This document shows, piece after piece, positions 1 to 64,000 of a DNA stretch of 64,000 nt (position 1 is the stretch's first letter; every line of letters starts with the position of its first letter). Made by a program: the position numbers and the translations under genes. The DNA lies in assembly GCF_027913035.1 (NCBI RefSeq), contig NZ_CP115775.1, positions 62,001 through 126,000 on the forward strand, given 5' to 3'. Under the pieces are notes generated by a model that worked only from the letters and a program-made list of their open reading frames with translations, searched no databases and was not told the DNA's origin. This DNA is from Paracoccus albus. Its GTDB lineage: Bacteria; Pseudomonadota; Alphaproteobacteria; Rhodobacterales; Rhodobacteraceae.

Positions 1-415
1 CTTGATGGCCAAGGCACGCGCGGGCTTCCACGGTCCTTACGGCACGGGCATCAGCCAGCTGTTCCGGGGCATTGGTGGTCCGGAATATATCCACGCTGTC
101 CTGACCGGCTATAACGGCGAAGAGATGGAGCAGGCCGGGACGATCCTGTACCACAATGAAGCTTTTGCGGGGAACTGGATCTCCATGCCGCAGCCGCTGT
201 TCGAAGACCAGGTGACCTATGAGGACGGGACGCCCGCGACCGTGGACCAGATGGCGCGTGACGTGTCAGCCTTCCTGATGTGGACGGCAGAGCCGAAGAT
301 GATGGCGCGTAAGGAAAACGGTTTCGTGGCCGTCATTTTCCTGGTGATCCTCGCGGCGCTTCTGTACCTGACGAACAAGCGCCTGTGGTGGTCGGTCAAA
401 CACGGCGACAAGTGA
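1..415 (+). CDS. petC: Cytochrome c1 of the bc1 complex, C-terminal part (5' end outside window)
   Basis: This is the 3' end of the membrane-anchored heme protein that passes electrons from the Rieske protein to soluble or membrane cytochrome c in the periplasm. The frame is open to the left edge, so the start lies upstream. About 137 residues are visible. They contain a WISMPQPL motif whose Met fits the axial heme ligand of this family. Near the end is a single hydrophobic anchor ([16 protein letters not shown]) followed by a basic KRLWW segment, the usual c1 membrane anchor. The CxxCH heme site would be upstream and is not in the window. A strong terminator follows directly, so this is the end of its operon, presumably petABC. 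Confidence 0.93.
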
Positions 416-432
416 CCGAAGAAAAATGATAG

Positions 433-457
433 AAGCGCGCCCTTGGGCGCGCTTTTT
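433..457 (+). terminator. Rho-independent terminator after petC
   Basis: A perfect inverted repeat with arms AAGCGCGCCC (433-442) and GGGCGCGCTT (445-454) is followed by a T run (453-457). It lies 18 bases after the petC stop codon. It may also serve the convergent gene ending at 482. Confidence 0.88.
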
Positions 458-481
458 CTTGTCGTACCACTGGATGCGGGA

Positions 482-1225
482 TCAGTCCTTGTTCTGACAA
501 CACGCGCCTGATGCCAATGCCTTCGGATATTCATCCTGACGGCGCCACCAATATTCGGGCTCGTTCCGTCCAAGCGGTGCGCGATCGAGCCAAGGGTACA
601 CGCTCCACATCGCATCCAGCCCTCGGGCATAAGCTGAGTAGCAATGGTAAACCTGCCCATCCTCGATCACGAAGCTGCTCATTCCGGGCATCTCCACCTC
701 GCCCCCGACAGCTTCCGGGTTTTGGGCCCCTTCGGTTTCGAAGTTGTAGGTCATGCCATCGCGTTGTTGCTCCGCAGTAAATGACACGCCGAAATCGAAG
801 TTGAAGTCGCTGCCGAGCGATGAGGCCCAGGGAAATTCCCACCCCATGCGATCACGATACGTCAGAAGCCGGTCAAGCGGCGCGCGTGATACCGCCCAGA
901 ACGAAACATCATGGTTCTGAAAATGCGCGACAGTTCCGTCGAACCCGTCCGCGATTGCCGAGCATGATGGGCAGCCTGCCTGATAATCCGGACCGTACAT
1001 GAAGTGATAGATCAGCAGTTGAGAGCGGCCCTGAAACAGATCGGCAAGTGTTGCGGGCCCGGTTTCAGTCTGAAAGTCATAACTCTTGCCGACGGCCACC
1101 CAAGGCAGGGCCACACGCTTTTTCGCCAGCTCGTCCGAGCGGCGGGTGAGTTCCTTCTCCTCTGCCAGCAGGGCGCGCCGCGCTGCCAGCCAATCGTCGC
1201 GGGACGCGATTGGATGTGATGGCAT
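482..1225 (-). CDS. DUF899 family thioredoxin-like protein
   Basis: A 247-residue protein of the DUF899 family, which has a thioredoxin-like fold and no firmly established substrate. A GCPSCSAIADGF motif, with cysteines at about residues 85 and 88, sits where thioredoxin-fold proteins carry their CxxC centre. Tryptophan-rich C-terminal blocks and a final CC pair are visible. The start at 1225 is chosen because GATAAGGAGAAC, a strong ribosome binding site, lies just upstream; a longer open frame adds 13 unlikely residues. It is the third gene of an ArsR-SRPBCC-DUF899 operon, with one base between it and the gene before. The operon context suggests a stress-related role, but the function is inference. 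Confidence 0.85.
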   Translation of the reverse strand: MPSHPIASRDDWLAARRALLAEEKELTRRSDELAKKRVALPWVAVGKSYDFQTETGPATLADLFQGRSQLLIYHFMYGPDYQAGCPSCSAIADGFDGTVAHFQNHDVSFWAVSRAPLDRLLTYRDRMGWEFPWASSLGSDFNFDFGVSFTAEQQRDGMTYNFETEGAQNPEAVGGEVEMPGMSSFVIEDGQVYHCYSAYARGLDAMWSVYPWLDRAPLGRNEPEYWWRRQDEYPKALASGACCQNKD

Positions 1226-1226
1226 C

Positions 1227-1679
1227 TCAGTTCTCCTTATCGAAGGATTGCAGGTTCTCTGCACATTCGTTCCAGCCTGCTGACATGTTCCGGTAGGCCG
1301 TGTCGTTGCGCGGCACTTTGAAGCCGGAATGGCTGATTTTCAGCACGGTGCCTGTGGCGGTGGGCGAAAGCTCAAAAGTGACAACTGTATCCAGCAGTGT
1401 GCCATAACCGGTGTTTTCGGCGTGGCCGCCTTTCCAAGAATAAACCAGTTTGCGGTTCAGCACCGATTCCAGCACCTTGCAATGGATCGTCCCGTCCCAC
1501 TTGCCCGCTGCACCCGTCTGATATGTGAACTCGTTGCCTTCCACGGGTTCGAACCCCTTTGGCTTCAAGCCCATCCAGCGGCTGATAAGCTCACCCGTTG
1601 TGAGCACTTTCCACAGTTTTTCCGGGGAATGTGGAAGGTCTTCTGTCAGTTCGATTGATGCGCTCCGGTCGTCGTTCAT
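1227..1679 (-). CDS. SRPBCC / AHSA1-type domain protein
   Basis: A 150-residue single-domain protein of the START/Bet v1-like superfamily, AHSA1 (activator of Hsp90 ATPase C-terminal) branch. Such proteins bind hydrophobic ligands, and the ligand is unknown here. Family hallmarks are the N-terminal LPHSPEKLWKVLTTGELISRW helix-turn region and the C-terminal GWNECAENLQSF helix. It overlaps the ArsR gene by the ATGA type and is followed one base later by the DUF899 gene, so the three are very likely co-translated. ArsR plus AHSA1 pairs are common in bacteria. Confidence 0.87.
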   Translation of the reverse strand: MNDDRSASIELTEDLPHSPEKLWKVLTTGELISRWMGLKPKGFEPVEGNEFTYQTGAAGKWDGTIHCKVLESVLNRKLVYSWKGGHAENTGYGTLLDTVVTFELSPTATGTVLKISHSGFKVPRNDTAYRNMSAGWNECAENLQSFDKEN

Positions 1680-2005
1680 TCGTCGATCTCCTTCAGCAGG
1701 TCTCGCAGGGCTGCAACGCGCGCGGGCCAGAAGGTCTCATACATCGCCAGCCAATCCACCAGCGGGGCAAGCCCTTGTGGGCGGGCGTGGTAAAGCGTGC
1801 GGCGGCCCTGCGGCGTGCCCTGTATCAGATCAGCCTCTCGCAGGACCTTCAGATGTTGTGAAACGGCGCCTTGCGTCACACCGCTGCCTTCGGTCAGTTC
1901 GGCAACGGTAATGCCATCGGTGCGAACGATCCGGTCAAACAGAACGCGGCGTCGCATGTCCGACATCGCGTGAAAGACGCTGTCGATTTGAGTGTCGTTG
2001 GTCAT
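1676..2005 (-). CDS. ArsR family transcriptional regulator
   Basis: A 109-residue winged-helix repressor. The recognition helix region reads GVTQGAVSQHLKVLREADLI, followed by a wing with GRRTLYHA, typical of ArsR/SmtB proteins. No metal-binding Cys motif (ELCVCDL type) is present, so it probably senses something other than arsenic or zinc. It is the first gene of the operon with the SRPBCC and DUF899 genes and most likely represses its own promoter, which contains two inverted repeats (2014-2047). Confidence 0.92.
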   Translation of the reverse strand: MTNDTQIDSVFHAMSDMRRRVLFDRIVRTDGITVAELTEGSGVTQGAVSQHLKVLREADLIQGTPQGRRTLYHARPQGLAPLVDWLAMYETFWPARVAALRDLLKEIDE

Positions 2006-2013
2006 GGCTTATT

Positions 2014-2047
2014 ATTAGCGACAACTAATGTATTAGTCAATACTAAT
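2014..2047 (-). promoter_or_regulatory. Operator/promoter of the ArsR operon
   Basis: Two inverted repeats sit just upstream of the ArsR start: ATTAGT-N4-ACTAAT (2032-2047) and ATTAG-N6-CTAAT (2014-2029). On the minus strand a TTGACT box (2035-2040) lies inside the first repeat, with a TAATAA-like -10 region downstream. Binding of the repressor here would cover the promoter. The repeats are seen directly; their use by this ArsR protein is inferred. Confidence 0.65.
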
Positions 2048-2111
2048 GAATATTGCCAACGTAATTCGCGCTACGCCAAAGGCTTAATTTGAAAATCGGA
2101 GGTGAGAGATG

Positions 2112-2133
2112 GGGCGGCATCAGCGTGCCGCCC
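2112..2133 (-). terminator. Hairpin downstream of gdhA
   Basis: An inverted repeat GGGCGGCA-N6-TGCCGCCC lies 9 bases beyond the glutamate dehydrogenase stop. There is only a weak pyrimidine tract after it on the minus strand, so it is a possible, not certain, terminator. Confidence 0.45.
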
Positions 2134-2141
2134 GCAGAAAC

Positions 2142-3569
2142 TTACAGCCCCAGCGAACCGTAGACGTTGGTAATGCGTCGGATTGCGACGACATAGGCTG
2201 CAGTGCGCAGGTCATCGACGCGATCGTCGCCGAACCACACCTCCTGCATTTTCATATAGCTTTCCCGCATCGTATCATCGAGGCCAGAGCGGACCAGTTC
2301 CAGCTCATCCGCGCCGTGCAGATAGGCGGCTTTGAAGCCGTCCGACAGCGTCCATTTAACCTGCGAATCGGCGGAAAGGCGTTCGATCTCTGACACAAGA
2401 AGCCGGTTGCGGGCCTCTTCATGCCGCCGCTCCAACCGGCCGAGGCTGATTTGGCTGAGGTTCTTGACCCATTCGAAATAGGACACGGTCACACCGCCGG
2501 CGTTGGCATACATATCCGGGATAACGACGACGCCGCGTTCTTTCAGTATCCTGTCGCCTTCAGAGGTGGTCGGACCGTTCGCGGCTTCGATGATAAGCTT
2601 TGCCTTGATTTTGCCGGCGTTCTTTTCGGTGATCACACTTTCGACGGCGGCAGGGATCAGAATGTCGCAATCGTCTTCCAGCCCTTCCAGCCCGGCCGGG
2701 CGGAATGTCGCGCCGGGGAAGTTTTCGACGCCGCCGGTTTCGCGGATATGGGTCTTGAGGGCTTCTATATCCAAGCCGTCGGGATTGTGGACTGTGCCGT
2801 TATATTCGACGACCGTCACGATGGCGCAGCCGTCCTCTTCCTGCAGGAATTTCGCGGCGTGATAGCCCACATTGCCCAGACCCTGCACGACCACGCGCTT
2901 GCCCGAAAGTTCGCCCTCGATGCCAGTGCGCTTAAGTGCTTCAGGGTGGCGAAAGAATTCACGGATCGCGTATTGAACGCCGCGCCCTGTCGCCTCGACC
3001 CGGCCCAGAATGCCGCCGATGGTGACAGGTTTGCCGGTTACGCAAGCCTTGGCGTTGATGTCATCGGGATGCAGGCGCTTAAAGGCATCGGCCATCCATG
3101 CCATTTCACGCTCGCCCGTGCCCATATCCGGGGCAGGAACGTTCTGCGATGGAGAGATCAGTGAGCGTCGTGAAAGCTCATAGGTGAACCGGCGGGTGAT
3201 CCGTTCCAGCTCATCTTCATCCCAATCACGCGGGTTGATCCGCAGACCACCTTTGGAGCCACCGAAGGGCACCTCGACCAAGGCGCATTTATAGGTCATC
3301 AGGGCGGCGAGCGCTTCCACCTCGTCCTGATTGACGGACATGGCATAGCGGATACCGCCCTTCACGGGTTCCATATGTTCTGAATGGACAGAGCGATAGC
3401 CGGTGAAGGTATGAATTGCGCCGCGCAGGCGGACACCAAATCGAACTGTATAGGTAGAGTTGCAGACCCGGATCTTCTCCTCCAGCCCCGGCGGTAGTTT
3501 CATGAGCGAAGCAGCATGGTTGAACATGCGATCGACTGAGTCGCGGAAGGAGGGATGGGCGTTCGACAT
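2142..3569 (-). CDS. gdhA: Glu/Leu/Phe/Val dehydrogenase (glutamate dehydrogenase)
   Basis: A 475-residue amino-acid dehydrogenase that interconverts glutamate and 2-oxoglutarate plus ammonia. The N-terminal catalytic domain carries KGGIRYAMSVNQDEV, VPFGGSKGGLR and QNVPAPDMGTGEREM, the conserved substrate-site blocks. The C-terminal Rossmann domain carries VVQGLGNVGYHAAKF. The length fits the Rhodobacterales NAD-type enzymes rather than the very large GdhB class. The start at 3569 gives a natural N-terminus. The divergent TetR gene begins 157 bases away. Confidence 0.95.
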   Translation of the reverse strand: MSNAHPSFRDSVDRMFNHAASLMKLPPGLEEKIRVCNSTYTVRFGVRLRGAIHTFTGYRSVHSEHMEPVKGGIRYAMSVNQDEVEALAALMTYKCALVEVPFGGSKGGLRINPRDWDEDELERITRRFTYELSRRSLISPSQNVPAPDMGTGEREMAWMADAFKRLHPDDINAKACVTGKPVTIGGILGRVEATGRGVQYAIREFFRHPEALKRTGIEGELSGKRVVVQGLGNVGYHAAKFLQEEDGCAIVTVVEYNGTVHNPDGLDIEALKTHIRETGGVENFPGATFRPAGLEGLEDDCDILIPAAVESVITEKNAGKIKAKLIIEAANGPTTSEGDRILKERGVVVIPDMYANAGGVTVSYFEWVKNLSQISLGRLERRHEEARNRLLVSEIERLSADSQVKWTLSDGFKAAYLHGADELELVRSGLDDTMRESYMKMQEVWFGDDRVDDLRTAAYVVAIRRITNVYGSLGL

Positions 3570-3726
3570 GGATGGCCTCCGTTTTGCCTATTTCCAAGGC
3601 AGACTTTCGCCGCTGTGGCGGAAAATCGCAACGGAATTCGTCTGAACCGTTCCCGCCTTGTGGCCGGCCTTCACATCAGAATAAGTGAGAAGGTTAGTTC
3701 TGCCGCAATTTTTCTGGGCAAGTTTT

Positions 3727-4359
3727 ATGGTTTCTGAAGTTCCTTTGATTACGAAGGGTCGAAAGTTCGACCAGGTGCTGGAAGGCGCCAGGCGCGTTTT
3801 CATGCGAGACGGTTATTCCGGCGCGAGTGTCGATGACATTGCCCGCGAGGCGGCGGTTTCAAAGGCCACGCTGTACAACTATTTTCCGGACAAGCGTCTG
3901 ATGTTCGACGCCGTGTTCCGCGACGAACTGGATCGCTTGCGGATTGACGGGTCGCAGGTGGTCGGAATAGATCTGCCGATCGAACAGGTCCTTCGCTTTA
4001 TCGGGCATCTGATCGCCAGTCAGTCCGTTTCTGAATTCAGCATTCGTGCGCTGCGTCTGGCCATCGCCGAGGCGTCGCGCTTTCCTGATCTTGCGGCGGA
4101 GTACTATCGGGTCGGGCCGGCAAGCCTGCGCAAAACGCTCGCTGCGCGGATCGTGCAATGGCAGGAAGACGGGGTGCTGAGCAAGGATATCGAGGATGTC
4201 GACCTCGCCGCAGATAGTTTTATCTGTCTGTGCTGCGCCGGGGTGCAATGCGCCGTTCTTCTGAAAGGCAGAACTGCGGTGGACGACGCGACGATCCGCC
4301 GTACCGTGGACAATGCCGTTGCGATGTTCCTGTCGCAGTTCGGCGCAAAGGCTGTGTAA
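3727..4359 (+). CDS. TetR/AcrR family transcriptional regulator
   Basis: A 210-residue TetR-type repressor. The helix-turn-helix is clear: GYSGASVDDIAREAAVSKATLYNYFPDK, near residues 27-55. The ligand domain has a cysteine pair (FICLCCAG) and looks like the AefR-like C-terminal family. The start at ATG 3727 is preferred; an upstream GTG at 3685 would add 14 residues without a good ribosome site. It is transcribed away from gdhA, which it may or may not control. Confidence 0.9.
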   Translation: MVSEVPLITKGRKFDQVLEGARRVFMRDGYSGASVDDIAREAAVSKATLYNYFPDKRLMFDAVFRDELDRLRIDGSQVVGIDLPIEQVLRFIGHLIASQSVSEFSIRALRLAIAEASRFPDLAAEYYRVGPASLRKTLAARIVQWQEDGVLSKDIEDVDLAADSFICLCCAGVQCAVLLKGRTAVDDATIRRTVDNAVAMFLSQFGAKAV

Positions 4360-4522
4360 CAGTACCGTCGCAGGTGAACAGGAATTGAACGCCGAACCAC
4401 TCTGGCGGGCTTAACAGCGTCGCCAACCGCGCTTATAGGTTGTGATGAGGCCCGCGCGCCAAGATCCCTCAGAAGGGTCGGGCAGCGGGACAGGTGAAAC
4501 CTCATCGGGGACAGATGAAAAA

Positions 4523-4867
4523 ATGAATACGACCCACAAAGTTCTTGTGCCGCTTATTCTGACGCTGGCGGTTGCCGGATGTGTACGAACAGCGCCCGCC
4601 AATGTAGAGCCGGTTCAGCCGCCGGGAATTGAGCCACTGCCGACGGCTGCCGATGATGGCCTGACCGAGCGTAAGCCGGATCTCTGCAAGGCATCGACCT
4701 ATGCATCCTATGTCGGCCAGCCCGGCAGCATCATCCCGACGCTTGGCGTCACGCGTGAGTATCGTGTTGTCGAGTATCGCGGGATCGAGGCGCAGGAATA
4801 TAACCCGAACCGGATTGTGTTCCGTCTGGACGACCTGGGCAATATCTCTGCCGTTGACTGCGGTTGA
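4523..4867 (+). CDS. Lipoprotein of the I78 peptidase-inhibitor type
   Basis: A 114-residue exported lipoprotein. The signal sequence ends in a lipobox (LAVAGC), predicting lipidation of Cys 19. The mature part contains CKASTYASYVGQPGS and EYNPNRIVFRLDDLGNI ending in a Cys-Gly. These are the two hallmark blocks of the I78 family, whose founding members inhibit serine proteases such as elastase. The start at 4523 is chosen because it gives a normal signal peptide. An inhibitor function is inferred from family membership only. Confidence 0.8.
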   Translation: MNTTHKVLVPLILTLAVAGCVRTAPANVEPVQPPGIEPLPTAADDGLTERKPDLCKASTYASYVGQPGSIIPTLGVTREYRVVEYRGIEAQEYNPNRIVFRLDDLGNISAVDCG

Positions 4868-4965
4868 GGCAGGCTCAGTTGCGCGGCGGGGCCGGCACGG
4901 TCCCGTCCGCTTGGCGATATTATTTTTTGCATTGACATGGCCGCCCTTGCTGTCACCATTCCGTC

Positions 4966-5310
4966 ATGCAGAACCCGATGCAGCCGTTCGTTCCGCAAGC
5001 AGACCGTGTCGCTTTTAACAGGGCGGAACTCGCTTCTATCCTTTCCGTATATGGCCGTATGGTCGCCGCTGGCGAGTGGCGCGACTATGCGATGGCGTTC
5101 CTGAGCGATGTCGCGGTTTTCTCAATCTTCCGGCATGCCGCCGAAACACCGATCTATCGCGTCGAGAAGCGGCCGAAGCTTCGCGGTGCGCAGGGCATGT
5201 ATTCGGTGATTGCGATGGATGGCCGGATATTGAAACGCGGGCATGACCTTGCACAGGTCCTGCGCGTCTTCGACCGCAAGCTTATCCGCGCCGTCGATCA
5301 GCCAAGATAG
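4966..5310 (+). CDS. DUF2794 domain protein
   Basis: A 114-residue protein of the DUF2794 family, small conserved proteins typical of alphaproteobacteria with unknown function. Recognisable blocks are FNRAELASILSVYGRMVAAGEWRDY and the central FRHAAETPIYRVEKRP. There is no signal peptide or membrane segment. Its 3' end overlaps that of the convergent thiQ by 13 bases, so there is no room for a terminator between them. Confidence 0.85.
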   Translation: MQNPMQPFVPQADRVAFNRAELASILSVYGRMVAAGEWRDYAMAFLSDVAVFSIFRHAAETPIYRVEKRPKLRGAQGMYSVIAMDGRILKRGHDLAQVLRVFDRKLIRAVDQPR

Positions 5311-5990
5311 GCCCGAAGGGCGGGCGGCGGGTTATCCAGCAGAGGGCCCGTTGCCACCGGGGCCTGGGCGAGGCCGTCCATCACCAGAACGGTTTCGGAC
5401 GCGAACGCACGGGCATCGTCCGGATCGTGGGTGACCATCAGGACCGTTGCCTTTGTCCGGTCGGCGATGCGCCCGAGCAGTGCCAGCATATCTGCCTTCA
5501 GTGCCGGACCGAGCGCCGAAAACGCCTCATCAAGCAGCAGGATCGGGCGTGCACGCAAGGCTACACGGGCAAGCGCGACACGGCTTTGCTGACCGCCTGA
5601 CAGTTGCGCAGGCATGCTGTCCGCTTTGTCTGTGAGTCCGACCTGAGAAAGGGCATCTTCGATTGCCGCTTGCTCATCGGGGGTAAGGCGCAGGTTCGGG
5701 CGAAGGCCAAGGCCGACATTCTGTGCGACGCTCAGGTGAGGGAAAAGGTTCTGATCCTGAAACAGGATGGAAACGGGTCTCGCGCCGGGGGTGAGCCGCG
5801 ACAGATCCTGCTCGCCATATGTGATACGGCCCGCGCTCAGCGGCACAAAGCCCGCGACCATGCCAAGAAGCGTGGACTTGCCGGAACCTGACGGCCCGAT
5901 CACCGCGATGCGTGCGCCGGGTGCGATTTCGAAATCGGCGGAAAGATGAAAGCTGCCGAGTATGGCCTCTGCCTGATCAAATTGCAGCAC
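5298..5990 (-). CDS. thiQ: Thiamine ABC transporter, ATP-binding protein
   Basis: The 230-residue ATPase of the ThiBPQ thiamine/TPP importer. Walker A is GPSGSGKST, the signature is LSGGQQSRVALARV, and Walker B is ILLLDEAFSALGP, with a switch His in MVTHDPDDA. The GTG at 5990 is chosen as start because family homology begins there (VLQFDQAEA). It overlaps the end of thiP by 14 bases, consistent with translational coupling. A longer frame to 6029 is open but lacks family support. It is third in the riboswitch-controlled thiBPQ operon. Confidence 0.92.
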   Translation of the reverse strand: MLQFDQAEAILGSFHLSADFEIAPGARIAVIGPSGSGKSTLLGMVAGFVPLSAGRITYGEQDLSRLTPGARPVSILFQDQNLFPHLSVAQNVGLGLRPNLRLTPDEQAAIEDALSQVGLTDKADSMPAQLSGGQQSRVALARVALRARPILLLDEAFSALGPALKADMLALLGRIADRTKATVLMVTHDPDDARAFASETVLVMDGLAQAPVATGPLLDNPPPALRAYLG

Positions 5991-7554
5991 GAACGCGTCC
6001 CCCTCTGTCGAACAGCCAGAACAGGGCAAAGCTGATCCCCATCAGCAGGACCGCGCATGCGGCGGCATCATCCATGCGATAGCTGTTCATGAACTGGTAA
6101 AGTTTCAGCGGCAGCGTCGGGTTCCTGCTATCTGCAAACAGCGTGATCACCCCCAGATCGCCCATCGCCAGAGCAGCCGACAACCCGCCAGCGAAACCGA
6201 TCGGACGGGCGAGGCGCGGCAGGATCAGCAATCGCAGCCTCGCGAACCCGTGCAATCCCAGCGAATCCGCCAGCCTGCCGTAATCGGCATGCAGGCTGTG
6301 TGTGGCCGGGATGAGGATGCGCAGTGCGAAGGGCAAGGCCATGACCGCGTTGATGGTGGTTGTCACCGGCAAAGCCAGTTCTGTCGGTGAGGCCGCGTTG
6401 CGCAGCATCAGAAAAAGCCCGGTGCCAAGCACAAGGGGTGAGGCGACGAGGGGCAACATACCCGCAAGCTCTGCCCATTTCTGGCCGCGCGCTATCGCCG
6501 TCGCCAAAGCAAGCGCCAGCGTCAATGCAAGCAGGGCCGAAATCAGCGCCATGATGACCGAACGACCGGCGGCCGCCCAAACCGGCGGCGGCAGCGACAA
6601 CAGACCCGGCACGCCCTTCAGGATAACGGCCGCCATCGGGACCAGCAGGAATGCCGCCGCAGCAGCGATTGATATGTAATCAACGCCTTGCCGCCAACCG
6701 ATAGGCGCGGGAATCGGGTTCGTGCGATCCAGCCCCGCGCCGAACTCTGCCGGACGAGAGATACGCGATGCAAGTGCTAACGCGACAACGCATAGCCCGA
6801 CCTGAACAATGGCCAGGGTGGCTGCCTTGCCCATGTCGAAATCAAAGCGGAATGCCTGATAAATGGCCAACTCAACGGTAGTCGCGCCCGGACCGCCGCC
6901 AAGCGCAAGCGCGACCGCAAAACTTGTCAGACAGACAAGAAACACTGCCAGCCACGCGCCCGGCAGGACCTCGCGCAGCATCGGACGTTCCAGGTGGCGC
7001 GATATGTCGGCGGCACCAAACCCAAGTGAGAGCGCAAGCCGGAATCGCTCTGCCGGGATCGCCTGCCAGCCGTGAAGGATCATGCGTACCGAAAGCGGCA
7101 GGTTGAAGAACACATGCGCCAGGATGACACCCTGCCAGCCGTAAATGCTGATCGGGCTCAGGCCGAGCGACGCCAATGCGTCATTTACAAAGCCGCTGCG
7201 GCCGAAAACCGAAACCAGCCCCATCACCGCCACGATGACCGGCAGGATAAACGGTGCGCCGAGCAGGGTGATCAGCAGGGCGCGCCCGGTAAACCTGCGT
7301 CTTGCGAGCGCGCGGGCAACCGGGACCGCCAATACAGCGGACAGCGTGGCCGATACGACCGACTGCCAAAGCGTGAACCAGATTGCACGCATGTCCCACG
7401 GACCAAGCGCGGACAACCCGCCCGCATATGCCGCGACCACCCCCAGCGTCCCGAGGATCAGCACCAGCAGCAAAACCCCGGCGGCAGCGCCGAACGTGTA
7501 GGGCGGGATACGCGTGCCGGGTGAGCGTGTCAATTCGCGAAGACGCGCAGCCAT
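5977..7554 (-). CDS. thiP: Thiamine ABC transporter, permease
   Basis: The 525-residue fused permease of the ThiBPQ importer, containing two BPD transporter domains with about 12 hydrophobic segments. This tandem architecture is normal for ThiP. A coupling loop (EEA-like) region is visible in each half, for example around ADISRHLERPMLREVLPGAW. The gene overlaps thiB by 25 bases at its start and thiQ at its end. The start codon could lie a few residues further in. Confidence 0.92.
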   Translation of the reverse strand: MAARLRELTRSPGTRIPPYTFGAAAGVLLLVLILGTLGVVAAYAGGLSALGPWDMRAIWFTLWQSVVSATLSAVLAVPVARALARRRFTGRALLITLLGAPFILPVIVAVMGLVSVFGRSGFVNDALASLGLSPISIYGWQGVILAHVFFNLPLSVRMILHGWQAIPAERFRLALSLGFGAADISRHLERPMLREVLPGAWLAVFLVCLTSFAVALALGGGPGATTVELAIYQAFRFDFDMGKAATLAIVQVGLCVVALALASRISRPAEFGAGLDRTNPIPAPIGWRQGVDYISIAAAAAFLLVPMAAVILKGVPGLLSLPPPVWAAAGRSVIMALISALLALTLALALATAIARGQKWAELAGMLPLVASPLVLGTGLFLMLRNAASPTELALPVTTTINAVMALPFALRILIPATHSLHADYGRLADSLGLHGFARLRLLILPRLARPIGFAGGLSAALAMGDLGVITLFADSRNPTLPLKLYQFMNSYRMDDAAACAVLLMGISFALFWLFDRGGRVRAAI

Positions 7555-8507
7555 TCATCAAGGGCTGGTTGGCGCAACGCCTCGGCCTCGTCTTCCGACA
7601 GGAAAATGGTTTTTTCAGGCCGGGGCAGGTCCGCGAAGTAATCCGGCAACTGATCATCCGGCAGCTTCGACGGATAGGACCAGTTGGCCTCGGCAATCAT
7701 GCCCTGGAAGTCGGGCGACAGGATATAATCCATGAATTGCTGCGCCAGTTCTGGCTGATCCGTGCCCTTCACTTGCGCCGCAAGCTCTGCCAGAAGATAG
7801 TGGCCTTCGGGAAAGATCGCGGCATGTTTGGTCGTGTCCTCCTCGGCGCCGATGTGATAGGCGGGCGATGTGGTGAAGCTGAGAACCATATCGGCCTCGC
7901 CATCAGTGAACATCCCGTAGGCTTCGGACCACCCTTGCGTTACGGTCAGAACCTTGGGCTTCAACTTCTCCCACGCGGTCATGCTGTCGTCGCCAAAGAC
8001 CTGTTTGATCCAAAGCAGCAGCGCCAGACCGGAAACGGAACTGCGTGGATCCTGTATGACGATCTTCAGATCGTCTTGGGCATCCAGCAGGGCTTGCAAG
8101 CTTTCGGGCGGGTTCTCCAGACGGGTTTCGTCATAGATGAATGCCGTTTCGGACCAGTTAAAGGGCAGGAATACGTCATCCTGCCACTCAATAGGCATGG
8201 TCAGCGCAGATGTATCTTCGTTATGCGGGGCAAAAAGGCCGCTTTCGCGTGCGCGCAGCGTCTGATCAATGCTCAGCCCGATCACGGCATCGGCTTCGGT
8301 GCCTTCGCCTTCCAGCAGGATGCGGGGCAGAACATCGCCGGTCACGAAAACCAGATCGCAGTTGCAGTTCGCCTCGAACCCCTCTTCGATCTTCGGGCCT
8401 GGACCCCATTCCGAGGCGAAGTATTCAGGGGCGTAGACTGTAAATTCCGGACCCGCAGCAAGGGCCGGGGCTGAGCTTGCCATAAGGGCAAGAAGGGCAA
8501 TGCGCAT
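7530..8507 (-). CDS. thiB: Thiamine ABC transporter, substrate-binding protein
   Basis: A 325-residue periplasmic binding protein that captures thiamine or its phosphates. It begins with a short signal peptide ([19 protein letters not shown]), with cleavage expected near residue 18. The mature part has the ThiB pattern [17 protein letters not shown] and the later [18 protein letters not shown] block. A GGAGGATAGCG ribosome site precedes ATG 8507. It is the first gene of the thiBPQ operon and lies just downstream of a TPP riboswitch. Confidence 0.94.
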
Positions 8508-8552
8508 CGCTATCCTCCATCATTCGAGTTTCGGAAAGAAAGGGCAGCGAAA

Positions 8553-8630
8553 CCTTCCCTCCGCCGGTTTTAACCGGATCAGGTTCTGCGGGTCCGCATC
8601 ATGCGTCTCAGCCCGAAGGCCCCCCGAGGC
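8553..8630 (-). ncRNA. TPP riboswitch (THI element) upstream of thiB
   Basis: Read on the minus strand, the leader contains the conserved THI-box parts in order: a GGGG-rich P2 start, GGGCTGAGA, an ACCC segment, GAACCTGATCCGG and the 3' closing GCGGAGGGAA. Together they match the thiamine pyrophosphate aptamer. It ends about 45 bases before the thiB start codon, close enough to control translation initiation by sequestering the GGAGG site. Binding of TPP should switch off the transporter operon. Confidence 0.93.
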
Positions 8631-8736
8631 TGGCTCAGGATGGGCAATGCCGCGCCGGATCGCAAGCAGGAACTTCTGCAGTTGGCCTTGTCGTGATCGG
8701 GCGCGCCCGCTAACGAAGGGCGAAAGGAGATCCGTG

Positions 8737-9837
8737 ATGAGCCTGAACAGCTTCGGCCATGTATTCCGCGTCACCACATGGGGTGAAAGCCACGGCCCGG
8801 CGCTTGGTGCCGTGGTGGATGGCTGCCCGCCGGGCGTGGCCCTGGACGAAGCGTGGATTCAGCCCTTCATGGATCGCCGTCGGCCCGGAACGTCCAAGAA
8901 TACGACCCAGCGGCAAGAGGCTGATCAGGTTCGTATCATGTCGGGTGTGTTCGAGGGGCGCACGACCGGTACGCCGATTATGCTGATGATCGAGAATACC
9001 GATCAGCGGTCGAAGGATTACGGCGATATAGCCCGCGCCTTCCGGCCCGGACATGCCGACATAACATACCATCAGAAATATGGGCTGCGGGATTATCGCG
9101 GTGGCGGCCGATCCTCGGCCCGTGAAACGGCGGCGCGTGTGGCGGCTGGTGCTGTCGCGCAAGCGGTGTTGAAGCAACTTGCGCCGAAGGTTCAGGTGCT
9201 TGGCTATATGGTTCAGATGGGCGAGATGCATCTGGACAGGGCGAATTTCGACGAAAGGGTCATCCGCGAGAACCCGTTTTTCCTGCCGGATGCCACGGCT
9301 GCCACTGCGTGGGAGGATTATCTGACAGGTATCCGCAAGGCGCAGAACAGCGTTGGCGCTGCTGTAGAGGTTCTTGTCCGGGGCTGCCCGCCCGGGCTGG
9401 GCGCGCCTGTCTATGGTAAGCTTGATACCGATCTGGCGGCTGCGATGATGTCTATCAACGCGGTCAAAGGCGTTGAGATTGGCGAGGGCATGGCCGCCGC
9501 TGCCCTGACCGGTGTCGACAATGCCGATGAGATCCGCATGGGGCCTGACGGGCCGGAATTTCTTTCCAATCACGCTGGTGGACTCCTTGGCGGAATATCG
9601 ACCGGACAGGATATCGTGGTGCGTTTTTCGGTGAAACCCACCTCCTCGATCCTGACACCGCGGCGCACGATCAATCAAAGCGGGGAAGAGATTGAATTGA
9701 TTACCAAGGGTCGCCACGATCCTTGCGTCGGTATTCGCGCTGTTCCGGTGGCCGAAGCAATGGCGGCATGCATTGTGCTGGACCATCTTCTGCTAGACAG
9801 GGCACAGACCGGCGGTGTTCGCGGTCAGATCGGCTGA
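8737..9837 (+). CDS. aroC: Chorismate synthase
   Basis: A 366-residue enzyme that makes chorismate from 5-enolpyruvylshikimate-3-phosphate using reduced FMN, the last common step to aromatic amino acids. Signatures are [18 protein letters not shown] near the N-terminus, [19 protein letters not shown] in the middle and the C-terminal [18 protein letters not shown]. The start at 8737 follows an AAAGGAGA ribosome site; a longer open frame upstream runs through the riboswitch region and is not real. It stands alone, divergent from thiB. Confidence 0.97.
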
Positions 9838-9997
9838 GCGGGGAAACACTGGGACACGTCCTTGTCGCTAATGAGCAGCACTAATGAACAATTGTGTTAA
9901 CTTTAGCGCCTTGTTTTTGATCCCACCCTAGCAGATCGATGCCGTCGGGCGCGGTTACAGCATCAAAGCCGTGCTGATACGCGTGTGTCTGAGTCGC

Positions 9998-10043
9998 GGG
10001 GGCTTTGCCCCCGTACCCCCAAGGTATTTGGGCACCAAAGATG
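9998..10043 (+). repeat. Dispersed Rhodobacteraceae GC-rich repeat, copy 1
   Basis: A stretch starting GGGGGCTTTGCCCCC, then a run of C, GGTATTT and CACCAAAGATG. This GGGGGCTNTGCCCCC / GGTATTT arrangement is a common dispersed intergenic repeat in Rhodobacteraceae genomes (from general knowledge). A related copy lies inverted at 10061-10106. Confidence 0.75.
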
Positions 10044-10060
10044 ATCTGGTCATTGAAATG

Positions 10061-10106
10061 GCATCTTTGGTGAGAAAATACCTCGGGGTCCGGGGCAGAG
10101 CCCCGG
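10061..10106 (-). repeat. Dispersed Rhodobacteraceae GC-rich repeat, copy 2 (inverted)
   Basis: On the minus strand it reads CCGGGGCTCTGCCCCGG, then GAGGTATTTT and CACCAAAGATG, matching copy 1 at most positions but in opposite orientation. The two copies are 17 bases apart, so the transcript can form a large hairpin. It begins 9 bases downstream of the stop of the FzlA-like gene and may act as its terminator. Confidence 0.75.
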
Positions 10107-10114
10107 CCAACGGA

Positions 10115-10834
10115 TCAGAAATCCAGTTCTGCGTAGTGAGGGGCCGGATGAATGCCCGGGATGTGATCGGCGAGGACGCTGCGGAATGCCGGGCGGGATT
10201 TGATCGTCGCATACCATTGGCGGACCAGATCTGAGCGGTCCCAGTCCACATCCGAGATATAATCGAGACAGGAAAAATGCGCTGCTGCGGCGAAATCTGC
10301 GATGGTCAGGGTGGGCCCTGCCAGCCAGCGTCGCTCTTCCAGCAGGCCATGCATATAGTCGATATGCGCTTTGATGGCGCCAAGTCCCGCTTTGACGATC
10401 CGGCTGTCGGGATATCCGCTTTTCTGAACTTTTTTCCAAACGCGTTCTGTCAGAACAGGCCGTGTCACTTCAGCATTAAACTTGTCGTCGAACCATGAAC
10501 ACAGCCTGCGGGTCTCGTATCTGCCAGCGGGACTGTCCGGCATCAAAGGCGGGTTCGGCACCGTTTCATCAATATACTCACAGATCGCCTGACTTTCCGC
10601 CATCAGCATCCCGTCGTGGCGCAGTACGGGAATTTTACCTGCGGGATTTCTCCGGAACAGTTCCGGACCCTGCTCCCAATAGCGTTCTTCGACAAGTTCC
10701 GCCTCTATCCGCTTTTCGGCGAGAACCAGCCTGACTTTGCGTGAATAGGGCGACAGCGGCGTGTGATACAGCCGCGCGGGCTGGCCGGGTGCGGTTCTGG
10801 GTGCTGCGGGGCTGGGGGCGTAACGGTCGGTCAT
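10115..10834 (-). CDS. fzlA: Glutathione S-transferase-like protein, probable FtsZ-binding FzlA
   Basis: A 239-residue GST-fold protein. The thioredoxin-like N-terminal domain carries LSPYSRKVRLVLAEK and NPAGKIPVLRHDG; the helical C-terminal domain carries ERRWLAGPTLTIADFAAAAHF. The C-terminal tail (ADHIPGIHPAPHYAELDF) resembles alphaproteobacterial FzlA, which binds FtsZ and promotes constriction and lacks typical GST activity. An SPYS motif replaces a catalytic Cys. If not FzlA, it would be a generic GST. It stands alone, divergent from argC. Confidence 0.75.
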   Translation of the reverse strand: MTDRYAPSPAAPRTAPGQPARLYHTPLSPYSRKVRLVLAEKRIEAELVEERYWEQGPELFRRNPAGKIPVLRHDGMLMAESQAICEYIDETVPNPPLMPDSPAGRYETRRLCSWFDDKFNAEVTRPVLTERVWKKVQKSGYPDSRIVKAGLGAIKAHIDYMHGLLEERRWLAGPTLTIADFAAAAHFSCLDYISDVDWDRSDLVRQWYATIKSRPAFRSVLADHIPGIHPAPHYAELDF

Positions 10835-10962
10835 GTCGCCGGTGATACGCGATCGGGCGGGGACGTTTCAACTATGCGCGATCCTGCTTGGCAATCGCTT
10901 GCCTGCATTGCCCCCGGCACGGTGGGGCGTTATGTCATAGGCGCGGGCAAGAAAGGGCAAAG

Positions 10963-11880
10963 ATGGCATACAAGGTCTTCATCGATGGTGAGGCCGGAAC
11001 AACCGGCCTGCAGATCCGTGATCGGCTGGACGGGCGCGACGATATTGAACTGGTCCGCGTCGAGCACGAGTTGCGCAAGGACGCCGACGCGAGGCGCGCC
11101 TGTTTCGCGGACTCTGACATTGCGATCCTCTGTTTGCCTGATGACGCGGCGCGTGAAGCGGTCGCGCTGTCATCTGATCTGCCGGTGCGCCTGATTGATG
11201 CGTCGACCGCGCATCGTGTCGATCCTGACTGGGTTTATGGTTTTCCTGAGCTTGTTGCCGGGGCGCGTGAAAAGATTGCCGCCGCGAAATATGTCGCCAA
11301 CCCCGGATGCTACGCGACGGGCACCATCGCAATGATCCGCCCGCTGATTGAAGCCGGGCTGATCGGACCGGAGGAGGGGCTGTCGATCAACGCCGTTTCC
11401 GGCTACACCGGCGGTGGCAATGCGTTGATCGCAGAGTACGATGCCGGGACGGCGGCGCCGCAATTCCTGTATGCGCTGAACCAGAACCACAAGCACATCC
11501 CAGAGATCATGGCACTGACCGGACTGGGCGTGCAGCCGGTCTTCGCGCCCTCGGTTGGGAGATTCGCGCAAGGCATGGCCGTTTCGCTGCCACTGCATCT
11601 GGGCGGCGCGCGCACGCTGTCATCGGTTCATGCGGCACTGGCGGATCATTATGGCGGGGCAGAATTTGTGCGTGTCCGCGAGGCGGAGGAGGTCGGTGCA
11701 CGCATTGATGCGACGGCATTGAACGACACCAATATGCTGGAAATCTCTGTCCACGGTGATGATGCGGCGGGATGCGCGGTCGTTGTTGCGGTGCTGGACA
11801 ATCTTGGCAAGGGCGCATCGGGTGCCGCGGTGCAGAACCTGAACATCATGCTGGGCATTGACGAGGGGGCGGGCCTATGA
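10963..11880 (+). CDS. argC: N-acetyl-gamma-glutamyl-phosphate reductase, short type
   Basis: A 305-residue NADPH-dependent reductase that forms N-acetylglutamate semialdehyde in arginine synthesis. The nucleotide site ([13 protein letters not shown]) and the catalytic Cys in ANPGCYATG are present. The length and the missing insertions match the short type-2 ArgC found in many alphaproteobacteria. The start at 10963 follows GAAAGGGCAAAG; a longer frame to 10888 is not supported. Its stop overlaps the gpmI start (ATGA), so it heads a run of coupled genes. Confidence 0.94.
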
Positions 11881-13406
11881 GCGGTAAGAAACCTGTCGTC
11901 CTGTGCATTCTGGATGGCTGGGGTCTCTCTGACCGGCCAGAGCAGAGCGCGCCCGATCAGGCGCAGACCCCGACCTTTGACCGGCTTATGGCGCAATGTC
12001 CCCATTCGACATTGGTAACTTTTGGCCCAGATGTCGGTCTGCCGCAGGGTCAGATGGGTAATTCCGAGGTTGGCCACACGAATATCGGCGCGGGTCGGGT
12101 TGTGGCGATGGATCTTGGCCAGATCGACCTGGCGATTGAAGATGGCAGTTATTTCGAAAATACCGGCCTGGGTGAGTTCGTTGAAAAGCTGAAGGTAAGC
12201 GGCGGGACCGCGCATCTGATGGGTGTTGTGTCTGACGGCGGGGTGCATGGCCATATCCAGCATGTCATTGCGTCGGCCCGTGCTGTGGCTGAAAAAGGTG
12301 TGCCTGTGGTGATTCATGCGATCACGGACGGGCGTGATGTGCCACCCAAGTCAGCGATGGGCTTTGTGACGGAATTGCAGGGCAGCCTTCCTGAAGGTGT
12401 TCGGATCGGAACGCTGATCGGGCGATATTTTGCGATGGATCGCGACAATCGCTGGGACCGCGTCGGTCGTGCATATGCCGCGATGGTCGCCGGGCAGGCG
12501 GAGTTTTCGGCGCCGGATGCTGCGATGGCCGTCGAAGGTGCCTATGAGCGTGACGAAACCGACGAGTTCATTCAGCCCACCGTGATTGCCGATTACGCGG
12601 GTGCGCAGGATGGCGACGGCTTCTTCTGCCTTAACTTCCGTGCGGATCGGGCGCGCGAAATCCTGTCGGCAGTCGGCGCGCCGGAGTTCGAGGCGTTCGA
12701 CACTGGCGTTCGTCCGAAGTGGGCGGCATTGCTGGGCATGGTCGATTACTCTGAAGCTCATGACACGTTCATGACCTCTGCCTATCCCAAGCGTCAGGTC
12801 GTCAACACGCTTGGCGCATGGGTCGCGGCGAAAGGATTGCGACAGTTCCGGCTGGCAGAGACAGAGAAATATCCGCATGTCACTTTCTTCCTGAATGGTG
12901 GAAAGGAAACGCCGGAACAGGGTGAGGATCGGCATATGCCCTCAAGCCCGAAGGTTGCCACTTATGATCTGCAGCCGGAAATGGCGGCGGACGAAGTGGG
13001 TGATTGGTTCGTCAAGGCGATTGAGGATGGGTATGACCTTATCGTGGTCAATTTCGCCAATCCGGATATGGTCGGCCATACGGGCAGCCTGTCCGCCGCC
13101 GTGTTGGCCTGCGAAGCGGTAGACCGCAATCTTGGGCGTGGGCTGACAGCGTTGGATAAGGCGGGGGGTGCCGCGGTCATCATCGCGGATCATGGCAATT
13201 GTGAGACGATGATCGATCCCGAAACCGGCGGGCCGCATACCGCGCATACGATCAATCCCGTGCCTGTGATCGTCTGTGGCGACGCTTCTGCGAAATCGCT
13301 GAGGCAGCATGGCAGGCTTGCTGATGTTGCGCCGACGGTGCTGGACCTGATGGGGCTGGATTTGCCGCCTGAAATGACAGGCCAAAGCCTGATCGAGCGG
13401 GCATGA
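11877..13406 (+). CDS. gpmI: 2,3-bisphosphoglycerate-independent phosphoglycerate mutase
   Basis: A 509-residue manganese-dependent enzyme that interconverts 3- and 2-phosphoglycerate in glycolysis. The nucleophile Ser lies in [16 protein letters not shown], and metal-binding blocks [30 protein letters not shown] and IIADHGNCE are all intact. It overlaps argC before it and an envC-like gene after it by ATGA junctions. Confidence 0.97.
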
Positions 13407-14596
13407 AAGCTTTTGGCGCGATCCTGACGGCGGCGTTTTGCCTGTCCCTTGCTTCCGCAGCAATTGCCGAGAATAACGCCGGTGATGATGCGGCGCGCGC
13501 TGCCTTTCAGCTTCGCGAGGCGACAGGCAGGCTGGAAGAGGCGATGACCAAGGACGATCAGGTCAGTGCGTTGACCGATATGATCCATGCCTACGAAAGC
13601 GGGCTGTCCTCATTGCGTGCTGGGCTGCGGCAGGCCGGTATTCGGGAACAGGAGATTCGCACCGAGTGGGAAGGCCGGCGTGCGGAACTGTCAGATATCG
13701 TCGGTGTAATGATCTCTATGCAGCAATCGCCGGAAACGCTGATGCTGCTGCATCCTTCCGGGGCAGAGGCGACGGCGCGGTCGGGGATGATCCTGTCCAG
13801 CGTCACGCCCGGACTTCGTGAAGAGGCTGACAAGCTGAAGCAGGGGCTGGACGAAATCAGCGAGGTCCGCGAGTTGCAGGAAGAGGCGGCGAATACGCTG
13901 GCCGAGGGCCTGGGCCGTGTGCAGGAAGCCCGGCGGCTGCTGGCAAGCGCGGTGCAGGACCGCTCTACCATGCCGGTGCGTTTCAGTGACAACCCGGAGG
14001 AGTTGCAGGCCCTTGAACGTTCCGCCGCGACGCTTGATGCGTTCGCCGAAGGCATTGCCGGAATGGAATCCGATGTCGGACCGCCCCTTGCTGATTTTGA
14101 AGGCGCGCAGGGCTCCCTTCCCATGCCTGTGCTCGGTTCAGTCTTGCGCCGCTATAACGAACCCGACGCCGCCGGGATCGAACGTCCCGGGCTGGTCATC
14201 GCGACCGCGCCTGCGTCGCTGGTATCGACCCCATGGCCTGCCACAATCCGCTATCGGGGGCCGTTGCTGGATTACGGGAATGTGACCATTCTTGAGCCAT
14301 CGAAGGATTATCTTCTGATACTCGCCGGAATGGCGCAGGTCTTTGGCGAGGTCGGCGATGTGCTGGCGGCGGGCGAACCCGTCGGGCTGATGGGGGGCAC
14401 CGAACCCTCGGCGGAAGAATTCGGAATTGATTTCGTTGTCAATGCAGCCACCGGCAGGGATGCGGATCGCAGTGAAACACTGTATCTGGAACTCAGGCGG
14501 GGCAAAGAAACACTGGATCCTGCGGACTGGTTCGTGCTCAACCACATTGTCGAGGGCACCGACGAGCAGGAAGAGGAACAGGCGGAGACCCAATGA
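13403..14596 (+). CDS. envC: Murein hydrolase activator, EnvC family
   Basis: A 397-residue exported protein with a signal peptide (about residues 1-23), a long coiled coil (about 30-215) and a C-terminal LytM/M23-like domain. The metal-ligand His residues of active LytM peptidases cannot be found: the usual HxH position reads LYLELRRG. This fits EnvC-type activators, which switch on cell-wall amidases instead of cutting peptidoglycan. It is coupled by ATGA overlaps to gpmI and ctpA; an envC-ctpA pairing is common in alphaproteobacteria. Confidence 0.87.
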   Translation: MKAFGAILTAAFCLSLASAAIAENNAGDDAARAAFQLREATGRLEEAMTKDDQVSALTDMIHAYESGLSSLRAGLRQAGIREQEIRTEWEGRRAELSDIVGVMISMQQSPETLMLLHPSGAEATARSGMILSSVTPGLREEADKLKQGLDEISEVRELQEEAANTLAEGLGRVQEARRLLASAVQDRSTMPVRFSDNPEELQALERSAATLDAFAEGIAGMESDVGPPLADFEGAQGSLPMPVLGSVLRRYNEPDAAGIERPGLVIATAPASLVSTPWPATIRYRGPLLDYGNVTILEPSKDYLLILAGMAQVFGEVGDVLAAGEPVGLMGGTEPSAEEFGIDFVVNAATGRDADRSETLYLELRRGKETLDPADWFVLNHIVEGTDEQEEEQAETQ

Positions 14597-16131
14597 AGCA
14601 CTATCTGATTGCAGGCATCGGCGGAACACTGGCCGGAATCTTATTGACCACCTCGCTGGCGGGCCCACTCTCGGCGCAGAGTGCCGGGGCGAATGACTCG
14701 ATCTATGAGCAGCTCGATCTGTTCGGCAATGTGTTCGAGCAGGTGCGCGGCCAATATGTCGAAGAGACAGAGCCCAAGCAGCTGATCGAAGCGGCGATCA
14801 ACGGCATGTTGCAATCGCTTGATCCGCACTCTTCATTCCTGCCTGCCGATGACTATGAAGACATGCAGACGCAGACCCGCGGCAGCTTCGGCGGTTTGGG
14901 GATCGAGGTCGGGCAGGAAGATGGTTTGGTCAAGGTCATCGCGCCGATGGATGACACCCCCGCCGATGAGGCAGGCGTTGAGGCCGGCGATTTCATCACC
15001 CATGTCGATGGTGAGCCGTTGATGGGCCTGACGCTTGATCAGGCAGTCGATATGATGCGCGGTGAAATCGGGTCAGAAGTCACCATCACCGTCCTGCGAG
15101 AGGGTGAGCAGGAGCCTTTCGATATCAAGATCGTGCGCGACACCATCAAGCTGACTGCGGTAAAGGGGCGGACCGAAGGCCATGCCGTCGTGCTGCGCGT
15201 GGCGACCTTTAACGATGAAACCATGTCGTCGCTGGAAGCCGATCTGGCAAAGGCGGTCGAGGAGCTTGGCGGAATCGATAATGTGACAGGGTTTGTCATC
15301 GACCTGCGCAACAATCCCGGTGGTCTGCTGGATCAGGCGATTTATGTCTCGGATGCGTTCCTCGATAAGGGCGAGATCGTCTCGACACGCGGGCGTAACT
15401 CTGAAGACAGCGAGCGTTGGAATGCAACGCAGGGCGATCTTGCCGAGGGCAAGCCGATTGTCGTGCTGATCAATCGCGGCTCTGCCTCGGCATCAGAGAT
15501 TGTGACGGGCGCGTTGCAGGATCACCGCCGCGCCATCGTCGTGGGCGAGAAATCCTTTGGTAAGGGTTCTGTCCAGACGGTGCTGCCGGTCACTTCGGAC
15601 AGTGCGATGCGGCTGACGACGGCGCGGTATTACACCCCGTCCGGGCGTTCTATTCAGGCGCTTGGCATCAACCCCGACATCATCGTTGCCCAGCCCGCGC
15701 CTAAACCCGAGGAAGAAGGCGAAGAGGACGGACCGCGCACCGAATCCAGCTTCTCGGCATCAGAGGCTGATCTGCGCGGTGCCCTGAACAATGACAGCTA
15801 TTCCGACGAGGAAAAGCGCCAGCTTGAAGAGGAAGCCGCAGAGGTCGAAGCAACAGCGAAATTGCGGGAAGAGGATTATCAGCTGGCCTATGCGATCGAC
15901 ATCCTGAAGGGGCTCGCCGCTGTCGATTTCGAGGCAGGCGATGTCACTGCTGCGGCGACGCCCGCAGTCACTGGCGAAGATTCCGGCACTGACCACGCGG
16001 AGACACCCGAAGCCGAGGAGGGTCAGCCAGCGACCGATGCGCCGGAAATGCAGGATGACGGCGGTGAAGAGGGCGACGGCTCTGCTGCCGCGCCGGCGAA
16101 TGAGGACGAAACAGAGGCACCCGCAGAATGA
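14593..16131 (+). CDS. ctpA: Carboxy-terminal processing protease, S41 family
   Basis: A 512-residue periplasmic serine protease. It has an N-terminal signal/anchor, a PDZ domain ([19 protein letters not shown] to about residue 170), and the S41 catalytic core with the nucleophile in [15 protein letters not shown] and the Lys in [14 protein letters not shown] low-complexity acidic Glu/Ala/Pro tail of about 60 residues ends the protein. It lies between envC and rppH with ATGA overlaps on both sides. Confidence 0.95.
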
Positions 16132-16622
16132 GTGCTGACAAAGATCGGCTCGGCCCCGGCGGGCTGCCCTATCGCCCCGGTGCCGGAGTTGTGCTGATTA
16201 ACGCGGATCGCCTGATCTGGGCAGGAGAGCGGATCGACTGCCCCGGCGCATGGCAAATGCCACAGGGTGGCATCGACAAGGGCGAGGAACCGCTTGAGGC
16301 CGCAATCCGTGAGCTTGAAGAAGAAACCGGCCTGCCCAAGGATGCCGCAGAGATTGTCGAGCTGACACCGGACTGGGTTTATTACGACTTGCCGGATCAT
16401 CTTGTCGGTAAGATGTGGAAGGGGAAGTTCGGTGGGCAGCGCCAGATCTGGGCGCTCGCGCGGTTCACCGGTCAGGATTCGCAGGTGAATATCGCAACAG
16501 AGCATCCGGAGTTTTCAAGCTGGGCTTGGATGCAGGCGGATGATCTGATCGAGAAGATCGTGCCCTTCAAGCGCGACCTTTACCGGCAGGTTTTGGGCAC
16601 ATTCCGCGACCATCTTGCGTAA
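16128..16622 (+). CDS. rppH: RNA pyrophosphohydrolase (Nudix)
   Basis: A 164-residue Nudix enzyme that removes pyrophosphate from the 5' end of triphosphorylated RNA and so starts mRNA decay. The Nudix box is complete: [20 protein letters not shown] followed by TGL. The N-terminal [13 protein letters not shown] and the WVYYDLP segment are typical of RppH. It is the last gene of the argC-gpmI-envC-ctpA-rppH run and overlaps ctpA by ATGA. Confidence 0.95.
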
Positions 16623-16627
16623 GGGTT

Positions 16628-16650
16628 TGCCCCGACCGGGCGCCGGGGCA
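16628..16650 (+). terminator. Hairpin after rppH
   Basis: An inverted repeat TGCCCCG-N9-CGGGGCA lies 5 bases after the rppH stop and just before the end of the convergent LOG gene. There is no clear T run, so termination is only likely. Confidence 0.4.
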
Positions 16651-16655
16651 GCCGT

Positions 16656-17513
16656 TTAATCACAGGCGTTCGGATCGAAATTGTCGATGATCTCGACGGC
16701 TTCGTCAGCCGTCTCGACATAACGGAACAGGTTCAGATCCTCGGCGCTGATCGTGCCCGCATCGGCCAGAGCTTCCCAGTTTATCATCTTGTCCCAGAAC
16801 TCTTGCCCGAACAGCAGGATCGGCACTGGCTTCATCCGGCCGGTCTGGATCAGCGTCAGGGTTTCAAACAGTTCGTCCAATGTGCCGAACCCGCCCGGGA
16901 AAACGGTGATCGCCCTTGCGCGAAGCAGGAAATGCATCTTGCGGATGGCGAAATAGTGGAAGTTGAAGGACAGGTCGGGTGTCACGAACTCATTCGGTGC
17001 CTGCTCATGCGGCAGCACGATGCCCAAGCCGATAGATTGACCGCCCGCGTCATGTGCGCCTCTGTTGCCTGCCTCCATCACGCCGGGGCCGCCGCCCGTG
17101 CAGATCACGAACTCGCGGCCATAGCTTTCAAGGCTGCGTTCGGTCATCAGTTTCGCGAATTGATAGGCTTCCTGATAATACTTCGAAAGGCCCGCCAGCG
17201 TCTCTGTCCGTGCCTGATCCACATGTTCGGGCGCGGGAATGCGCGCGCCGCCGAACATCACCACCGTCGATTCGATCCCGCGTTCGTCAAGGATCATCTG
17301 AGGTTTCAGCAGTTCCAGTTGCAGGCGCACGGCCCGAAGTTCCTCGCGGAGCAGGAAATCATTATCCGCGAATGCCAGCTTGTAGGCCGGAGCGCGCGTT
17401 TGTGGCGTGTCCGGGGTCTTTTCGGCCGATTTGGCGTCCTCGCGGCTGTGTGGAAATGGATGTGCGCGTGCTTCTTCTTCGGTCATATCGGCCTCTGATT
17501 GGGTCGGGCGCAT
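16656..17513 (-). CDS. LOG family protein (TIGR00730)
   Basis: A 285-residue member of the LOG/lysine-decarboxylase-like family; characterised relatives are nucleotide 5'-monophosphate phosphoribohydrolases. The family motifs are present: GGGPGVMEAGNRGAHDAGG and PGGFGTLDELFETLTLIQTG. The first roughly 65 residues are a variable extension. A second Met nine codons in (17486) is preceded by AGAGG and is an alternative start. It converges on rppH and diverges from dapD. Confidence 0.88.
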   Translation of the reverse strand: MRPTQSEADMTEEEARAHPFPHSREDAKSAEKTPDTPQTRAPAYKLAFADNDFLLREELRAVRLQLELLKPQMILDERGIESTVVMFGGARIPAPEHVDQARTETLAGLSKYYQEAYQFAKLMTERSLESYGREFVICTGGGPGVMEAGNRGAHDAGGQSIGLGIVLPHEQAPNEFVTPDLSFNFHYFAIRKMHFLLRARAITVFPGGFGTLDELFETLTLIQTGRMKPVPILLFGQEFWDKMINWEALADAGTISAEDLNLFRYVETADEAVEIIDNFDPNACD

Positions 17514-17579
17514 TGCGCCAACTCACCCCCCCGCTTATAGCCCTTGGACAAGAGTTTCTACCCTGATGGAGAATAGCCC

Positions 17580-18404
17580 ATGTCGAACGACGCGTTGGAA
17601 CAAGCCATTGAAGCTGCCTGGGAGGCCCGCGATACCATCACGCCCGCGACGACCGGCGAAACCCGTGAGGCGATCGAGGATACGCTGAACGCGCTCGACA
17701 GCGGCAGGCTGCGCGTTGCCGAGAAGCGCGGCGATGACTGGCACGTCAATCAATGGGCGAAAAAGGCTGTGCTGCTGGGTTTCCGTATCAAGGACATGGA
17801 AATGCAGGAAGGCGGCCCGCAGAATGGTGGCTGGTGGGACAAGGTCGACAGCAAGTTTGCCGGATGGGGTGACAACCAGTGGCGTGCCGCCGGTTTCCGT
17901 GCGGTGCCAAACTGTGTGGTGCGCAAATCTGCGTACATCGCAAAGGGCGTGGTGCTGATGCCCAGCTTTGTGAATCTCGGTGCCTATGTCGATGAGGGCA
18001 CGATGGTCGATACATGGGCGACAGTCGGTTCCTGCGCCCAGATCGGCAAGAATGTGCACCTGTCTGGCGGCGTCGGTATCGGCGGCGTGCTGGAGCCGAT
18101 GCAGGCCGGTCCGACCATTATCGAGGACAATTGCTTCATCGGTGCCCGCTCGGAGGTGGTTGAGGGTGTGATCGTCCGTGAAGGCTCGGTCATCGGCATG
18201 GGCGTTTTTCTTGGCCAATCGACAAAGATTGTCGACCGTGAGACCGGCAATGTAACCTATGGCGAAATTCCGTCCGGCTCAGTCGTTGTATCTGGTTCTT
18301 TGCCGTCCAAGAATGGCGTGAACCTGTATTGCGCGGTGATCGTCAAACGGGTGGACGAAAAGACGCGGTCCAAAACCTCGATCAACGATCTTCTGCGCGA
18401 TTAA
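17580..18404 (+). CDS. dapD: 2,3,4,5-tetrahydropyridine-2,6-dicarboxylate N-succinyltransferase
   Basis: A 274-residue acyltransferase of the succinylase branch of lysine and diaminopimelate synthesis. The C-terminal two thirds show left-handed beta-helix hexapeptide repeats ([20 protein letters not shown] and onward). The catalytic region [23 protein letters not shown] is intact. A GATGGAGAA ribosome site precedes ATG 17580. Confidence 0.97.
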
Positions 18405-18473
18405 TAGTGCCGATCCGGTAGGTTTCCAGCGTGAATCGTTTGCCGGGAATGAGTTGCTTGCGCCGCGCCACTC

Positions 18474-19034
18474 TCAGGCGCGGTGCTGAAGGATCGTCAC
18501 CACGGTATCGCCATAGCGCCGCTGATCCAGCAGATCGAAACCGGCGGGCAGGGCAGGGGGCGCGCTTTCTTCCCAGACGACCACCGCCTGTTCCGTCAGC
18601 CATCCGCCATCCAATGCCGATTGCAGGGCTGCCTCGCCCAGCGACTTGCCATAGGGCGGGTCCATGAAAATCAGATCATAGCCCGGCCCGCGATTTGGCC
18701 CCAGCCGCGTCGCATCCCGGCGCCAGACGTCGGTTGTGCTCATCGCCCGCGCCTTCTCGATATTCGTTCGCAGAAGCGCCCGCGCCGCTGCGCCGTCATC
18801 AACAAAGGCCACACGCGCCGCGCCACGCGACAGAGCCTCCAGCCCAAGCGCGCCAGTTCCCGCGAACAGGTCCAGAACCCTTGCGCCGTCTATTCCGATG
18901 CCCAGGCTGTTGATCAGCAGGTTGAACATCGTTTCCCGCACGCGGTCGGTCGTTGGCCGAAGATGCGCCGCCGGATCGCCGGCGCCGATATCGGCCAGCT
19001 TCAGCCCGCGCAGCTTGCCGCCGATGATCCTCAC
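18474..19034 (-). CDS. rsmD: 16S rRNA (guanine966-N2)-methyltransferase
   Basis: A 186-residue SAM-dependent methyltransferase. It starts MRIIGGKLRGLKL, has the SAM site VLDLFAGTGALGLEALSRGA and the catalytic DPPY motif (FMDPPYGK), all diagnostic of RsmD. Its start overlaps the end of the FAD oxidoreductase gene (ATGA), so the two are co-transcribed. Confidence 0.94.
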   Translation of the reverse strand: MRIIGGKLRGLKLADIGAGDPAAHLRPTTDRVRETMFNLLINSLGIGIDGARVLDLFAGTGALGLEALSRGAARVAFVDDGAAARALLRTNIEKARAMSTTDVWRRDATRLGPNRGPGYDLIFMDPPYGKSLGEAALQSALDGGWLTEQAVVVWEESAPPALPAGFDLLDQRRYGDTVVTILQHRA

Positions 19035-20233
19035 ATCAGTTCCTTTACGGCAATGGCCGGGTCGGCGACCAGCTTCGGATCAGGGGTGCGGCCACTCTCG
19101 ATCAGCCGTTTGCCGACCATATAGGCGCGTGCATCATTCAATGCGTCGACGGCGATGAGCGCGTCGTTTGCATAGTACCAGACGGAACCCGAATGGCTGC
19201 TGTCGCCAGGCCGGAATACGATCTGGTCATAGCCCGCGCTAAGTCCGGCAATCTGCAACTTGGCATCATATTGATCCGACCAGAACCAGGGCTTTGGCGC
19301 ATATGCCTTCTGCGCGCCCAGCATATTCTCCGCCACCAGTTCCGCCATATCTATTGCGTTACCGACGCTTTCCAGCCGGATACGCTGCCCATGCCAGGGG
19401 AAAGACGCGCAATCCCCCGCAGCCCAGATAGCGGGATCCGACGTTTGCCCCTGTTCATCGCAGGCGATCCCATTTTCGATCTGTAGCCCGGCCTCAGCGG
19501 CGAGCGACGTTTCCGGTGCGATGCCGATGCCAAGAACCACAAGATCGGCGGGAAGGCTGCGCCCGTCGCTCAGCGCAACGGTTTCAACATGTCCCTGCCC
19601 ACGCAATGCCTGAAGACCGGTGCCTTCAAGGATGGTGACACCGTTCGCATGGTGCACGTCGCGTATCATTGACGCGGTTTCAGCCGCCGCGACCCGCCCG
19701 AGGATGCGCGGCGCGGCCTCCACCACAGTGACATTCAGGCCCAGTTTCCGCGCAACCGCTGCGGCTTCCAGCCCGATATATCCACCCCCGATCACGACGA
19801 GATTGCGACCGGACCGAAGCTCACCCTTCAGCGCTTCAATATCCGCAATGCTCCGCACGCAATGAACGCCACCCAGATCCCCGCCGAGCGCATCAGGCAG
19901 CCTGCGCGGCGTCGCGCCCAGCGTCAGAGCCAGTCGGTCATAGGTGACCGGACCCTGCGTGGTTTCGATACGTTTCGCGTCCCGGTCAATGCGCAGCGCC
20001 TTGCATCCTGTCAGCAGGCGGATGTTCTGCTCCTCCCACCAGGCATCTGCCCGAAGCGTCAGTCGTTCAATCGGCATTTCACCAAGCAGATAGGCTTTGG
20101 AAAGCGGCGGGCGCTGATATGGCGGCGCGCTCTCGTCCCCGATCACCGTAATCGAGGCCTCCGCGCTCAACGCCCTCAGCTTTGCCGACAGCGACGCCGC
20201 AGCCTGTCCTGCACCCAATATAACGAAATCCAT
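19031..20233 (-). CDS. FAD-dependent ferredoxin reductase-type oxidoreductase
   Basis: A 400-residue flavoprotein with an FAD site (ILGAGQAAASLSAKL) at the N-terminus and an NAD(P)H site (VVIGGGYIGLEAAAVARKLG) near residue 150. The C-terminal reductase domain (WFWSDQYDAKLQIAGL) places it with putidaredoxin/rhodocoxin reductases. Its redox partner is unknown; no ferredoxin or P450 gene lies nearby. It is co-transcribed with rsmD. Confidence 0.87.
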   Translation of the reverse strand: MDFVILGAGQAAASLSAKLRALSAEASITVIGDESAPPYQRPPLSKAYLLGEMPIERLTLRADAWWEEQNIRLLTGCKALRIDRDAKRIETTQGPVTYDRLALTLGATPRRLPDALGGDLGGVHCVRSIADIEALKGELRSGRNLVVIGGGYIGLEAAAVARKLGLNVTVVEAAPRILGRVAAAETASMIRDVHHANGVTILEGTGLQALRGQGHVETVALSDGRSLPADLVVLGIGIAPETSLAAEAGLQIENGIACDEQGQTSDPAIWAAGDCASFPWHGQRIRLESVGNAIDMAELVAENMLGAQKAYAPKPWFWSDQYDAKLQIAGLSAGYDQIVFRPGDSSHSGSVWYYANDALIAVDALNDARAYMVGKRLIESGRTPDPKLVADPAIAVKELM

Positions 20234-20298
20234 CGACGCCCCCTTTCAGCGACGTCATGACGCGCGCCCGCCGCCGACGCAACCCCACCTGTCGCTGC

Positions 20299-20328
20299 TT
20301 GACATTGCGGAATGGCGATCCCTAATAC
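20299..20328 (+). promoter_or_regulatory. Promoter of tRNA-Ala
   Basis: A consensus TTGACA (20299-20304) and TAATAC (20323-20328) are separated by 18 bases, and the tRNA begins 11 bases after the -10 box. This is a near-ideal sigma-70 type promoter. Confidence 0.8.
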
Positions 20329-20338
20329 CAATTCTGAT

Positions 20339-20414
20339 GGGGCCGTAGCTCAGTTGGTAGAGCGCGTCGTTCGCAATGACGAGGCCAGGGGTTCGATTCC
20401 CCTCGGCTCCACCA
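20339..20414 (+). tRNA. tRNA-Ala (anticodon CGC)
   Basis: A 76-base cloverleaf. The acceptor stem is GGGGCCG/CGGCTCC, the D arm is GCTC-AGTTGGTA-GAGC, the anticodon stem is CGTCG/TGACG around TTCGCAA (anticodon CGC), and the T arm is AGGGG-TTCGATT-CCCCT. ACCA is encoded at the 3' end. It reads GCG codons. Confidence 0.97.
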
Positions 20415-20575
20415 ATCAGTATATTGGTCGGCACGTTGCTCCTACTTCCTGATTGTGGAGGCATGGGAAACCACGTTGAGCGAAGGAGATGTTCGGGGCG
20501 CAGATGCCAGGCGGACGTTAACGAATTCGCGCATTTGATGACCGCCCGGAGCAGCGCCTGTTTCTGCGGTGGACG

Positions 20576-21175
20576 CTAGAGGTGGGAACCTATCAGGGCT
20601 CTGACATGTGCGAATGCACGACGCGCGCTTTCGATGGTGCGGCGATCCTCATCGGGCGTCTGCTCTACGGCATTGAGCGAAGCTGTAAAGGCACGCCAAT
20701 GTGCTGCGCGCCCGATAGCAGGTGGAGCAAGATGCGTGGCTCCGGCGTCATCTGTCAGGCCATGTGCCCACACCAGCTTTGCCAGGAAGGCCGCACCAAG
20801 GTTGGACCCCTCGCTGACATAAAGCCAGCCAAGTGCCTCGGGGATGCCAATGTCGTATAGATCCGCTCCGCTTCGGCCGATGGGTGGATCAATCCCCAGA
20901 TACGCTGCGTCACTTTGAACAGCGGCAAGGCGACTTCGCTGAGAGAGGTCGGGAAAAATCTTCTGCAGATCCTCGCGACGATACAGCGGTTCGACGTCGA
21001 GGATCAGTTGGTGCTGGAAGTGGACAAAACGATGGTAGTTCTGCGGACTGTCGAGGGCGCCGCTTTTCATGATTGCTTCATCCACGCCCTCATGGGCTGT
21101 GCGCGTCGATATGCGTAGCGTAGCGGCACGATCTGCAATGTTTTCGGGCGGCTTTAGGTAGACTATCTGGGTCAT
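20576..21175 (-). CDS. Biliverdin-producing heme oxygenase
   Basis: A 199-residue all-helical protein of the bacterial heme oxygenase family, which opens heme to biliverdin, CO and iron. The probable proximal heme ligand is the His in STRTAHEGVDEAIM (about residue 28). The distal-helix pattern LGWLYVSEGSNLGAAFL matches BphO/PigA-type enzymes. It is the last gene after fecI, fecR and the receptor gene, all on the minus strand. The locus therefore pairs heme uptake with heme breakdown, and iron release is the likely purpose. No bacteriophytochrome gene is present to suggest a chromophore role. Confidence 0.85.
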   Translation of the reverse strand: MTQIVYLKPPENIADRAATLRISTRTAHEGVDEAIMKSGALDSPQNYHRFVHFQHQLILDVEPLYRREDLQKIFPDLSQRSRLAAVQSDAAYLGIDPPIGRSGADLYDIGIPEALGWLYVSEGSNLGAAFLAKLVWAHGLTDDAGATHLAPPAIGRAAHWRAFTASLNAVEQTPDEDRRTIESARRAFAHVRALIGSHL

Positions 21176-21215
21176 CGCGATGGCCTGATTGAAGAGAGTT
21201 ATTCGCAGGTGAAAG

Positions 21216-21248
21216 CTCGGGCGGCAGGCCAGTTGGCTGCCGCCCGAG
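21216..21248 (-). terminator. Hairpin between receptor and heme oxygenase genes
   Basis: A 12-bp perfect stem (CTCGGGCGGCAG / CTGCCGCCCGAG) with a 9-base loop sits between the receptor stop and the heme oxygenase start. Only a short CTTTC follows on the minus strand, so it may attenuate rather than fully stop transcription, or mark an mRNA processing point. Confidence 0.6.
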
Positions 21249-21254
21249 TTAGTT

Positions 21255-23954
21255 TCAGAACTTCATCGTCAGACCGGCGCGGAATGTCCGGCCAGGCGCA
21301 GGCATGTAGCTTTGCGCCAGCGGGTCGAGATAGTAGCGGTCGGTAATGTTGGAAACCGAGGCGTTGAATACCGCGTTGTCGCGGATTTCATAGCTCATGA
21401 AGGCGTCGAAGATCGATACGGCCTTGTATTCCAACTGATCCGAGGTGCGACCTTTGTGCCAAGGTTGATCCAGCTTCTCAGTCGGCCCGGAACTATAGCT
21501 CATCCGACCACCAAGGGTCAGCCGCTCATCCAGCAGACGGGTGCCGAGCGTCAGATTCACTGCCGTTTTCGGCGGGTTCTGGGTGTTGGCGTAGGAACCC
21601 ATGAAGCTGCCGGCGGTGCACTCCGGGGTATCCTCGGTCCTGCGCCAAGGTCTTGCCGTGGCACGAAGATGCTGCGCATATTCGGCGTCGCAGGTTTCGA
21701 TATCCAGATAATGCGTAACCGATACATCTGCGAAGAAGCGACCATTATCGAGTTTCGACTGCAATTCCAGCCCTCGGGTCGAGAAGCTGTCGGCATTCGT
21801 CATCAACATTCTGCCGAAGTTGTACCCGTCGTAGTAGCGGGTGATATAGTCTTCGACCTCGGTATCGAAGTATGCCAGCTTGAAGGCGCCGCTGACGCCC
21901 TTGCCGAACAGGTCATCATGACTGGTGCTGGCGCCCAACTCGAACGACTTGGCGCGTTCCGCTTTCAGCCCCTTGGTTGGCATGTTTTGCAAGGTGCCCA
22001 TCGTTGTGTCGAACAGGGCCGGTGTTCGGATCGCCTCTTTGTAGGTCGCATAAACAAAGGTCTCAGGCCCGAAATTGTATTTGACGCCAATCGACGGGGC
22101 CAGGCCGCCACTGCGATTGCTCATCTTCTCGCCGGACCAGGTTACGTAGCCGAAACGTTCAAACGCTGTCTCGTTACGATCCTGCGTGCGACCCTTCGTG
22201 TATTGCAGCCCACCCCAGACGGACAGCCGGTCATTCGGGCGATATTCCAGCTTGCCGCCGACATTCGCCTCCCACCGATAGGCGTCGCGCATGATGTCCA
22301 GCTTCGAGCGGTCATCATCGGTGATGACGACCCAATCCTGGGGTTCCAGGTTCTCGTGCTGGAACCCTGCGCCGAGGTCCAGCGTAAACTCGCCAATAGA
22401 GGTGACGAATTCGGAACGGTTTGTGATATCCAGACCGATGCGCGTATTCTGGAAAGGTGCCCAGTCGTATTGACCATCGAAGTCCAGCGACGCAGGCCCC
22501 TTGACAAGGCTGATCTGCTCGCTTTTGGTGTCCGTCACCCAGAGCTTGGCCGAAAGATCGATCAGGTCGTTTCCAGCCGGATCATAGTCATAGCGCAGCG
22601 TGGCGGAGTTCATCTCGACCGAGCTGAGCGGATATTGCATGACCCCAGCCTTGCCCAAACGGAATATCGTCGAGGGCATGACATCGCCATAATTTCCGTC
22701 GAAATAGCGATAGCTCAGTTCGATATTGTGATCGGGCGCCGGCTGATAGCTGCCCTTCAGAAGAACGGATTGCGTCTCTGACGAGCTGTTAAGCACTTCT
22801 TCGCCGTCATTGAAAACCATCGCGACAGAGTTTTCCTCATAGGGGTCGCCCTTATAGTCGGTTGTGAAGATGCGATACTTGTCGCGTCCTTTGGTTCCGG
22901 TGATATAGTTGCCCTGTGCACGGCGGGCATATGCGCCGACCAGATCCCAGTTGTCGCCAGCAAATGCCAAGGCAATGCTGCCGGATTTGCTATCGGAATT
23001 GAAAATATTTCCGCGATCAGTACTTGGTACCGCCCGCAACACAGTGTCACTCTTAATCCGACGATCACCCCGATACGGGGGGGCGACACCGTTGTTCTGT
23101 AACTCGCCCCGCAGGCGCACACCCCAATTCTTGCCGGGCAGAAGGATATCATCGGCGCGCAATGTGGTCATATTGACGCTGCCGCCAATCGCCCCGGCAG
23201 TGCCCGGATCATTCGCCGCACCCTTGGTGATAGCGACTTCGCTGATCATATCGGGGTCAACATATGTGCGATTTTGCGTGCCGGCGTAGCCGCGGGACAC
23301 GTTCAGCGACTGCTGTGAACCATCGACTGTAACGGCCACGCGGCTTTGCCCCTGGATTCCGCGGATATTGACATCCAGGCCGCCACCATTTCGTCCGTCA
23401 CCGACCTGCACGCCAGGCTGCCCGCGCAGCACATCTGCCGCAGAGCTTCGACCCACGCGCTCAAGCTGCTCTTCCGAGATATGGAGGGTTGAACGCGGCG
23501 CGGAATAGACCGCCGCTGCGCCCTCGGACTGTGCGCTGAGAACAATTGTGTCCAGCAGGATCGAGTCGTCGGAAACCGGCGAAAACGTTGCCTGAGACGG
23601 CAGCCGGTAAACCGTTACGATGCTGTCGACGATTGAATACGCAAGCCCGGTCCCTGCCAGTATCTGCTGAATGGCCGCCTCGACGCTCATTGCTCCGTTC
23701 GTGCCGCCCGTTGTCTTGTTCGCGACGATGCCGGGAATATAGCTTATCTGCAGCCCCGTCTGCTGTCCAAGCCGGGCAAGCGCTGCGGAAAGCGGTCCCG
23801 CCGGAATGTCGATGGTCACTGACTGGTTCGCCTGAGCATGCGCCGGGCTGGCGGTCACGATTGCGCCGGTCAGGCAGGTCGTGGCCATCATCGAGGCGAT
23901 TGCGGTTTTCCGTCCCAACATGGAGAAAATACGTATTTGTCCGGTCACGCTCAT
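21255..23954 (-). CDS. TonB-dependent heme/hemoglobin receptor with STN signalling domain (HasR-like)
   Basis: An 899-residue outer-membrane receptor. After a signal peptide (to about residue 41) comes a secretin/TonB short N-terminal (STN) domain (about 60-115), which contacts FecR in the periplasm. Then follow the plug (RSSAADVLRGQPGVQVGDGR, VNIRGIQGQSRVAVTVDG, NRTYVDPDMISEVAITKGA) and a 22-strand barrel ending in an aromatic residue (RAGLTMKF). The plug pattern with RGYAGTQNRTYVDP matches HasR/hemoglobin receptors. The adjacent FecI, FecR and heme oxygenase genes support heme as substrate. Confidence 0.9.
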   Translation of the reverse strand: MSVTGQIRIFSMLGRKTAIASMMATTCLTGAIVTASPAHAQANQSVTIDIPAGPLSAALARLGQQTGLQISYIPGIVANKTTGGTNGAMSVEAAIQQILAGTGLAYSIVDSIVTVYRLPSQATFSPVSDDSILLDTIVLSAQSEGAAAVYSAPRSTLHISEEQLERVGRSSAADVLRGQPGVQVGDGRNGGGLDVNIRGIQGQSRVAVTVDGSQQSLNVSRGYAGTQNRTYVDPDMISEVAITKGAANDPGTAGAIGGSVNMTTLRADDILLPGKNWGVRLRGELQNNGVAPPYRGDRRIKSDTVLRAVPSTDRGNIFNSDSKSGSIALAFAGDNWDLVGAYARRAQGNYITGTKGRDKYRIFTTDYKGDPYEENSVAMVFNDGEEVLNSSSETQSVLLKGSYQPAPDHNIELSYRYFDGNYGDVMPSTIFRLGKAGVMQYPLSSVEMNSATLRYDYDPAGNDLIDLSAKLWVTDTKSEQISLVKGPASLDFDGQYDWAPFQNTRIGLDITNRSEFVTSIGEFTLDLGAGFQHENLEPQDWVVITDDDRSKLDIMRDAYRWEANVGGKLEYRPNDRLSVWGGLQYTKGRTQDRNETAFERFGYVTWSGEKMSNRSGGLAPSIGVKYNFGPETFVYATYKEAIRTPALFDTTMGTLQNMPTKGLKAERAKSFELGASTSHDDLFGKGVSGAFKLAYFDTEVEDYITRYYDGYNFGRMLMTNADSFSTRGLELQSKLDNGRFFADVSVTHYLDIETCDAEYAQHLRATARPWRRTEDTPECTAGSFMGSYANTQNPPKTAVNLTLGTRLLDERLTLGGRMSYSSGPTEKLDQPWHKGRTSDQLEYKAVSIFDAFMSYEIRDNAVFNASVSNITDRYYLDPLAQSYMPAPGRTFRAGLTMKF

Positions 23955-24087
23955 AGCGTCCTCGGCTCCTTCCTTCGTCTGTTTTCTGGTCTGGCTACAG
24001 CTGGGTTGCCGATGGCTACACGTTGTAAGACGAAGTCGGGGGCCGGATTTTCTGCCACCGTTCAGACTTTTTTTACTTTTTTTGTGT

Positions 24088-25059
24088 TCAGATATCCGAA
24101 ATGACCAGCATCAGCGGTGAAATGCGCCGAACATTGCTGCCAAAAGGTGCGACTACTGCCCGTAGGGCCGCTTCGGGCTGGCTAAGATTATACACTCCGC
24201 TGACCCGCCGGTTGCGCAGCGAAGGATCAGCGATCACCACGCGGGCATCGTGCCAGCGTGCGATTCGTGCGACCACGGTCGCAACGGTTTCATTCTCGAC
24301 CTGGACCATCCCGTTGCGCCATGATGCAATTGTGCTGGCTTCACGTTTCCCGCGAATGGTCGGGGTCTCGCCTTCCGTGAACGCTATCCAGTCGCCGGCA
24401 ATCAACCGTTCGGGAACCGGCATGTCGTTTGACATGGTCTCAACAATGCCACGCTCTACCGAAACGGAAACGCTATCCGCGTCTATGCTTAGATCGAACG
24501 AGGTGCCAAGCACCTGAACAGAGACCGCGCCGGCCATTACCGTGAACGGCTTTGCGGGATCGGGCGCGACATCGAAATAGGCCATACCTTTCAGCAGGTC
24601 GACCTGTCGGGTGGAATCGTCGATCCGCACACGGATTGCGCTGTCCGGGCCAAGGGCAACGGCACTGCCATCTGAAAGTTGCAGATTTCGTATCTCGCCC
24701 TTCGTGGTCAGGTGGTCGGCCGTTGCGCGCAGCATGAGCGGCGGCAAGAAAAGGGTTCCGCAGGCCGCCGCAAGCGTCGCCGCTGTACCGCCCAGAAACA
24801 GAGATCGACGCGACAGGCGACGCTTTGCAACTGTCGGAGGCTGCCGCGCGCGCACGATCTGGCGCGACATGAAGTCGATGCCTGCAGCGCGGGTCCAGAC
24901 CTGTTGATACATCGTTCCTCGCCCGCGCCAGCTATCCGCACAGATGTGAAGCGCCGGATTTCCCGGATCATCGCGAAGACGCGTCAGAAGCTCGAACGCC
25001 TCCCGATACATCTGATCCACCTGCGCTTTATCGCTGGTCACGAAACTTTTCCCCGACAT
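24088..25059 (-). CDS. fecR: FecR family anti-sigma/signal transducer
   Basis: A 323-residue inner-membrane protein. An N-terminal cytoplasmic segment of about 85 residues would hold the sigma factor. A single hydrophobic span follows (about 87-112), preceded by a twin-arginine-like RRSLFLGG. The periplasmic FecR domain (LSDGSAVALGPDSAIRVRI, GTSFDLSIDADSVSVSVERG) ends with a DUF4974-like region that contacts the receptor STN domain. It lies between fecI and the receptor gene. Confidence 0.9.
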   Translation of the reverse strand: MSGKSFVTSDKAQVDQMYREAFELLTRLRDDPGNPALHICADSWRGRGTMYQQVWTRAAGIDFMSRQIVRARQPPTVAKRRLSRRSLFLGGTAATLAAACGTLFLPPLMLRATADHLTTKGEIRNLQLSDGSAVALGPDSAIRVRIDDSTRQVDLLKGMAYFDVAPDPAKPFTVMAGAVSVQVLGTSFDLSIDADSVSVSVERGIVETMSNDMPVPERLIAGDWIAFTEGETPTIRGKREASTIASWRNGMVQVENETVATVVARIARWHDARVVIADPSLRNRRVSGVYNLSQPEAALRAVVAPFGSNVRRISPLMLVISDI

Positions 25060-25110
25060 CCAACCCGGAAATCTGATGCCAACTGTAGGCCACGGACTTC
25101 CGATCCCCCC

Positions 25111-25668
25111 TCATTTCTCCGCCTCGTCAGATGACATGAAAGAATCCTCATCGTCCAGAGCCTCGCGCAACGCCTCATAAGCACGCTGGACCAATGTCCA
25201 TGTGCGCGATACGGAAAGGCCGATCGCCTCTGCCGTCTGGCTCATGGTCATCCCTTCGAGCTGGTAAAGCTCAAACGCGCGCCGGGTCTTCATCGGCAAA
25301 TCCAGCAAAGCCTTCTCGACCGTTCTCAGCTTCTGATGGTAAAGCAGATCCGCATCCTGTCCCGGCTGCGGGTCGGCGATCGCTTCTACCACCTCATGCG
25401 GGGCCTCGACGATATGACCGTATTGCGCGCTGCGGCCGCTGTCGATGGAAAGATTTCTTGCAATTTGATGCAGGTAGGCGCCTGGATTTACCAGATCAGT
25501 TTTGACTTCGGCCTTTATCAGGCGAAGAAAGACATCCTGCGTAAGGTCGGCAGATTCCTCGACACCGTGCCCGCGCCGAATAAACGCGCGCCTGATTTCG
25601 CCGGCATAGCGTTGAAACAGGTTGTTGAGTTCCCAGTTCATCATATACCGAGGAAGCGTTATCTTCAC
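25111..25668 (-). CDS. fecI: ECF sigma factor, FecI-like
   Basis: A 185-residue extracytoplasmic-function sigma factor. Region 2 is seen in LFQRYAGEIRRAFIRRGHG and DLTQDVFLRLI. Region 4 has the helix-turn-helix in LEGMTMSQTAEAIGLSVSRTW. It is expected to direct transcription of the receptor operon when FecR reports heme at the receptor. The first eight residues may not be translated; Met codons at 25644 and 25641 are alternative starts. No clear Fur box was recognised upstream by eye. Confidence 0.9.
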   Translation of the reverse strand: MKITLPRYMMNWELNNLFQRYAGEIRRAFIRRGHGVEESADLTQDVFLRLIKAEVKTDLVNPGAYLHQIARNLSIDSGRSAQYGHIVEAPHEVVEAIADPQPGQDADLLYHQKLRTVEKALLDLPMKTRRAFELYQLEGMTMSQTAEAIGLSVSRTWTLVQRAYEALREALDDEDSFMSSDEAEK

Positions 25669-25762
25669 GGGTCGGCGGAACAGCCTCTGCCTTTCGCGAA
25701 ATTTTTCGTAGCCCCTAACGGAACGCTATCTTATTGTCGAGACACGTTTTTTCTTTCGCCAT

Positions 25763-26339
25763 TAACAGCCTGCTGAAATAATCGGCCCTCTACGGCGATG
25801 TGAGAACATGATTCACCCTTGGCACGTTAACGGCGGTGGTGATTTATGCGCGGAACGGGCGAGGTGATCTGGTCGCTGTTTAGCGATGTCGATTTGGAAG
25901 AGCGCATCGCGCCGCGGCACCCTCTGCGCAAGATCATACAGGTGGTCAATGATGCGATGGCCAGCCTCGATGCGGCGTTCGGGCAGTTATTCGAACCGAT
26001 GGCATTCCTGCCCTCACTCGGGGGCGAGACGCGTTCGAATACCACCATGCCTCGCCCACAGACCCGGACGCGCGGCTGCACAGGAAATCCCCCGGCACCG
26101 GGGCGATGCTGTGTTTCACCGGGCATTCGCTGATAGAAAACCGTTGCGGCCTGATTATACAGGGCGACGGTCAGGCCGGGCGAAAGGCGGCTCTGGACAT
26201 GATCCACCGTCAGTCCCCGGGATGAGGTCTACGTCCTGTCGGTCAGACACCGAATGCGCCAGCAGGCAGCGCGTTCGCGTGACGCAGCCGTGATGCAGGG
26301 ACAGCGTTCCGGATCAGGGACTATTTCAGCGGGCTGTTA
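25763..26339 (+). mobile_element. Collapsed IS1182/IS5-like element with both terminal inverted repeats
   Basis: The left end starts TAACAGCCTGCTGAAATAAT (25763) and the right end, read on the other strand, TAACAGCCCGCTGAAATAGT (26339 backwards). These are 18 of 20 identical and resemble IS1182-type ends. Between them lie only the N-terminal and a central piece of a transposase. The whole unit is 577 bp, about a third of a normal element. No clear target duplication was found. Confidence 0.85.
25846..26218 (+). pseudogene. Transposase remnant, IS1182/IS5-like
   Basis: The first frame (from 25846) encodes the family N-terminus (SLFSDVDLEERIAPRHPLRK, then VVNDAMASLDAAF) for about 50 residues. 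After an internal deletion the homology resumes in another frame near 26039 with SPTDPDARLHRKSPGTGAML and GHSLIENRCGLIIQG, ending at a premature stop. The catalytic DDE core is mostly gone, so it cannot move by itself. The ends could still be used by a related transposase elsewhere. Confidence 0.85.
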
Positions 26340-26364
26340 GATACAGCGCAGCGATTGACATGAC

Positions 26365-26390
26365 GAATGCGCCCGTTTCAGGGCGCATTC
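26365..26390 (-). terminator. Hairpin downstream of the RTX gene
   Basis: A perfect 10-bp inverted repeat GAATGCGCCC-N6-GGGCGCATTC lies 26 bases past the stop of the RTX gene. No T run follows on the minus strand. It falls just outside the right end of the decayed IS. Confidence 0.5.
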
Positions 26391-26416
26391 TGGCGGAAAA
26401 ATTACCAATCCGAAAT

Positions 26417-27301
26417 TCAGATAAGGATGTCGTTCTCGTGAAGATCCGAAATCGACATTCCGACAATGGTGATAGATGAGTCATCCGCGGTGTTTATCAC
26501 CACATTCCCTCCACCATGGGTAATGGTTCCATTGTCAATCAGGTCCGAGAGTTGGCCTTCCAAGCCCAAAGCCGAGATGTCGATGACATCACCTTCTTCA
26601 GGGCCAGCATCGAAACCATAAACTTCATCATGTCCATGACCCATGAGGAAGCCGAAGGTATCCTCTTCACTGCCATTCTGACTATACAGGAGATCATCCC
26701 CGGCGCCGCCCCAGAGCATGTTCATGCCATTGCCCGCATAAACCTCGTCATTGCCTTCGCCACCGTAGAGCACGTCGTCCCCATCGCCGCCATCAAGGAA
26801 GTCGTCTCCATGATAGCCGTAGACGAGGTCATCCCCACCCTGAGCATACAGGCTGTCATTTCCCGTGCCGCCACCCATGAGGTCGTTGTCCACTCCGCCT
26901 TCTAGCCAGTCCGACCCGGTGCCACCCCAGAGGGTATCGTTGCCCGCTTCTCCCAGTAGCGAATCGTCATCGGCACCGCCGCCAAGCAGATCGCTGCCCT
27001 CTTCGCCTTTGAGCATGTCAACGCCATCGCCACCCCAAAGGGTGTCGTTGCCCTCATCGCCTTCCAGATGATCGTTCCCGTCTCCGCCAGCCAAGGCGTC
27101 ATCTCCGGATCCGCCCCAGAGGCTGTCATTCCCGGTGTCGCCAAAACCAGCCCAAATCCTGTCATCGCCGGCATTGCCATAAAGCTCATCTGCACCGTTG
27201 TAGCCAAAGAGCGTGTCGTTTCCGGTCAATCCGTTTATGATATCAAAAAACTCTGTGCCGAATATTTCGTCAGCACCGGGGGTCCCATTCAGAATAGCCA
27301 T
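26417..27301 (-). CDS. RTX (hemolysin-type calcium-binding repeat) protein
   Basis: A 294-residue protein made almost entirely of nonapeptide GGxGxDxLx repeats (GNDTLFGYNGADELYGNAGDD onward, about residues 10-215). Such repeats bind calcium and fold as a parallel beta-roll after secretion. A C-terminal block (HDEVYGFDAGPEEGDVIDIS and following hydrophobic residues) resembles serralysin-type C-terminal domains recognised by type I secretion. There is no enzymatic domain and no export gene in the window. It lies between two IS remnants, which suggests acquisition or rearrangement. The function is unknown. Confidence 0.87.
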   Translation of the reverse strand: MAILNGTPGADEIFGTEFFDIINGLTGNDTLFGYNGADELYGNAGDDRIWAGFGDTGNDSLWGGSGDDALAGGDGNDHLEGDEGNDTLWGGDGVDMLKGEEGSDLLGGGADDDSLLGEAGNDTLWGGTGSDWLEGGVDNDLMGGGTGNDSLYAQGGDDLVYGYHGDDFLDGGDGDDVLYGGEGNDEVYAGNGMNMLWGGAGDDLLYSQNGSEEDTFGFLMGHGHDEVYGFDAGPEEGDVIDISALGLEGQLSDLIDNGTITHGGGNVVINTADDSSITIVGMSISDLHENDILI

Positions 27302-27708
27302 TTCTTAATACCTCATGTTGACCTTGATCGTTCCATTGAGGATAACACCGGATATCTGGGATTGTTCCCATGAGGCATTGCTCCACATCCATTGACTTCG
27401 CGTGTTTGTTATCATCCATACTCCGTAAGCAGACTTGAACGATGACAACTTTCTCTGGCTGAGCGATGAGCGAATAGATCGTCTTGGGCCACACTTCACC
27501 AGGACTCATTGCCACCCTGAATCTACGAGCGGCACTTCTGAGGAGAATAGTTTCTATCAATCGCAATGGCTTGCGGTAGCGAAACGCACCTACTGAATAG
27601 GTAATCCTCATCGTTATAAAGGGGCGCTTTCGCAGAATTCCATGCGTTCAGTTTCATGGCGGGCGCGACACCGCCGTTGCCTATGCTGAGGCTTTCGTTG
27701 TTGTGGTA
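27302..27708. other. Stretch without a confident gene
   Basis: About 400 bases between the RTX gene and the IS256 remnant. A minus-strand frame of 113 codons (27270-27611) overlaps the RTX start and shows no recognisable domain or clear ribosome site. This stretch presumably contains the RTX promoter, but no convincing -35/-10 pair was found by eye. Confidence 0.5.
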
Positions 27709-28090
27709 GCGTCAAGACTCTTTGGCAGATTTGTTCACGCGACGACGGCTCCTTTGGTTTGATCCGCGAATAGCGGGGTCATATTCATTTATTTCCGCGT
27801 CGACCATTGGGTGCCGGCAATGTGCATCAGCCTGGCTGCGGCCAGGTTGATGCAGGATTTTCCATCGGGGAAGGCGCCGACAACACGGGTGCGAGGCCGG
27901 ATTTCCTTCATGATCCGCTCCAGCGGGTTGTTGTTCCGCAGCTTGATCCAGTGGCTGTCTGCAGTTCGCGCCTGTCCGCGCAGCGGCAAAGCTTCTGGGG
28001 GACGGTTTGAGGCAAGAACGGGCGGAGCCCGTAAGTGTGATCGCCTTCGAACTTCCGGTTCCGCCAGGCGTCAATCTTGGCATAGATCGT

Positions 28091-28127
28091 TCGCCTGTTC
28101 TCTCGGACCAGTGGCGTTCACAGGCTC
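28091..28127 (-). repeat. 37-bp hairpin insertion, copy B
   Basis: It lies inside the IS256 transposase remnant and starts TCGCCTGT and ends ACAGGCTC on the plus strand. Its arms pair GCCTGT with ACAGGC. The centre TCGGACCAGTGGC is the same as in copy A except for one base. Removing 37 bases, with one nearby single-base loss, puts the flanking transposase codons back in frame. Confidence 0.7.
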
Positions 28128-28282
28128 ACTGTTCAGGTTGCTCACCGTGCCGGGCTAACCCGCGTGCCCCGCAAAGCCTCGGTGATATCCTCGACCCGAC
28201 GCACCGACACGCCAGCCAGATACATCGCGTTCAGCGCCTCCTCGATCGAGCTTTCGCGGCGCTGATACCGCTCGATGATCAT

Positions 28283-28319
28283 TCGCCATGTCACTCGGAC
28301 CAATGGCGTGACATGGCTC
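28283..28319 (-). repeat. 37-bp hairpin insertion, copy A
   Basis: It lies inside the IS256 transposase remnant, between codons for FET and MIIERY. The plus strand starts TCGCCATGTCAC and ends GTGACATGGCTC, a perfect 10-bp inverted repeat (28285-28294 and 28308-28317) around a 13-base centre TCGGACCAATGGC. Deleting exactly these 37 bases restores the transposase frame. Confidence 0.75.
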
Positions 28320-28645
28320 GGTCTCAAACCTCTGCCGCCGCAGCTTCGGAACCTTCAGGCTGACCTTGCCAGCCTTCGTGTCCAGCAAACGCTGGCAGTT
28401 GCCTGCGCGGGTGTCTTTCCGGCCCTCGCTGCGTTCATAACGGCCCGCGCCGCAGAGCAGGTCGGCTTCCGCGTCAAGCATCGCGTTCAGCGCCTCTTCG
28501 ACCGTCCCGCGCGCCATCTCACCAAGGTGGTCGCGGATCCGCACTTCGTCGATCCGGATCACTTGCCCCATCACTTTGGGCTTCCCGTTCTCGTCAATCC
28601 TCAACTCCTCTCAGCAAGTCTGAAAGAAACCGGCATAACCGTCAA

Positions 28646-29071
28646 ATGTGCGAAAGAATTCCTAAGTTACCAAGCAACACCGTGGCGCGCGTTTCTCGAA
28701 GCGATAAATATGCCAGCCCATAGGTTCATTTTCGCACTCACCGGATAGAAGCAAGGGACGTGATTGCTGCCAATATATCGATGAGAGGCAGTTCCTTTGC
28801 CAACTATACGCTTGGCGTGCTCGTGCAGGTGGGACTGAGCGTGAAAGCCTGAAGATATCTTGCCGATGAAACGGCATTACCTGCGGCGGCAGAGTTAAAG
28901 CAATATCTCATTCTAACGGCCAGGCGGGCCGCATATTGGGCGTGTCGATCGAATTCATACGCCTTAAGTGATATCAGCCGGACCTTCTGTTTGCGCAGAG
29001 ACTGTCGGCAGGTTCTGCGTCTCTTCCTCCATTGATGTCCCAAAACGGAACGCGCACTTTGCCTCTGATCT
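28646..29071. other. Stretch without a recognisable gene
   Basis: About 430 bases between the IS256 remnant and flgD. The short frames present have no ribosome sites or familiar motifs. It may be debris left by the insertion events; nothing else can be supported. Confidence 0.5.
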
Positions 29072-29106
29072 GTATGTAAAATCGCGGCGACATCATGTTT
29101 ACATAC
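29072..29106 (-). terminator. Inverted repeat at the 3' end of flgD
   Basis: GTATGTAAA (29072-29080) and TTTACATAC (29098-29106) form a perfect 9-bp inverted repeat with a 17-base centre. The second arm covers the flgD stop codon. It could stop transcription or be a protein-binding site. The 9-mer GTATGTAAA recurs at 31743-31751. Confidence 0.4.
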
Positions 29107-29782
29107 CACGAATGGCCAATGCTTCGACATCATCCGGTTTGGCCTTCGCGCCGCCTGAGAGAGTCAAATGAACTTCACCGTCTTGGCGCGCGACCTCCAC
29201 GACGTCGGTATATGTCGGCACTTTCTCCGACGATATCATTTCGCCATGTCGAAAACGTTCGATCATGAAGCTATAAATGCCGACAGGTAAGGCCGCGCCT
29301 TTTGCGTCCAACGCTTGCCAATAAACGAGCCCTTGCTGATCCTCAACACGCTCTGACCTCACCCTGTCACCCTCAGCGTTCAGAGCTACCAAGAATACCT
29401 GATCGGCATTTGTGCTGTGGGGAATATCCATCATCAATGGATCGGCACCGACATAAACCGGCTGCGTTGTACGCACCTGCTTTCCGATCCAATCGGAATA
29501 GGCCGCCAAAGCATTCGCGCCGCCGGATTCCGTTAAATTCTTAAGAAGGTTATTGGTGTGAACCTGCTGCTCCACGCCGGAAAAAGTGGCGAGCTGAACC
29601 GCAAAATCTGACCCTTCCATCGGGTTGAGCGGGTCCTGATTTTTGATCTGTGCGGTCAGCATTTTCAGGAATGTCTGAAAATCACCGCCTACAATCAGTG
29701 CCTTTCCCGTCGGTTCTTTCAGCGGTTTTGTGGGCGCTGCCGCTTCGGCCTTGAAGGTCGTGGAAACTGCGCTGTTTACCAT
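29099..29782 (-). CDS. flgD: Flagellar hook capping protein FlgD
   Basis: A 227-residue scaffold protein needed for hook assembly. The conserved N-terminal block is present (FLKMLTAQIKNQDPLNPMEG, SDFAVQLATFSGVEQQVHTN). The C-terminal half has the FlgD Ig-like/tudor features (GLVYWQALDAKGAALPVGIY). The start at 29782 follows AGAGGAACGACACA; a longer open frame to 29935 only overlaps fliK. It lies 25 bases downstream of fliK. Confidence 0.93.
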   Translation of the reverse strand: MVNSAVSTTFKAEAAAPTKPLKEPTGKALIVGGDFQTFLKMLTAQIKNQDPLNPMEGSDFAVQLATFSGVEQQVHTNNLLKNLTESGGANALAAYSDWIGKQVRTTQPVYVGADPLMMDIPHSTNADQVFLVALNAEGDRVRSERVEDQQGLVYWQALDAKGAALPVGIYSFMIERFRHGEMISSEKVPTYTDVVEVARQDGEVHLTLSGGAKAKPDDVEALAIRGM

Positions 29783-29807
29783 TGTGTCGTTCCTCTGGAG
29801 TTGTGGC

Positions 29808-31694
29808 TCACAAGCGGATGCTGATATGGCCGTCAGCTCGGGCGCTGGTATTCCCGTCGGGCTGTGGTTCGGCGTCCCCCGCTTCGACGTTGTGATCCGG
29901 TACCGCCTGCCCATTGCTGCGTTGGTCTTTCGCAAGCGTTCGCTGTTGATCTGTATTGTTTTCTTTGCTGTCGAAGGCCAATGTCATCTCGCCCGCCTTT
30001 AAGTCAGCAAGTTCCGCCGATAAAATATCAGCATTGCGACGCAAGAGGGCTAGCGTATCCGCGCGCTCAGCGGCAATCAAAACCGTCAGATGGCCGTCGG
30101 TACTGCGTACGCTGAAGCGGACCTTTCCCAATTCCTCCGGCGACAGAACCATTTCGGTTATCCCCTTCTCAGTCCGATTTAGCACAATCGATCCGGCCAA
30201 CTGGCGCGCTATGTCGAGAGTTTTCGCAGCTGAGTTTATTTCCGGCGGGCCATGCGCCGGTTTTGGAGGGGGCGTCGAGGCGGATATTGGTGCCGCATCA
30301 GATCCAATAACCTTGGTATCCTGACCCTCTCCTTCTCTCTGAAGATGTCCGGTTAAATACTCTGCGTGCGCAAGCGTCCCGATATTTTTACCGGCTTTAT
30401 TTATCGGCCAGGCAGAAGAATGCTCGATGTCGGGCGCGAGTGAAGCGATGAACTCCAAAGAGCTGCTCGCTTCCGGATGCGATAGGTCAGGAAGTAGAAA
30501 GTCGTTATATTCGCGCGTTTGAAGTATGGAACATCGGACGCCGATTGAAGATGAACGCGACTTCGCATCTATTGCAGCATTTTTCTGTTGCGAAACATTG
30601 TTCAAAATCCGGCCGGAAACGTATGACGCAGGATGGGGGCCGAAAAACAAGACTTTGAAAGCATTATCTTCTGGCGCATTCGAAGTTACATCGAACAGAG
30701 TTATATATTCGTCTGAAACTGCGGGCCCCGCTGGAAACGCCGGCTCCGGCGTCGGTTCTACCGAAGCATGATGCGTTCCGATTCGTGTAGCTTCACTTTC
30801 GTTGATGCAAGCCCTATGAGCACTCAACATACCTGATTGTGGAAGAGGTATCTGCGTCGCGATTGCAGAGATAGAAAGCTTGTCGTATCGCGCTGATCCA
30901 GCATATTTCGCGACTTCGTCGGTTGCCGCGAGCTTGGTATTGTCGACTGCATCTTTAGCGACTATCGGTCTGGGTTGTGACTCTATTGTAACGCTATTGC
31001 CAGTTTTCCCCCGGAATAGCGTCGGGCGTTGCTGCCAATAAGGGACCAGGTGCGGTACCGTCTCATTGTCTTGCCAGCAAATGCCAATACTGTCGCTTTT
31101 GGTTTGTGCGGCTCTGTGATCTTTTGGCGCCGCAATCCGATGGCTAGGCTGCACAACCAAACCGGATCGGCGCGTTCCGTTCTCTGTCGATGCAATGGCC
31201 GGGTGCCATGCTGTTCGAACTGGTTGTGGAACGCCTGAGGACCTCCCCACAGTAGCAGAAGGAGGAGCATGAAGAGCAATAGGCTCGCTAACATCCAATA
31301 CTTTAGGCGACTTTTCCAGGTCGACCTCACTTGCGCCTATGTGTGACGAAGCCGTTGCGGTTGGTTCACTGAAGTTTGGTTCCTCACTGGACCGGCCGTG
31401 GTCGCAATGTGAGAAAAAAGATAACCTCTCAACCCGCCAAGATTTGTCATGCTGGCATGGCATATGGCCTGCGTTTGGCTTGCAGGTTGTATCATCGTCT
31501 TCTGCTAACTGTTGCGAAAACAAAGCGTCCGGAAGGTCGTTACTTTGGGGCCGAACGACGGGCCGAACTTCGGCTGCGATCGTATTATCAAAAAGCCACG
31601 CGAATGCCCCTTTCGAATGCGCGCTTGCGTCATTCTTGTTTTTCGATGATGACTGCTGGCCCTCGGGCAATGATCCAATGATTCGTAGTTCCAT
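29808..31694 (-). CDS. fliK: Flagellar hook-length control protein FliK
   Basis: A 628-residue protein that measures hook length and triggers the export switch. The first roughly 500 residues are low in complexity and variable, as in other FliK proteins. The C-terminal Flg_hook domain is recognisable: LNRTEKGITEMVLSPEELGK, VRFSVRSTDGHLTVLIAAER and LRRNADILSAELADLKAGEM. The gene is more AT-rich than the surrounding core genes. It precedes flgD and is divergent from the flgJ-like gene. Confidence 0.88.
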   Translation of the reverse strand: MELRIIGSLPEGQQSSSKNKNDASAHSKGAFAWLFDNTIAAEVRPVVRPQSNDLPDALFSQQLAEDDDTTCKPNAGHMPCQHDKSWRVERLSFFSHCDHGRSSEEPNFSEPTATASSHIGASEVDLEKSPKVLDVSEPIALHAPPSATVGRSSGVPQPVRTAWHPAIASTENGTRRSGLVVQPSHRIAAPKDHRAAQTKSDSIGICWQDNETVPHLVPYWQQRPTLFRGKTGNSVTIESQPRPIVAKDAVDNTKLAATDEVAKYAGSARYDKLSISAIATQIPLPQSGMLSAHRACINESEATRIGTHHASVEPTPEPAFPAGPAVSDEYITLFDVTSNAPEDNAFKVLFFGPHPASYVSGRILNNVSQQKNAAIDAKSRSSSIGVRCSILQTREYNDFLLPDLSHPEASSSLEFIASLAPDIEHSSAWPINKAGKNIGTLAHAEYLTGHLQREGEGQDTKVIGSDAAPISASTPPPKPAHGPPEINSAAKTLDIARQLAGSIVLNRTEKGITEMVLSPEELGKVRFSVRSTDGHLTVLIAAERADTLALLRRNADILSAELADLKAGEMTLAFDSKENNTDQQRTLAKDQRSNGQAVPDHNVEAGDAEPQPDGNTSARADGHISIRL

Positions 31695-31781
31695 GGCTTA
31701 TATCTACATAAAACGAGTTACTGAATATTTACGGTGCGCCGCGTATGTAAAGTATCATCGAAAAATAATGGTGGTGTAAGA

Positions 31782-32006
31782 ATGGAAAAATTAAATAGTA
31801 TGAGATTAAATGTTGCAATTCCATCTCAACGGTTGCAATCGGCTTTTTTGGAACAGGTGACTCAGCATATTTTGCCTCGAAGTGATTGTGGATATTTCTC
31901 TGGCGGCGCTGGCGAACAACATTTCACCTCCTTCCTTAACAGAGCCTATGCGGAGGCTTGGTCTTCTGCGGTTGATCTGGGGGTTAAGATTGGCAAAGAT
32001 GATTAA
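31782..32006 (+). CDS. flgJ: Rod-binding protein, FlgJ N-terminal type
   Basis: A 74-residue protein consisting only of the rod-binding domain of FlgJ: LQSAFLEQVTQHILPRSDCG, FSGGAGEQHFTSFLNRAYAE. It lacks the muramidase domain of enterobacterial FlgJ, as usual in alphaproteobacteria, and would act as a rod assembly cap or scaffold. The ATG at 31782 is chosen over an upstream frame start at 31734. It overlaps the next gene by 8 bases. Confidence 0.8.
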   Translation: MEKLNSMRLNVAIPSQRLQSAFLEQVTQHILPRSDCGYFSGGAGEQHFTSFLNRAYAEAWSSAVDLGVKIGKDD

Positions 32007-32307
32007 GGTGCAATCTCTATTTGACGAAGCTGCGATGGCGTTGCGTGAAGGAAGGTGCGAAGATGCGGTCGATTATCTTATTGAGATTGAAAACAAAATC
32101 TTACTAGGATCTGTTGCCGTCGATGCAGGCTTTACTTCTTCCCTGGAAAGGCTTTCGGGACTTGCCGATGCGGTAGCGGCAGGCATCTCTGACGCGCGGA
32201 CGATATTGGAGACAGCAGCGGGGGATATTCACCAATTGCGGACCTACGATGGATCCGGAAAAGAAAGGCAAGTTAACTCAGCGCCGAAGTCGCTCGGAAA
32301 ATATTGA
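31999..32307 (+). CDS. FlgN-like flagellar chaperone (putative)
   Basis: A 102-residue, mostly helical protein. An early SLFDEAAMALREGRCEDAVDYL block and the later LRTYDGSGKERQV resemble FlgN-type export chaperones of Rhodobacterales, which escort the hook-junction proteins FlgK and FlgL. It overlaps the flgJ-like gene by 8 bases and lies directly upstream of flagellin. The assignment rests on size, helical pattern and context, so it is moderate. Confidence 0.6.
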   Translation: MIKVQSLFDEAAMALREGRCEDAVDYLIEIENKILLGSVAVDAGFTSSLERLSGLADAVAAGISDARTILETAAGDIHQLRTYDGSGKERQVNSAPKSLGKY

Positions 32308-32412
32308 ATAAAATGAGGCTGAAGGAGTGCTGGACTATCTGCGAAGTTTTCTCGTTTATAGATTTGGCTCTCAAATTGGGCTGGCGCTGAAAGCGTTCGG
32401 GGAAGTCCTGCG

Positions 32413-32454
32413 GTCAGAATGGCCGGAACTGGAAACGGCAAATGCCATTCTGAC
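32413..32454 (+). promoter_or_regulatory. Inverted repeat in the flagellin mRNA leader
   Basis: Perfect 11-bp arms GTCAGAATGGC (32413-32423) and GCCATTCTGAC (32444-32454) enclose 20 bases. The second arm ends directly before the GGAGG ribosome site (32455-32459) of the flagellin gene. Folding would place a stable stem next to the site and could limit ribosome access or serve as a binding site for a protein such as FlbT. Confidence 0.7.
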
Positions 32455-32464
32455 GGAGGACAAT

Positions 32465-33709
32465 ATGTCCAGCATTCTGACAAACAACGGCGCCATGGTC
32501 GCGCTGCAGACTCTCAAAGGTATCAATCAAAGCCTTGCAAAGACGCAGGATCAGATTTCGACTGGCAAGGTTATTAACTCTGCAAAGGACAACGCGGCGA
32601 TCTGGGCAATCTCGAAGACGATGGAATCGGATGTTGCTTCGTTCAAGGCGATTGACCAGACTCTAGCCTTGGGTGAATCGACTGTGGCAACAGCACGGGC
32701 GGCAAGCCAATCGATTTCTGACCTGCTGAACAAGATCAAGGTGAAGGTCATTTCTGCGCAAGAGGCCGGAACCTCTGCCGAAGACCGAGCCAAGATTCAG
32801 AAAGACATCGACGCCATGAAAGAGCAGATCAAATCTGCTGTAAGCTCGGCGCAGTTCAGTGGCAAGAACCTGATCAACGGTACGACGACCAGCCCGATGA
32901 AGGTGATGTCTTCGCTTGACCGCAGCCTTGATGGACAGGTCACCGTTGGCACGATTGACGTTCAGACCTTTGATCTGCGGGTGGGTGATGGTTCCGCCGG
33001 TACGACCGTCAGTGGTCCCTCTGGTACCGTAACGGCGACCGATGGCGGCGGTGCTGCAAATATACCTGGCTCGCTAAGTTTTCAGGGTGGGGGCACTGCG
33101 TTGGCGGCCACCGACGTTTCCGCCGATACCACGGACGGAACGGCTCTGCTGGCCGGTGACAGGATCTCGCTGGATGTAGGTGGTACGTCATTTTCGTATA
33201 CCGTTCAGGTCGGGGATGACATAAGCGCCGTCGTTAGCGGTCTGAACGCGGCCAAGACGGCGGCAAGCGCAGGGGGCACTCTGGCAGCGAGTGGTGGTCA
33301 GCTGACCTTTGATGCCGGCACCGGCAACGGGGACATGACGGTGGCGATGACCACGACGCGCGAAGTGGCCGCATCTGGCGCGGGCGGCGGCCTTGCTGCA
33401 CTGCAGGGGCTTGATGTTACCGCAGAGGGCGGTGCCGCAAGTGCGCTGAATGAGATCGAAGGTTTGATCAAGGTGGCAGTTGACGCCGCAGCGAGCTTTG
33501 GTTCCGCCCAGGGTCGTTTCGAAACGCAGCGTGATTTCATCGGCAAACTGACGGACGCGATGCGCTCGGGTATCGGTGCGCTTGTCGATGCAAACATGGA
33601 AGAAGCATCGGCTCGTCTGCAAGCACTCCAGGTTCAGCAGCAACTGGCAACCCAATCACTGTCGATTGCGAACCAGGCGCCTCAGGCACTGCTGTCGCTA
33701 TTCCGGTAG
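32465..33709 (+). CDS. fliC: Flagellin
   Basis: A 414-residue filament protein. The conserved N-terminal D0/D1 region (SILTNNGAMVALQTLKGINQ, LAKTQDQISTGKVINSAKDN) and the C-terminal D0/D1 region (LQALQVQQQLATQSLSIANQ, then APQALLSLFR) frame a variable, Gly/Thr/Ala-rich middle that forms the filament surface. The start at 32465 follows ACGGAGGACAAT; an in-frame extension to 32327 is leader sequence. flaF and flbT follow, and a terminator separates it from them. Confidence 0.97.
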   Translation: MSSILTNNGAMVALQTLKGINQSLAKTQDQISTGKVINSAKDNAAIWAISKTMESDVASFKAIDQTLALGESTVATARAASQSISDLLNKIKVKVISAQEAGTSAEDRAKIQKDIDAMKEQIKSAVSSAQFSGKNLINGTTTSPMKVMSSLDRSLDGQVTVGTIDVQTFDLRVGDGSAGTTVSGPSGTVTATDGGGAANIPGSLSFQGGGTALAATDVSADTTDGTALLAGDRISLDVGGTSFSYTVQVGDDISAVVSGLNAAKTAASAGGTLAASGGQLTFDAGTGNGDMTVAMTTTREVAASGAGGGLAALQGLDVTAEGGAASALNEIEGLIKVAVDAAASFGSAQGRFETQRDFIGKLTDAMRSGIGALVDANMEEASARLQALQVQQQLATQSLSIANQAPQALLSLFR

Positions 33710-33717
33710 ACGACGGT

Positions 33718-33745
33718 AAGGGGCGCAAGTCTGCGCCCCTTCTTT
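33718..33745 (+). terminator. Rho-independent terminator after flagellin
   Basis: Perfect 10-bp arms AAGGGGCGCA (33718-33727) and TGCGCCCCTT (33732-33741) with a 4-base loop are followed by CTTTC. It lies 8 bases after the flagellin stop and separates the highly expressed filament gene from flaF. Confidence 0.85.
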
Positions 33746-33802
33746 CGCTTGTTTGACATCGGCGACGATCCTTTAAGATACGGTGAATGAGGAGCAGAAC
33801 TG

Positions 33803-34171
33803 TTGAATGCACAAGTTGCGCGTGGCTACGATTCTTTACTCGGTCAAGTGGCGACGCCACGAGAGATTGAGGCGCGTCTTTTTTTTCGGCTGAACTCAAG
33901 GCTTGCACGGGCACGCAGGGATCCCGATGCAAACAGTAAAGAGCTTGTCGAAGCTCTGCACGAGAACGAACGTCTTTGGACGCTGCTGGCGGTGGATCTT
34001 GCGTCCGATGAAAATAGCCTGCCGGCAGAGCTGAGGGCGTCGCTGCTTTCACTTTCAGGTTTTGTTATCAATCACAGTGCTCAAATTCGTCGTGGTGATG
34101 CATCTGTTGACGCGCTTCTGGACGTGAACCTGAGCATGATGCGTGGCCTTGGCGGCGAAGGAGGCTCTTGA
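33803..34171 (+). CDS. flaF: Flagellar biosynthesis regulator FlaF
   Basis: A 122-residue alphaproteobacterial protein needed for flagellin synthesis or secretion; in Caulobacter it acts opposite to FlbT. Family blocks are ARGYDSLLGQVATPREIEAR and ENERLWTLLAVDLASDENSL, followed by LPAELRASLLSLSGFV. The start is a TTG at 33803, supported by GAGGAG about 9 bases upstream; no better ATG is available. The last base of its stop is the first base of flbT (TGATG). Confidence 0.93.
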   Translation: MNAQVARGYDSLLGQVATPREIEARLFFRLNSRLARARRDPDANSKELVEALHENERLWTLLAVDLASDENSLPAELRASLLSLSGFVINHSAQIRRGDASVDALLDVNLSMMRGLGGEGGS

Positions 34172-34572
34172 TGGCGGGGTTGTCGCTCAAGCTTGCACCG
34201 GGGGAGCGGATACTCATCAATGGTGCTGTGATAGAAAACGGTGACCGCCGCACAAGGATATCCATCCGCACACCCGCAGCAAATATCCTGCGGCTGAGGG
34301 ACGCGATACACCCGGATCAAACGAATACGCCAGTGCGCCGCGCTTGCTACGAAGCCCAGCTTGTTCTGTCAGGGGATCGAGCGCAAGAAGAGGGTGCGCA
34401 GATACTTCTTCGTGAGGTGGAGCGGTTGACACAGGTCTTCGACGACAGCGATAGCCGCAACCTGCTGTCGGCCGCGACCACCTGCTGCATTGAAGGTAAT
34501 TTCTACGGTGCGTTGCGTGCCCTCCGCAACCTTTTGCCGCGAGAGGCACGTCTGATGGCGGCTCGGACATGA
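34171..34572 (+). CDS. flbT: Flagellin mRNA regulator FlbT
   Basis: A 133-residue protein. In Caulobacter FlbT binds the flagellin mRNA leader and controls its translation and decay. Family blocks are LKLAPGERILINGAVIENGD and ANILRLRDAIHPDQTNTPVR. It overlaps flaF by one base and the DUF1217 gene by four. The inverted repeat beside the flagellin ribosome site is a possible target. Confidence 0.93.
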   Translation: MAGLSLKLAPGERILINGAVIENGDRRTRISIRTPAANILRLRDAIHPDQTNTPVRRACYEAQLVLSGDRAQEEGAQILLREVERLTQVFDDSDSRNLLSAATTCCIEGNFYGALRALRNLLPREARLMAART

Positions 34573-35359
34573 CCTTTCATGTGATGACTGGCACAGGTGG
34601 GTTGGCCGGTTGGGCGCTTCTGAAACGAACCGAGGCGCGGCAGACTGCCCTTGTCGCCCAAGACGGTGCCGTCAGACAGGCTGCAAGTAACTTTCGCCGG
34701 AAGATCGGCGGAATAGCCAGTGCGGATGCCCTCGTCTCGGACTTTCGTATGATGGATGTTGCGCTGCGGGCGTTCGGGCTGGAGCGTGATATTCCGCATA
34801 AGGCCTTCATCCGCAAGGTTCTTGAAAGCGACCTTGCTGACCCTCGCAGTCTTGCGAACCGCTTGACTGACAAAACCTATCGCAGGATGGCTGAGAATTT
34901 TGGTTTCGGCAGTCAGCGCGGCCAGCAGGCGCGACCCGATGATTTCGCCGATCGCATCGTGGCGTTGTATATCTCCAACATATTTGAGAATCGGGTGGGC
35001 GAAAGCGACAACAATCTGCGCCTGGCGCTCCACGCGCGGCGAGAGCTTGCTGCCTTGGCCGCCCGACCATCACAAGCGATACCAAATGGTATGAGGTGCT
35101 GGGAAATACGCCGCTGCGCAAAGTGTTTTCGACTGCCTTTGGGTTCGGCGCCGCCTATGGGCAATTGCCGATTGATCGTCAGCATGAGGAGTTCAGGCAA
35201 GCCGCCTGGCAGATGTTCGGCAGCGAAAATATGGGCCAGTTCACCGATCCGGATAAAGTCGAGACCCTGATCACAAGGTTCATCGCCCGGGATGCGATGA
35301 ACCAGAGCACCGTCGCAAATCGCTATTCGACGGCCCTCGCTATTTTGACCGGTCGGTGA
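34569..35359 (+). pseudogene. DUF1217 flagellar protein, frameshifted
   Basis: A flagellar-cluster protein of the DUF1217 family whose reading frame breaks near 35061-35067. Before the break the frame encodes LLKRTEARQTALVAQDGAVR and SDLADPRSLANRLTDKTYRR. After it the homology continues in the -1 frame (TSDTKWYEVLGNTPLRKVF, then FGFGAAYGQLPIDRQHEEFR) to a stop at 35359. Adding one base near CCCGACC joins the parts as AAR-TITSDTKWYEV. Without it, translation ends in unrelated residues at 35270. It is either a true mutation or a sequence error. Confidence 0.8.
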
Positions 35360-35509
35360 AAATGCCCGGCAAGGACGCGCATATGGTATGGCGGAGCCAT
35401 CCATGGGGCTTCGGAAGAGAACCGGCAGCGGTGCCAACCCCTTGCGTCCCGGTCTCCTTTCACTATAACCCCGTTCGATTTGCCGAAAGAAAGCGCCCGG
35501 GGTCCCGAC

Positions 35510-38500
35510 ATGCCGAAGAGAACCGACATCAAGTCCATCCTCATCATCGGCGCAGGACCCATCGTGATCGGGCAGGCGTGCGAGTTCGACTATTCCGGTG
35601 CGCAGGCCTGCAAGGCGCTGCGCGAAGAGGGGTATCGGGTCGTTCTCGTCAACTCCAATCCGGCAACGATCATGACCGATCCGGAAATGGCCGATGCGAC
35701 CTATATAGAGCCGATTACCCCCGGCATGGTCGAAAAGATCATTGCGGCCGAACGTCCCGATGCGCTGCTGCCGACGATGGGGGGGCAGACGGCGCTCAAT
35801 ACCGCGCTCGCACTGGCGGATGCGGGGGTGCTCAACAAATATGGGGTAGAACTGATTGGCGCACAGCGCGGCGCCATCGAAATGGCCGAGGATCGCAAGC
35901 TTTTCCGTGAGGCGATGGACCGGATCGGGTTGGAAAACCCCAAAGCAACCATCGTCACAGCGCCAAAAGACTCGCGTGGGAAGTACGATCTTGAGGCTGG
36001 CGTTCAGATCGCCCTGGATGCTCTGGAAGATATCGGCCTTCCCGCCATCATCCGCCCCGCCTTCACGCTTGGCGGCACGGGCGGTGGTGTGGCCTATAAC
36101 CGTGAAGACTATGTTCACTTTTGCCGCTCGGGCATGGATGCCTCGCCCGTTGGGCAGATTCTGGTCGATGAATCGCTGCTCGGTTGGAAGGAATATGAGA
36201 TGGAGGTCGTGCGTGACCATGCCGACAACGCGATCATCGTGTGTTCCATCGAAAACGTCGACCCTATGGGTGTCCATACCGGCGATTCGATCACCGTCGC
36301 GCCCGCGCTGACCCTGACCGACCGGGAATATCAGCGGATGCGGAACGGCTCGATTGCGGTTCTGCGCGAGATCGGGGTCGAAACCGGCGGCTCGAACGTG
36401 CAATGGGCCATCAATCCCGATGACGGCCGCATGGTGGTGATCGAGATGAACCCGCGCGTCAGCCGCTCTTCGGCGCTTGCTTCCAAGGCGACCGGCTTCC
36501 CGATTGCAAAAATCGCTGCGAAACTGGCGGTGGGCTATACGCTGGATGAACTGGACAACGACATCACCAAGGTCACCCCGGCGTCGTTCGAGCCGTCGAT
36601 TGACTATGTTGTCACCAAGATCCCGCGCTTCGCCTTCGAAAAATTCCCCGGCTCCAAGCCCGAGCTCACCACGGCGATGAAGTCCGTGGGCGAGGTCATG
36701 GCCATCGGCCGGACCTTCCACGAATCGCTTCAAAAGGCGCTTGCCTCGATGGAGAATGGCCTGACCGGCCTTGACGATATCGAGATTCCCGGCGCCTTGG
36801 ATGAGGGCAAGCCTGCCATTGTTCGCGCCTTGTCGAACCAGACCCCTGACCGCATTAGGGTCATTGCGCAGGCCATGCGCCACGGGCTGAGCGATGACGA
36901 AATCCATGCCGTCACCGCCTTTGAGCCCTGGTTCCTTGCCCGCATCCGCGAAATCGTCGAAACCGAAAACCGTATTCGCGATAACGGGCTGCCCGATGCA
37001 GAAGGTCTGCGTGCGCTGAAGATGATGGGCTTCTCGGACGCCCGCCTTGCCGCGCTGACCGGGCGCGAGGAATCCGACATCCGCCGGACCCGCCACGATA
37101 ACGGCATCAACCCGGTCTTCAAGCGCATCGATACCTGCGCCGCCGAGTTTGAGGCGCAGACCCCCTATATGTATTCTACCTATGAATCCCCCGCGATGGG
37201 CGAGGTGGAGAATGAGGCACGGCCGTCAGACCGCAAGAAGGTCGTTATCCTCGGCGGCGGTCCGAACCGGATCGGGCAGGGGATCGAGTTCGACTATTGC
37301 TGCTGCCACGCCTGTTTCGCGCTGACCGATGCCGGCTATGAAACCATCATGGTCAACTGCAACCCCGAGACGGTCAGCACTGACTACGACACCTCGGACC
37401 GGCTTTATTTCGAACCGCTGACGCTGGAACATGTGCTGGAAATCCTGTCGGTCGAGCAGGAAAACGGCACGCTGCACGGCGTCATCGTCCAGTTCGGCGG
37501 CCAGACCCCGCTGAAGCTGGCCAATGACCTGGAAGCCGCCGGCATCCCGATCCTCGGCACCTCGCCCGACGCCATCGACCTGGCAGAGGATCGCGAGCGG
37601 TTTCAGCAAATGCTTCAGGAACTGGGCCTCAAACAACCCGTCAACGGCATAGCCCATAGCGATGAGGAGGCCCGCGACATCGCGGCGCGCGTCGGCTTTC
37701 CGCTGGTGATCCGCCCTTCCTACGTCCTCGGCGGCCGCGCGATGGAAATCGTGCGCGATATGGACCACCTCAACCGTTACATCACCCATGCGGTCGATGT
37801 GTCGGGCAAGAACCCGGTCCTGCTCGACAGCTACCTTTCCGGCGCGATAGAGGTTGATGTCGACGCCCTTTCCGACGGCGAAACCGTCCATGTCGCCGGC
37901 ATCATGGAACATATCGAAGAAGCTGGCGTCCATTCCGGCGATTCCGCCTGCTCGCTGCCGCCGCACACGCTGGATGCCGCGACCATCGATGAATTGAAAC
38001 GTCAGACCGTCGCCATGGCGCAGAAACTCGGCGTTGTCGGGCTGATGAACGTTCAGTTCGCGATCAAGAACGGCGAAATCTTCGTCCTCGAAGTCAACCC
38101 TCGCGCAAGCCGCACCGTCCCCTTCGTCGCCAAGGCCACGGACAGCGCCATCGCCTCTATCGCCGCGCGTCTCATGGCGGGGGAACCGATGTCGAACTTC
38201 CCCGCGCGCGAACCCTATCCGGACGGCGTCGGCCCAGAGGACGATCTGCCCTTCGCCGACCCGCTGACGCTCGCCGACCCGATCACGCCGTGGTTCTCGG
38301 TCAAGGAGGCCGTCCTTCCCTTCGCCCGCTTCCCCGGCGTCGACACGCTGCTCGGCCCCGAGATGCGCTCTACTGGTGAAGTCATGGGCTGGGATCGCAA
38401 CTTCCCTCGCGCCTTCCTGAAGGCTCAACTTGGCGCGGGCGTCCAGCTTCCGCATAGCGGCGCAGTTTTCCTGTCAATCAAGGATGCCGACAAGACAGAG

Positions 38501-38845
38501 GCGATGGCACAGGCCGCCCGCGACCTGACCGCCATGGGCTTCACCATCATCGCGACAACCGGCACCGCGGATTTCCTTGCACAGAACGGGGTGGAGTCCG
38601 AACGTGTGAACAAAGTCTATGAGGGCCGCCCGAACATCGTCGACCGCTTGAAAAACGACGAGATCGCCATGGTCCTGAACACGACCGAGGGCGCCCAAGC
38701 CATCGCCGACAGCCGCGAAATCCGCGCCGTCGCGCTGTATGACAAGATCCCGTATTACACGACGGCTGCGGGGAGCATCGCGGCCGTGGCCGCGATCAAG
38801 TCGCGTGGGGAAGGGGAAGTCGGGGTGAGAAGTCTGCAGGCTTGA
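35510..38845 (+). CDS. carB: Carbamoyl-phosphate synthase, large subunit
   Basis: An 1111-residue enzyme that makes carbamoyl phosphate from bicarbonate, ammonia and two ATP, for arginine and pyrimidines. It contains two homologous ATP-grasp halves (starting [20 protein letters not shown] and [20 protein letters not shown]) and a C-terminal MGS-like allosteric domain ([20 protein letters not shown]). The start at 35510 matches the family N-terminus [10 protein letters not shown]. The small subunit gene is not adjacent. Confidence 0.97.
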
Positions 38846-38996
38846 CGGTGACATTCTCGCTTTGTTTTTTCCCCAGTCGGCACGTCCATGGATGTTAGTG
38901 CTTATCGCGGTTCTGCGCTGCAGCCTGTCTGCCAGATAGTAAACCCCGACAACCGTCGCGACCAACATTCAAAAAAAGAGAAAAGACTGCCTGTTC

Positions 38997-39197
38997 AGCA
39001 AGCGATTGGAGAGGGGCCGGTTTGTCTGGCCGGCCGCGAAGGACGGCAAAGTCAGCCTCAGTTCATCGATGCTGGCATTGCTTCTGGAAGGCATTGACTG
39101 GCGCATACCGCGAAAGACGTCGCGCCCTCTCACGACCGGAGATTTGTCACAAAATTCAGCATCATCAGCTGCCCTTGCGAGGGGTACGGCGGTATAA
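38997..39197 (+). pseudogene. IS66 accessory protein TnpB, 3' fragment
   Basis: Only the C-terminal part remains: KRLERGRFVWPAAKDGKVSL then LALLLEGIDWRIPRKTSRP. This block is diagnostic of IS66 TnpB. The 5' part is deleted, and the sequence before 38997 no longer matches. The frame runs on to 39197 beyond the family end. Confidence 0.8.
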
Positions 39198-39207
39198 ATC
39201 CAGCCAA

Positions 39208-39696
39208 GCTGGCGACACCTCGAACCTTGCCTTCCGATCCCGATGAACTCCGTGCGGTGGCGGAGCATTTGCGCGGTCTGGCCAAGGTTTCCAGCCCTGA
39301 AGGTCGAGAAGCTGGGACATCAACCCGCGGGTCATCGCAAGGTAGGGTTCGGCTTCAAATCGGAGAGCCTCGATCAACTGGCATTTGACCTGTCGGTAGA
39401 CCGCGAGATCGTCGCGGCTGCTGCGCGGGCCTTATCTCGATAACGGCCAGCTGGAGCTGGACAACAATATCTGTGAACGATCAATCAGGCTGCTGAGTGT
39501 CGGGCGGAGGAAATATCTGCTCATGAGGGCCGAAAGCGGCGGCAAGGCCGCAGCGATTGCCTGCACCCTCATCGAAATCGCCCGCATGAACGCAGCGGAT
39601 TCCGAGGTCTGGCTCACCTGGGTGCTCACCAAAATCGCCGATCACAAGATCAGCCGCCTCGACGATCGCGCAGCCTGGAATTGGCTGCCGGGTTGA
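39208..39696 (+). pseudogene. IS66 transposase TnpC, internally deleted
   Basis: An N-terminal piece (LPSDPDELRAVAEHLRGLA) is followed, in another frame, by VEKLGHQPAGHRKVGFGFKS and [21 protein letters not shown] large deletion then joins the C-terminus: [40 protein letters not shown] and a final [18 protein letters not shown]. Most of the catalytic domain is missing, so it is inactive. Confidence 0.85.
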
Positions 39697-39767
39697 AAGT
39701 CAACGGAAATCACGCCGCAAGGACACGATGTAAACAATGCGGCGCTAATAAAATAAGTAAACTGGCT

Positions 39768-40253
39768 CTAGTTTGCCGGTGCGTCTGCCGCAGCCTCAGC
39801 TTTGGTTGCGGATGATGTCTGCGAATCTTTGATCCTTCGCGCTTTGCCCTGCTCATCCTCACTCGATTGGGTCGCGGGCGCGGCTTTAACTGATTCATCT
39901 TCAGCTTCGGGACTGTTCGCAGTGCTCTGGACAGATATGCTCGGGTTCTTCGAAGATGTATCAACTAATGCCGGGCCGGGTGCCGGCTCTGTAGCAGTTT
40001 CAGCAACGTCCGGGCCCGCATCCAACCGGCTTACACGGTCGGAAAGAAGCTCTCCAGTTTCGATGTCATAGACCGATTCGAGCACGAATTCTCTCCGAAC
40101 CGCGCGCAACTTAAGCTGCCCATCTATCTCTGTGAATTCGATATTCTTGTAGCCCTGGGCCGCAAGTTGCGAATGGATGCGACTTTCCGAGACCTGTGCC
40201 GGAGCGGGCGCGGCAAGGAGCAGAAAAGGCAATACGGATAGCGCTGCGCGCAT
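39768..40253 (-). CDS. Exported PepSY-like protein with acidic low-complexity tail
   Basis: A 161-residue protein with a signal peptide (cleavage near residue 19, after APAQ). The next 60 residues ([40 protein letters not shown]) resemble a PepSY-type domain. The last 80 residues are a disordered Ala/Ser/Glu/Pro-rich tail. It is divergent from metG. The function is unknown; PepSY proteins often restrain proteases or bind small ligands. Confidence 0.75.
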
Positions 40254-40410
40254 TCAGCAATCCGTTGGTAGCGACCATTCAATTATGCCGCAAACGAAGG
40301 CAGTGGTCTATTGTCTACTTATACAACCCATCAAAATTCTCGTTACCGCGCAGGCCTTTCCAAGGCTGCAACCAAAGGTTAAATACCCGCAAAAGTACCG
40401 GGAAAGCTTA

Positions 40411-42117
40411 ATGGCACGCCACCTCATCACATCCGCCCTGCCGTATATCAACGGGATCAAACATCTGGGCAATCTTGTCGGCTCTCAGCTGCCCGCCGAC
40501 CTGTTCGCCCGATATCTGCGCGGGCGCGGTCATGAGGTGATGTTTATCTGTGCCACCGACGAACATGGCACCCCGGCAGAGCTTGCCGCCGCCAAGACCG
40601 GTGAACCTGTGGCCGAATATTGCCGCCGGATGCATGCCGAGCAGTCGAAGCTGGCCGATGGGTTCGGGTTGTCCTTCGATCACTATGGCCGCTCTTCCAG
40701 CGAGCAGAACCGAAAACTGACGCAACATTTCGCCGGCCGCCTCGACGAAGAGGGCCTTATCCGCGAGGTGAACGAGAAGCAGGTCTATTCCATCGACGAC
40801 GGCCGCTTCCTGCCCGATCGCTATATCGAGGGCACCTGCCCAAATTGCGGCTATGAAAAAGCACGCGGCGACCAGTGCGAAAACTGCACCAAGCAGCTTG
40901 ACCCAACCGATCTGATTGATCCGCGCAGCGCGATTTCGGGCAGCACCAATCTGGAAGTGCGCGAGACTAAGCACCTGTTCCTTCGCCAGTCCGCTATGCG
41001 TGACAAGATCGCGGAATGGATCGACAGCAAGGCGGATTGGCCCGTTCTGACGACCTCGATCGCGAAGAAATGGCTGTTCGACGGTGACGGGCTTCAGGAT
41101 CGCGGCATCACGCGTGACCTCGACTGGGGCGTGCCGGTGCAAAAGGGCGACGCGCCCTGGCCGGGGATGGAGGGCAAGGTTTTTTACGTCTGGTTCGACG
41201 CGCCCATCGAATATATCGGCGCAACGGCAGAATGGGCCGATGCGAATGGCGGCGATTGGGAACGCTGGTGGCGGACCGACAAGGGTGCGGATGATGTGAC
41301 CTACACCCAGTTCATGGGCAAGGATAACGTGCCTTTCCACACGCTTGGGTTTCCGACAACGATCATGGGCTCGGACGAGCCGTGGAAGCTGGTCGACTAT
41401 ATCAAGTCGTTCAACTACCTGACCTATGATGGCGGACAGTTCAGCACCTCTCAGGGGCGTGGCGTGTTCATGGATGACGCGCTTGAGTTGCTGCCTGCCG
41501 ACTACTGGCGTTGGTGGCTTCTGTCCCACGCGCCCGAATCCGGCGACAGCGAGTTCACCTGGGAGAATTTCCAGCAATCGGTGAACAAGGACCTTGCCGA
41601 TGTGCTTGGCAATTTTGCCAGCCGGATCACGAAATTCTGCCGCTCTAAATTCGGAGAGGCCGTCCCCGAAGGCGGCGAGTGGGGCGAGGCAGAGCGTGAG
41701 TTGGCGCAAGCGCTGACCACCCGCATCCGCGCCTATGAAAGCCTTATGGACAAGATGGAGATCCGCAAAGCTGCCGGTGAACTCCGCGCGATCTGGGTGC
41801 TGGGGAACGAATATCTTCAGGCGGCCGCGCCCTGGGCGACTTTCAAGGAAGACCCGGAAAAGGCTGCAATGCAGGTTCGCCTTGGCCTGAACCTGATTGC
41901 GCTTTACGCCAACCTTTCCGCCCCCTTCATCCCATTCACCACAGCCACCCTGCGTGAGGCCATGAAAAGCGGCACGGACTGGCCCGACGATGTCGACGCA
42001 GCGCTGAATGCCCTGCCGCCCGGCCATGCTTTCACGGTACCCGATAACCTGTTCGCCAAAATCACGGACGATCAGCGCGACGATTGGGCAGAGCGCTTTA
42101 AGGGAGCGCGCGCCTGA
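40411..42117 (+). CDS. metG: Methionine-tRNA ligase
   Basis: A 568-residue class I aminoacyl-tRNA synthetase. The HIGH-type motif is in [21 protein letters not shown] zinc knuckle [17 protein letters not shown] lies near residues 143-159. The KMSKS-equivalent loop reads [16 protein letters not shown] and lacks the usual second Lys. The anticodon-binding domain follows ([20 protein letters not shown]). There is no C-terminal tRNA-binding extension. The start at ATG 40411 follows GGGAAAG. Confidence 0.95.
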
Positions 42118-42230
42118 TCGAGACAAAGCAGATGAACGACTGATCTGGACATCGGCAAGAGCGCCGCGTCTAGTCGGACCTGTCCTTGCGGCGGAATTTT
42201 CTGCCGCGCCGCAATCTGCCTTGGCCGGTC

Positions 42231-42992
42231 ATGCCCTTTGAGCCCAAAATTCTGATCTTCTGTGCCGTCGCGGCCCTTGCGGCGTGGGTGCAGACACTGA
42301 CCGGCTTCGCGCTCGGGTTGATCCTTATGGGGGTGACGGGCGCGCTTGGGCTTATGCCCGTTCCACAGGCGGCCGCGATTACCTCTCTGCTGGTGATGGT
42401 CAACGCGGTGCTGGTGCTGTCTCGGGGCTGGCGTGATGTGGATCGCCCGGCGCTGAGGCTGATCCTTGCGGGCGCTTTTCCGGCACTCGTGTTGGGCTAT
42501 TTTCTGCTGCACTGGCTGGCGGGGACGGCGTTGGGCCTGTTGCAGCTCCTGTTGGGTCTGGTGATCGCCGGCTCTGCGGCGCAACTGGCAGCGCGGCCCG
42601 CCCTGCGCAAAACACGCTCTCGGCCCTCCACATTTTGTCTGGCAGGTCTGGCGGGGGGCACGATGGGCGGGCTTTTTGCCACGACCGGACCACCCGTTAT
42701 CTGGCACCTCTATCGCCAGCCCATGAATCTGGCATCCGTGCGGGTAACACTGGTCGCGACCTTCCTGCTGACCCAGATCCTTCGCACCGGCCTCGTGATC
42801 GCTGGCGGCGGGATCACGCGGTCGCTGCTGATCGGCGCTGTCGTCGCTGCGCCTGCGGTTGTATTCGGCACATGGCTCGCCCGTCGCTTTCCGCCACCGG
42901 TTCAGACCGCGACGATCCGCAAGGTCGCGCTTGGCCTGTTGTTCATGTCGGGTTTGTCGCTGATCCTCTCGGCGCTTGGCAGACTGGTTTAG
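42231..42992 (+). CDS. TSUP family (TauE/SafE) membrane permease
   Basis: A 253-residue integral membrane protein with about eight hydrophobic segments in two repeats. Each repeat opens with a family pattern (VQTLTGFALGLILMGVTGAL; GLAGGTMGGLFATTGPPVIW). TSUP proteins export or import sulfite, taurine-derived sulfonates and other small organic anions; the substrate is unknown here. The start at 42231 is chosen at the homology boundary; an upstream ATG at 42186 adds 15 basic residues. Confidence 0.87.
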   Translation: MPFEPKILIFCAVAALAAWVQTLTGFALGLILMGVTGALGLMPVPQAAAITSLLVMVNAVLVLSRGWRDVDRPALRLILAGAFPALVLGYFLLHWLAGTALGLLQLLLGLVIAGSAAQLAARPALRKTRSRPSTFCLAGLAGGTMGGLFATTGPPVIWHLYRQPMNLASVRVTLVATFLLTQILRTGLVIAGGGITRSLLIGAVVAAPAVVFGTWLARRFPPPVQTATIRKVALGLLFMSGLSLILSALGRLV

Positions 42993-43059
42993 GCTGGCAG
43001 GCACTGGCATGAAGCGGCTGGCTCAGCTATTTAACTCACGAAACTGACAGGGGAATCCC

Positions 43060-43980
43060 ATGACACATTGCATCCTGATCGGCGCACCGGTGGACGAGGG
43101 GCAGCGCGTTCCCGGCTGCATGATGGGGCCATCTGCCTATCGTGTCGCAGGGCTGGGCAAGGTGCTGGAATCGCTTGGCCACACGGTAGAGGATCGCGGC
43201 GATGTGCAGCGCGGCCCCCTGGGTGAGGAAACACACGAAAACAGCGCAATCCATCACTTGCCAGAGGTTGTTGCATGGACCAAGGCGCTGTCTGCTTCGG
43301 CGCAGGTTGCCATGCCCGATGGTGTGCCGATCTTCATGGGCGGCGATCATTCGCTGGCACTGGGCACGGTTGCAGGCGTCGCTGCCCATGCAAAGGCGGC
43401 AGAGCGTCCGCTGTTCGTGATCTGGCTGGACGCGCACAGCGATTTTCATACGCCCGAGACCACGACTTCCGGCAATCTGCATGGCACCCCGATGGCCTAT
43501 GCCTCGGGCCGTGACGGTTTTGCACCTTTCCCGCCTTTCCCCGCCCCCGTCCCGGCAGAAAATATCTGCATGTTCGGCATCCGCAGCGTCGACCCGGCGG
43601 AGCACGCCATGCTGCAGGAAACCGAGATCACCGTGAACGATATGCGCGTGCTGGATGAGCGAGGCATTGTTGCGCCCCTTCGCGAGTTCCTTGAGCGCGT
43701 TCGCGCCGCCAACGGTTTGCTGCATGTTTCACTGGACGTCGATTTCCTCGACCCCGCCATCGCACCTGCCGTCGGCACGACGGTACCGGGCGGCACGACC
43801 TTCCGCGAGGCGCATCTCGTCTGCGAGATCCTGCATGAATCCGGGCTCGTGACGTCGTTGGATCTGGTAGAGTTGAATCCGTTTCTGGATGATCGCGGCC
43901 GCACGGCAAAGCTGATGGTCGACCTGGTTGGTTCCATGATGGGCCAGAAAGTGTTCGACCGCCGCACGCGCAGCTTCTAG
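43060..43980 (+). CDS. rocF: Arginase
   Basis: A 306-residue ureohydrolase that splits arginine into ornithine and urea. All manganese-site motifs are intact: FMGGDHSLALG, WLDAHSDFHTPETTTSGNLH and SLDVDFLDPAIAPAVGTTVP. The GNLHGTPMA segment and length favour arginase over agmatinase. It converges on the MFS gene with a 4-base overlap of the stop codons. Confidence 0.93.
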   Translation: MTHCILIGAPVDEGQRVPGCMMGPSAYRVAGLGKVLESLGHTVEDRGDVQRGPLGEETHENSAIHHLPEVVAWTKALSASAQVAMPDGVPIFMGGDHSLALGTVAGVAAHAKAAERPLFVIWLDAHSDFHTPETTTSGNLHGTPMAYASGRDGFAPFPPFPAPVPAENICMFGIRSVDPAEHAMLQETEITVNDMRVLDERGIVAPLREFLERVRAANGLLHVSLDVDFLDPAIAPAVGTTVPGGTTFREAHLVCEILHESGLVTSLDLVELNPFLDDRGRTAKLMVDLVGSMMGQKVFDRRTRSF

Positions 43981-45143
43981 CGCCAGACCGTTCGCAGCGA
44001 CCGGATACCAAAGGCCGGCCCAAGCGCCAGCAGCAGAAGCGTCAGGCGCCACCCAATCTCTCCCGCAACGACGGGTGTAAGCTGCACCGTGAAAATGGTC
44101 AGCGTGAAGCCAAGTGCCGTCTGCAGCGCCATGAGGCTGCCCGCCAGATCGGGCGGCGCATTATCGGCGATCAGGGCGGAAAACTGCGCACTGTCCGGGA
44201 TGATCGTCGCGCCCCAGAACAGCAGCAGCGCAAACATCAACCAGACAGGCCCGCCGAAGGCCGCCGCACTGGCGACGCCAGCCAGCCCCGACAACCACAT
44301 CGTGCCAGCCGCAATACGCGCCTTGCCAAACCGATCCGCCAGTTCCCCCGCCGGAACGCAGAAACACGCGCCAAGCGCGATTGCCGCAAATGCCGTCAGC
44401 GCAGAGAGGTTTTCGGTTGGTTTTGGCGGCAATCTCTGCGCATAGCTTGTCGCCGCCGCCACGCCGATCCATGTCCACAGGGCATAAAGCTCCCACATAT
44501 GACCAAGATAGCCGCCCGTCGCCGCGCGGATCGGCCGGTCCGTCCAGATCAGCCGGATCGCCCGAAAATCAAAGCTAAGCGCACGCGCATGATACGGGCC
44601 AAGCTGCAGCCGCAAAGCCAGAACCGAGGCGAGAACAGAGGCGGTACCGGCAAAGACAATCACCACACGCCAGTTCAGCCCACCCAGCAATGTCACCAGA
44701 TGCGGCATAGCGGAACCAAGCGTCAGCGCACCGACCAGCAGGCCGACCAGGTAGCCGCGATCTGTGCGCCCCCAGCCGATCATGATTTTCATCCCGACCG
44801 GATAAATCCCCGCAAACCCGACCCCCGCCAGAAAGCGAAGCAACACCGAAACCGGCGTGCCCGGCATGAACACCAGCAGGCCAAACGTCAGCAACCCGTT
44901 CATCAGTGCCGCCGCAGCCAGCACCTTGCGCGGGTCCAGACGATCCGCGATCCCGGTCACTGCAACGCCAAGTGCACCCACGACGAACCCAGCCTGCACC
45001 GCTGATGACAACAGCGCATGAAGGCTGCCCGGAATACCGCGGTCTCTGGCTATATCAAAGATTGCGGCACCTGTCGCGAACCATGGCGACATGCCCAGAA
45101 TGACTGTCAGGCAAAGCATAAGTGTCTCAGATTTTTTTGACAT
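43977..45143 (-). CDS. Major facilitator superfamily transporter
   Basis: A 388-residue protein with about 12 hydrophobic segments in two halves of six. The loop between segments 2 and 3 contains DRLDPRKVL, a version of the MFS motif A. The second half repeats it as GELADRFGKARIAAG. The overall look is of the CynX/NimT-like or drug-exporter branches, and the substrate cannot be named. A short palindrome (45224-45237) lies upstream. Confidence 0.87.
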   Translation of the reverse strand: MSKKSETLMLCLTVILGMSPWFATGAAIFDIARDRGIPGSLHALLSSAVQAGFVVGALGVAVTGIADRLDPRKVLAAAALMNGLLTFGLLVFMPGTPVSVLLRFLAGVGFAGIYPVGMKIMIGWGRTDRGYLVGLLVGALTLGSAMPHLVTLLGGLNWRVVIVFAGTASVLASVLALRLQLGPYHARALSFDFRAIRLIWTDRPIRAATGGYLGHMWELYALWTWIGVAAATSYAQRLPPKPTENLSALTAFAAIALGACFCVPAGELADRFGKARIAAGTMWLSGLAGVASAAAFGGPVWLMFALLLFWGATIIPDSAQFSALIADNAPPDLAGSLMALQTALGFTLTIFTVQLTPVVAGEIGWRLTLLLLALGPAFGIRSLRTVWR

Positions 45144-45223
45144 GCCTGCCTCCTCCCCTTGCGCCGCTTACTCTGCCTCGTCCGGCATGTATCTTTGCGA
45201 CGTAAGGCGTTAACGTTACTTGT

Positions 45224-45237
45224 CGTGACTTGTCACG
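45224..45237. promoter_or_regulatory. Palindrome between MFS gene and the small membrane-peptide gene
   Basis: CGTGAC-TT-GTCACG is a perfect 6-bp inverted repeat 80 bases upstream of the MFS start and about 100 upstream of the plus-strand small gene. An ACTTGTC word occurs twice in the same stretch. A regulator site is plausible but no regulator gene is next to it. Confidence 0.4.
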
Positions 45238-45338
45238 CTAAAAGGAAACTCATTCAAGCAGCCTTGGTAATCAAACCTGCTGTTGCAATCCCGGAACCCC
45301 CGGCCCATCTGATCATTGACCCGAAAACGGAGTGAACG

Positions 45339-45422
45339 ATGTCCCGCAAGGCCACACAAAGGCTGTCATTCTACCTGCTGTTCCTGCTGACGCTTTACGC
45401 GTCGCTGGCCGGCGCAGCGTAG
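45339..45422 (+). CDS. 27-residue hydrophobic peptide upstream of xpaC
   Basis: A small open frame MSRKATQRLSFYLLFLLTLY... ending SLAGAA: a basic start and one transmembrane segment. A GGAG ribosome site lies 6 bases before the ATG. Its TAG stop is part of the TAGGAGGTCGAG ribosome site of the next gene, which begins 9 bases later, so the two are probably translated together. It may be a genuine membrane microprotein or a leader peptide. The sequence alone cannot decide. Confidence 0.55.
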   Translation: MSRKATQRLSFYLLFLLTLYASLAGAA

Positions 45423-45431
45423 GAGGTCGAG

Positions 45432-46385
45432 ATGGCCAAACGCTTTGGCGGACGCTTTTCCCCCGGCGCGCAGGACATGCCGCAACCCAAGGGAGAGCCG
45501 GTTCACCCGCTGGAATCGCGGGTCAAATGGATCACGATTGCCGCGATCCCTTTTTTGATCACTGCCTTCTGGCAAGAGCCTTTGGGGTTGGTCACGAACC
45601 TCGCTGGTTTCGGTGTCGTGGCGCTCGGCTCTTTGCTGACACGCGAAGGCCTGCAGGCAGAGGCCGCCTATAATGCCCGGCGGGTCGCCCGGCGACCGGC
45701 CTGGCCACGCAAGCTGTTCGGTGGTGTCTTAACCGGGCTTGGGCTTGCCGTTGGTGCCTACGCCCCGGATGCAGCCGCAGGCGCCGCGCTGATCGGTGTC
45801 GCGGGCCTTGGACTGCATTACCTTTCCTTCGGCCCGGACCCGATGCGTGACAAGGGAATGGAGGGCGTCGATCAGTTCCAGCAGGACCGCGTCGCCCGCT
45901 TCGTGGCAGAGGGCGAGGATTATCTTGCCGGAATGCTCGACGCGATCCGTCGCACTGGCGACAGGCGGCTTGAAGCGCGCGTTCAGGTCTTCGCCGAGAC
46001 CGCGCGCGAACTGTTCCGCCGGGTCGAGGAAGACCCCGGCGATCTCGCCGCCGCGCGTCGCTATCTCGGCGTCTACCTGATGGGCGCGCGCGACGCGACG
46101 GTGAAATTTTCCGATCTTTATGCTCATACCAGAGACCAGAAAGCGCGTGAGGATTACGAGGCCCTTCTGACCGATCTCGAAGGCAATTTCGCCGCGCGGA
46201 CACGATCCCTGATCGAAGGCGGACGTACGGATTTCGACATCGAGATGCAGGTTCTCCGCGACCGTCTTGCGCGCGAGGGCGTGCGCCCAGCAGAGACCGA
46301 GCGTGCCGCCCTGGAAGATCGGCGCGGCGTGGAATTGACTGATCTTATTCGTGAAACCGTGAAGTCGGGGCGGAAGACCGACTGA
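45432..46385 (+). CDS. XpaC-type 5-bromo-4-chloroindolyl phosphate hydrolysis family protein
   Basis: A 317-residue protein with two or more hydrophobic segments in the N-terminal 135 residues and a helical, charged C-terminal part (about 140-300). The family name comes from a Bacillus gene and does not define a reaction; in many bacteria it is next to a tellurite-resistance TelA-like gene, which is absent here. A strong TAGGAGG site precedes the ATG. Its stop overlaps truA by one base (TGATG). Confidence 0.8.
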
Positions 46386-47167
46386 TGCCGCGCTATGCGT
46401 TTCGGGTGGAATATGACGGCGCACCGTTCTCTGGCTGGCAGGCTCAGGCCGGGCAACCAAGCGTTCAGGGCGCGATAGAGGCGGCTTTGGGCAGGCTCGA
46501 TCCGGGCTTTGCCCAAGGCGCGCGGATCGCGGCGGCGGGGCGCACGGACGCCGGTGTCCATGCCTCTGGGCAGGTCTTCCACGCCGACCTGGTGAAGGAG
46601 TGGCAGGTATTTCGCCTGGGCGAGGCGCTGAACTGGCACCTCAAACCCGATCCCGTTGCGGTGACGGCTGTTGTCCCGGTTGAGGACGATTTTCACGCCC
46701 GGTTTTCGGCGTTGGAGCGGCGATATACGTTTCGGCTGGTGGCACGGCGGGCGCCGATCGTGGCGGATCGCGGTTGGGTTTGGCAGGTGCTGAAACCGCT
46801 TGATGTAGAAGCGATGCGGGTGGCGGGACAGCATCTAGTAGGGCGGCATGACTTTACCACCTTTCGCAGCACGATGTGTCAATCCGCCTCTCCGGTGAAA
46901 ACGCTGGATGAGATACGGATTGAGGCACTCGACTACCCCGCCGGGCAGGAGGTGCGCTTTCACCTGCGCGCCAGAAGTTTCCTTCATAATCAGGTGCGTA
47001 GCATCGTTGGCACGCTGGAACGCGTCGGCGCCGGCGCGTGGGAGCCGAGCCGCGTCAAGGCGGCGTTGAAGGCGCGCGACCGGGCGGCTTGCGGGCCGGT
47101 TTGTCCGCCCCAGGGGCTTTCGCTGACGGGGGTGGGCTATGACCCCGACCCGTTTGGCAGCGCATGA
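46385..47167 (+). CDS. truA: tRNA pseudouridine(38-40) synthase
   Basis: A 260-residue pseudouridine synthase acting on the anticodon arm. The catalytic Asp lies in [17 protein letters not shown]; the start [20 protein letters not shown] and the end [13 protein letters not shown] are typical. It overlaps the XpaC-family gene by one base and is presumably co-transcribed with it. Confidence 0.96.
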
Positions 47168-47478
47168 TATCGCACCCGTAGCGCGACTATGACGCGGATA
47201 TAATCCTGCGACTTGATGGGCGAGGTGTCAGGCGTCACGGCGAAAAGCGATTGATTCTGACCCTGATGCGTCTTCTTTCCTGCCCACGCTGCGGAGAAAA
47301 TACTTCGATCTGCTTCGGCTTGAAGCATAAGATCATTCAACACGCGGCCGACAAACATTGCGTTTTCTATCACGGCTTTTACATCGTCTGGCCGTCGAAA
47401 TAATGTCGACATCCTCCGCAGGGTTCTGTCGAGCGATCGCGTCCACATATTGCTGCGGGTGCCGCCTAAGCGCGCCAT
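47137..47478 (-). CDS. Hypothetical protein, doubtful
   Basis: An open frame of 113 codons that overlaps the 3' end of truA by 31 bases. Its sequence ([20 protein letters not shown] and following) looks protein-like in the first 60 residues, and the open frame continues a further 15 codons upstream without an ATG. No family is recognised and there is no good ribosome site. It could be a gene fragment or chance. Confidence 0.3.
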
Positions 47479-47544
47479 TTCGATCTTCGCGCGCTTGATG
47501 AAGGCAATACCTGAAACGGGCGTTCCCTCCTATCCGCTAACCCT

Positions 47545-47572
47545 CCTGTGCCGGTTGCTGATTGGGCACAGG
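47545..47572. promoter_or_regulatory. Inverted repeat upstream of metH
   Basis: CCTGTGCC (47545-47552) and GGCACAGG (47565-47572) form a perfect 8-bp inverted repeat with a 12-base centre, about 190 bases before metH. It could be an operator or leader hairpin. The spacing fits a dimeric regulator binding two turns of DNA. Confidence 0.4.
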
Positions 47573-47611
47573 CCACTTTTGCATCGAAAGCGGTCCATTA
47601 CAGGAGAAATC

Positions 47612-47728
47612 ATGTTTCTATACTTCGAAAATCAAATCAGCGGTCCTATCCGACGGTCGTGGAGTATGAACGGCACTCATTTTAAAAATGCACATCATGA
47701 ATTTGCCGGCCAACCCGTCAACTGCTAG
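47612..47728 (+). CDS. Possible 38-residue small protein upstream of metH
   Basis: The frame [20 protein letters not shown]... ends at a TAG 32 bases before metH and has a good AGGAG site 8 bases upstream of its ATG. No family is recognised. It could be an upstream peptide in the metH leader or a chance frame. The rest of the truA-metH gap (about 590 bases) holds nothing else convincing, and no cobalamin or SAM riboswitch was seen. Confidence 0.3.
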
Positions 47729-47760
47729 AAGCGCGTATTCTAATCCTGACAGGTGACCTC

Positions 47761-50700
47761 GTGGCCGAACTTCCCCGCTCTGATGTATTTGCCCAGCTTC
47801 GCAAGCTTGCACAGGGTCGCATCCTGATCCTTGACGGGGCGATGGGGACGCAGATTCAGGATCTGGGCCTGTCCGAGGATGATTATACCGGCCACGGCGC
47901 GGGCTGTGCCTGCCACATCCATTCGGATCACCCGCAGAAGGGCAATAACGACCTTCTGAACCTGACCCGCCCCGACGCGATCGAAGAAATCCACTACCGC
48001 TACGCGATGGCGGGCGCGGATATTGTGGAGACGAACACCTTTTCTTCGACCACTATCGCGCAGGCGGATTACGGGTTGGAGGACAAGGTCTATGATCTGA
48101 ACGTTTCCGGCGCGAGGCTGGCGCGTGCCGCGCTTGACCGGGCCACGGCTGAAGACGGGCGCCCGCGTTTCGTAGCCGGAGCGCTTGGCCCGACGAACCG
48201 CACGGCCTCTATCAGTCCGGATGTGAATAACCCCGGCTTCCGGGCAGTTACGTTCGATGAACTTGCGACCGCCTATGCCGAACAGATCCGTGGATTGATG
48301 GATGGTGGCGCGGATCTGATCCTGATCGAGACGATCTTTGACACGCTGAACGCCAAGGCCGCTGTTTTCGCCTGCGAAGAGGTGTTCAAGGAAAAGAACC
48401 TGCGCCTGCCGGTGATGATATCCGGTACGATCACCGATCTGTCGGGCCGCACGCTTTCGGGTCAGACACCCACGGCCTTCTGGCATTCCATCCGCCACGC
48501 CCAGCCCCTGACCGTGGGTCTGAACTGCGCCTTGGGAGCCGAGGCGATGCGCCCGCATCTGGCGGAAATTTCGGACGTGGCGGACACGCTTGTCTGCGCC
48601 TATCCCAATGCCGGTCTGCCGAATGAGATGGGGGCCTACGACGAAACGCCCGATCAGATGGCCGCGCAGGTGGCCGATTTCGCGCGGGAAGGGCTGGTCA
48701 ATATCGTCGGCGGCTGCTGCGGCTCGACGCCGGAGCACATCCGCGCCATCGCCCGCGCCGTGGCCGATATGCCGCCGCGCGAGATCCCCGAGATCGCCCC
48801 CGCCCCGCGCCTTTCGGGGCTGGAGCCGTTTACCAAGACCGACGATATCCCATTCGTGAATGTGGGGGAGCGGACGAACGTCACCGGCTCTGCCCGGTTC
48901 CGCAAGCTGATCACGAATGGCGACCTGGCCGCTGCTTTGGATGTGGCCCGTGATCAGGTCGAAAACGGTGCCCAGATTATCGACATCAATATGGATGAAG
49001 GCCTGATCGACAGCGAAAAGGCGATGGTCGATTACCTGAATCTCATCGCGTCCGAGCCGGACATTGCCCGCGTGCCGATCATGGTCGATTCATCGAAATG
49101 GGAGGTGATCGAGGCCGGGCTGAAATGCATTCAGGGCAAGCCGGTCGTGAACTCGATTTCCCTGAAAGAGGGCGAGGAGGCATTCCTGCAACACGCCCGC
49201 CTGTGCCGCGCCTATGGTGCGGCGGTGGTCGTCATGGCTTTCGACGAAACCGGGCAGGCGGATACCGAAAACCGCAAGGTCGAAATCTGCACCCGCGCTT
49301 ATGAGCTGCTGACGCAGGAGGTCGGTTTTCCGCCCGAGGACATCATCTTCGATCCGAATATCTTCGCCGTGGCGACCGGGATCGAGGAACACGACAACTA
49401 CGGCGTCGATTTCATCAATGCCACGCGCCGCATCACTCAGACCCTGCCACATGTGCATATCTCGGGCGGGGTCTCGAACCTGTCTTTCAGCTTCCGCGGC
49501 AATGAACCGGTGCGCGAAGCGATGCATGCGGTCTTCCTGTACCACGCCATTCAGGCGGGCATGGATATGGGTATCGTCAACGCGGGGCAGCTGGCCGTTT
49601 ATGACCAGATCGACGCCGACCTGCGCGAGGCCTGCGAAGATGTGGTGCTGAACCGCCGCAGCGATTCGACCGAACGGATGCTGGAGATCGCCGAGAAATA
49701 TCGCGGCGAGGGCGGGGCCAAGACGCGCGAAAAGGATATGTCCTGGCGCGAATGGCCCGTCGAGAAGCGGCTGGAACATGCGCTCGTGAACGGCATCACC
49801 GAATTCATCGAAGGCGATACCGAGGAAGCCCGCGCACAAGCCGAGCGCCCGCTGCATGTCATCGAAGGCCCGCTTATGGCCGGGATGAATGTCGTGGGCG
49901 ACCTGTTCGGGGCCGGCAAGATGTTCCTGCCGCAGGTGGTGAAATCGGCCCGCGTGATGAAACAGGCCGTGGCTTATCTGCTGCCCTATATGGAGGCCGA
50001 AAAGGCCGCGTCGGGCGAGGCGAATACCAATGGCAAGATCCTGATGGCGACGGTCAAGGGCGATGTGCATGACATCGGCAAGAACATCGTCGGCGTCGTG
50101 CTCGCCTGTAATAATTACGAGATCATCGATCTGGGCGTCATGGTCCCCGCGACCAAGATTCTGGAGGTCGCGAAGGCGGAAAAGGTCGATGTGATCGGGC
50201 TGTCGGGGCTGATCACGCCCTCGCTGGACGAAATGGTCCATGTCGCGTCCGAGATGGAGCGCGAAGGTTTCGACATTCCCCTGTTGATCGGTGGCGCGAC
50301 CACCAGCCGCGTGCATACGGCGGTGAAGATCAACCCGCGCTATCACAAGGGGCAGACGGTCTATGTCACCGATGCCAGCCGCGCGGTCGGGGTCGTGTCC
50401 TCTTTGCTGTCGGATCAGAAGCCCGCCTATGTGGCGAATATCCGTAGCGAATATGAAGACGTGGCCGAGAAATATAATCGCGGCGACCGCAACAAGCGCC
50501 GCCTGCCGTTGCAGGAAGCGCGTGACAATGCCGTGAAGGTCGATTTCGACAACTGGCAGGCAACCGCGCCGAAGTTTTTCGGGCCCCGCGTGATCGAGGA
50601 TTTCGATCTGGCGGAAATCGCCCGCTATATCGACTGGACGCCTTTCTTCCAGACATGGGAAATGAAGGGCGTTTATCCGCGCATTCTCGATGATGAAAAG

Positions 50701-51495
50701 CAGGGCGAGGCGGCGCGGGCGCTGTTTGCCGATGCGAAGAAGATGCTGGCAGAGATCATCGAAAAGAAATGGTTTACGCCGCGTGCCGTGATCGGCTTCT
50801 GGCCCGCGAACCGGGTCGGCGATGACATTCGCCTGTTCACGGATGAAGGCCGCAGCGAAACACTTGCCACATTCCACACCCTGCGCCAGCAGCTTGAAAA
50901 GCGGGAAGGCCGTCCGAATGTAGCACTGGCGGATTTCGTGGCGCCCGAAGGTCAGCCGGATTATGTCGGCGGTTTCGTGGTCACTTCTGGCCCGCAGGAT
51001 CACGAATTTTCCGCGCGGTTCAAGGATGCCGGTGACGATTATTCGGCGATCATGGTGCAGGCCCTTTCTGATCGGTTCGCGGAAGCCCTTGCTGAACTGA
51101 TCCATCAAAGGGTTCGCCGCGACCATTGGGGCTATGCCGCCACTGAAGATCTGTCGAACGAAGATCTGATTGCAGAAGGTTATGACGGCATTCGTCCGGC
51201 GCCCGGCTATCCGGCGCAGCCCGATCATACCGAGAAAGTCACACTGTTCGAGCTTTTGAAGGCAACAGAGGCGACGGGCGTTGAGCTGACGGAGTCGATG
51301 GCAATGTGGCCGGGGTCGTCGGTGTCCGGGATCTATATCGGCCATCCCGGCGCTTATTACTTTGGTGTCGCCAAAGTTGAGGCGGATCAGGTTGCGGATT
51401 ATGCCAAGCGCAAGGGAATCGAACTTGCCGAGGCCGAACGCTGGCTTGCACCAATCCTGAACTATGTGCCGTCATCCGCTGTGGCGGCCGAATAA
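47761..51495 (+). CDS. metH: Cobalamin-dependent methionine synthase
   Basis: A 1244-residue enzyme that moves a methyl group from methyltetrahydrofolate via cobalamin to homocysteine. In order it shows the homocysteine domain with zinc cysteines ([11 protein letters not shown], about residue 320), the folate domain ([20 protein letters not shown]), the cobalamin domain with the axial His in [16 protein letters not shown] (about 770), and the SAM-dependent reactivation domain ([20 protein letters not shown]). All four modules are in one chain. The start is a GTG at 47761 with AGGTGACC upstream. Confidence 0.97.
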
Positions 51496-51508
51496 GTCAG
51501 AACGAATC

Positions 51509-51536
51509 GAAGTGCCGCAAAGAAATGCGGCACTTC
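51509..51536 (+). terminator. Hairpin after metH
   Basis: Perfect 10-bp arms GAAGTGCCGC (51509-51518) and GCGGCACTTC (51527-51536) with an 8-base loop lie 13 bases after the metH stop. There is no strong T run. It may serve both metH and the convergent lipoprotein gene. Confidence 0.6.
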
Positions 51537-51561
51537 GTGAGGTGTCACGCAGAAGCGACGC

Positions 51562-51861
51562 TCAGAGAGGTGCTTCGGTGGCCATTACGGTTGTCGTCGG
51601 GGCATAGTTCGGCGTACCGCCCTGCATGATCCGATGGCCTTCCTGACGGCACAAGCTGTCAGCAGCCTCTACAGATACGCTGTCGGGCCGGCCGATTGAA
51701 CGGTCCCAGGTCACCTGCTCATGCGTGTAGATCTGGCATGTCACCGGACCTGCTGGCGACTGCGCGAGAACCGGGGTGGATTCAAACTGTTCCGGCGTGA
51801 TCGCACATGCAGAAAGTGCCACAACCGCCGCACCGATCAGGGTCATTTTTTTAAACATCAA
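51562..51861 (-). CDS. Small predicted lipoprotein
   Basis: A 99-residue exported protein with a lipobox (VALSAC), giving a lipidated Cys near residue 19. The mature part contains CQIYTHEQVTWDRSIGRPDS and ADSLCRQEGHRIMQGG, with two cysteines that could pair. No family is recognised. A second Met directly follows the first, so the start is either 51861 or 51858. It stands alone. Confidence 0.75.
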   Translation of the reverse strand: MMFKKMTLIGAAVVALSACAITPEQFESTPVLAQSPAGPVTCQIYTHEQVTWDRSIGRPDSVSVEAADSLCRQEGHRIMQGGTPNYAPTTTVMATEAPL

Positions 51862-51979
51862 ACTCGTCCCTCCAGACGTAGAAACCTTGAGCGCTTCCCG
51901 TTAATTATTCGAACACATCCTAGTGCCTATTGCGATATGACGAAATAGTTATGTCTCGTCAACATTATAGGCAGAAAGA

Positions 51980-52795
51980 TCAGGTTTTGCCTCGAAAGCC
52001 TGCTTCTGTCATCAGTGCGTCACTTCGGGTTTCTATTGTGTCCTGCAATCTGCGAATGAAACTATCGCGCGTTTCGCCAGGTTCTGCCTTCATCGTAGGC
52101 AGAAATTCGATGACAGCACGGCCTGATGCGACAGGTATCCCGCGTTTGGGCCAGAACAGCCCGCAATTCACGGCGACTGGATAGACCGGAAGCCCGGTTT
52201 CAAGATGAATGGTCCCGACGCCATGTTTGTAGGGACGGTGTTCACCCGGCCGGGTCCGGGTCCCTTCGGGGTAGATAATCAGGTGGCCAAGCCCGTCATC
52301 CGTAGCCATGCGCGACCGAGCAGCACTGACGATCTGGCCCATTGCGTCGCGGCCCTTGCTGCGGTCGATCGGAATGGAACCGACCTCGCGCGCATACCAA
52401 CCCATGATCGGCACACGCATGATTTCGCGTTTCATGACAAAGGCCCGCCGCTCGGCCGCGCAGGCAATGGCAAGGATGTCAAGAAAGCTTTGATGCTTTG
52501 CGGCAATCAGCACATCCTCACCGGCGCGGGGCGGGGTGCCGCGGACCTCGACCGCGACGCCCATATGCCAGCGGGCGGCGCGCAGGATGTAGGACACCCA
52601 GACCGATGCGACATGATTCGCCCCATGAAGTCCCTTGCGCAGCTGTGTCAGCAGGCCCCAAAGCCCCAACACGACAGTCGCAAGCGCAATGTGGATGTAA
52701 TAGCTGATCGTTCTCAGATAGCTGAAGAATCCGCTCCTGCCGGGCTTGGGCGACAGGCTGAGGCCCTCTCCCGGCTTCAGCAGCGGCCCCTTCAT
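51980..52795 (-). CDS. plsC: 1-acyl-sn-glycerol-3-phosphate acyltransferase
   Basis: A 271-residue inner-membrane acyltransferase that makes phosphatidic acid. The catalytic HxxxxD-type motif is AAKHQSFLDILAIA, and the substrate block is IIYPEGTRTRPGEH. An N-terminal hydrophobic segment (YYIHIALATVVLGLWGLL) anchors it. The start at 52795 overlaps ftsX by ATGA; a longer frame to 52888 is not used. It is the third gene after ftsE and ftsX. Confidence 0.93.
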   Translation of the reverse strand: MKGPLLKPGEGLSLSPKPGRSGFFSYLRTISYYIHIALATVVLGLWGLLTQLRKGLHGANHVASVWVSYILRAARWHMGVAVEVRGTPPRAGEDVLIAAKHQSFLDILAIACAAERRAFVMKREIMRVPIMGWYAREVGSIPIDRSKGRDAMGQIVSAARSRMATDDGLGHLIIYPEGTRTRPGEHRPYKHGVGTIHLETGLPVYPVAVNCGLFWPKRGIPVASGRAVIEFLPTMKAEPGETRDSFIRRLQDTIETRSDALMTEAGFRGKT

Positions 52796-53718
52796 GGAAC
52801 TGCCTTCAGCATACGAAGCGCGGCCCAACGCGTTGCGAAAAAGCCGACTGCGGCTGCTATCAGCGGGATCAGCATTGGCCAAAGCCACCCCCAGCCCTGA
52901 AAGCCCAGACCAGTCAGAAATCCGCCCGCCTCTGTCATGTCAGGCAGAAGCGCAATCGCGATCATGCCGATCAGCGTTCCTGCCAATGCGCCGGTTGCCG
53001 CCCTTCGCGTGAAACGCCGGACGAAGGCCTGGGCAATCGTAACATCTCTTGCGCCGATCAGGCGCAACACGCGGATGACCTGACCATTTGCCGCCAGCGA
53101 TGACTGGGCGGCAAGGATCATCATGGCCGTTCCCGCAGCGCCGATCAGTCCCAAAGAAATCACGCCCAGCATTTTCAGCCGGTTCGCTGCCGTCACCAGC
53201 GGTTGGCGCCAGCGGGTATGGTCGTCCAGAACAGCGCCGGGGACCTCTGCCTCCAGCCGCAATCGCAGGCTATCGGCGTCGAATTCGTCACCATCTTCGC
53301 GAATTTCCACAAGACGGGGAACGGGCAGAGCCTCGACCGGGACATCGGGCCCGAACCACGGGGTCAGAAGATCCTCTATCTCTTCCTCTGGCAGCATCCG
53401 GGCATCCGCAATTCCCGGTGTCTGATCCAGTATCGCCATGACTTTCGCGGTCTCACCCTCGATCTCGTCCAGCGGAGCCGCGACGCGCACCGTCACCGTT
53501 TGCGCCAGCGATGACGACCAACGCTCGGCCAGCCGACCGGTTGCGAGGCTGAGCGCCAGTGCGAATACGGCCAGAAAGGCCATTGCACCCGCCGTCAGCA
53601 GCGTCAGCTGCGCTGTGAAGCCGGTCGAAGGCACGATCCGGCCAGCCACACTGCCATCGCGTCCGATCAGGCCGCGCCAAAGGCTGCGCCAGTCCACATT
53701 GCGAAGATCGCGCTTCAT
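52792..53718 (-). CDS. ftsX: Cell division protein FtsX
   Basis: A 308-residue permease-like partner of FtsE. It has a first membrane segment (LLTAGAMAFLAVFALALSLA), a periplasmic domain (about 75-180) and three more segments near the C-terminus. The FtsEX complex controls cell-wall hydrolases at the division site, usually through EnvC-type activators; an envC-like gene is present at 13.4 kb. It overlaps ftsE and plsC by ATGA junctions. Confidence 0.9.
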   Translation of the reverse strand: MKRDLRNVDWRSLWRGLIGRDGSVAGRIVPSTGFTAQLTLLTAGAMAFLAVFALALSLATGRLAERWSSSLAQTVTVRVAAPLDEIEGETAKVMAILDQTPGIADARMLPEEEIEDLLTPWFGPDVPVEALPVPRLVEIREDGDEFDADSLRLRLEAEVPGAVLDDHTRWRQPLVTAANRLKMLGVISLGLIGAAGTAMMILAAQSSLAANGQVIRVLRLIGARDVTIAQAFVRRFTRRAATGALAGTLIGMIAIALLPDMTEAGGFLTGLGFQGWGWLWPMLIPLIAAAVGFFATRWAALRMLKAVP

Positions 53719-54413
53719 AGGTCCGCCCCCGCCAGTTGCACACGTTTGCCTGAAATCCGCAGCACCCGCGCCTGCACATCCATCTGACGCGCGGCGCGGA
53801 TCAGGTCCATGTCATGGGTGGCGATGAGGATCGTTTTGCCAGAGCGGTTCAACTCTACCAGCAACTGCAGAAGGCGCAGTGACATTTCCCAGTCAAGATT
53901 GCCCGTCGGTTCATCAGCCAACACGAAATCGGGTGACATGATGACGGCACGGGCAAGTGCGGCACGCTGCCTTTCACCACCCGACAGAGAGGGCGGCAAC
54001 GCTCGGGCGTGGCTGCTCATCGCGACCCAGCCCAGCAATTCCTTCAGCGCCTTCATGTCGATGGGCTGGCCCGCCATCGTCAGCGGCATTGCGACGTTTT
54101 CGGCCACGGGCAGGTGGTCAAGAAACTGCGCATCCTGATGCAGCACGCCAATCTTGCGGCGCAGCATTGCGATACCGTCGCGCGACAGGCTGCCGACGTC
54201 ATGGCCGAATGCATTCAGCTGGCCAGAGCTTGGCAGCAGATCGGCATAACACAGCCGCAGAAAACTCGTCTTGCCAGAGCCAGAGGGTCCGGTCAGGAAA
54301 TGGAATGACCCGGCGGGCAGGCTGAGTGTCATGCCCGATAAAAGCGCTCCGCCTTCGCGATAGCCGAAGGTCACGTCCTGCATCTCGATCAAATCGGCCT
54401 CCATGGCATTCAT
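53715..54413 (-). CDS. ftsE: Cell division ATP-binding protein FtsE
   Basis: A 232-residue ABC ATPase. Walker A is LTGPSGSGKTSF, the signature SLSGGERQRAALARAV, and Walker B FVLADEPTGNLD, which is the typical FtsE/LolD group sequence. It pairs with ftsX downstream. Two in-frame Met codons (54413 and 54404) are possible starts, neither with a strong ribosome site. Much longer open sequence upstream is antisense to the zinc-ribbon gene and not coding. Confidence 0.92.
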   Translation of the reverse strand: MNAMEADLIEMQDVTFGYREGGALLSGMTLSLPAGSFHFLTGPSGSGKTSFLRLCYADLLPSSGQLNAFGHDVGSLSRDGIAMLRRKIGVLHQDAQFLDHLPVAENVAMPLTMAGQPIDMKALKELLGWVAMSSHARALPPSLSGGERQRAALARAVIMSPDFVLADEPTGNLDWEMSLRLLQLLVELNRSGKTILIATHDMDLIRAARQMDVQARVLRISGKRVQLAGADL

Positions 54414-54503
54414 GCTGCGCGGCGCTTGGAAGCCGGGCGTTGCGTTGATAGAACAGCCCGCGAAGGATTGCCAGAAACGGCGCAGCTTTTGACAGGACGA
54501 CCC

Positions 54504-55553
54504 ATGCGTCTGATTTGCCCGAAATGCAACGCACAGTACGAGATTGACCGTACAATGATCCCTGAGGAGGGGCGAGAGGTCGAATGTTCGGCCTGTGGCC
54601 ATGTGTGGCTGCAGGCACCGTTGGCTGAGCCGAAAGAAGAGCCGCCTGCGATTCAGCCAGCAGCGGTCGCCACACAAGAACCGGCGAGAATCCGCTCTGC
54701 CACGCCGCGTGGTCTGTCTGGTGATCTGCTTGCCGCTGCAAAGGGTCGGCAGACAGAGGCGCCGGATCTGGGAGATGCGCCCATCCTGCAGCGTCCTTTG
54801 CCCGATGACGTCCTGTCCATTCTGCGCGAGGAAACAGCAAGAGAGCTTGGCGCGCGCAAACAGGCGAAAGTTGGCGCGACCAACGACGAGCCAGCCGCGG
54901 CGAAGCCGGCCCACGTTACCGAGGAAAAATCGGTCGCCAGCGATGAGGCTGCCCCCAACCCAGGCAAAGAGGTCGCAGCCGATCCATCCCCCGACTGGCC
55001 AGCAACCACCGTGACCCAGCCGGATCCAGTGTCTACAACAAAGAAGCATAAGGAGCCGGAGTCCGTTGCGCCTGCCTTCAGCCATGATGTGTCGGATACC
55101 GAGCCAGTTGAAAGGGTTTCAGCTGAAAGCGAGGCGCCCGCAAGTCCTGTCGTCACCCCCGTAGCCGCTGCGTCGGCGAATGTTGCGACGCCAGAGACGA
55201 AGCCTGCGGCTGGCACGTCCTTGCCCCGGCGACGCGTGACGCCCGGCCTTCCCGATGCAGAGAAGCTGGCCGGAACCATTCAAACCGCACAACTCGCGCC
55301 CCCTCCGATAGTACAGGAGCGGGAGCGTGAGGCCACCGCACCGCAGCCGCCATCCAGATCGGGCTATCGCTCTGGGCTGATACGCGGGCTGTCGGTCGCT
55401 GCGGCTTTGCTGCTGGCCTATGTCGCGGGCGCAGGCTGGGTTCAGACCGGGCAGGCCCCTGACGCCGTCGTTTCGTTGATCGGCGGCGTCGACAACGCCC
55501 GTGCAGGGCTGAGGGACGCGGTTGACTCGGTCCTCGGGCAAGGGGGGCAGTGA
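54504..55553 (+). CDS. Zinc-ribbon domain membrane protein
   Basis: A 349-residue protein beginning with an MJ0042-type zinc ribbon (MRLICPKCNAQYEIDRTMIP then VECSACGHVW; four Cys). A long disordered Pro/Ala/Glu-rich middle (about 40-280) leads to a single membrane segment (LSVAAALLLAYVAGAGWV) near residue 305. Such proteins are common and uncharacterised in alphaproteobacteria. The start at 54504 is set by the zinc ribbon. Its stop overlaps the hisC-like start by one base. Confidence 0.8.
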   Translation: MRLICPKCNAQYEIDRTMIPEEGREVECSACGHVWLQAPLAEPKEEPPAIQPAAVATQEPARIRSATPRGLSGDLLAAAKGRQTEAPDLGDAPILQRPLPDDVLSILREETARELGARKQAKVGATNDEPAAAKPAHVTEEKSVASDEAAPNPGKEVAADPSPDWPATTVTQPDPVSTTKKHKEPESVAPAFSHDVSDTEPVERVSAESEAPASPVVTPVAAASANVATPETKPAAGTSLPRRRVTPGLPDAEKLAGTIQTAQLAPPPIVQEREREATAPQPPSRSGYRSGLIRGLSVAAALLLAYVAGAGWVQTGQAPDAVVSLIGGVDNARAGLRDAVDSVLGQGGQ

Positions 55554-56650
55554 TGCGCTTTGCCCCGATTCCTGAATCGCTGCCCGCAAGCGTTCCCTTT
55601 ACCGGGCCCGAAACGCTGGAGCGGCGTCGTGGTTCGGCCTATGTGGCGCGGCTTGGTGCCAATGAAAATGGCTTCGGCCCGTCGCCGCTCGCCGTCGAGG
55701 CGATGGCAAAGGCCGCGGCTGAGTCGTGGAAATACGGCGATGCGGACAGCTACGACCTACGTCAGGCTCTGGCGGCGCATCACGGCATATCGCCGGATCA
55801 TATCATGGTCGGCGAAGGGATAGATGGCCTGTTGGGCTTGTTGGTCCGCCTGATCGTCGGGCCGGGTGACGCCGTGGTCACATCAGACGGCGCATATCCG
55901 ACATTCAACTATCACGTGGCGGGCTTTGGCGGGGTTCTTCACAAGGTGCCCTATCGCGATGATTGCGAGGACCCGGAGGCATTGCTGACCCGCGCCACAG
56001 AAACAGGCGCACGGCTGATCTATCTCGCCAACCCGGATAACCCGATGGGAAGCTGGCACGACGGTGCGGTGATCGAGGAGATGCTGAACCGTCTGCCGGA
56101 TGATGCTTTGCTGGTTCTGGATGAGGCTTATGCCGAATTCGCCCCGCCCTCTGCCATACCGCGCATTGACCCTGCCGATCCGCGTGTCATCCGGATGCGC
56201 ACATTTTCAAAGGCGTATGGGCTTGCCGGCGCAAGGATCGGCTATGCGATCGGTGCGACGGAGCTGATCGCGGGCTTCGACCGCATCCGAAACCATTTTG
56301 GTGTTAACCGGATTGCGCAGGCTGGTGCGCTCGCGGCACTGGCGGATAAGGACTGGCTGTCTGGTGTTCAGGCGAAAGTGGTCGCCGCGCGCCAACGCAT
56401 CACGGAAATCGCGCAGGATAATGGTCTGACGGCATTGCCCTCGGCCACCAACTTCGTTGCGATTGATTGCGGGCGTGATGGCGAATTCGCGCGCGCGGTG
56501 CTGAGCGGGCTGGACCGTTCTGGCATCTTCGTCCGGATGCCGGGTGTCGCGCCGATGGATCGCTGCATCCGCGTGTCCTGCGGGCCAGAGGATGAACTGA
56601 CCGCCTTTGCCGCCATGCTGCCAGAAGCCTTGTCCGCAGCGCGTGGCTAG
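55553..56650 (+). CDS. hisC: Histidinol-phosphate aminotransferase-type PLP enzyme
   Basis: A 365-residue class I/II aminotransferase. The PLP Lys is in MRTFSKAYGLAGARIGYAIG; other family blocks are LGANENGFGPSPLAVEAM and LVLDEAYAEFAPP. It could make histidinol phosphate or act on aromatic amino acids; many alphaproteobacteria have two such genes, so the role in histidine synthesis is not proven. No other his genes are nearby. Confidence 0.85.
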   Translation: MRFAPIPESLPASVPFTGPETLERRRGSAYVARLGANENGFGPSPLAVEAMAKAAAESWKYGDADSYDLRQALAAHHGISPDHIMVGEGIDGLLGLLVRLIVGPGDAVVTSDGAYPTFNYHVAGFGGVLHKVPYRDDCEDPEALLTRATETGARLIYLANPDNPMGSWHDGAVIEEMLNRLPDDALLVLDEAYAEFAPPSAIPRIDPADPRVIRMRTFSKAYGLAGARIGYAIGATELIAGFDRIRNHFGVNRIAQAGALAALADKDWLSGVQAKVVAARQRITEIAQDNGLTALPSATNFVAIDCGRDGEFARAVLSGLDRSGIFVRMPGVAPMDRCIRVSCGPEDELTAFAAMLPEALSAARG

Positions 56651-56717
56651 GCGCGCCTGCCACTTTTCCCCCTGTCATTCCCGTGCTAAGCCGCGCGGAT
56701 AACGCAGGATGACGCCG

Positions 56718-57800
56718 ATGAACGATCTCGACACACTTCGCTCCACCTATCTGGCCCGAGTGGCCGATGCCTCCGATACCAATACGCTGGAGGAGGTCCG
56801 CCTGGCCGCGCTTGGCAAGAAGGGAGAGATCAGCCTGAAGATGCGCGAGCTGGGCAAGATGACCCCGGAGGAGCGTCAGACCACGGGCGCCGCGCTCAAC
56901 CGTCTGCGCGATGAGATCGACACCGCCCTGCGCGCCAAGAAAACCCAGCTAGAGGATGAGGCGCTGAATGCCCGCCTGCGCGATGAATGGCTGGACGTCA
57001 CGCTGCCGGGCCGTCCGCGCCCTGCCGGCACGATTCATCCCGTCAGTCAGGTGACGGAAGAAGTCACCGCAATCTTCGCCGATATGGGTTTTTCCGTTGC
57101 CGAAGGTCCGCAGATCGAAAGCGACTGGTTCAACTTTGACGCGCTGAACATCGCGCCTGAACATCCTGCCCGGCAAGAACACGACACCTTCTTCATGCAT
57201 CGAGCCGAGGGCGACGACCGCCCGCCGCATGTGCTGCGCACCCATACCTCGCCCGTCCAGATCCGTGCCATGCAGGAACAGGGCGCCCCAATCCGCGTGA
57301 TCGCACCCGGTCGCGTGTATCGTATGGACATGGACCAGACCCACGCACCGATGTTCCATCAGGTCGAAGGGCTGGCGATTGGCCGCGATATTTCGATGGC
57401 CAACCTGAAATGGACCCTTGAAGAGTTCTGCCGCGCGTTCTTCGAAGTGGACAATGTCGAACTGCGCTTCCGCGCCAGCCATTTCCCCTTCACGGAGCCT
57501 TCGGCAGAGGTCGATATCCGCTGCTCATGGGAAGGCGGCAAACTGCAGATCGGCGCAGGCGATTCATGGATGGAGATCCTCGGCTCTGGCATGGTTCACC
57601 CCAAGGTGCTGGAGGCCGCAGGCGTCGACCCGACCGAATGGCAGGGCTTTGCCTTTGGCATGGGCATCGACCGGCTCGCCATGCTGAAATACGGTATCCC
57701 CGACCTGCGCGCCTTTTTCGACAGCGACCTTCGCTGGCTGCGCCATTACGGCTTTGCGGCAGGCGATGTGCCGAGCGTGAGCGGCGGGTTGAGCCGGTAG
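56718..57800 (+). CDS. pheS: Phenylalanine-tRNA ligase, alpha subunit
   Basis: A 360-residue class II synthetase subunit. It has the N-terminal coiled coil, then motif 2 and 3 regions ([52 protein letters not shown]). The start at 56718 is preferred because AGGA lies at proper distance; the in-frame ATG at 56709 overlaps that site. pheT does not follow directly; a tRNA-Pro gene and an EamA gene on the other strand come next. Confidence 0.96.
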
Positions 57801-58093
57801 TCGGGCTTAATCGCCGTTTACTTCCGATTGAGGCTGCGATTTCCATTCTCGTCGGGATAAATCGGCGACTGTATTGTGAAGCACGCTCTGGATCGCCTTC
57901 CCAGACTTCGAGTCGGGCCTGCTTCAGCACGGGTCAGTGCTTGGCGGGCAGTAGCGAAGTTTCTCGGGACGGAAAACGGATTGTGGAATCCGGAAAAAGG
58001 ATGGTGGGGCAGAATCAGAAATTACCCAATGAAATCAAAGGTAAATTTTCCCGATTTGGAAATGCGGTGCTGTGACCTACAATATCGGGAAAT
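57801..58093. other. Intergenic region after pheS, no gene seen
   Basis: About 290 bases with no supported coding sequence. Near the tRNA end, AATTTTCCCGA (from about 58041) and TCGGGAAATT (up to 58094) form a bulged inverted repeat; it lies just past the 3' end of tRNA-Pro on the minus strand and might stop its transcription. Confidence 0.4.
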
Positions 58094-58170
58094 TGGTCGG
58101 AGCGAGAGGATTCGAACCTCCGACCCCCTGCTCCCGAAGCAGGTGCGCTACCAGGCTGCGCTACGCTCCG
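58094..58170 (-). tRNA. tRNA-Pro (anticodon CGG)
   Basis: A 77-base cloverleaf on the minus strand. The acceptor stem is CGGAGCG/CGCTCCG, the anticodon stem CCTGC/GCAGG encloses TTCGGGA (anticodon CGG), the T arm contains GGTTCGAATCC, and the CCA end is encoded. Confidence 0.97.
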
Positions 58171-58237
58171 ACCGTAGGAGGGGCAGGTAGCGCGACCCGC
58201 GTGGGAATGCAAGGGGGATTGCTCGGGAATTCAGCTG

Positions 58238-59212
58238 TCAGTGCCGTGAATTGCTGCGGCCGGTGAGGATCCTGTTCAGCAATGTCGCCTTGGGTGTGGT
58301 GACGGTATCAACGCGCAAACGGGAAACGATCACCGGGCGGATTGTGTCGCTGCCGCGACTGCTCTCTCGCCAAACGATGTACAGGCCCGATGTGATAATC
58401 ACACCGGCACCTATGATGGTTGGTCTGTCCAGGCCCTCGCCAAAGATGAACCAACCATAGATTGTCGCCCAGATGATCTGCGAATATTGCATCGGCGCGA
58501 CGATTGCGGCCTCTCCCGCACGGTAGGCGAGAATGGACAGGAAGCCGCCGCACAATCCGAGCACTGCGATCATTCCTGCCATTGCCAGATGCGACAGTTG
58601 CATGGGCGCATATGCAAGGCTCAGGCTGGCACCTGTCAGGACCAGGTTGCCCAGCATCGGCCACATGAGCAGCACCAGCGGACGTTCGTTGCCGCCGAGC
58701 TTTCGCGTGATCACCGCGGCCGAGGCGCTGCACAAGGCAGCAAGAAGGGCTGCGAGATGACCGATTGACAAAGATTCGCCTGATCCGGGGCGCAGAACGA
58801 TCAGGACACCGCACAGACCGAGCGCTACGGCCGCCCAGCGATGGATGCCGACGCGTTCGCCAAGGATGGGAATAGAAAGCAGCGTAATCAGCAGCGGCGA
58901 GGCAAACAGGATCGCGTAAACCTGCGCGAGCGGCAGCATGGAGAATGCAAAGAAGCCGCAAATCCCGGCCGTCATCGCAAGGCCGGTGCGTGCGGCGACC
59001 CAGCCGGGTCTGTTTGGCCTTAGCGTGCCCGGCGTACGAGCTTGCAGCAAGATAAGCGAGACCAGCGGGAAGGACAGCAGCGAGGAAAAGAACAGGACCT
59101 GGAGCGACGGGTAATGTGCACCGAGCAGCTTGATAATGACATCATGCGTTGCGAAGACGCCCATCGACGCCAACGCATAGGTGATGCCACGCAGATTGCT
59201 CGGTGCGGGCAC
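58238..59212 (-). CDS. DMT superfamily (EamA) transporter
   Basis: A 324-residue membrane protein with ten hydrophobic segments in two EamA repeats (ITYALASMGVFATHDVIIKL; LAALLAALCSASAAVITRKL). Such proteins move metabolites or nucleotide derivatives; the substrate is unknown. The start is a GTG at 59212, directly next to the leuB stop, so it is probably read from the leuB transcript. It ends with a basic tail of about 40 residues. Confidence 0.87.
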   Translation of the reverse strand: MPAPSNLRGITYALASMGVFATHDVIIKLLGAHYPSLQVLFFSSLLSFPLVSLILLQARTPGTLRPNRPGWVAARTGLAMTAGICGFFAFSMLPLAQVYAILFASPLLITLLSIPILGERVGIHRWAAVALGLCGVLIVLRPGSGESLSIGHLAALLAALCSASAAVITRKLGGNERPLVLLMWPMLGNLVLTGASLSLAYAPMQLSHLAMAGMIAVLGLCGGFLSILAYRAGEAAIVAPMQYSQIIWATIYGWFIFGEGLDRPTIIGAGVIITSGLYIVWRESSRGSDTIRPVIVSRLRVDTVTTPKATLLNRILTGRSNSRH

Positions 59213-60334
59213 TCAGCGCCCCGACAGCGCCGCGACGATCAGGTCGCCCATTTCCGATGTCGAGACCGGCTTGCCGCCCTCTGGGCCCATCAGATCGGCG
59301 GTGCGGACACCATCGGCCAGCACCTTTTCAACCGCCTTTTCCAGATCGTCAGCGGCCTGACCTTCGTTGAAGGAATAACGCAGCGCCATCGCGAAGCTGA
59401 GGATACAGGCAATCGGGTTTGCTTTGCCCTGACCTGCAATATCGGGAGCAGAGCCGTGAACAGGCTCATACAGTGCTTTCGGGCGGCCGTTATTCATCGG
59501 CGCACCAAGCGAGGCAGAGGGCAGCATCCCCAGCGATCCGGTCAGCATGGCTGCCAGATCCGACAGAAGGTCGCCGAACAGGTTGTCGGTCACGATGACG
59601 TCAAACTGCCGCGGTGCGCGGGTCAGCTGCATGGCGCCCGCATCGGCATACATATGCGACAGCTCCACGTCCGGATACTCGTTGTCGTGGACCCACTGGA
59701 CCTCCTCACGCCAGAGGATGCCGGATTCCATGACATTGGCCTTCTCCATCGAGCAGACCTTGTTGCCGCGCTTCTGCGCCAGTTCGAAAGCGGCGCGGGC
59801 GACGCGACGGATTTCGCCGCTGGTGTAGCGCTGCGTATTGATGCCGACGCGACCACCTTCGTTATCGGGGCTATTGCTGTCGTCATGGATGCCGCGCGGT
59901 TCGCCGAAATAGACGCCCGAGGTCAGTTCGCGCACGATCAGGATATCCAGACCGGCGACGATATCTCGCTTCAGGGACGAAAAATCTGCAAGTGCGTCAA
60001 AGCATTGGGCGGGGCGCAGGTTGGCATAAAGATCCATTTCCTTGCGCAGACGCAGCAGGCCGCGTTCGGGTTTAAGGCTGAAATCGAGATTGTCGTATTT
60101 TGGCCCGCCCACGGCGCCCAGCAGGACAGCGTCGACTTCCTGTGCCTTTGCCATCGTCTCATCGGCCAGCGGCACACCGTGCTTGTCATAGGCGCAACCG
60201 CCGACGAGATCTTCGCTGACATCGAATGTCATGCCGCGGTTGACCTGGAACCAGTCGATGACCTTGCGGACTTCGGTCATGACCTCGGGGCCGATGCCGT
60301 CGCCCGGCAGGATCAGAAGCGAATAAGCGGACAT
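59213..60334 (-). CDS. leuB: 3-isopropylmalate dehydrogenase
   Basis: A 373-residue NAD-dependent oxidative decarboxylase of leucine synthesis. It opens [20 protein letters not shown] and has [40 protein letters not shown] and [20 protein letters not shown], all typical LeuB blocks. The start at 60334 follows GAGGGAAATC; an open frame further upstream is not used. Confidence 0.97.
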
Positions 60335-60437
60335 GATTTCCCTCGTGTTTGCGGTGTCGCCGCAGGCGTAGCGCTGCGGTGACACTTGGTCAAGTTCACG
60401 GTGAAGTGGCTTGCGATTCGGGGTGGGATAAGGACTC

Positions 60438-60878
60438 ATGGCAGACACACGGAAGAACCCGGAGATCCTTGGAATGACCCGAATCATCGCCGCATTTCTG
60501 GCTGCGGTGCTTTCTATGCCTTTTACCGGCGCCGTGGCTGCGGCGGATGGCAAGGTCATGGTGCCGCTGCCCGACCTTCAGGGTATTTCGGATGAGGATG
60601 CGGAAAAGCTGATCGCGGCGCTCGCGCAGGTGAATGTCATCGCATCCAACTGCCCCGATTATCATATCACGGACGGCGAATGGACTTTGCTGGTCGGCAC
60701 GGGCGATATGCTGGCCAAGGGTCTGGGCATGGACCCGGAAACCTACGATCAGAAATATTACGGCCAGGCTTTCCGTATGCTGGAAGACCCCGGTGCCTGC
60801 GACCGCATAGGTCCGCGAGCGCGCCCCATTATAGATGATCTGATCAAGATGGGTGGCGGAACGGAACCGCTGCGCTGA
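60438..60878 (+). CDS. Small exported protein of unknown function
   Basis: A 146-residue protein with a signal peptide (hydrophobic [20 protein letters not shown], cleavage near residue 35). The mature part (about 110 residues) contains two Cys ([16 protein letters not shown] and [10 protein letters not shown]), which may form a disulfide. No family is recognised. Two starts are possible: 60438 with AAGGACTC upstream, or 60474, which gives a more usual signal length. It is flanked by leu genes on the other strand. Confidence 0.7.
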
Positions 60879-60881
60879 CAC

Positions 60882-61922
60882 TCAGTTATCGAGCTCAAGA
60901 TCAACCCAGACCAAGCGATGGGGCGATGCTGCTGCAACGGCGCCGGCCAGGGGCTCGCCCGGGGCGGGCCAGAATGTCCCTGCCGCCGACGTATCAATCT
61001 TTGCAGAGGGCAGGATGTAGGTGACACGCAGATTTCCCGGCGCGTCATCCGGCCAATCGGCTGTATCCTGCGCGGGATCGCCAAGATGATTGGGGTCGGC
61101 GGCTTCTGATGCGCCGGCGCTTTGCGGTTCGGGATCTTGCAGGCGCGGGTCATTCAGCAGGGCCGCTATCGCCTCATGCCGTCCCTCGCCATCCACCGGG
61201 TCAAGGTTGGCATTGCCTGCCAGAACGAAAGGTGCGTCGGGAAGATGCGAAAGCCAGAAGATGTTTTCGTCATGATTGCGACGGCCATTGCGGTCTTCTG
61301 GGCCATCAAATACTGGCGGTGTTGCGGAATAGGCCAGCAAATGCAGGGGCGGGCTGGTCAGGACCTCAACATCCCAATGGCCTGTATTCGACAGGCGCTG
61401 CACCTCGGCCGCTTCTGGTGAAAGCGTGTCACCGATCATGTTTCCGGGCAGGTCTTTCCACAGCATTTCGCTGTAATCCGTGACCTCGCCAATCGGAAAA
61501 CGCGACAGGATGGCCATGCCGTTCTGCCCCGTGAAACTGCCCCAACCCTGCGAATCCTCGGGCTCGCCCAACCTTCCGTCGCCATCCAGATCGGCGCCGC
61601 TTTTCATGCCGCTGTTCGGTTGCAAGGCAAGGCGATGAGGGTAGTTCGTTCCGCCACGCGCCAGAAGCTGAGCGAAGGCGCGAAGGGCAGCAAGGTCGTG
61701 ATCCCAGTCGATTCCCGTCAGAAGCAGAATATCGGCATCCGCTTCCGCAATCACAAGCGCAGCGGCAAGGACCTGTTCGTCCTTGCCTGACATGATATCG
61801 CGCAGCAGCAGCCCCGGCCCTTTGCGGGTCAGGTTGGGGTCATAGCTGGCAACGCGAATGGTGTCGGCTGCCGCGGGTGCGGCGGCCAGACCGGCGCAAA
61901 GTGCAAGGTGCCTCAGACCCAA
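60882..61922 (-). CDS. Exported endonuclease/exonuclease/phosphatase family protein
   Basis: A 346-residue secreted protein with a signal peptide (about 1-19). The EEP fold is seen in [50 protein letters not shown] and [17 protein letters not shown], the last being the usual GDFN-type metal site with substitutions. Nuclease or phosphodiesterase activity is likely but unproven. Its start overlaps the end of leuD by 10 bases. Confidence 0.83.
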
Positions 61923-62518
61923 GGGCGGGACTGGCCTGACTGCGCCTCGAACGCGTCGATGGCGGCACTTTTTTCCAGCGTTTGTCCGATATCGTCCAGA
62001 CCGTTCAGCAGGTTGTGCTTGCGGGTCGGGTCGATGTCGAAATGATATTCTGTCCCGTCGGGAGAGGTCACCTTCTGCGCCTCCAGATCGACAGTCAGTT
62101 TGGCATTGGCACCGTTGCGCGCGTCGTCCATCAGGGCATCGACGGCCTCTTGCGGAAGCTTGATGGGCAGAATGCCGTTCTTGAAGCAGTTGTTATAGAA
62201 GATGTCAGCAAAGCTGGTCGAAATCACGCAGCGAATGCCGAAATCCAGCAACGCCCAGGGCGCGTGCTCTCGCGAGGAACCACAGCCGAAGTTATCGCCC
62301 GCGACGATGATTTCCGCGTTCCGGTAGGCAGGCTGGTTCAGAACGAAATCCTCGACCTCGTTGCCTTCGCGGTCATAGCGCATTTCGTCGAACAGGTTCT
62401 TGCCGAGACCCGAGCGGTGGATCGTTTTCAGGAACTGCTTGGGGATGATCATATCGGTGTCGATATTCACGAGCGGCATGGGCGCCGCGACGCCGGTGAG
62501 TTTGGTGAATTTTTCCAT
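61913..62518 (-). CDS. leuD: 3-isopropylmalate dehydratase, small subunit
   Basis: A 201-residue subunit of isopropylmalate isomerase. Typical blocks are [40 protein letters not shown] and the C-terminal [17 protein letters not shown]. It lies 89 bases after leuC and is followed by the overlapping EEP-family gene. Confidence 0.97.
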
Positions 62519-62538
62519 GTCCTAGAATCCTGTCTGGG

Positions 62539-62590
62539 GACGCGTATGGAACCCGTATATATGCCGTATATAATGCGTATATATCGCGTC
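62539..62590 (-). repeat. GTATATA short repeats between leuC and leuD
   Basis: The gap contains three near-copies of an 11-13 base unit with CGTATATA (CCGTATATATG, CCGTATATAATG, CGTATATATCG), and CGTAT/GATACG words on either side. It is unusually AT-rich and regular for this genome. Its role, if any, is unknown. Confidence 0.55.
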
Positions 62591-62607
62591 GATACGCGCC
62601 AGCCTCA

Positions 62608-64000
62608 TCATGCCTCTGCTTCGGCGCCCATCACATCGCGCACATCGACCAGATGCCCCGCGACCGCGGCGGCGGCGGCCATGGCCGGGCTCATCAGATG
62701 GGTGCGGCCCTTATAGCCCTGGCGCCCCTCGAAATTGCGGTTTGATGTGGCGGCGCAGCGCTCCTCTGGCGCAAGCTGGTCGGGGTTCATGCCAAGGCAC
62801 ATGGAGCAACCTGCCATGCGCCATTCGAAACCGGCATCGGTGAAGATCTTGTCCAGACCCTCTTCCTCGGCCTGGGCGCGGACAAGGCCCGAGCCGGGGA
62901 CGACCATGCCGCGCACGCCGTCGGCCAGCTTTTGGCCTTTGACAATCTCGGCGGCGGCGCGGAGATCCTCGATCCGGCCGTTGGTGCAAGAGCCGATGAA
63001 CACCGCGTCGATGGCGATATCGGTCAGCTTGGTGCCGGGCTTGAGGCCCATATAGTCCAGAGAGCGCCGCGCGGCCTCGACCTTGCCGCCGGTGAAGTCT
63101 TCCGGGGCAGGGACGGTTTCAGTGATCGGCAGCACATCCTCGGGAGAGGTGCCCCAGGTAACCACGGGCGCGATATCTTCGCCGCGGATCGTTACCACCT
63201 TATCGAAGTGGGCGCCTTCATCGGTTTTCAGCGTTTTCCACCACGTAAGCGCCGCTTCCCATGCGGCGCCTTTCGGCGCGTGGGGACGGCCCTTCACATA
63301 GTCGAAGGTCTTTTCGTCGGGCGCGATCAGACCGGCGCGGGCACCGCCTTCGATGGCCATGTTACAGACCGTCATGCGGCCTTCCATGGACAGGTCGCGG
63401 ATCGCCTCGCCGCAATATTCGATGACATGGCCATTGCCGCCCGCCGTGCCGGTCTTGCCGATCACCGCAAGGGTAATGTCCTTGGCCGTCACACCGGGGC
63501 GCAGCTTGCCGGTGATTTCGACCTTCATATTCTTCGATTTTGACTGGATCAGCGTCTGGGTGGCCAGAACATGTTCCACCTCGGACGTGCCGATGCCGTG
63601 GGCGAGCGCGCCGAACGCGCCATGCGTCGCGGTGTGGCTGTCGCCGCAGACCACAGTCATGCCGGGCAGGGTCCAGCCCTGTTCGGGGCCAACGATATGC
63701 ACGATGCCCTGGCGGATATCGTTCATCGCATAGTAATTCGGCAGGCCGAACTCCTTCGCGTTCTTGTCCAGTTCAGCGACCTGAATGCGGCCCTCGGGGT
63801 TTTCGATGCCGTTCACACGGTCGGGCGTGGTCGGCACGTTATGGTCGGGAACCGCGATGGTCTGGTCCGGGCGGCGGACCTTGCGGCCCGACATGCGCAG
63901 CCCCTCGAAGGCCTGCGGGCTGGTCACTTCGTGGACCAGATGGCGGTCGATATACAGGATCGTGGTGCCGTCATCGGTGACATCGACGACATGGGCGTCC
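62608..64000 (-). CDS. leuC: 3-isopropylmalate dehydratase, large subunit (5' end outside window)
   Basis: About 464 residues of the aconitase-type iron-sulfur subunit are visible; the frame runs off the right edge ([20 protein letters not shown] at the edge). The cluster cysteines are in [13 protein letters not shown] and [33 protein letters not shown] is intact. It is the upstream partner of leuD. Confidence 0.97.

Follow-up and report, generated by a model that had tools for sequence, protein, structure and literature searches.

Dispersed ~41-nt palindromes, probably mobile as DNA, in transposase genes of Rhodobacteraceae

In the window analyzed here, a stretch of 64,000 nt from Paracoccus albus (contig NZ_CP115775.1, positions 62,001–126,000), a decayed transposase gene is interrupted twice by a short palindromic block, which raises the question of what these blocks are and how they came to lie there. 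A reading of the letters alone had described two 37-nt blocks in the same orientation, with common ends and a common center and with stems that differ yet pair with themselves, and had proposed either a small mobile hairpin or a structured RNA repeat. Both blocks are present as claimed: on the minus strand, units A and B (Table 1) read GAGCC...CGCCAYTGGTCCGAG...GGCGA with differing arms, each self-complementary, and lie sense to the IS256 transposase remnant, A between FET and IIERY and B between VSNLN and IYAKI. A third unit, C, lies antisense to a transposase fragment that we take, from its translation, to be IS5-like; Pfam gave no match for 25843–25974, which is part of this fragment. Including the fragment in the window, the genome has five such IS5-like fragments (the others in L050, L053, L054, and L056) that carry a unit at apparently one site, and these units differ slightly in sequence. 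An RTX calcium-binding repeat ORF (26417–27301, Pfam HemolysinCabind) lies between the two transposase remnants. FecR-like and sigma-70-like genes, neighbors that form an apparent regulatory pair, occupy 24088–25668, and FlgD-like and FliK-like flagellar hook genes (29099–31694) follow just past the IS256 remnant.

Table 1. Units, their hosts in the window, and non-transposase genes carrying units (plain coordinates are window positions; L numbers denote loci from other searches)
Feature	Position or locus	Strand	Basis	Remark
Unit A	28281..28321 (core 28283–28319 = GAGCCATGTCACGCCATTGGTCCGAGTGACATGGCGA)	-	covariance model, E 1.2e-9, 51.1 bits	10-bp stem
Unit B	28089..28129 (core 28091–28127 = GAGCCTGTGAACGCCACTGGTCCGAGAGAACAGGCGA)	-	covariance model, E 3.5e-14, 68 bits	
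Unit C	25977..26017 (core 25979–26015), GT-GAGGGCAGGAATGCCATCGGTTCGAATAACTGCCCGA-AC	-	covariance model, E 3.3e-9	missed by the sequence-only reading
Decayed IS256-family (Mutator) transposase remnant	27789..28604	-	Pfam Transposase_mut, 1.1e-13 for 28323–28598; relatives L253/L254	host of A and B
IS5-like transposase fragment	25843..26133	+	inspection	host of C
NrdJ (class II ribonucleotide reductase)	L064		NCBIfam PRK07562	in-frame unit
GTA baseplate "megatron"	L014/L068, 940–980 and 2004–2044		NCBIfam	two units in one gene, in frame
GTA baseplate "megatron"	L142, 440–480		NCBIfam; Pfam GTA_TIM	one unit, in frame
Phage terminase, capsid, and portal genes				carry units
Small unidentified gene	L105			carries a unit
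Gene 3' end	L178			unit there; the one of 10 non-transposase sites outside the in-frame set

Architecture and covariation of the units

Copies from many genomes could be aligned without gaps over 41 columns. The outermost two columns on each side pair with one another, and the next two form a conserved, unpaired GA/GA step; inward of this step come six variable complementary pairs, followed by a second GA/GA or by full pairing, so that a variable stem of 6–10 bp encloses a 13-nt loop, GCCAYYGGTYCGA. The ends GAG..CGA were found in nearly all copies, both in an alignment of 49 copies and at 105 distinct sites (131 best-scoring or pattern-matched copies, merged when the flanks were >70% identical on both sides, with short flanks dropped). 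At these 105 sites the outer dinucleotides were GT/AC in 42 cases, TC/GG in 24, and GC/GC in 12. Unit B has the complementary flanks GT/AC, whereas those of unit A (CC/AT) are non-complementary, unlike in most copies, and A is among the few sites where the outer dinucleotides do not pair. The two flanking base pairs covary as well, and 41 nt is therefore a better length for the unit than 37.

In the ungapped alignment of the 49 copies (46 distinct), 95.2% of the cells at nine pairs were paired, against a mean of 66.7% in shuffled alignments, and 111 double-sided changes were counted against a shuffled mean of 32.3, a number matched by 0 of 500 shuffles. The covariation score was 0.703, compared with 0.169 for the shuffles and at most 0.112 for versions of the structure slid along the alignment, over which the scored pairs have a built-in advantage, having been picked by eye from the same family. 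The number of further pair types did not separate the alignment from its control (21 versus 20.4; reached by 233 of 500 shuffles). The differing, self-pairing stems claimed for the two blocks are confirmed. Among six copies that were folded, unit A had a clearly low energy (RNA z −4.1), while those of unit B (RNA z −0.87, DNA z −1.20) and of the copy in NrdJ (RNA z −1.2) were not, that of B being unremarkable; the case for a hairpin rests on covariation rather than on folding energy.

Occurrence, empty sites, and comparison with known repeats

A covariance model built from the 49 copies was used for genome searches. Further copies in the host genome had been named in advance as a test of the idea, and nine were found there (E 3.5e-14 to 2.1e-4). 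In the genus Paracoccus, 109 of 125 genomes had matches at E≤0.05, a loose cut-off at which a few genomes may be false. In the family Rhodobacteraceae, 127 of 295 genomes matched at E≤0.001, whereas in a sample of the class only 8 of 385 did so at E≤1e-4, five of them outside the family; the two cut-offs differ, and the contrast is approximate. The host range is nearly one family. A degenerate 37-mer pattern allowing up to three mismatches was present in 42 of the 295 genomes and the reversed pattern gave zero matches in every genome listed, in agreement with the earlier claim that the blocks exceed chance. Exact pattern matches were obtained on nine named alphaproteobacterial contigs, Rhodobacteraceae among them, and the pattern matched six IMG/VR contigs; NZ_NSJZ01000018 of P. 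salipaludis is among the contigs with a pattern match. A single 41-nt query gave no match in INPHARED (GenBank phage genomes), and none of 4227 Rfam families matched window positions 24000–31000 at E≤1. No description of the hairpin family was found in the open-access literature searched, subscription papers being outside the scope of the search, and the loop 13-mer occurred there in one paper, on tRNA fragments in sensory-organ disease. The family is apparently undescribed. This mobile repeat, matched in 127 of 295 sampled genomes of a large bacterial family, seems never to have been named; the probable reasons are its length of only 41 nt and the change of stem from copy to copy, which hides the repeat from similarity searches.

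Comparison with unoccupied relatives showed what the unit does to its site. Relatives of the IS256 remnant without the blocks had also been proposed as a test, and they exist: both blocks are missing from the 401-aa IS256 transposase of Ca. Tenderia electrophaga (NCBIfam transpos_IS256), and in a Bradyrhizobium relative the sequence runs uninterrupted through site A, where the window reads TTTGAGA-CC[37]AT-GATCATC and a relative reads TTCGAGA-CGGC-GATTATC. Against these relatives the frame closes at A after exactly 37 nt, as had been stated, and the single-base loss suspected near B is real, a separate 1-nt gap relative to both. By eye, sites A and B are apparently homologous to unit sites in other IS256 members (L169, L188). 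Elsewhere, the unit likewise replaces a target of 4–5 bp, with a net gain of about 36 to 38 bp. CCAGAA-TC[unit]GG-CGCGACA in L063 corresponds to CCAGAA-CGAC-CGCGACA in L018 (flanks 96–97% identical), AAGG-GT[unit]AC-GCTTTT in L018 to AAGG-CGACG-GCTTTT in L024 (94–98%), and GAGGA-GT[unit]AC-AACGCC in L021 to GAGGA-CGAG-AACGCC in L130, an IS3 on a P. yeei plasmid; L071, L046, and L028 are also listed among the empty-site comparisons. In NrdJ, GATG-GT[unit]AC-GCT stands against GACG-GCAGC-GCC in one relative. From these occupied and empty pairs it follows that the outer dinucleotides arrive with the unit. A 2-bp GA target-site duplication was rejected, since 4–5 bp are replaced at the empty sites, and so was an origin of the flanks by later palindrome correction, since the GT/AC of L021 matches neither original flank in L130.

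The target preference is weak: across the 105 sites, A occurred at −3 in 72, G at −4 in 59, and G at +3 in 77, which can be summarized as RGA to the left of the unit and G to its right, whichever way the unit is oriented. The site in IS3 OrfA between LE(E/D) and EN was occupied in five copies that, nearby, are 37–68% identical to one another (except L007 and L021, 83%); in this region, L021 shares 93% identity with the empty P. yeei L130 but 41–66% with the occupied L029, L030, and L033 and 83% with L007. The same codons seem to have been hit independently in divergent IS copies.

We compared the units with known short repeats. REPs fall into groups according to a GTAG or CGTC tag, and the CGTC class, which includes RPE-4 and RPE-6, is described as having an unpaired CGTC tag, a CCA-like tail, and a loop of 4–5 nt, as being capable of intragenic placement, and as having no known dedicated transposase (PMC3733652). 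RPEs are inserted in frame in many genes (PMC10969869). The present units resemble RPEs and CGTC REPs in being short alphaproteobacterial palindromes that lie in frame in genes for unrelated proteins and read as extra peptides (PMC10969869, PMC3733652), but they have no CGTC tag, carry a long conserved loop, replace target bases, and reside mostly in transposase genes of Rhodobacteraceae; furthermore, RPEs were first reported as ~150 bp long, against ~41 nt here. The GTAG REPs and REPINs associated with RAYT are similar as hairpins of 20–40 nt with alternative complementary stems (PMC3733652), but the units lack the GTAG tag, show no association with RAYT, and are intragenic, whereas REPs are mainly intergenic. 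Neither tag, GTAG or CGTC, was found in the 49-copy alignment or at the 105 distinct sites. Judged by their sequences, the units appear to behave like RPEs in non-transposase genes, where they lie in frame in unrelated, presumably functional genes at 9 of 10 sites with a predicted peptide, but their tag, loop, and size are not those of RPEs or REPs. As far as our searches show, residence in transposase genes with replacement of bases is undescribed in the open-access literature searched.

It is improbable that the units are an ordinary REP family, of the GTAG or CGTC kind, moved by a RAYT or IS200-type tyrosine transposase. Their similar size, palindromy, alternative complementary stems, and intragenic copies reading as peptides would fit such a family, as would the predominance of CGTC REPs, without a dedicated transposase, in Alphaproteobacteria that is reported in PMC3733652. 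Against it are the missing tags, the loop of 13 nt instead of the 4–5 nt of CGTC REPs, the replacement of 4–5 bp of target, and the placement of the examined copies mostly in transposase genes and not between genes. Moreover, the domain Y1_Tnp (PF01797) was found in only 12 of the 125 genus genomes, and no unit lay near any of 10 Y1 loci, taken from 10 of these 12 genomes with G085, G106, and Y1 copies on other contigs set aside; occurrence and context both disfavor a RAYT/Y1 transposase as the mobilizer. No mobilizing enzyme was found.

Two further classes are set apart from the units. A MITE is defined by a target-site duplication and by terminal inverted repeats shared with a known IS; here the 4–5 bp target is replaced, not duplicated, and no parent IS was recognized, short of a systematic search. 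The small dispersed repeats of cyanobacteria are very small mobile repeats inside other repeated elements, and they differ from the units, by description only, in lineage, sequence, and hairpin architecture.

Host genes and reading frame

Pfam searches of the coding segments abutting the 105 sites gave, among the best 25 of 46 families, rve (23), rve_3 (10), DDE_Tnp_1 (10), HTH_21 (9), HTH_Tnp_1 (7), Transposase_mut (6), rve_2 (6), and MULE (5), with single matches to IstB_IS21, TnpB_IS66, Zn_Tnp_IS91, and DDE_3, a few phage families, and NrdJ; one protein may match several of these. In all, at least eight IS families have units in their transposase genes. In one genome (G112), all 29 units at E≤0.001 were in transposase genes or remnants, judged by reading the translations, and up to five units, in both orientations, can share a single IS copy. 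No clear intergenic copy was seen in this sample, which consists mainly of best-scoring hits and includes several unnamed hosts; the 49 family-level loci are likewise a non-random set, top-scoring and mostly one per genome, with unnamed hosts such as L135, L143, L168, L174, and L185. The non-transposase hosts are listed in Table 1; NrdJ and the megatron did not reach the NCBIfam whole-protein cut-offs, since the scan covered only part of each gene.

Orientation and frame were examined in 180 copies at 145 distinct sites, of which 10 non-transposase sites had been picked by hand beforehand (the near-duplicates L140, L151, and L047:383 were merged away from this set) and the remaining 135 were classed wholesale as transposase-like or unclassified. 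At 118 of the latter, with a coding score of ≥8 on at least one side, 71 units were sense and 47 antisense, a mild sense bias. At the 60 transposase-like sites scoring ≥8 on both sides, the unit was in frame in 27 (stop-free in 23) and shifted the frame in 33, whereas 9 of the 10 non-transposase sites were in frame and stop-free. In NrdJ, none of 30 aligned relatives has the insert or, at the empty locus, a match to the covariance model; the protein has 12 extra residues compared with 22 of them and 16 compared with the other eight, in a loop of already variable length. As read, the predicted peptide in NrdJ spans EQANATGPREPAN, and the peptide predicted from the units generally has ~12–13 residues of the type GExxxATGPxxxAN. 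Because 9 of 10 non-transposase units are in frame and open, compared with 23 of 60 transposase-like ones, the unit probably ends up in the protein instead of being spliced out or skipped. These genes would then offer a natural series of in-frame peptide insertions in an essential type of enzyme and in gene-transfer-agent proteins.

Several IS elements have multiplied in interrupted form. All seven full-length copies of a 1235-bp IS3 (L087) on the single contig of G038 carry a frame-breaking 38-nt unit in OrfB; two copies compared directly are 99.8% identical, and a BLAST search of G038 (E≤0.001) gave no copy free of the unit. G112 has four IS481-like copies, 99.9–100% identical over ~960 bp, in which a unit near the N-terminus apparently breaks the frame, and G115 has an IS in three copies with five units in each. 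These elements presumably multiplied after interruption, by transposase acting in trans, and simple inactivation of the IS by insertion does not explain them without such help.

An alternative is that the unit acts at the RNA or ribosome level, being spliced out or bypassed so that interrupted transposases still work, an idea suggested by the IS3 of G038. Bypassing elements are known from gene 60 of phage T4 and, as byps, from the mitochondria of Magnusiomyces; like the present units, they are hairpins of tens of nucleotides that interrupt coding frames. The uniformly interrupted G038 copies would suit this idea, and so would the unit's ability to fold as RNA, an OrfB that is open throughout behind an interrupted OrfA in L029, and the arithmetic of length, by which removal of the exact GAG...CGA core keeps the frame at IS256 site A, IS3 OrfA, and the OrfB of G038. 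However, a bypassing element or mini-intron is expected in sense placement only and should be missing from the product, and the unit is antisense at 47 of the 118 sites counted as transposase-like or unclassified; units in non-transposase genes are open and in frame as read, and their precise removal would break the frames of NrdJ and the GTA genes. L007 and L021 have additional frameshifts besides the unit, and in L133 (an IS3 on a Tritonibacter mobilis plasmid) the unit replaces residues of SDNG, which we take to be a catalytic motif. The idea was dropped after the in-frame cases in NrdJ, GTA, and phage genes and the antisense placement, and we now regard it as very unlikely. For the same reasons, namely both orientations in host genes and an open in-frame reading in non-transposase genes, the structured RNA repeat of the sequence-only reading is not favored, while its mobile hairpin was largely right, given the dispersed copies, empty sites, covarying stems, and conserved loop. 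L133 itself has two in-frame units, at 1787–1826 (sense) and 1999–2041 (antisense), at or next to residues presumed to be the catalytic aspartates of the DDE domain.

Proposed movement and its consequences

Taken together, our preferred reading, to which we give a probability of about 0.75, is that the blocks are ~41-nt non-autonomous mobile palindromes of Rhodobacteraceae that spread at the DNA level; movement here is deduced from the empty sites and the dispersal. The unit would move as DNA, its likely form being a folded single strand whose loop and GA step are recognized by a putative enzyme supplied in trans. Stems that vary around a fixed loop would follow if this enzyme needs the shape of the hairpin and not the sequence of its arms. 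Most copies ride in transposase and phage genes, which would carry them between cells. In genes under selection, only in-frame insertions would survive, to be translated as a peptide of ~12–13 residues; in transposases, insertion would often shift the frame or replace important residues and leave a decaying IS such as the one in the window, making the units a possible cause of many transposase pseudogenes. The question raised is which enzyme inserts a hairpin while removing a 4–5 bp target.

A much bolder form of this reading, which we consider doubtful, is that the unit is hyperparasitic DNA, a hairpin of ~41 nt moving in trans by substitution, with its stem rewritten and its loop fixed, steered to transposase and phage codons as a standing brake on ISs across Rhodobacteraceae by a chemistry unlike known bacterial transposition. 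A separate proposal, that the host or an element encodes a process that deliberately sets hairpins into transposase and phage genes to restrain mobile DNA, has little chance of being correct. Residence mainly in transposase genes, with at least eight IS families affected, recurrent sites, up to five units in an IS copy, and a unit at a presumed DDE residue would agree with it, but the host gene NrdJ and GTA genes are hit too, selection against frame-breaking insertions in needed genes could yield much of the bias, and no enzyme was found. Template switching during replication perfects hairpin arms, and it could keep varying stems paired, but that quasi-palindromes arose or were perfected in this way at each site, with no mobile unit at all, is hardly credible and largely refuted, for such errors cannot supply the same 13-nt loop, GA/GA step, and outer dinucleotides at unrelated sites across many genera.

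A tRNA T-arm or another master copy of the loop was also considered for the mobile palindromes and rejected: a 14-mer search of the window's own genome gave five matches, four of them units, against four for the reversed control. In G054, the units at L064 1501–1541 and L016 1499–1539 have swapped arms (CAGG..CCTG versus CCTG..CAGG), by chance or by inversion of the arms. On a P. yeei plasmid (locus L126), an IS3 starts within 1–2 nt of the edge of a unit (2501–2541), and this IS possibly favors hairpins as targets.
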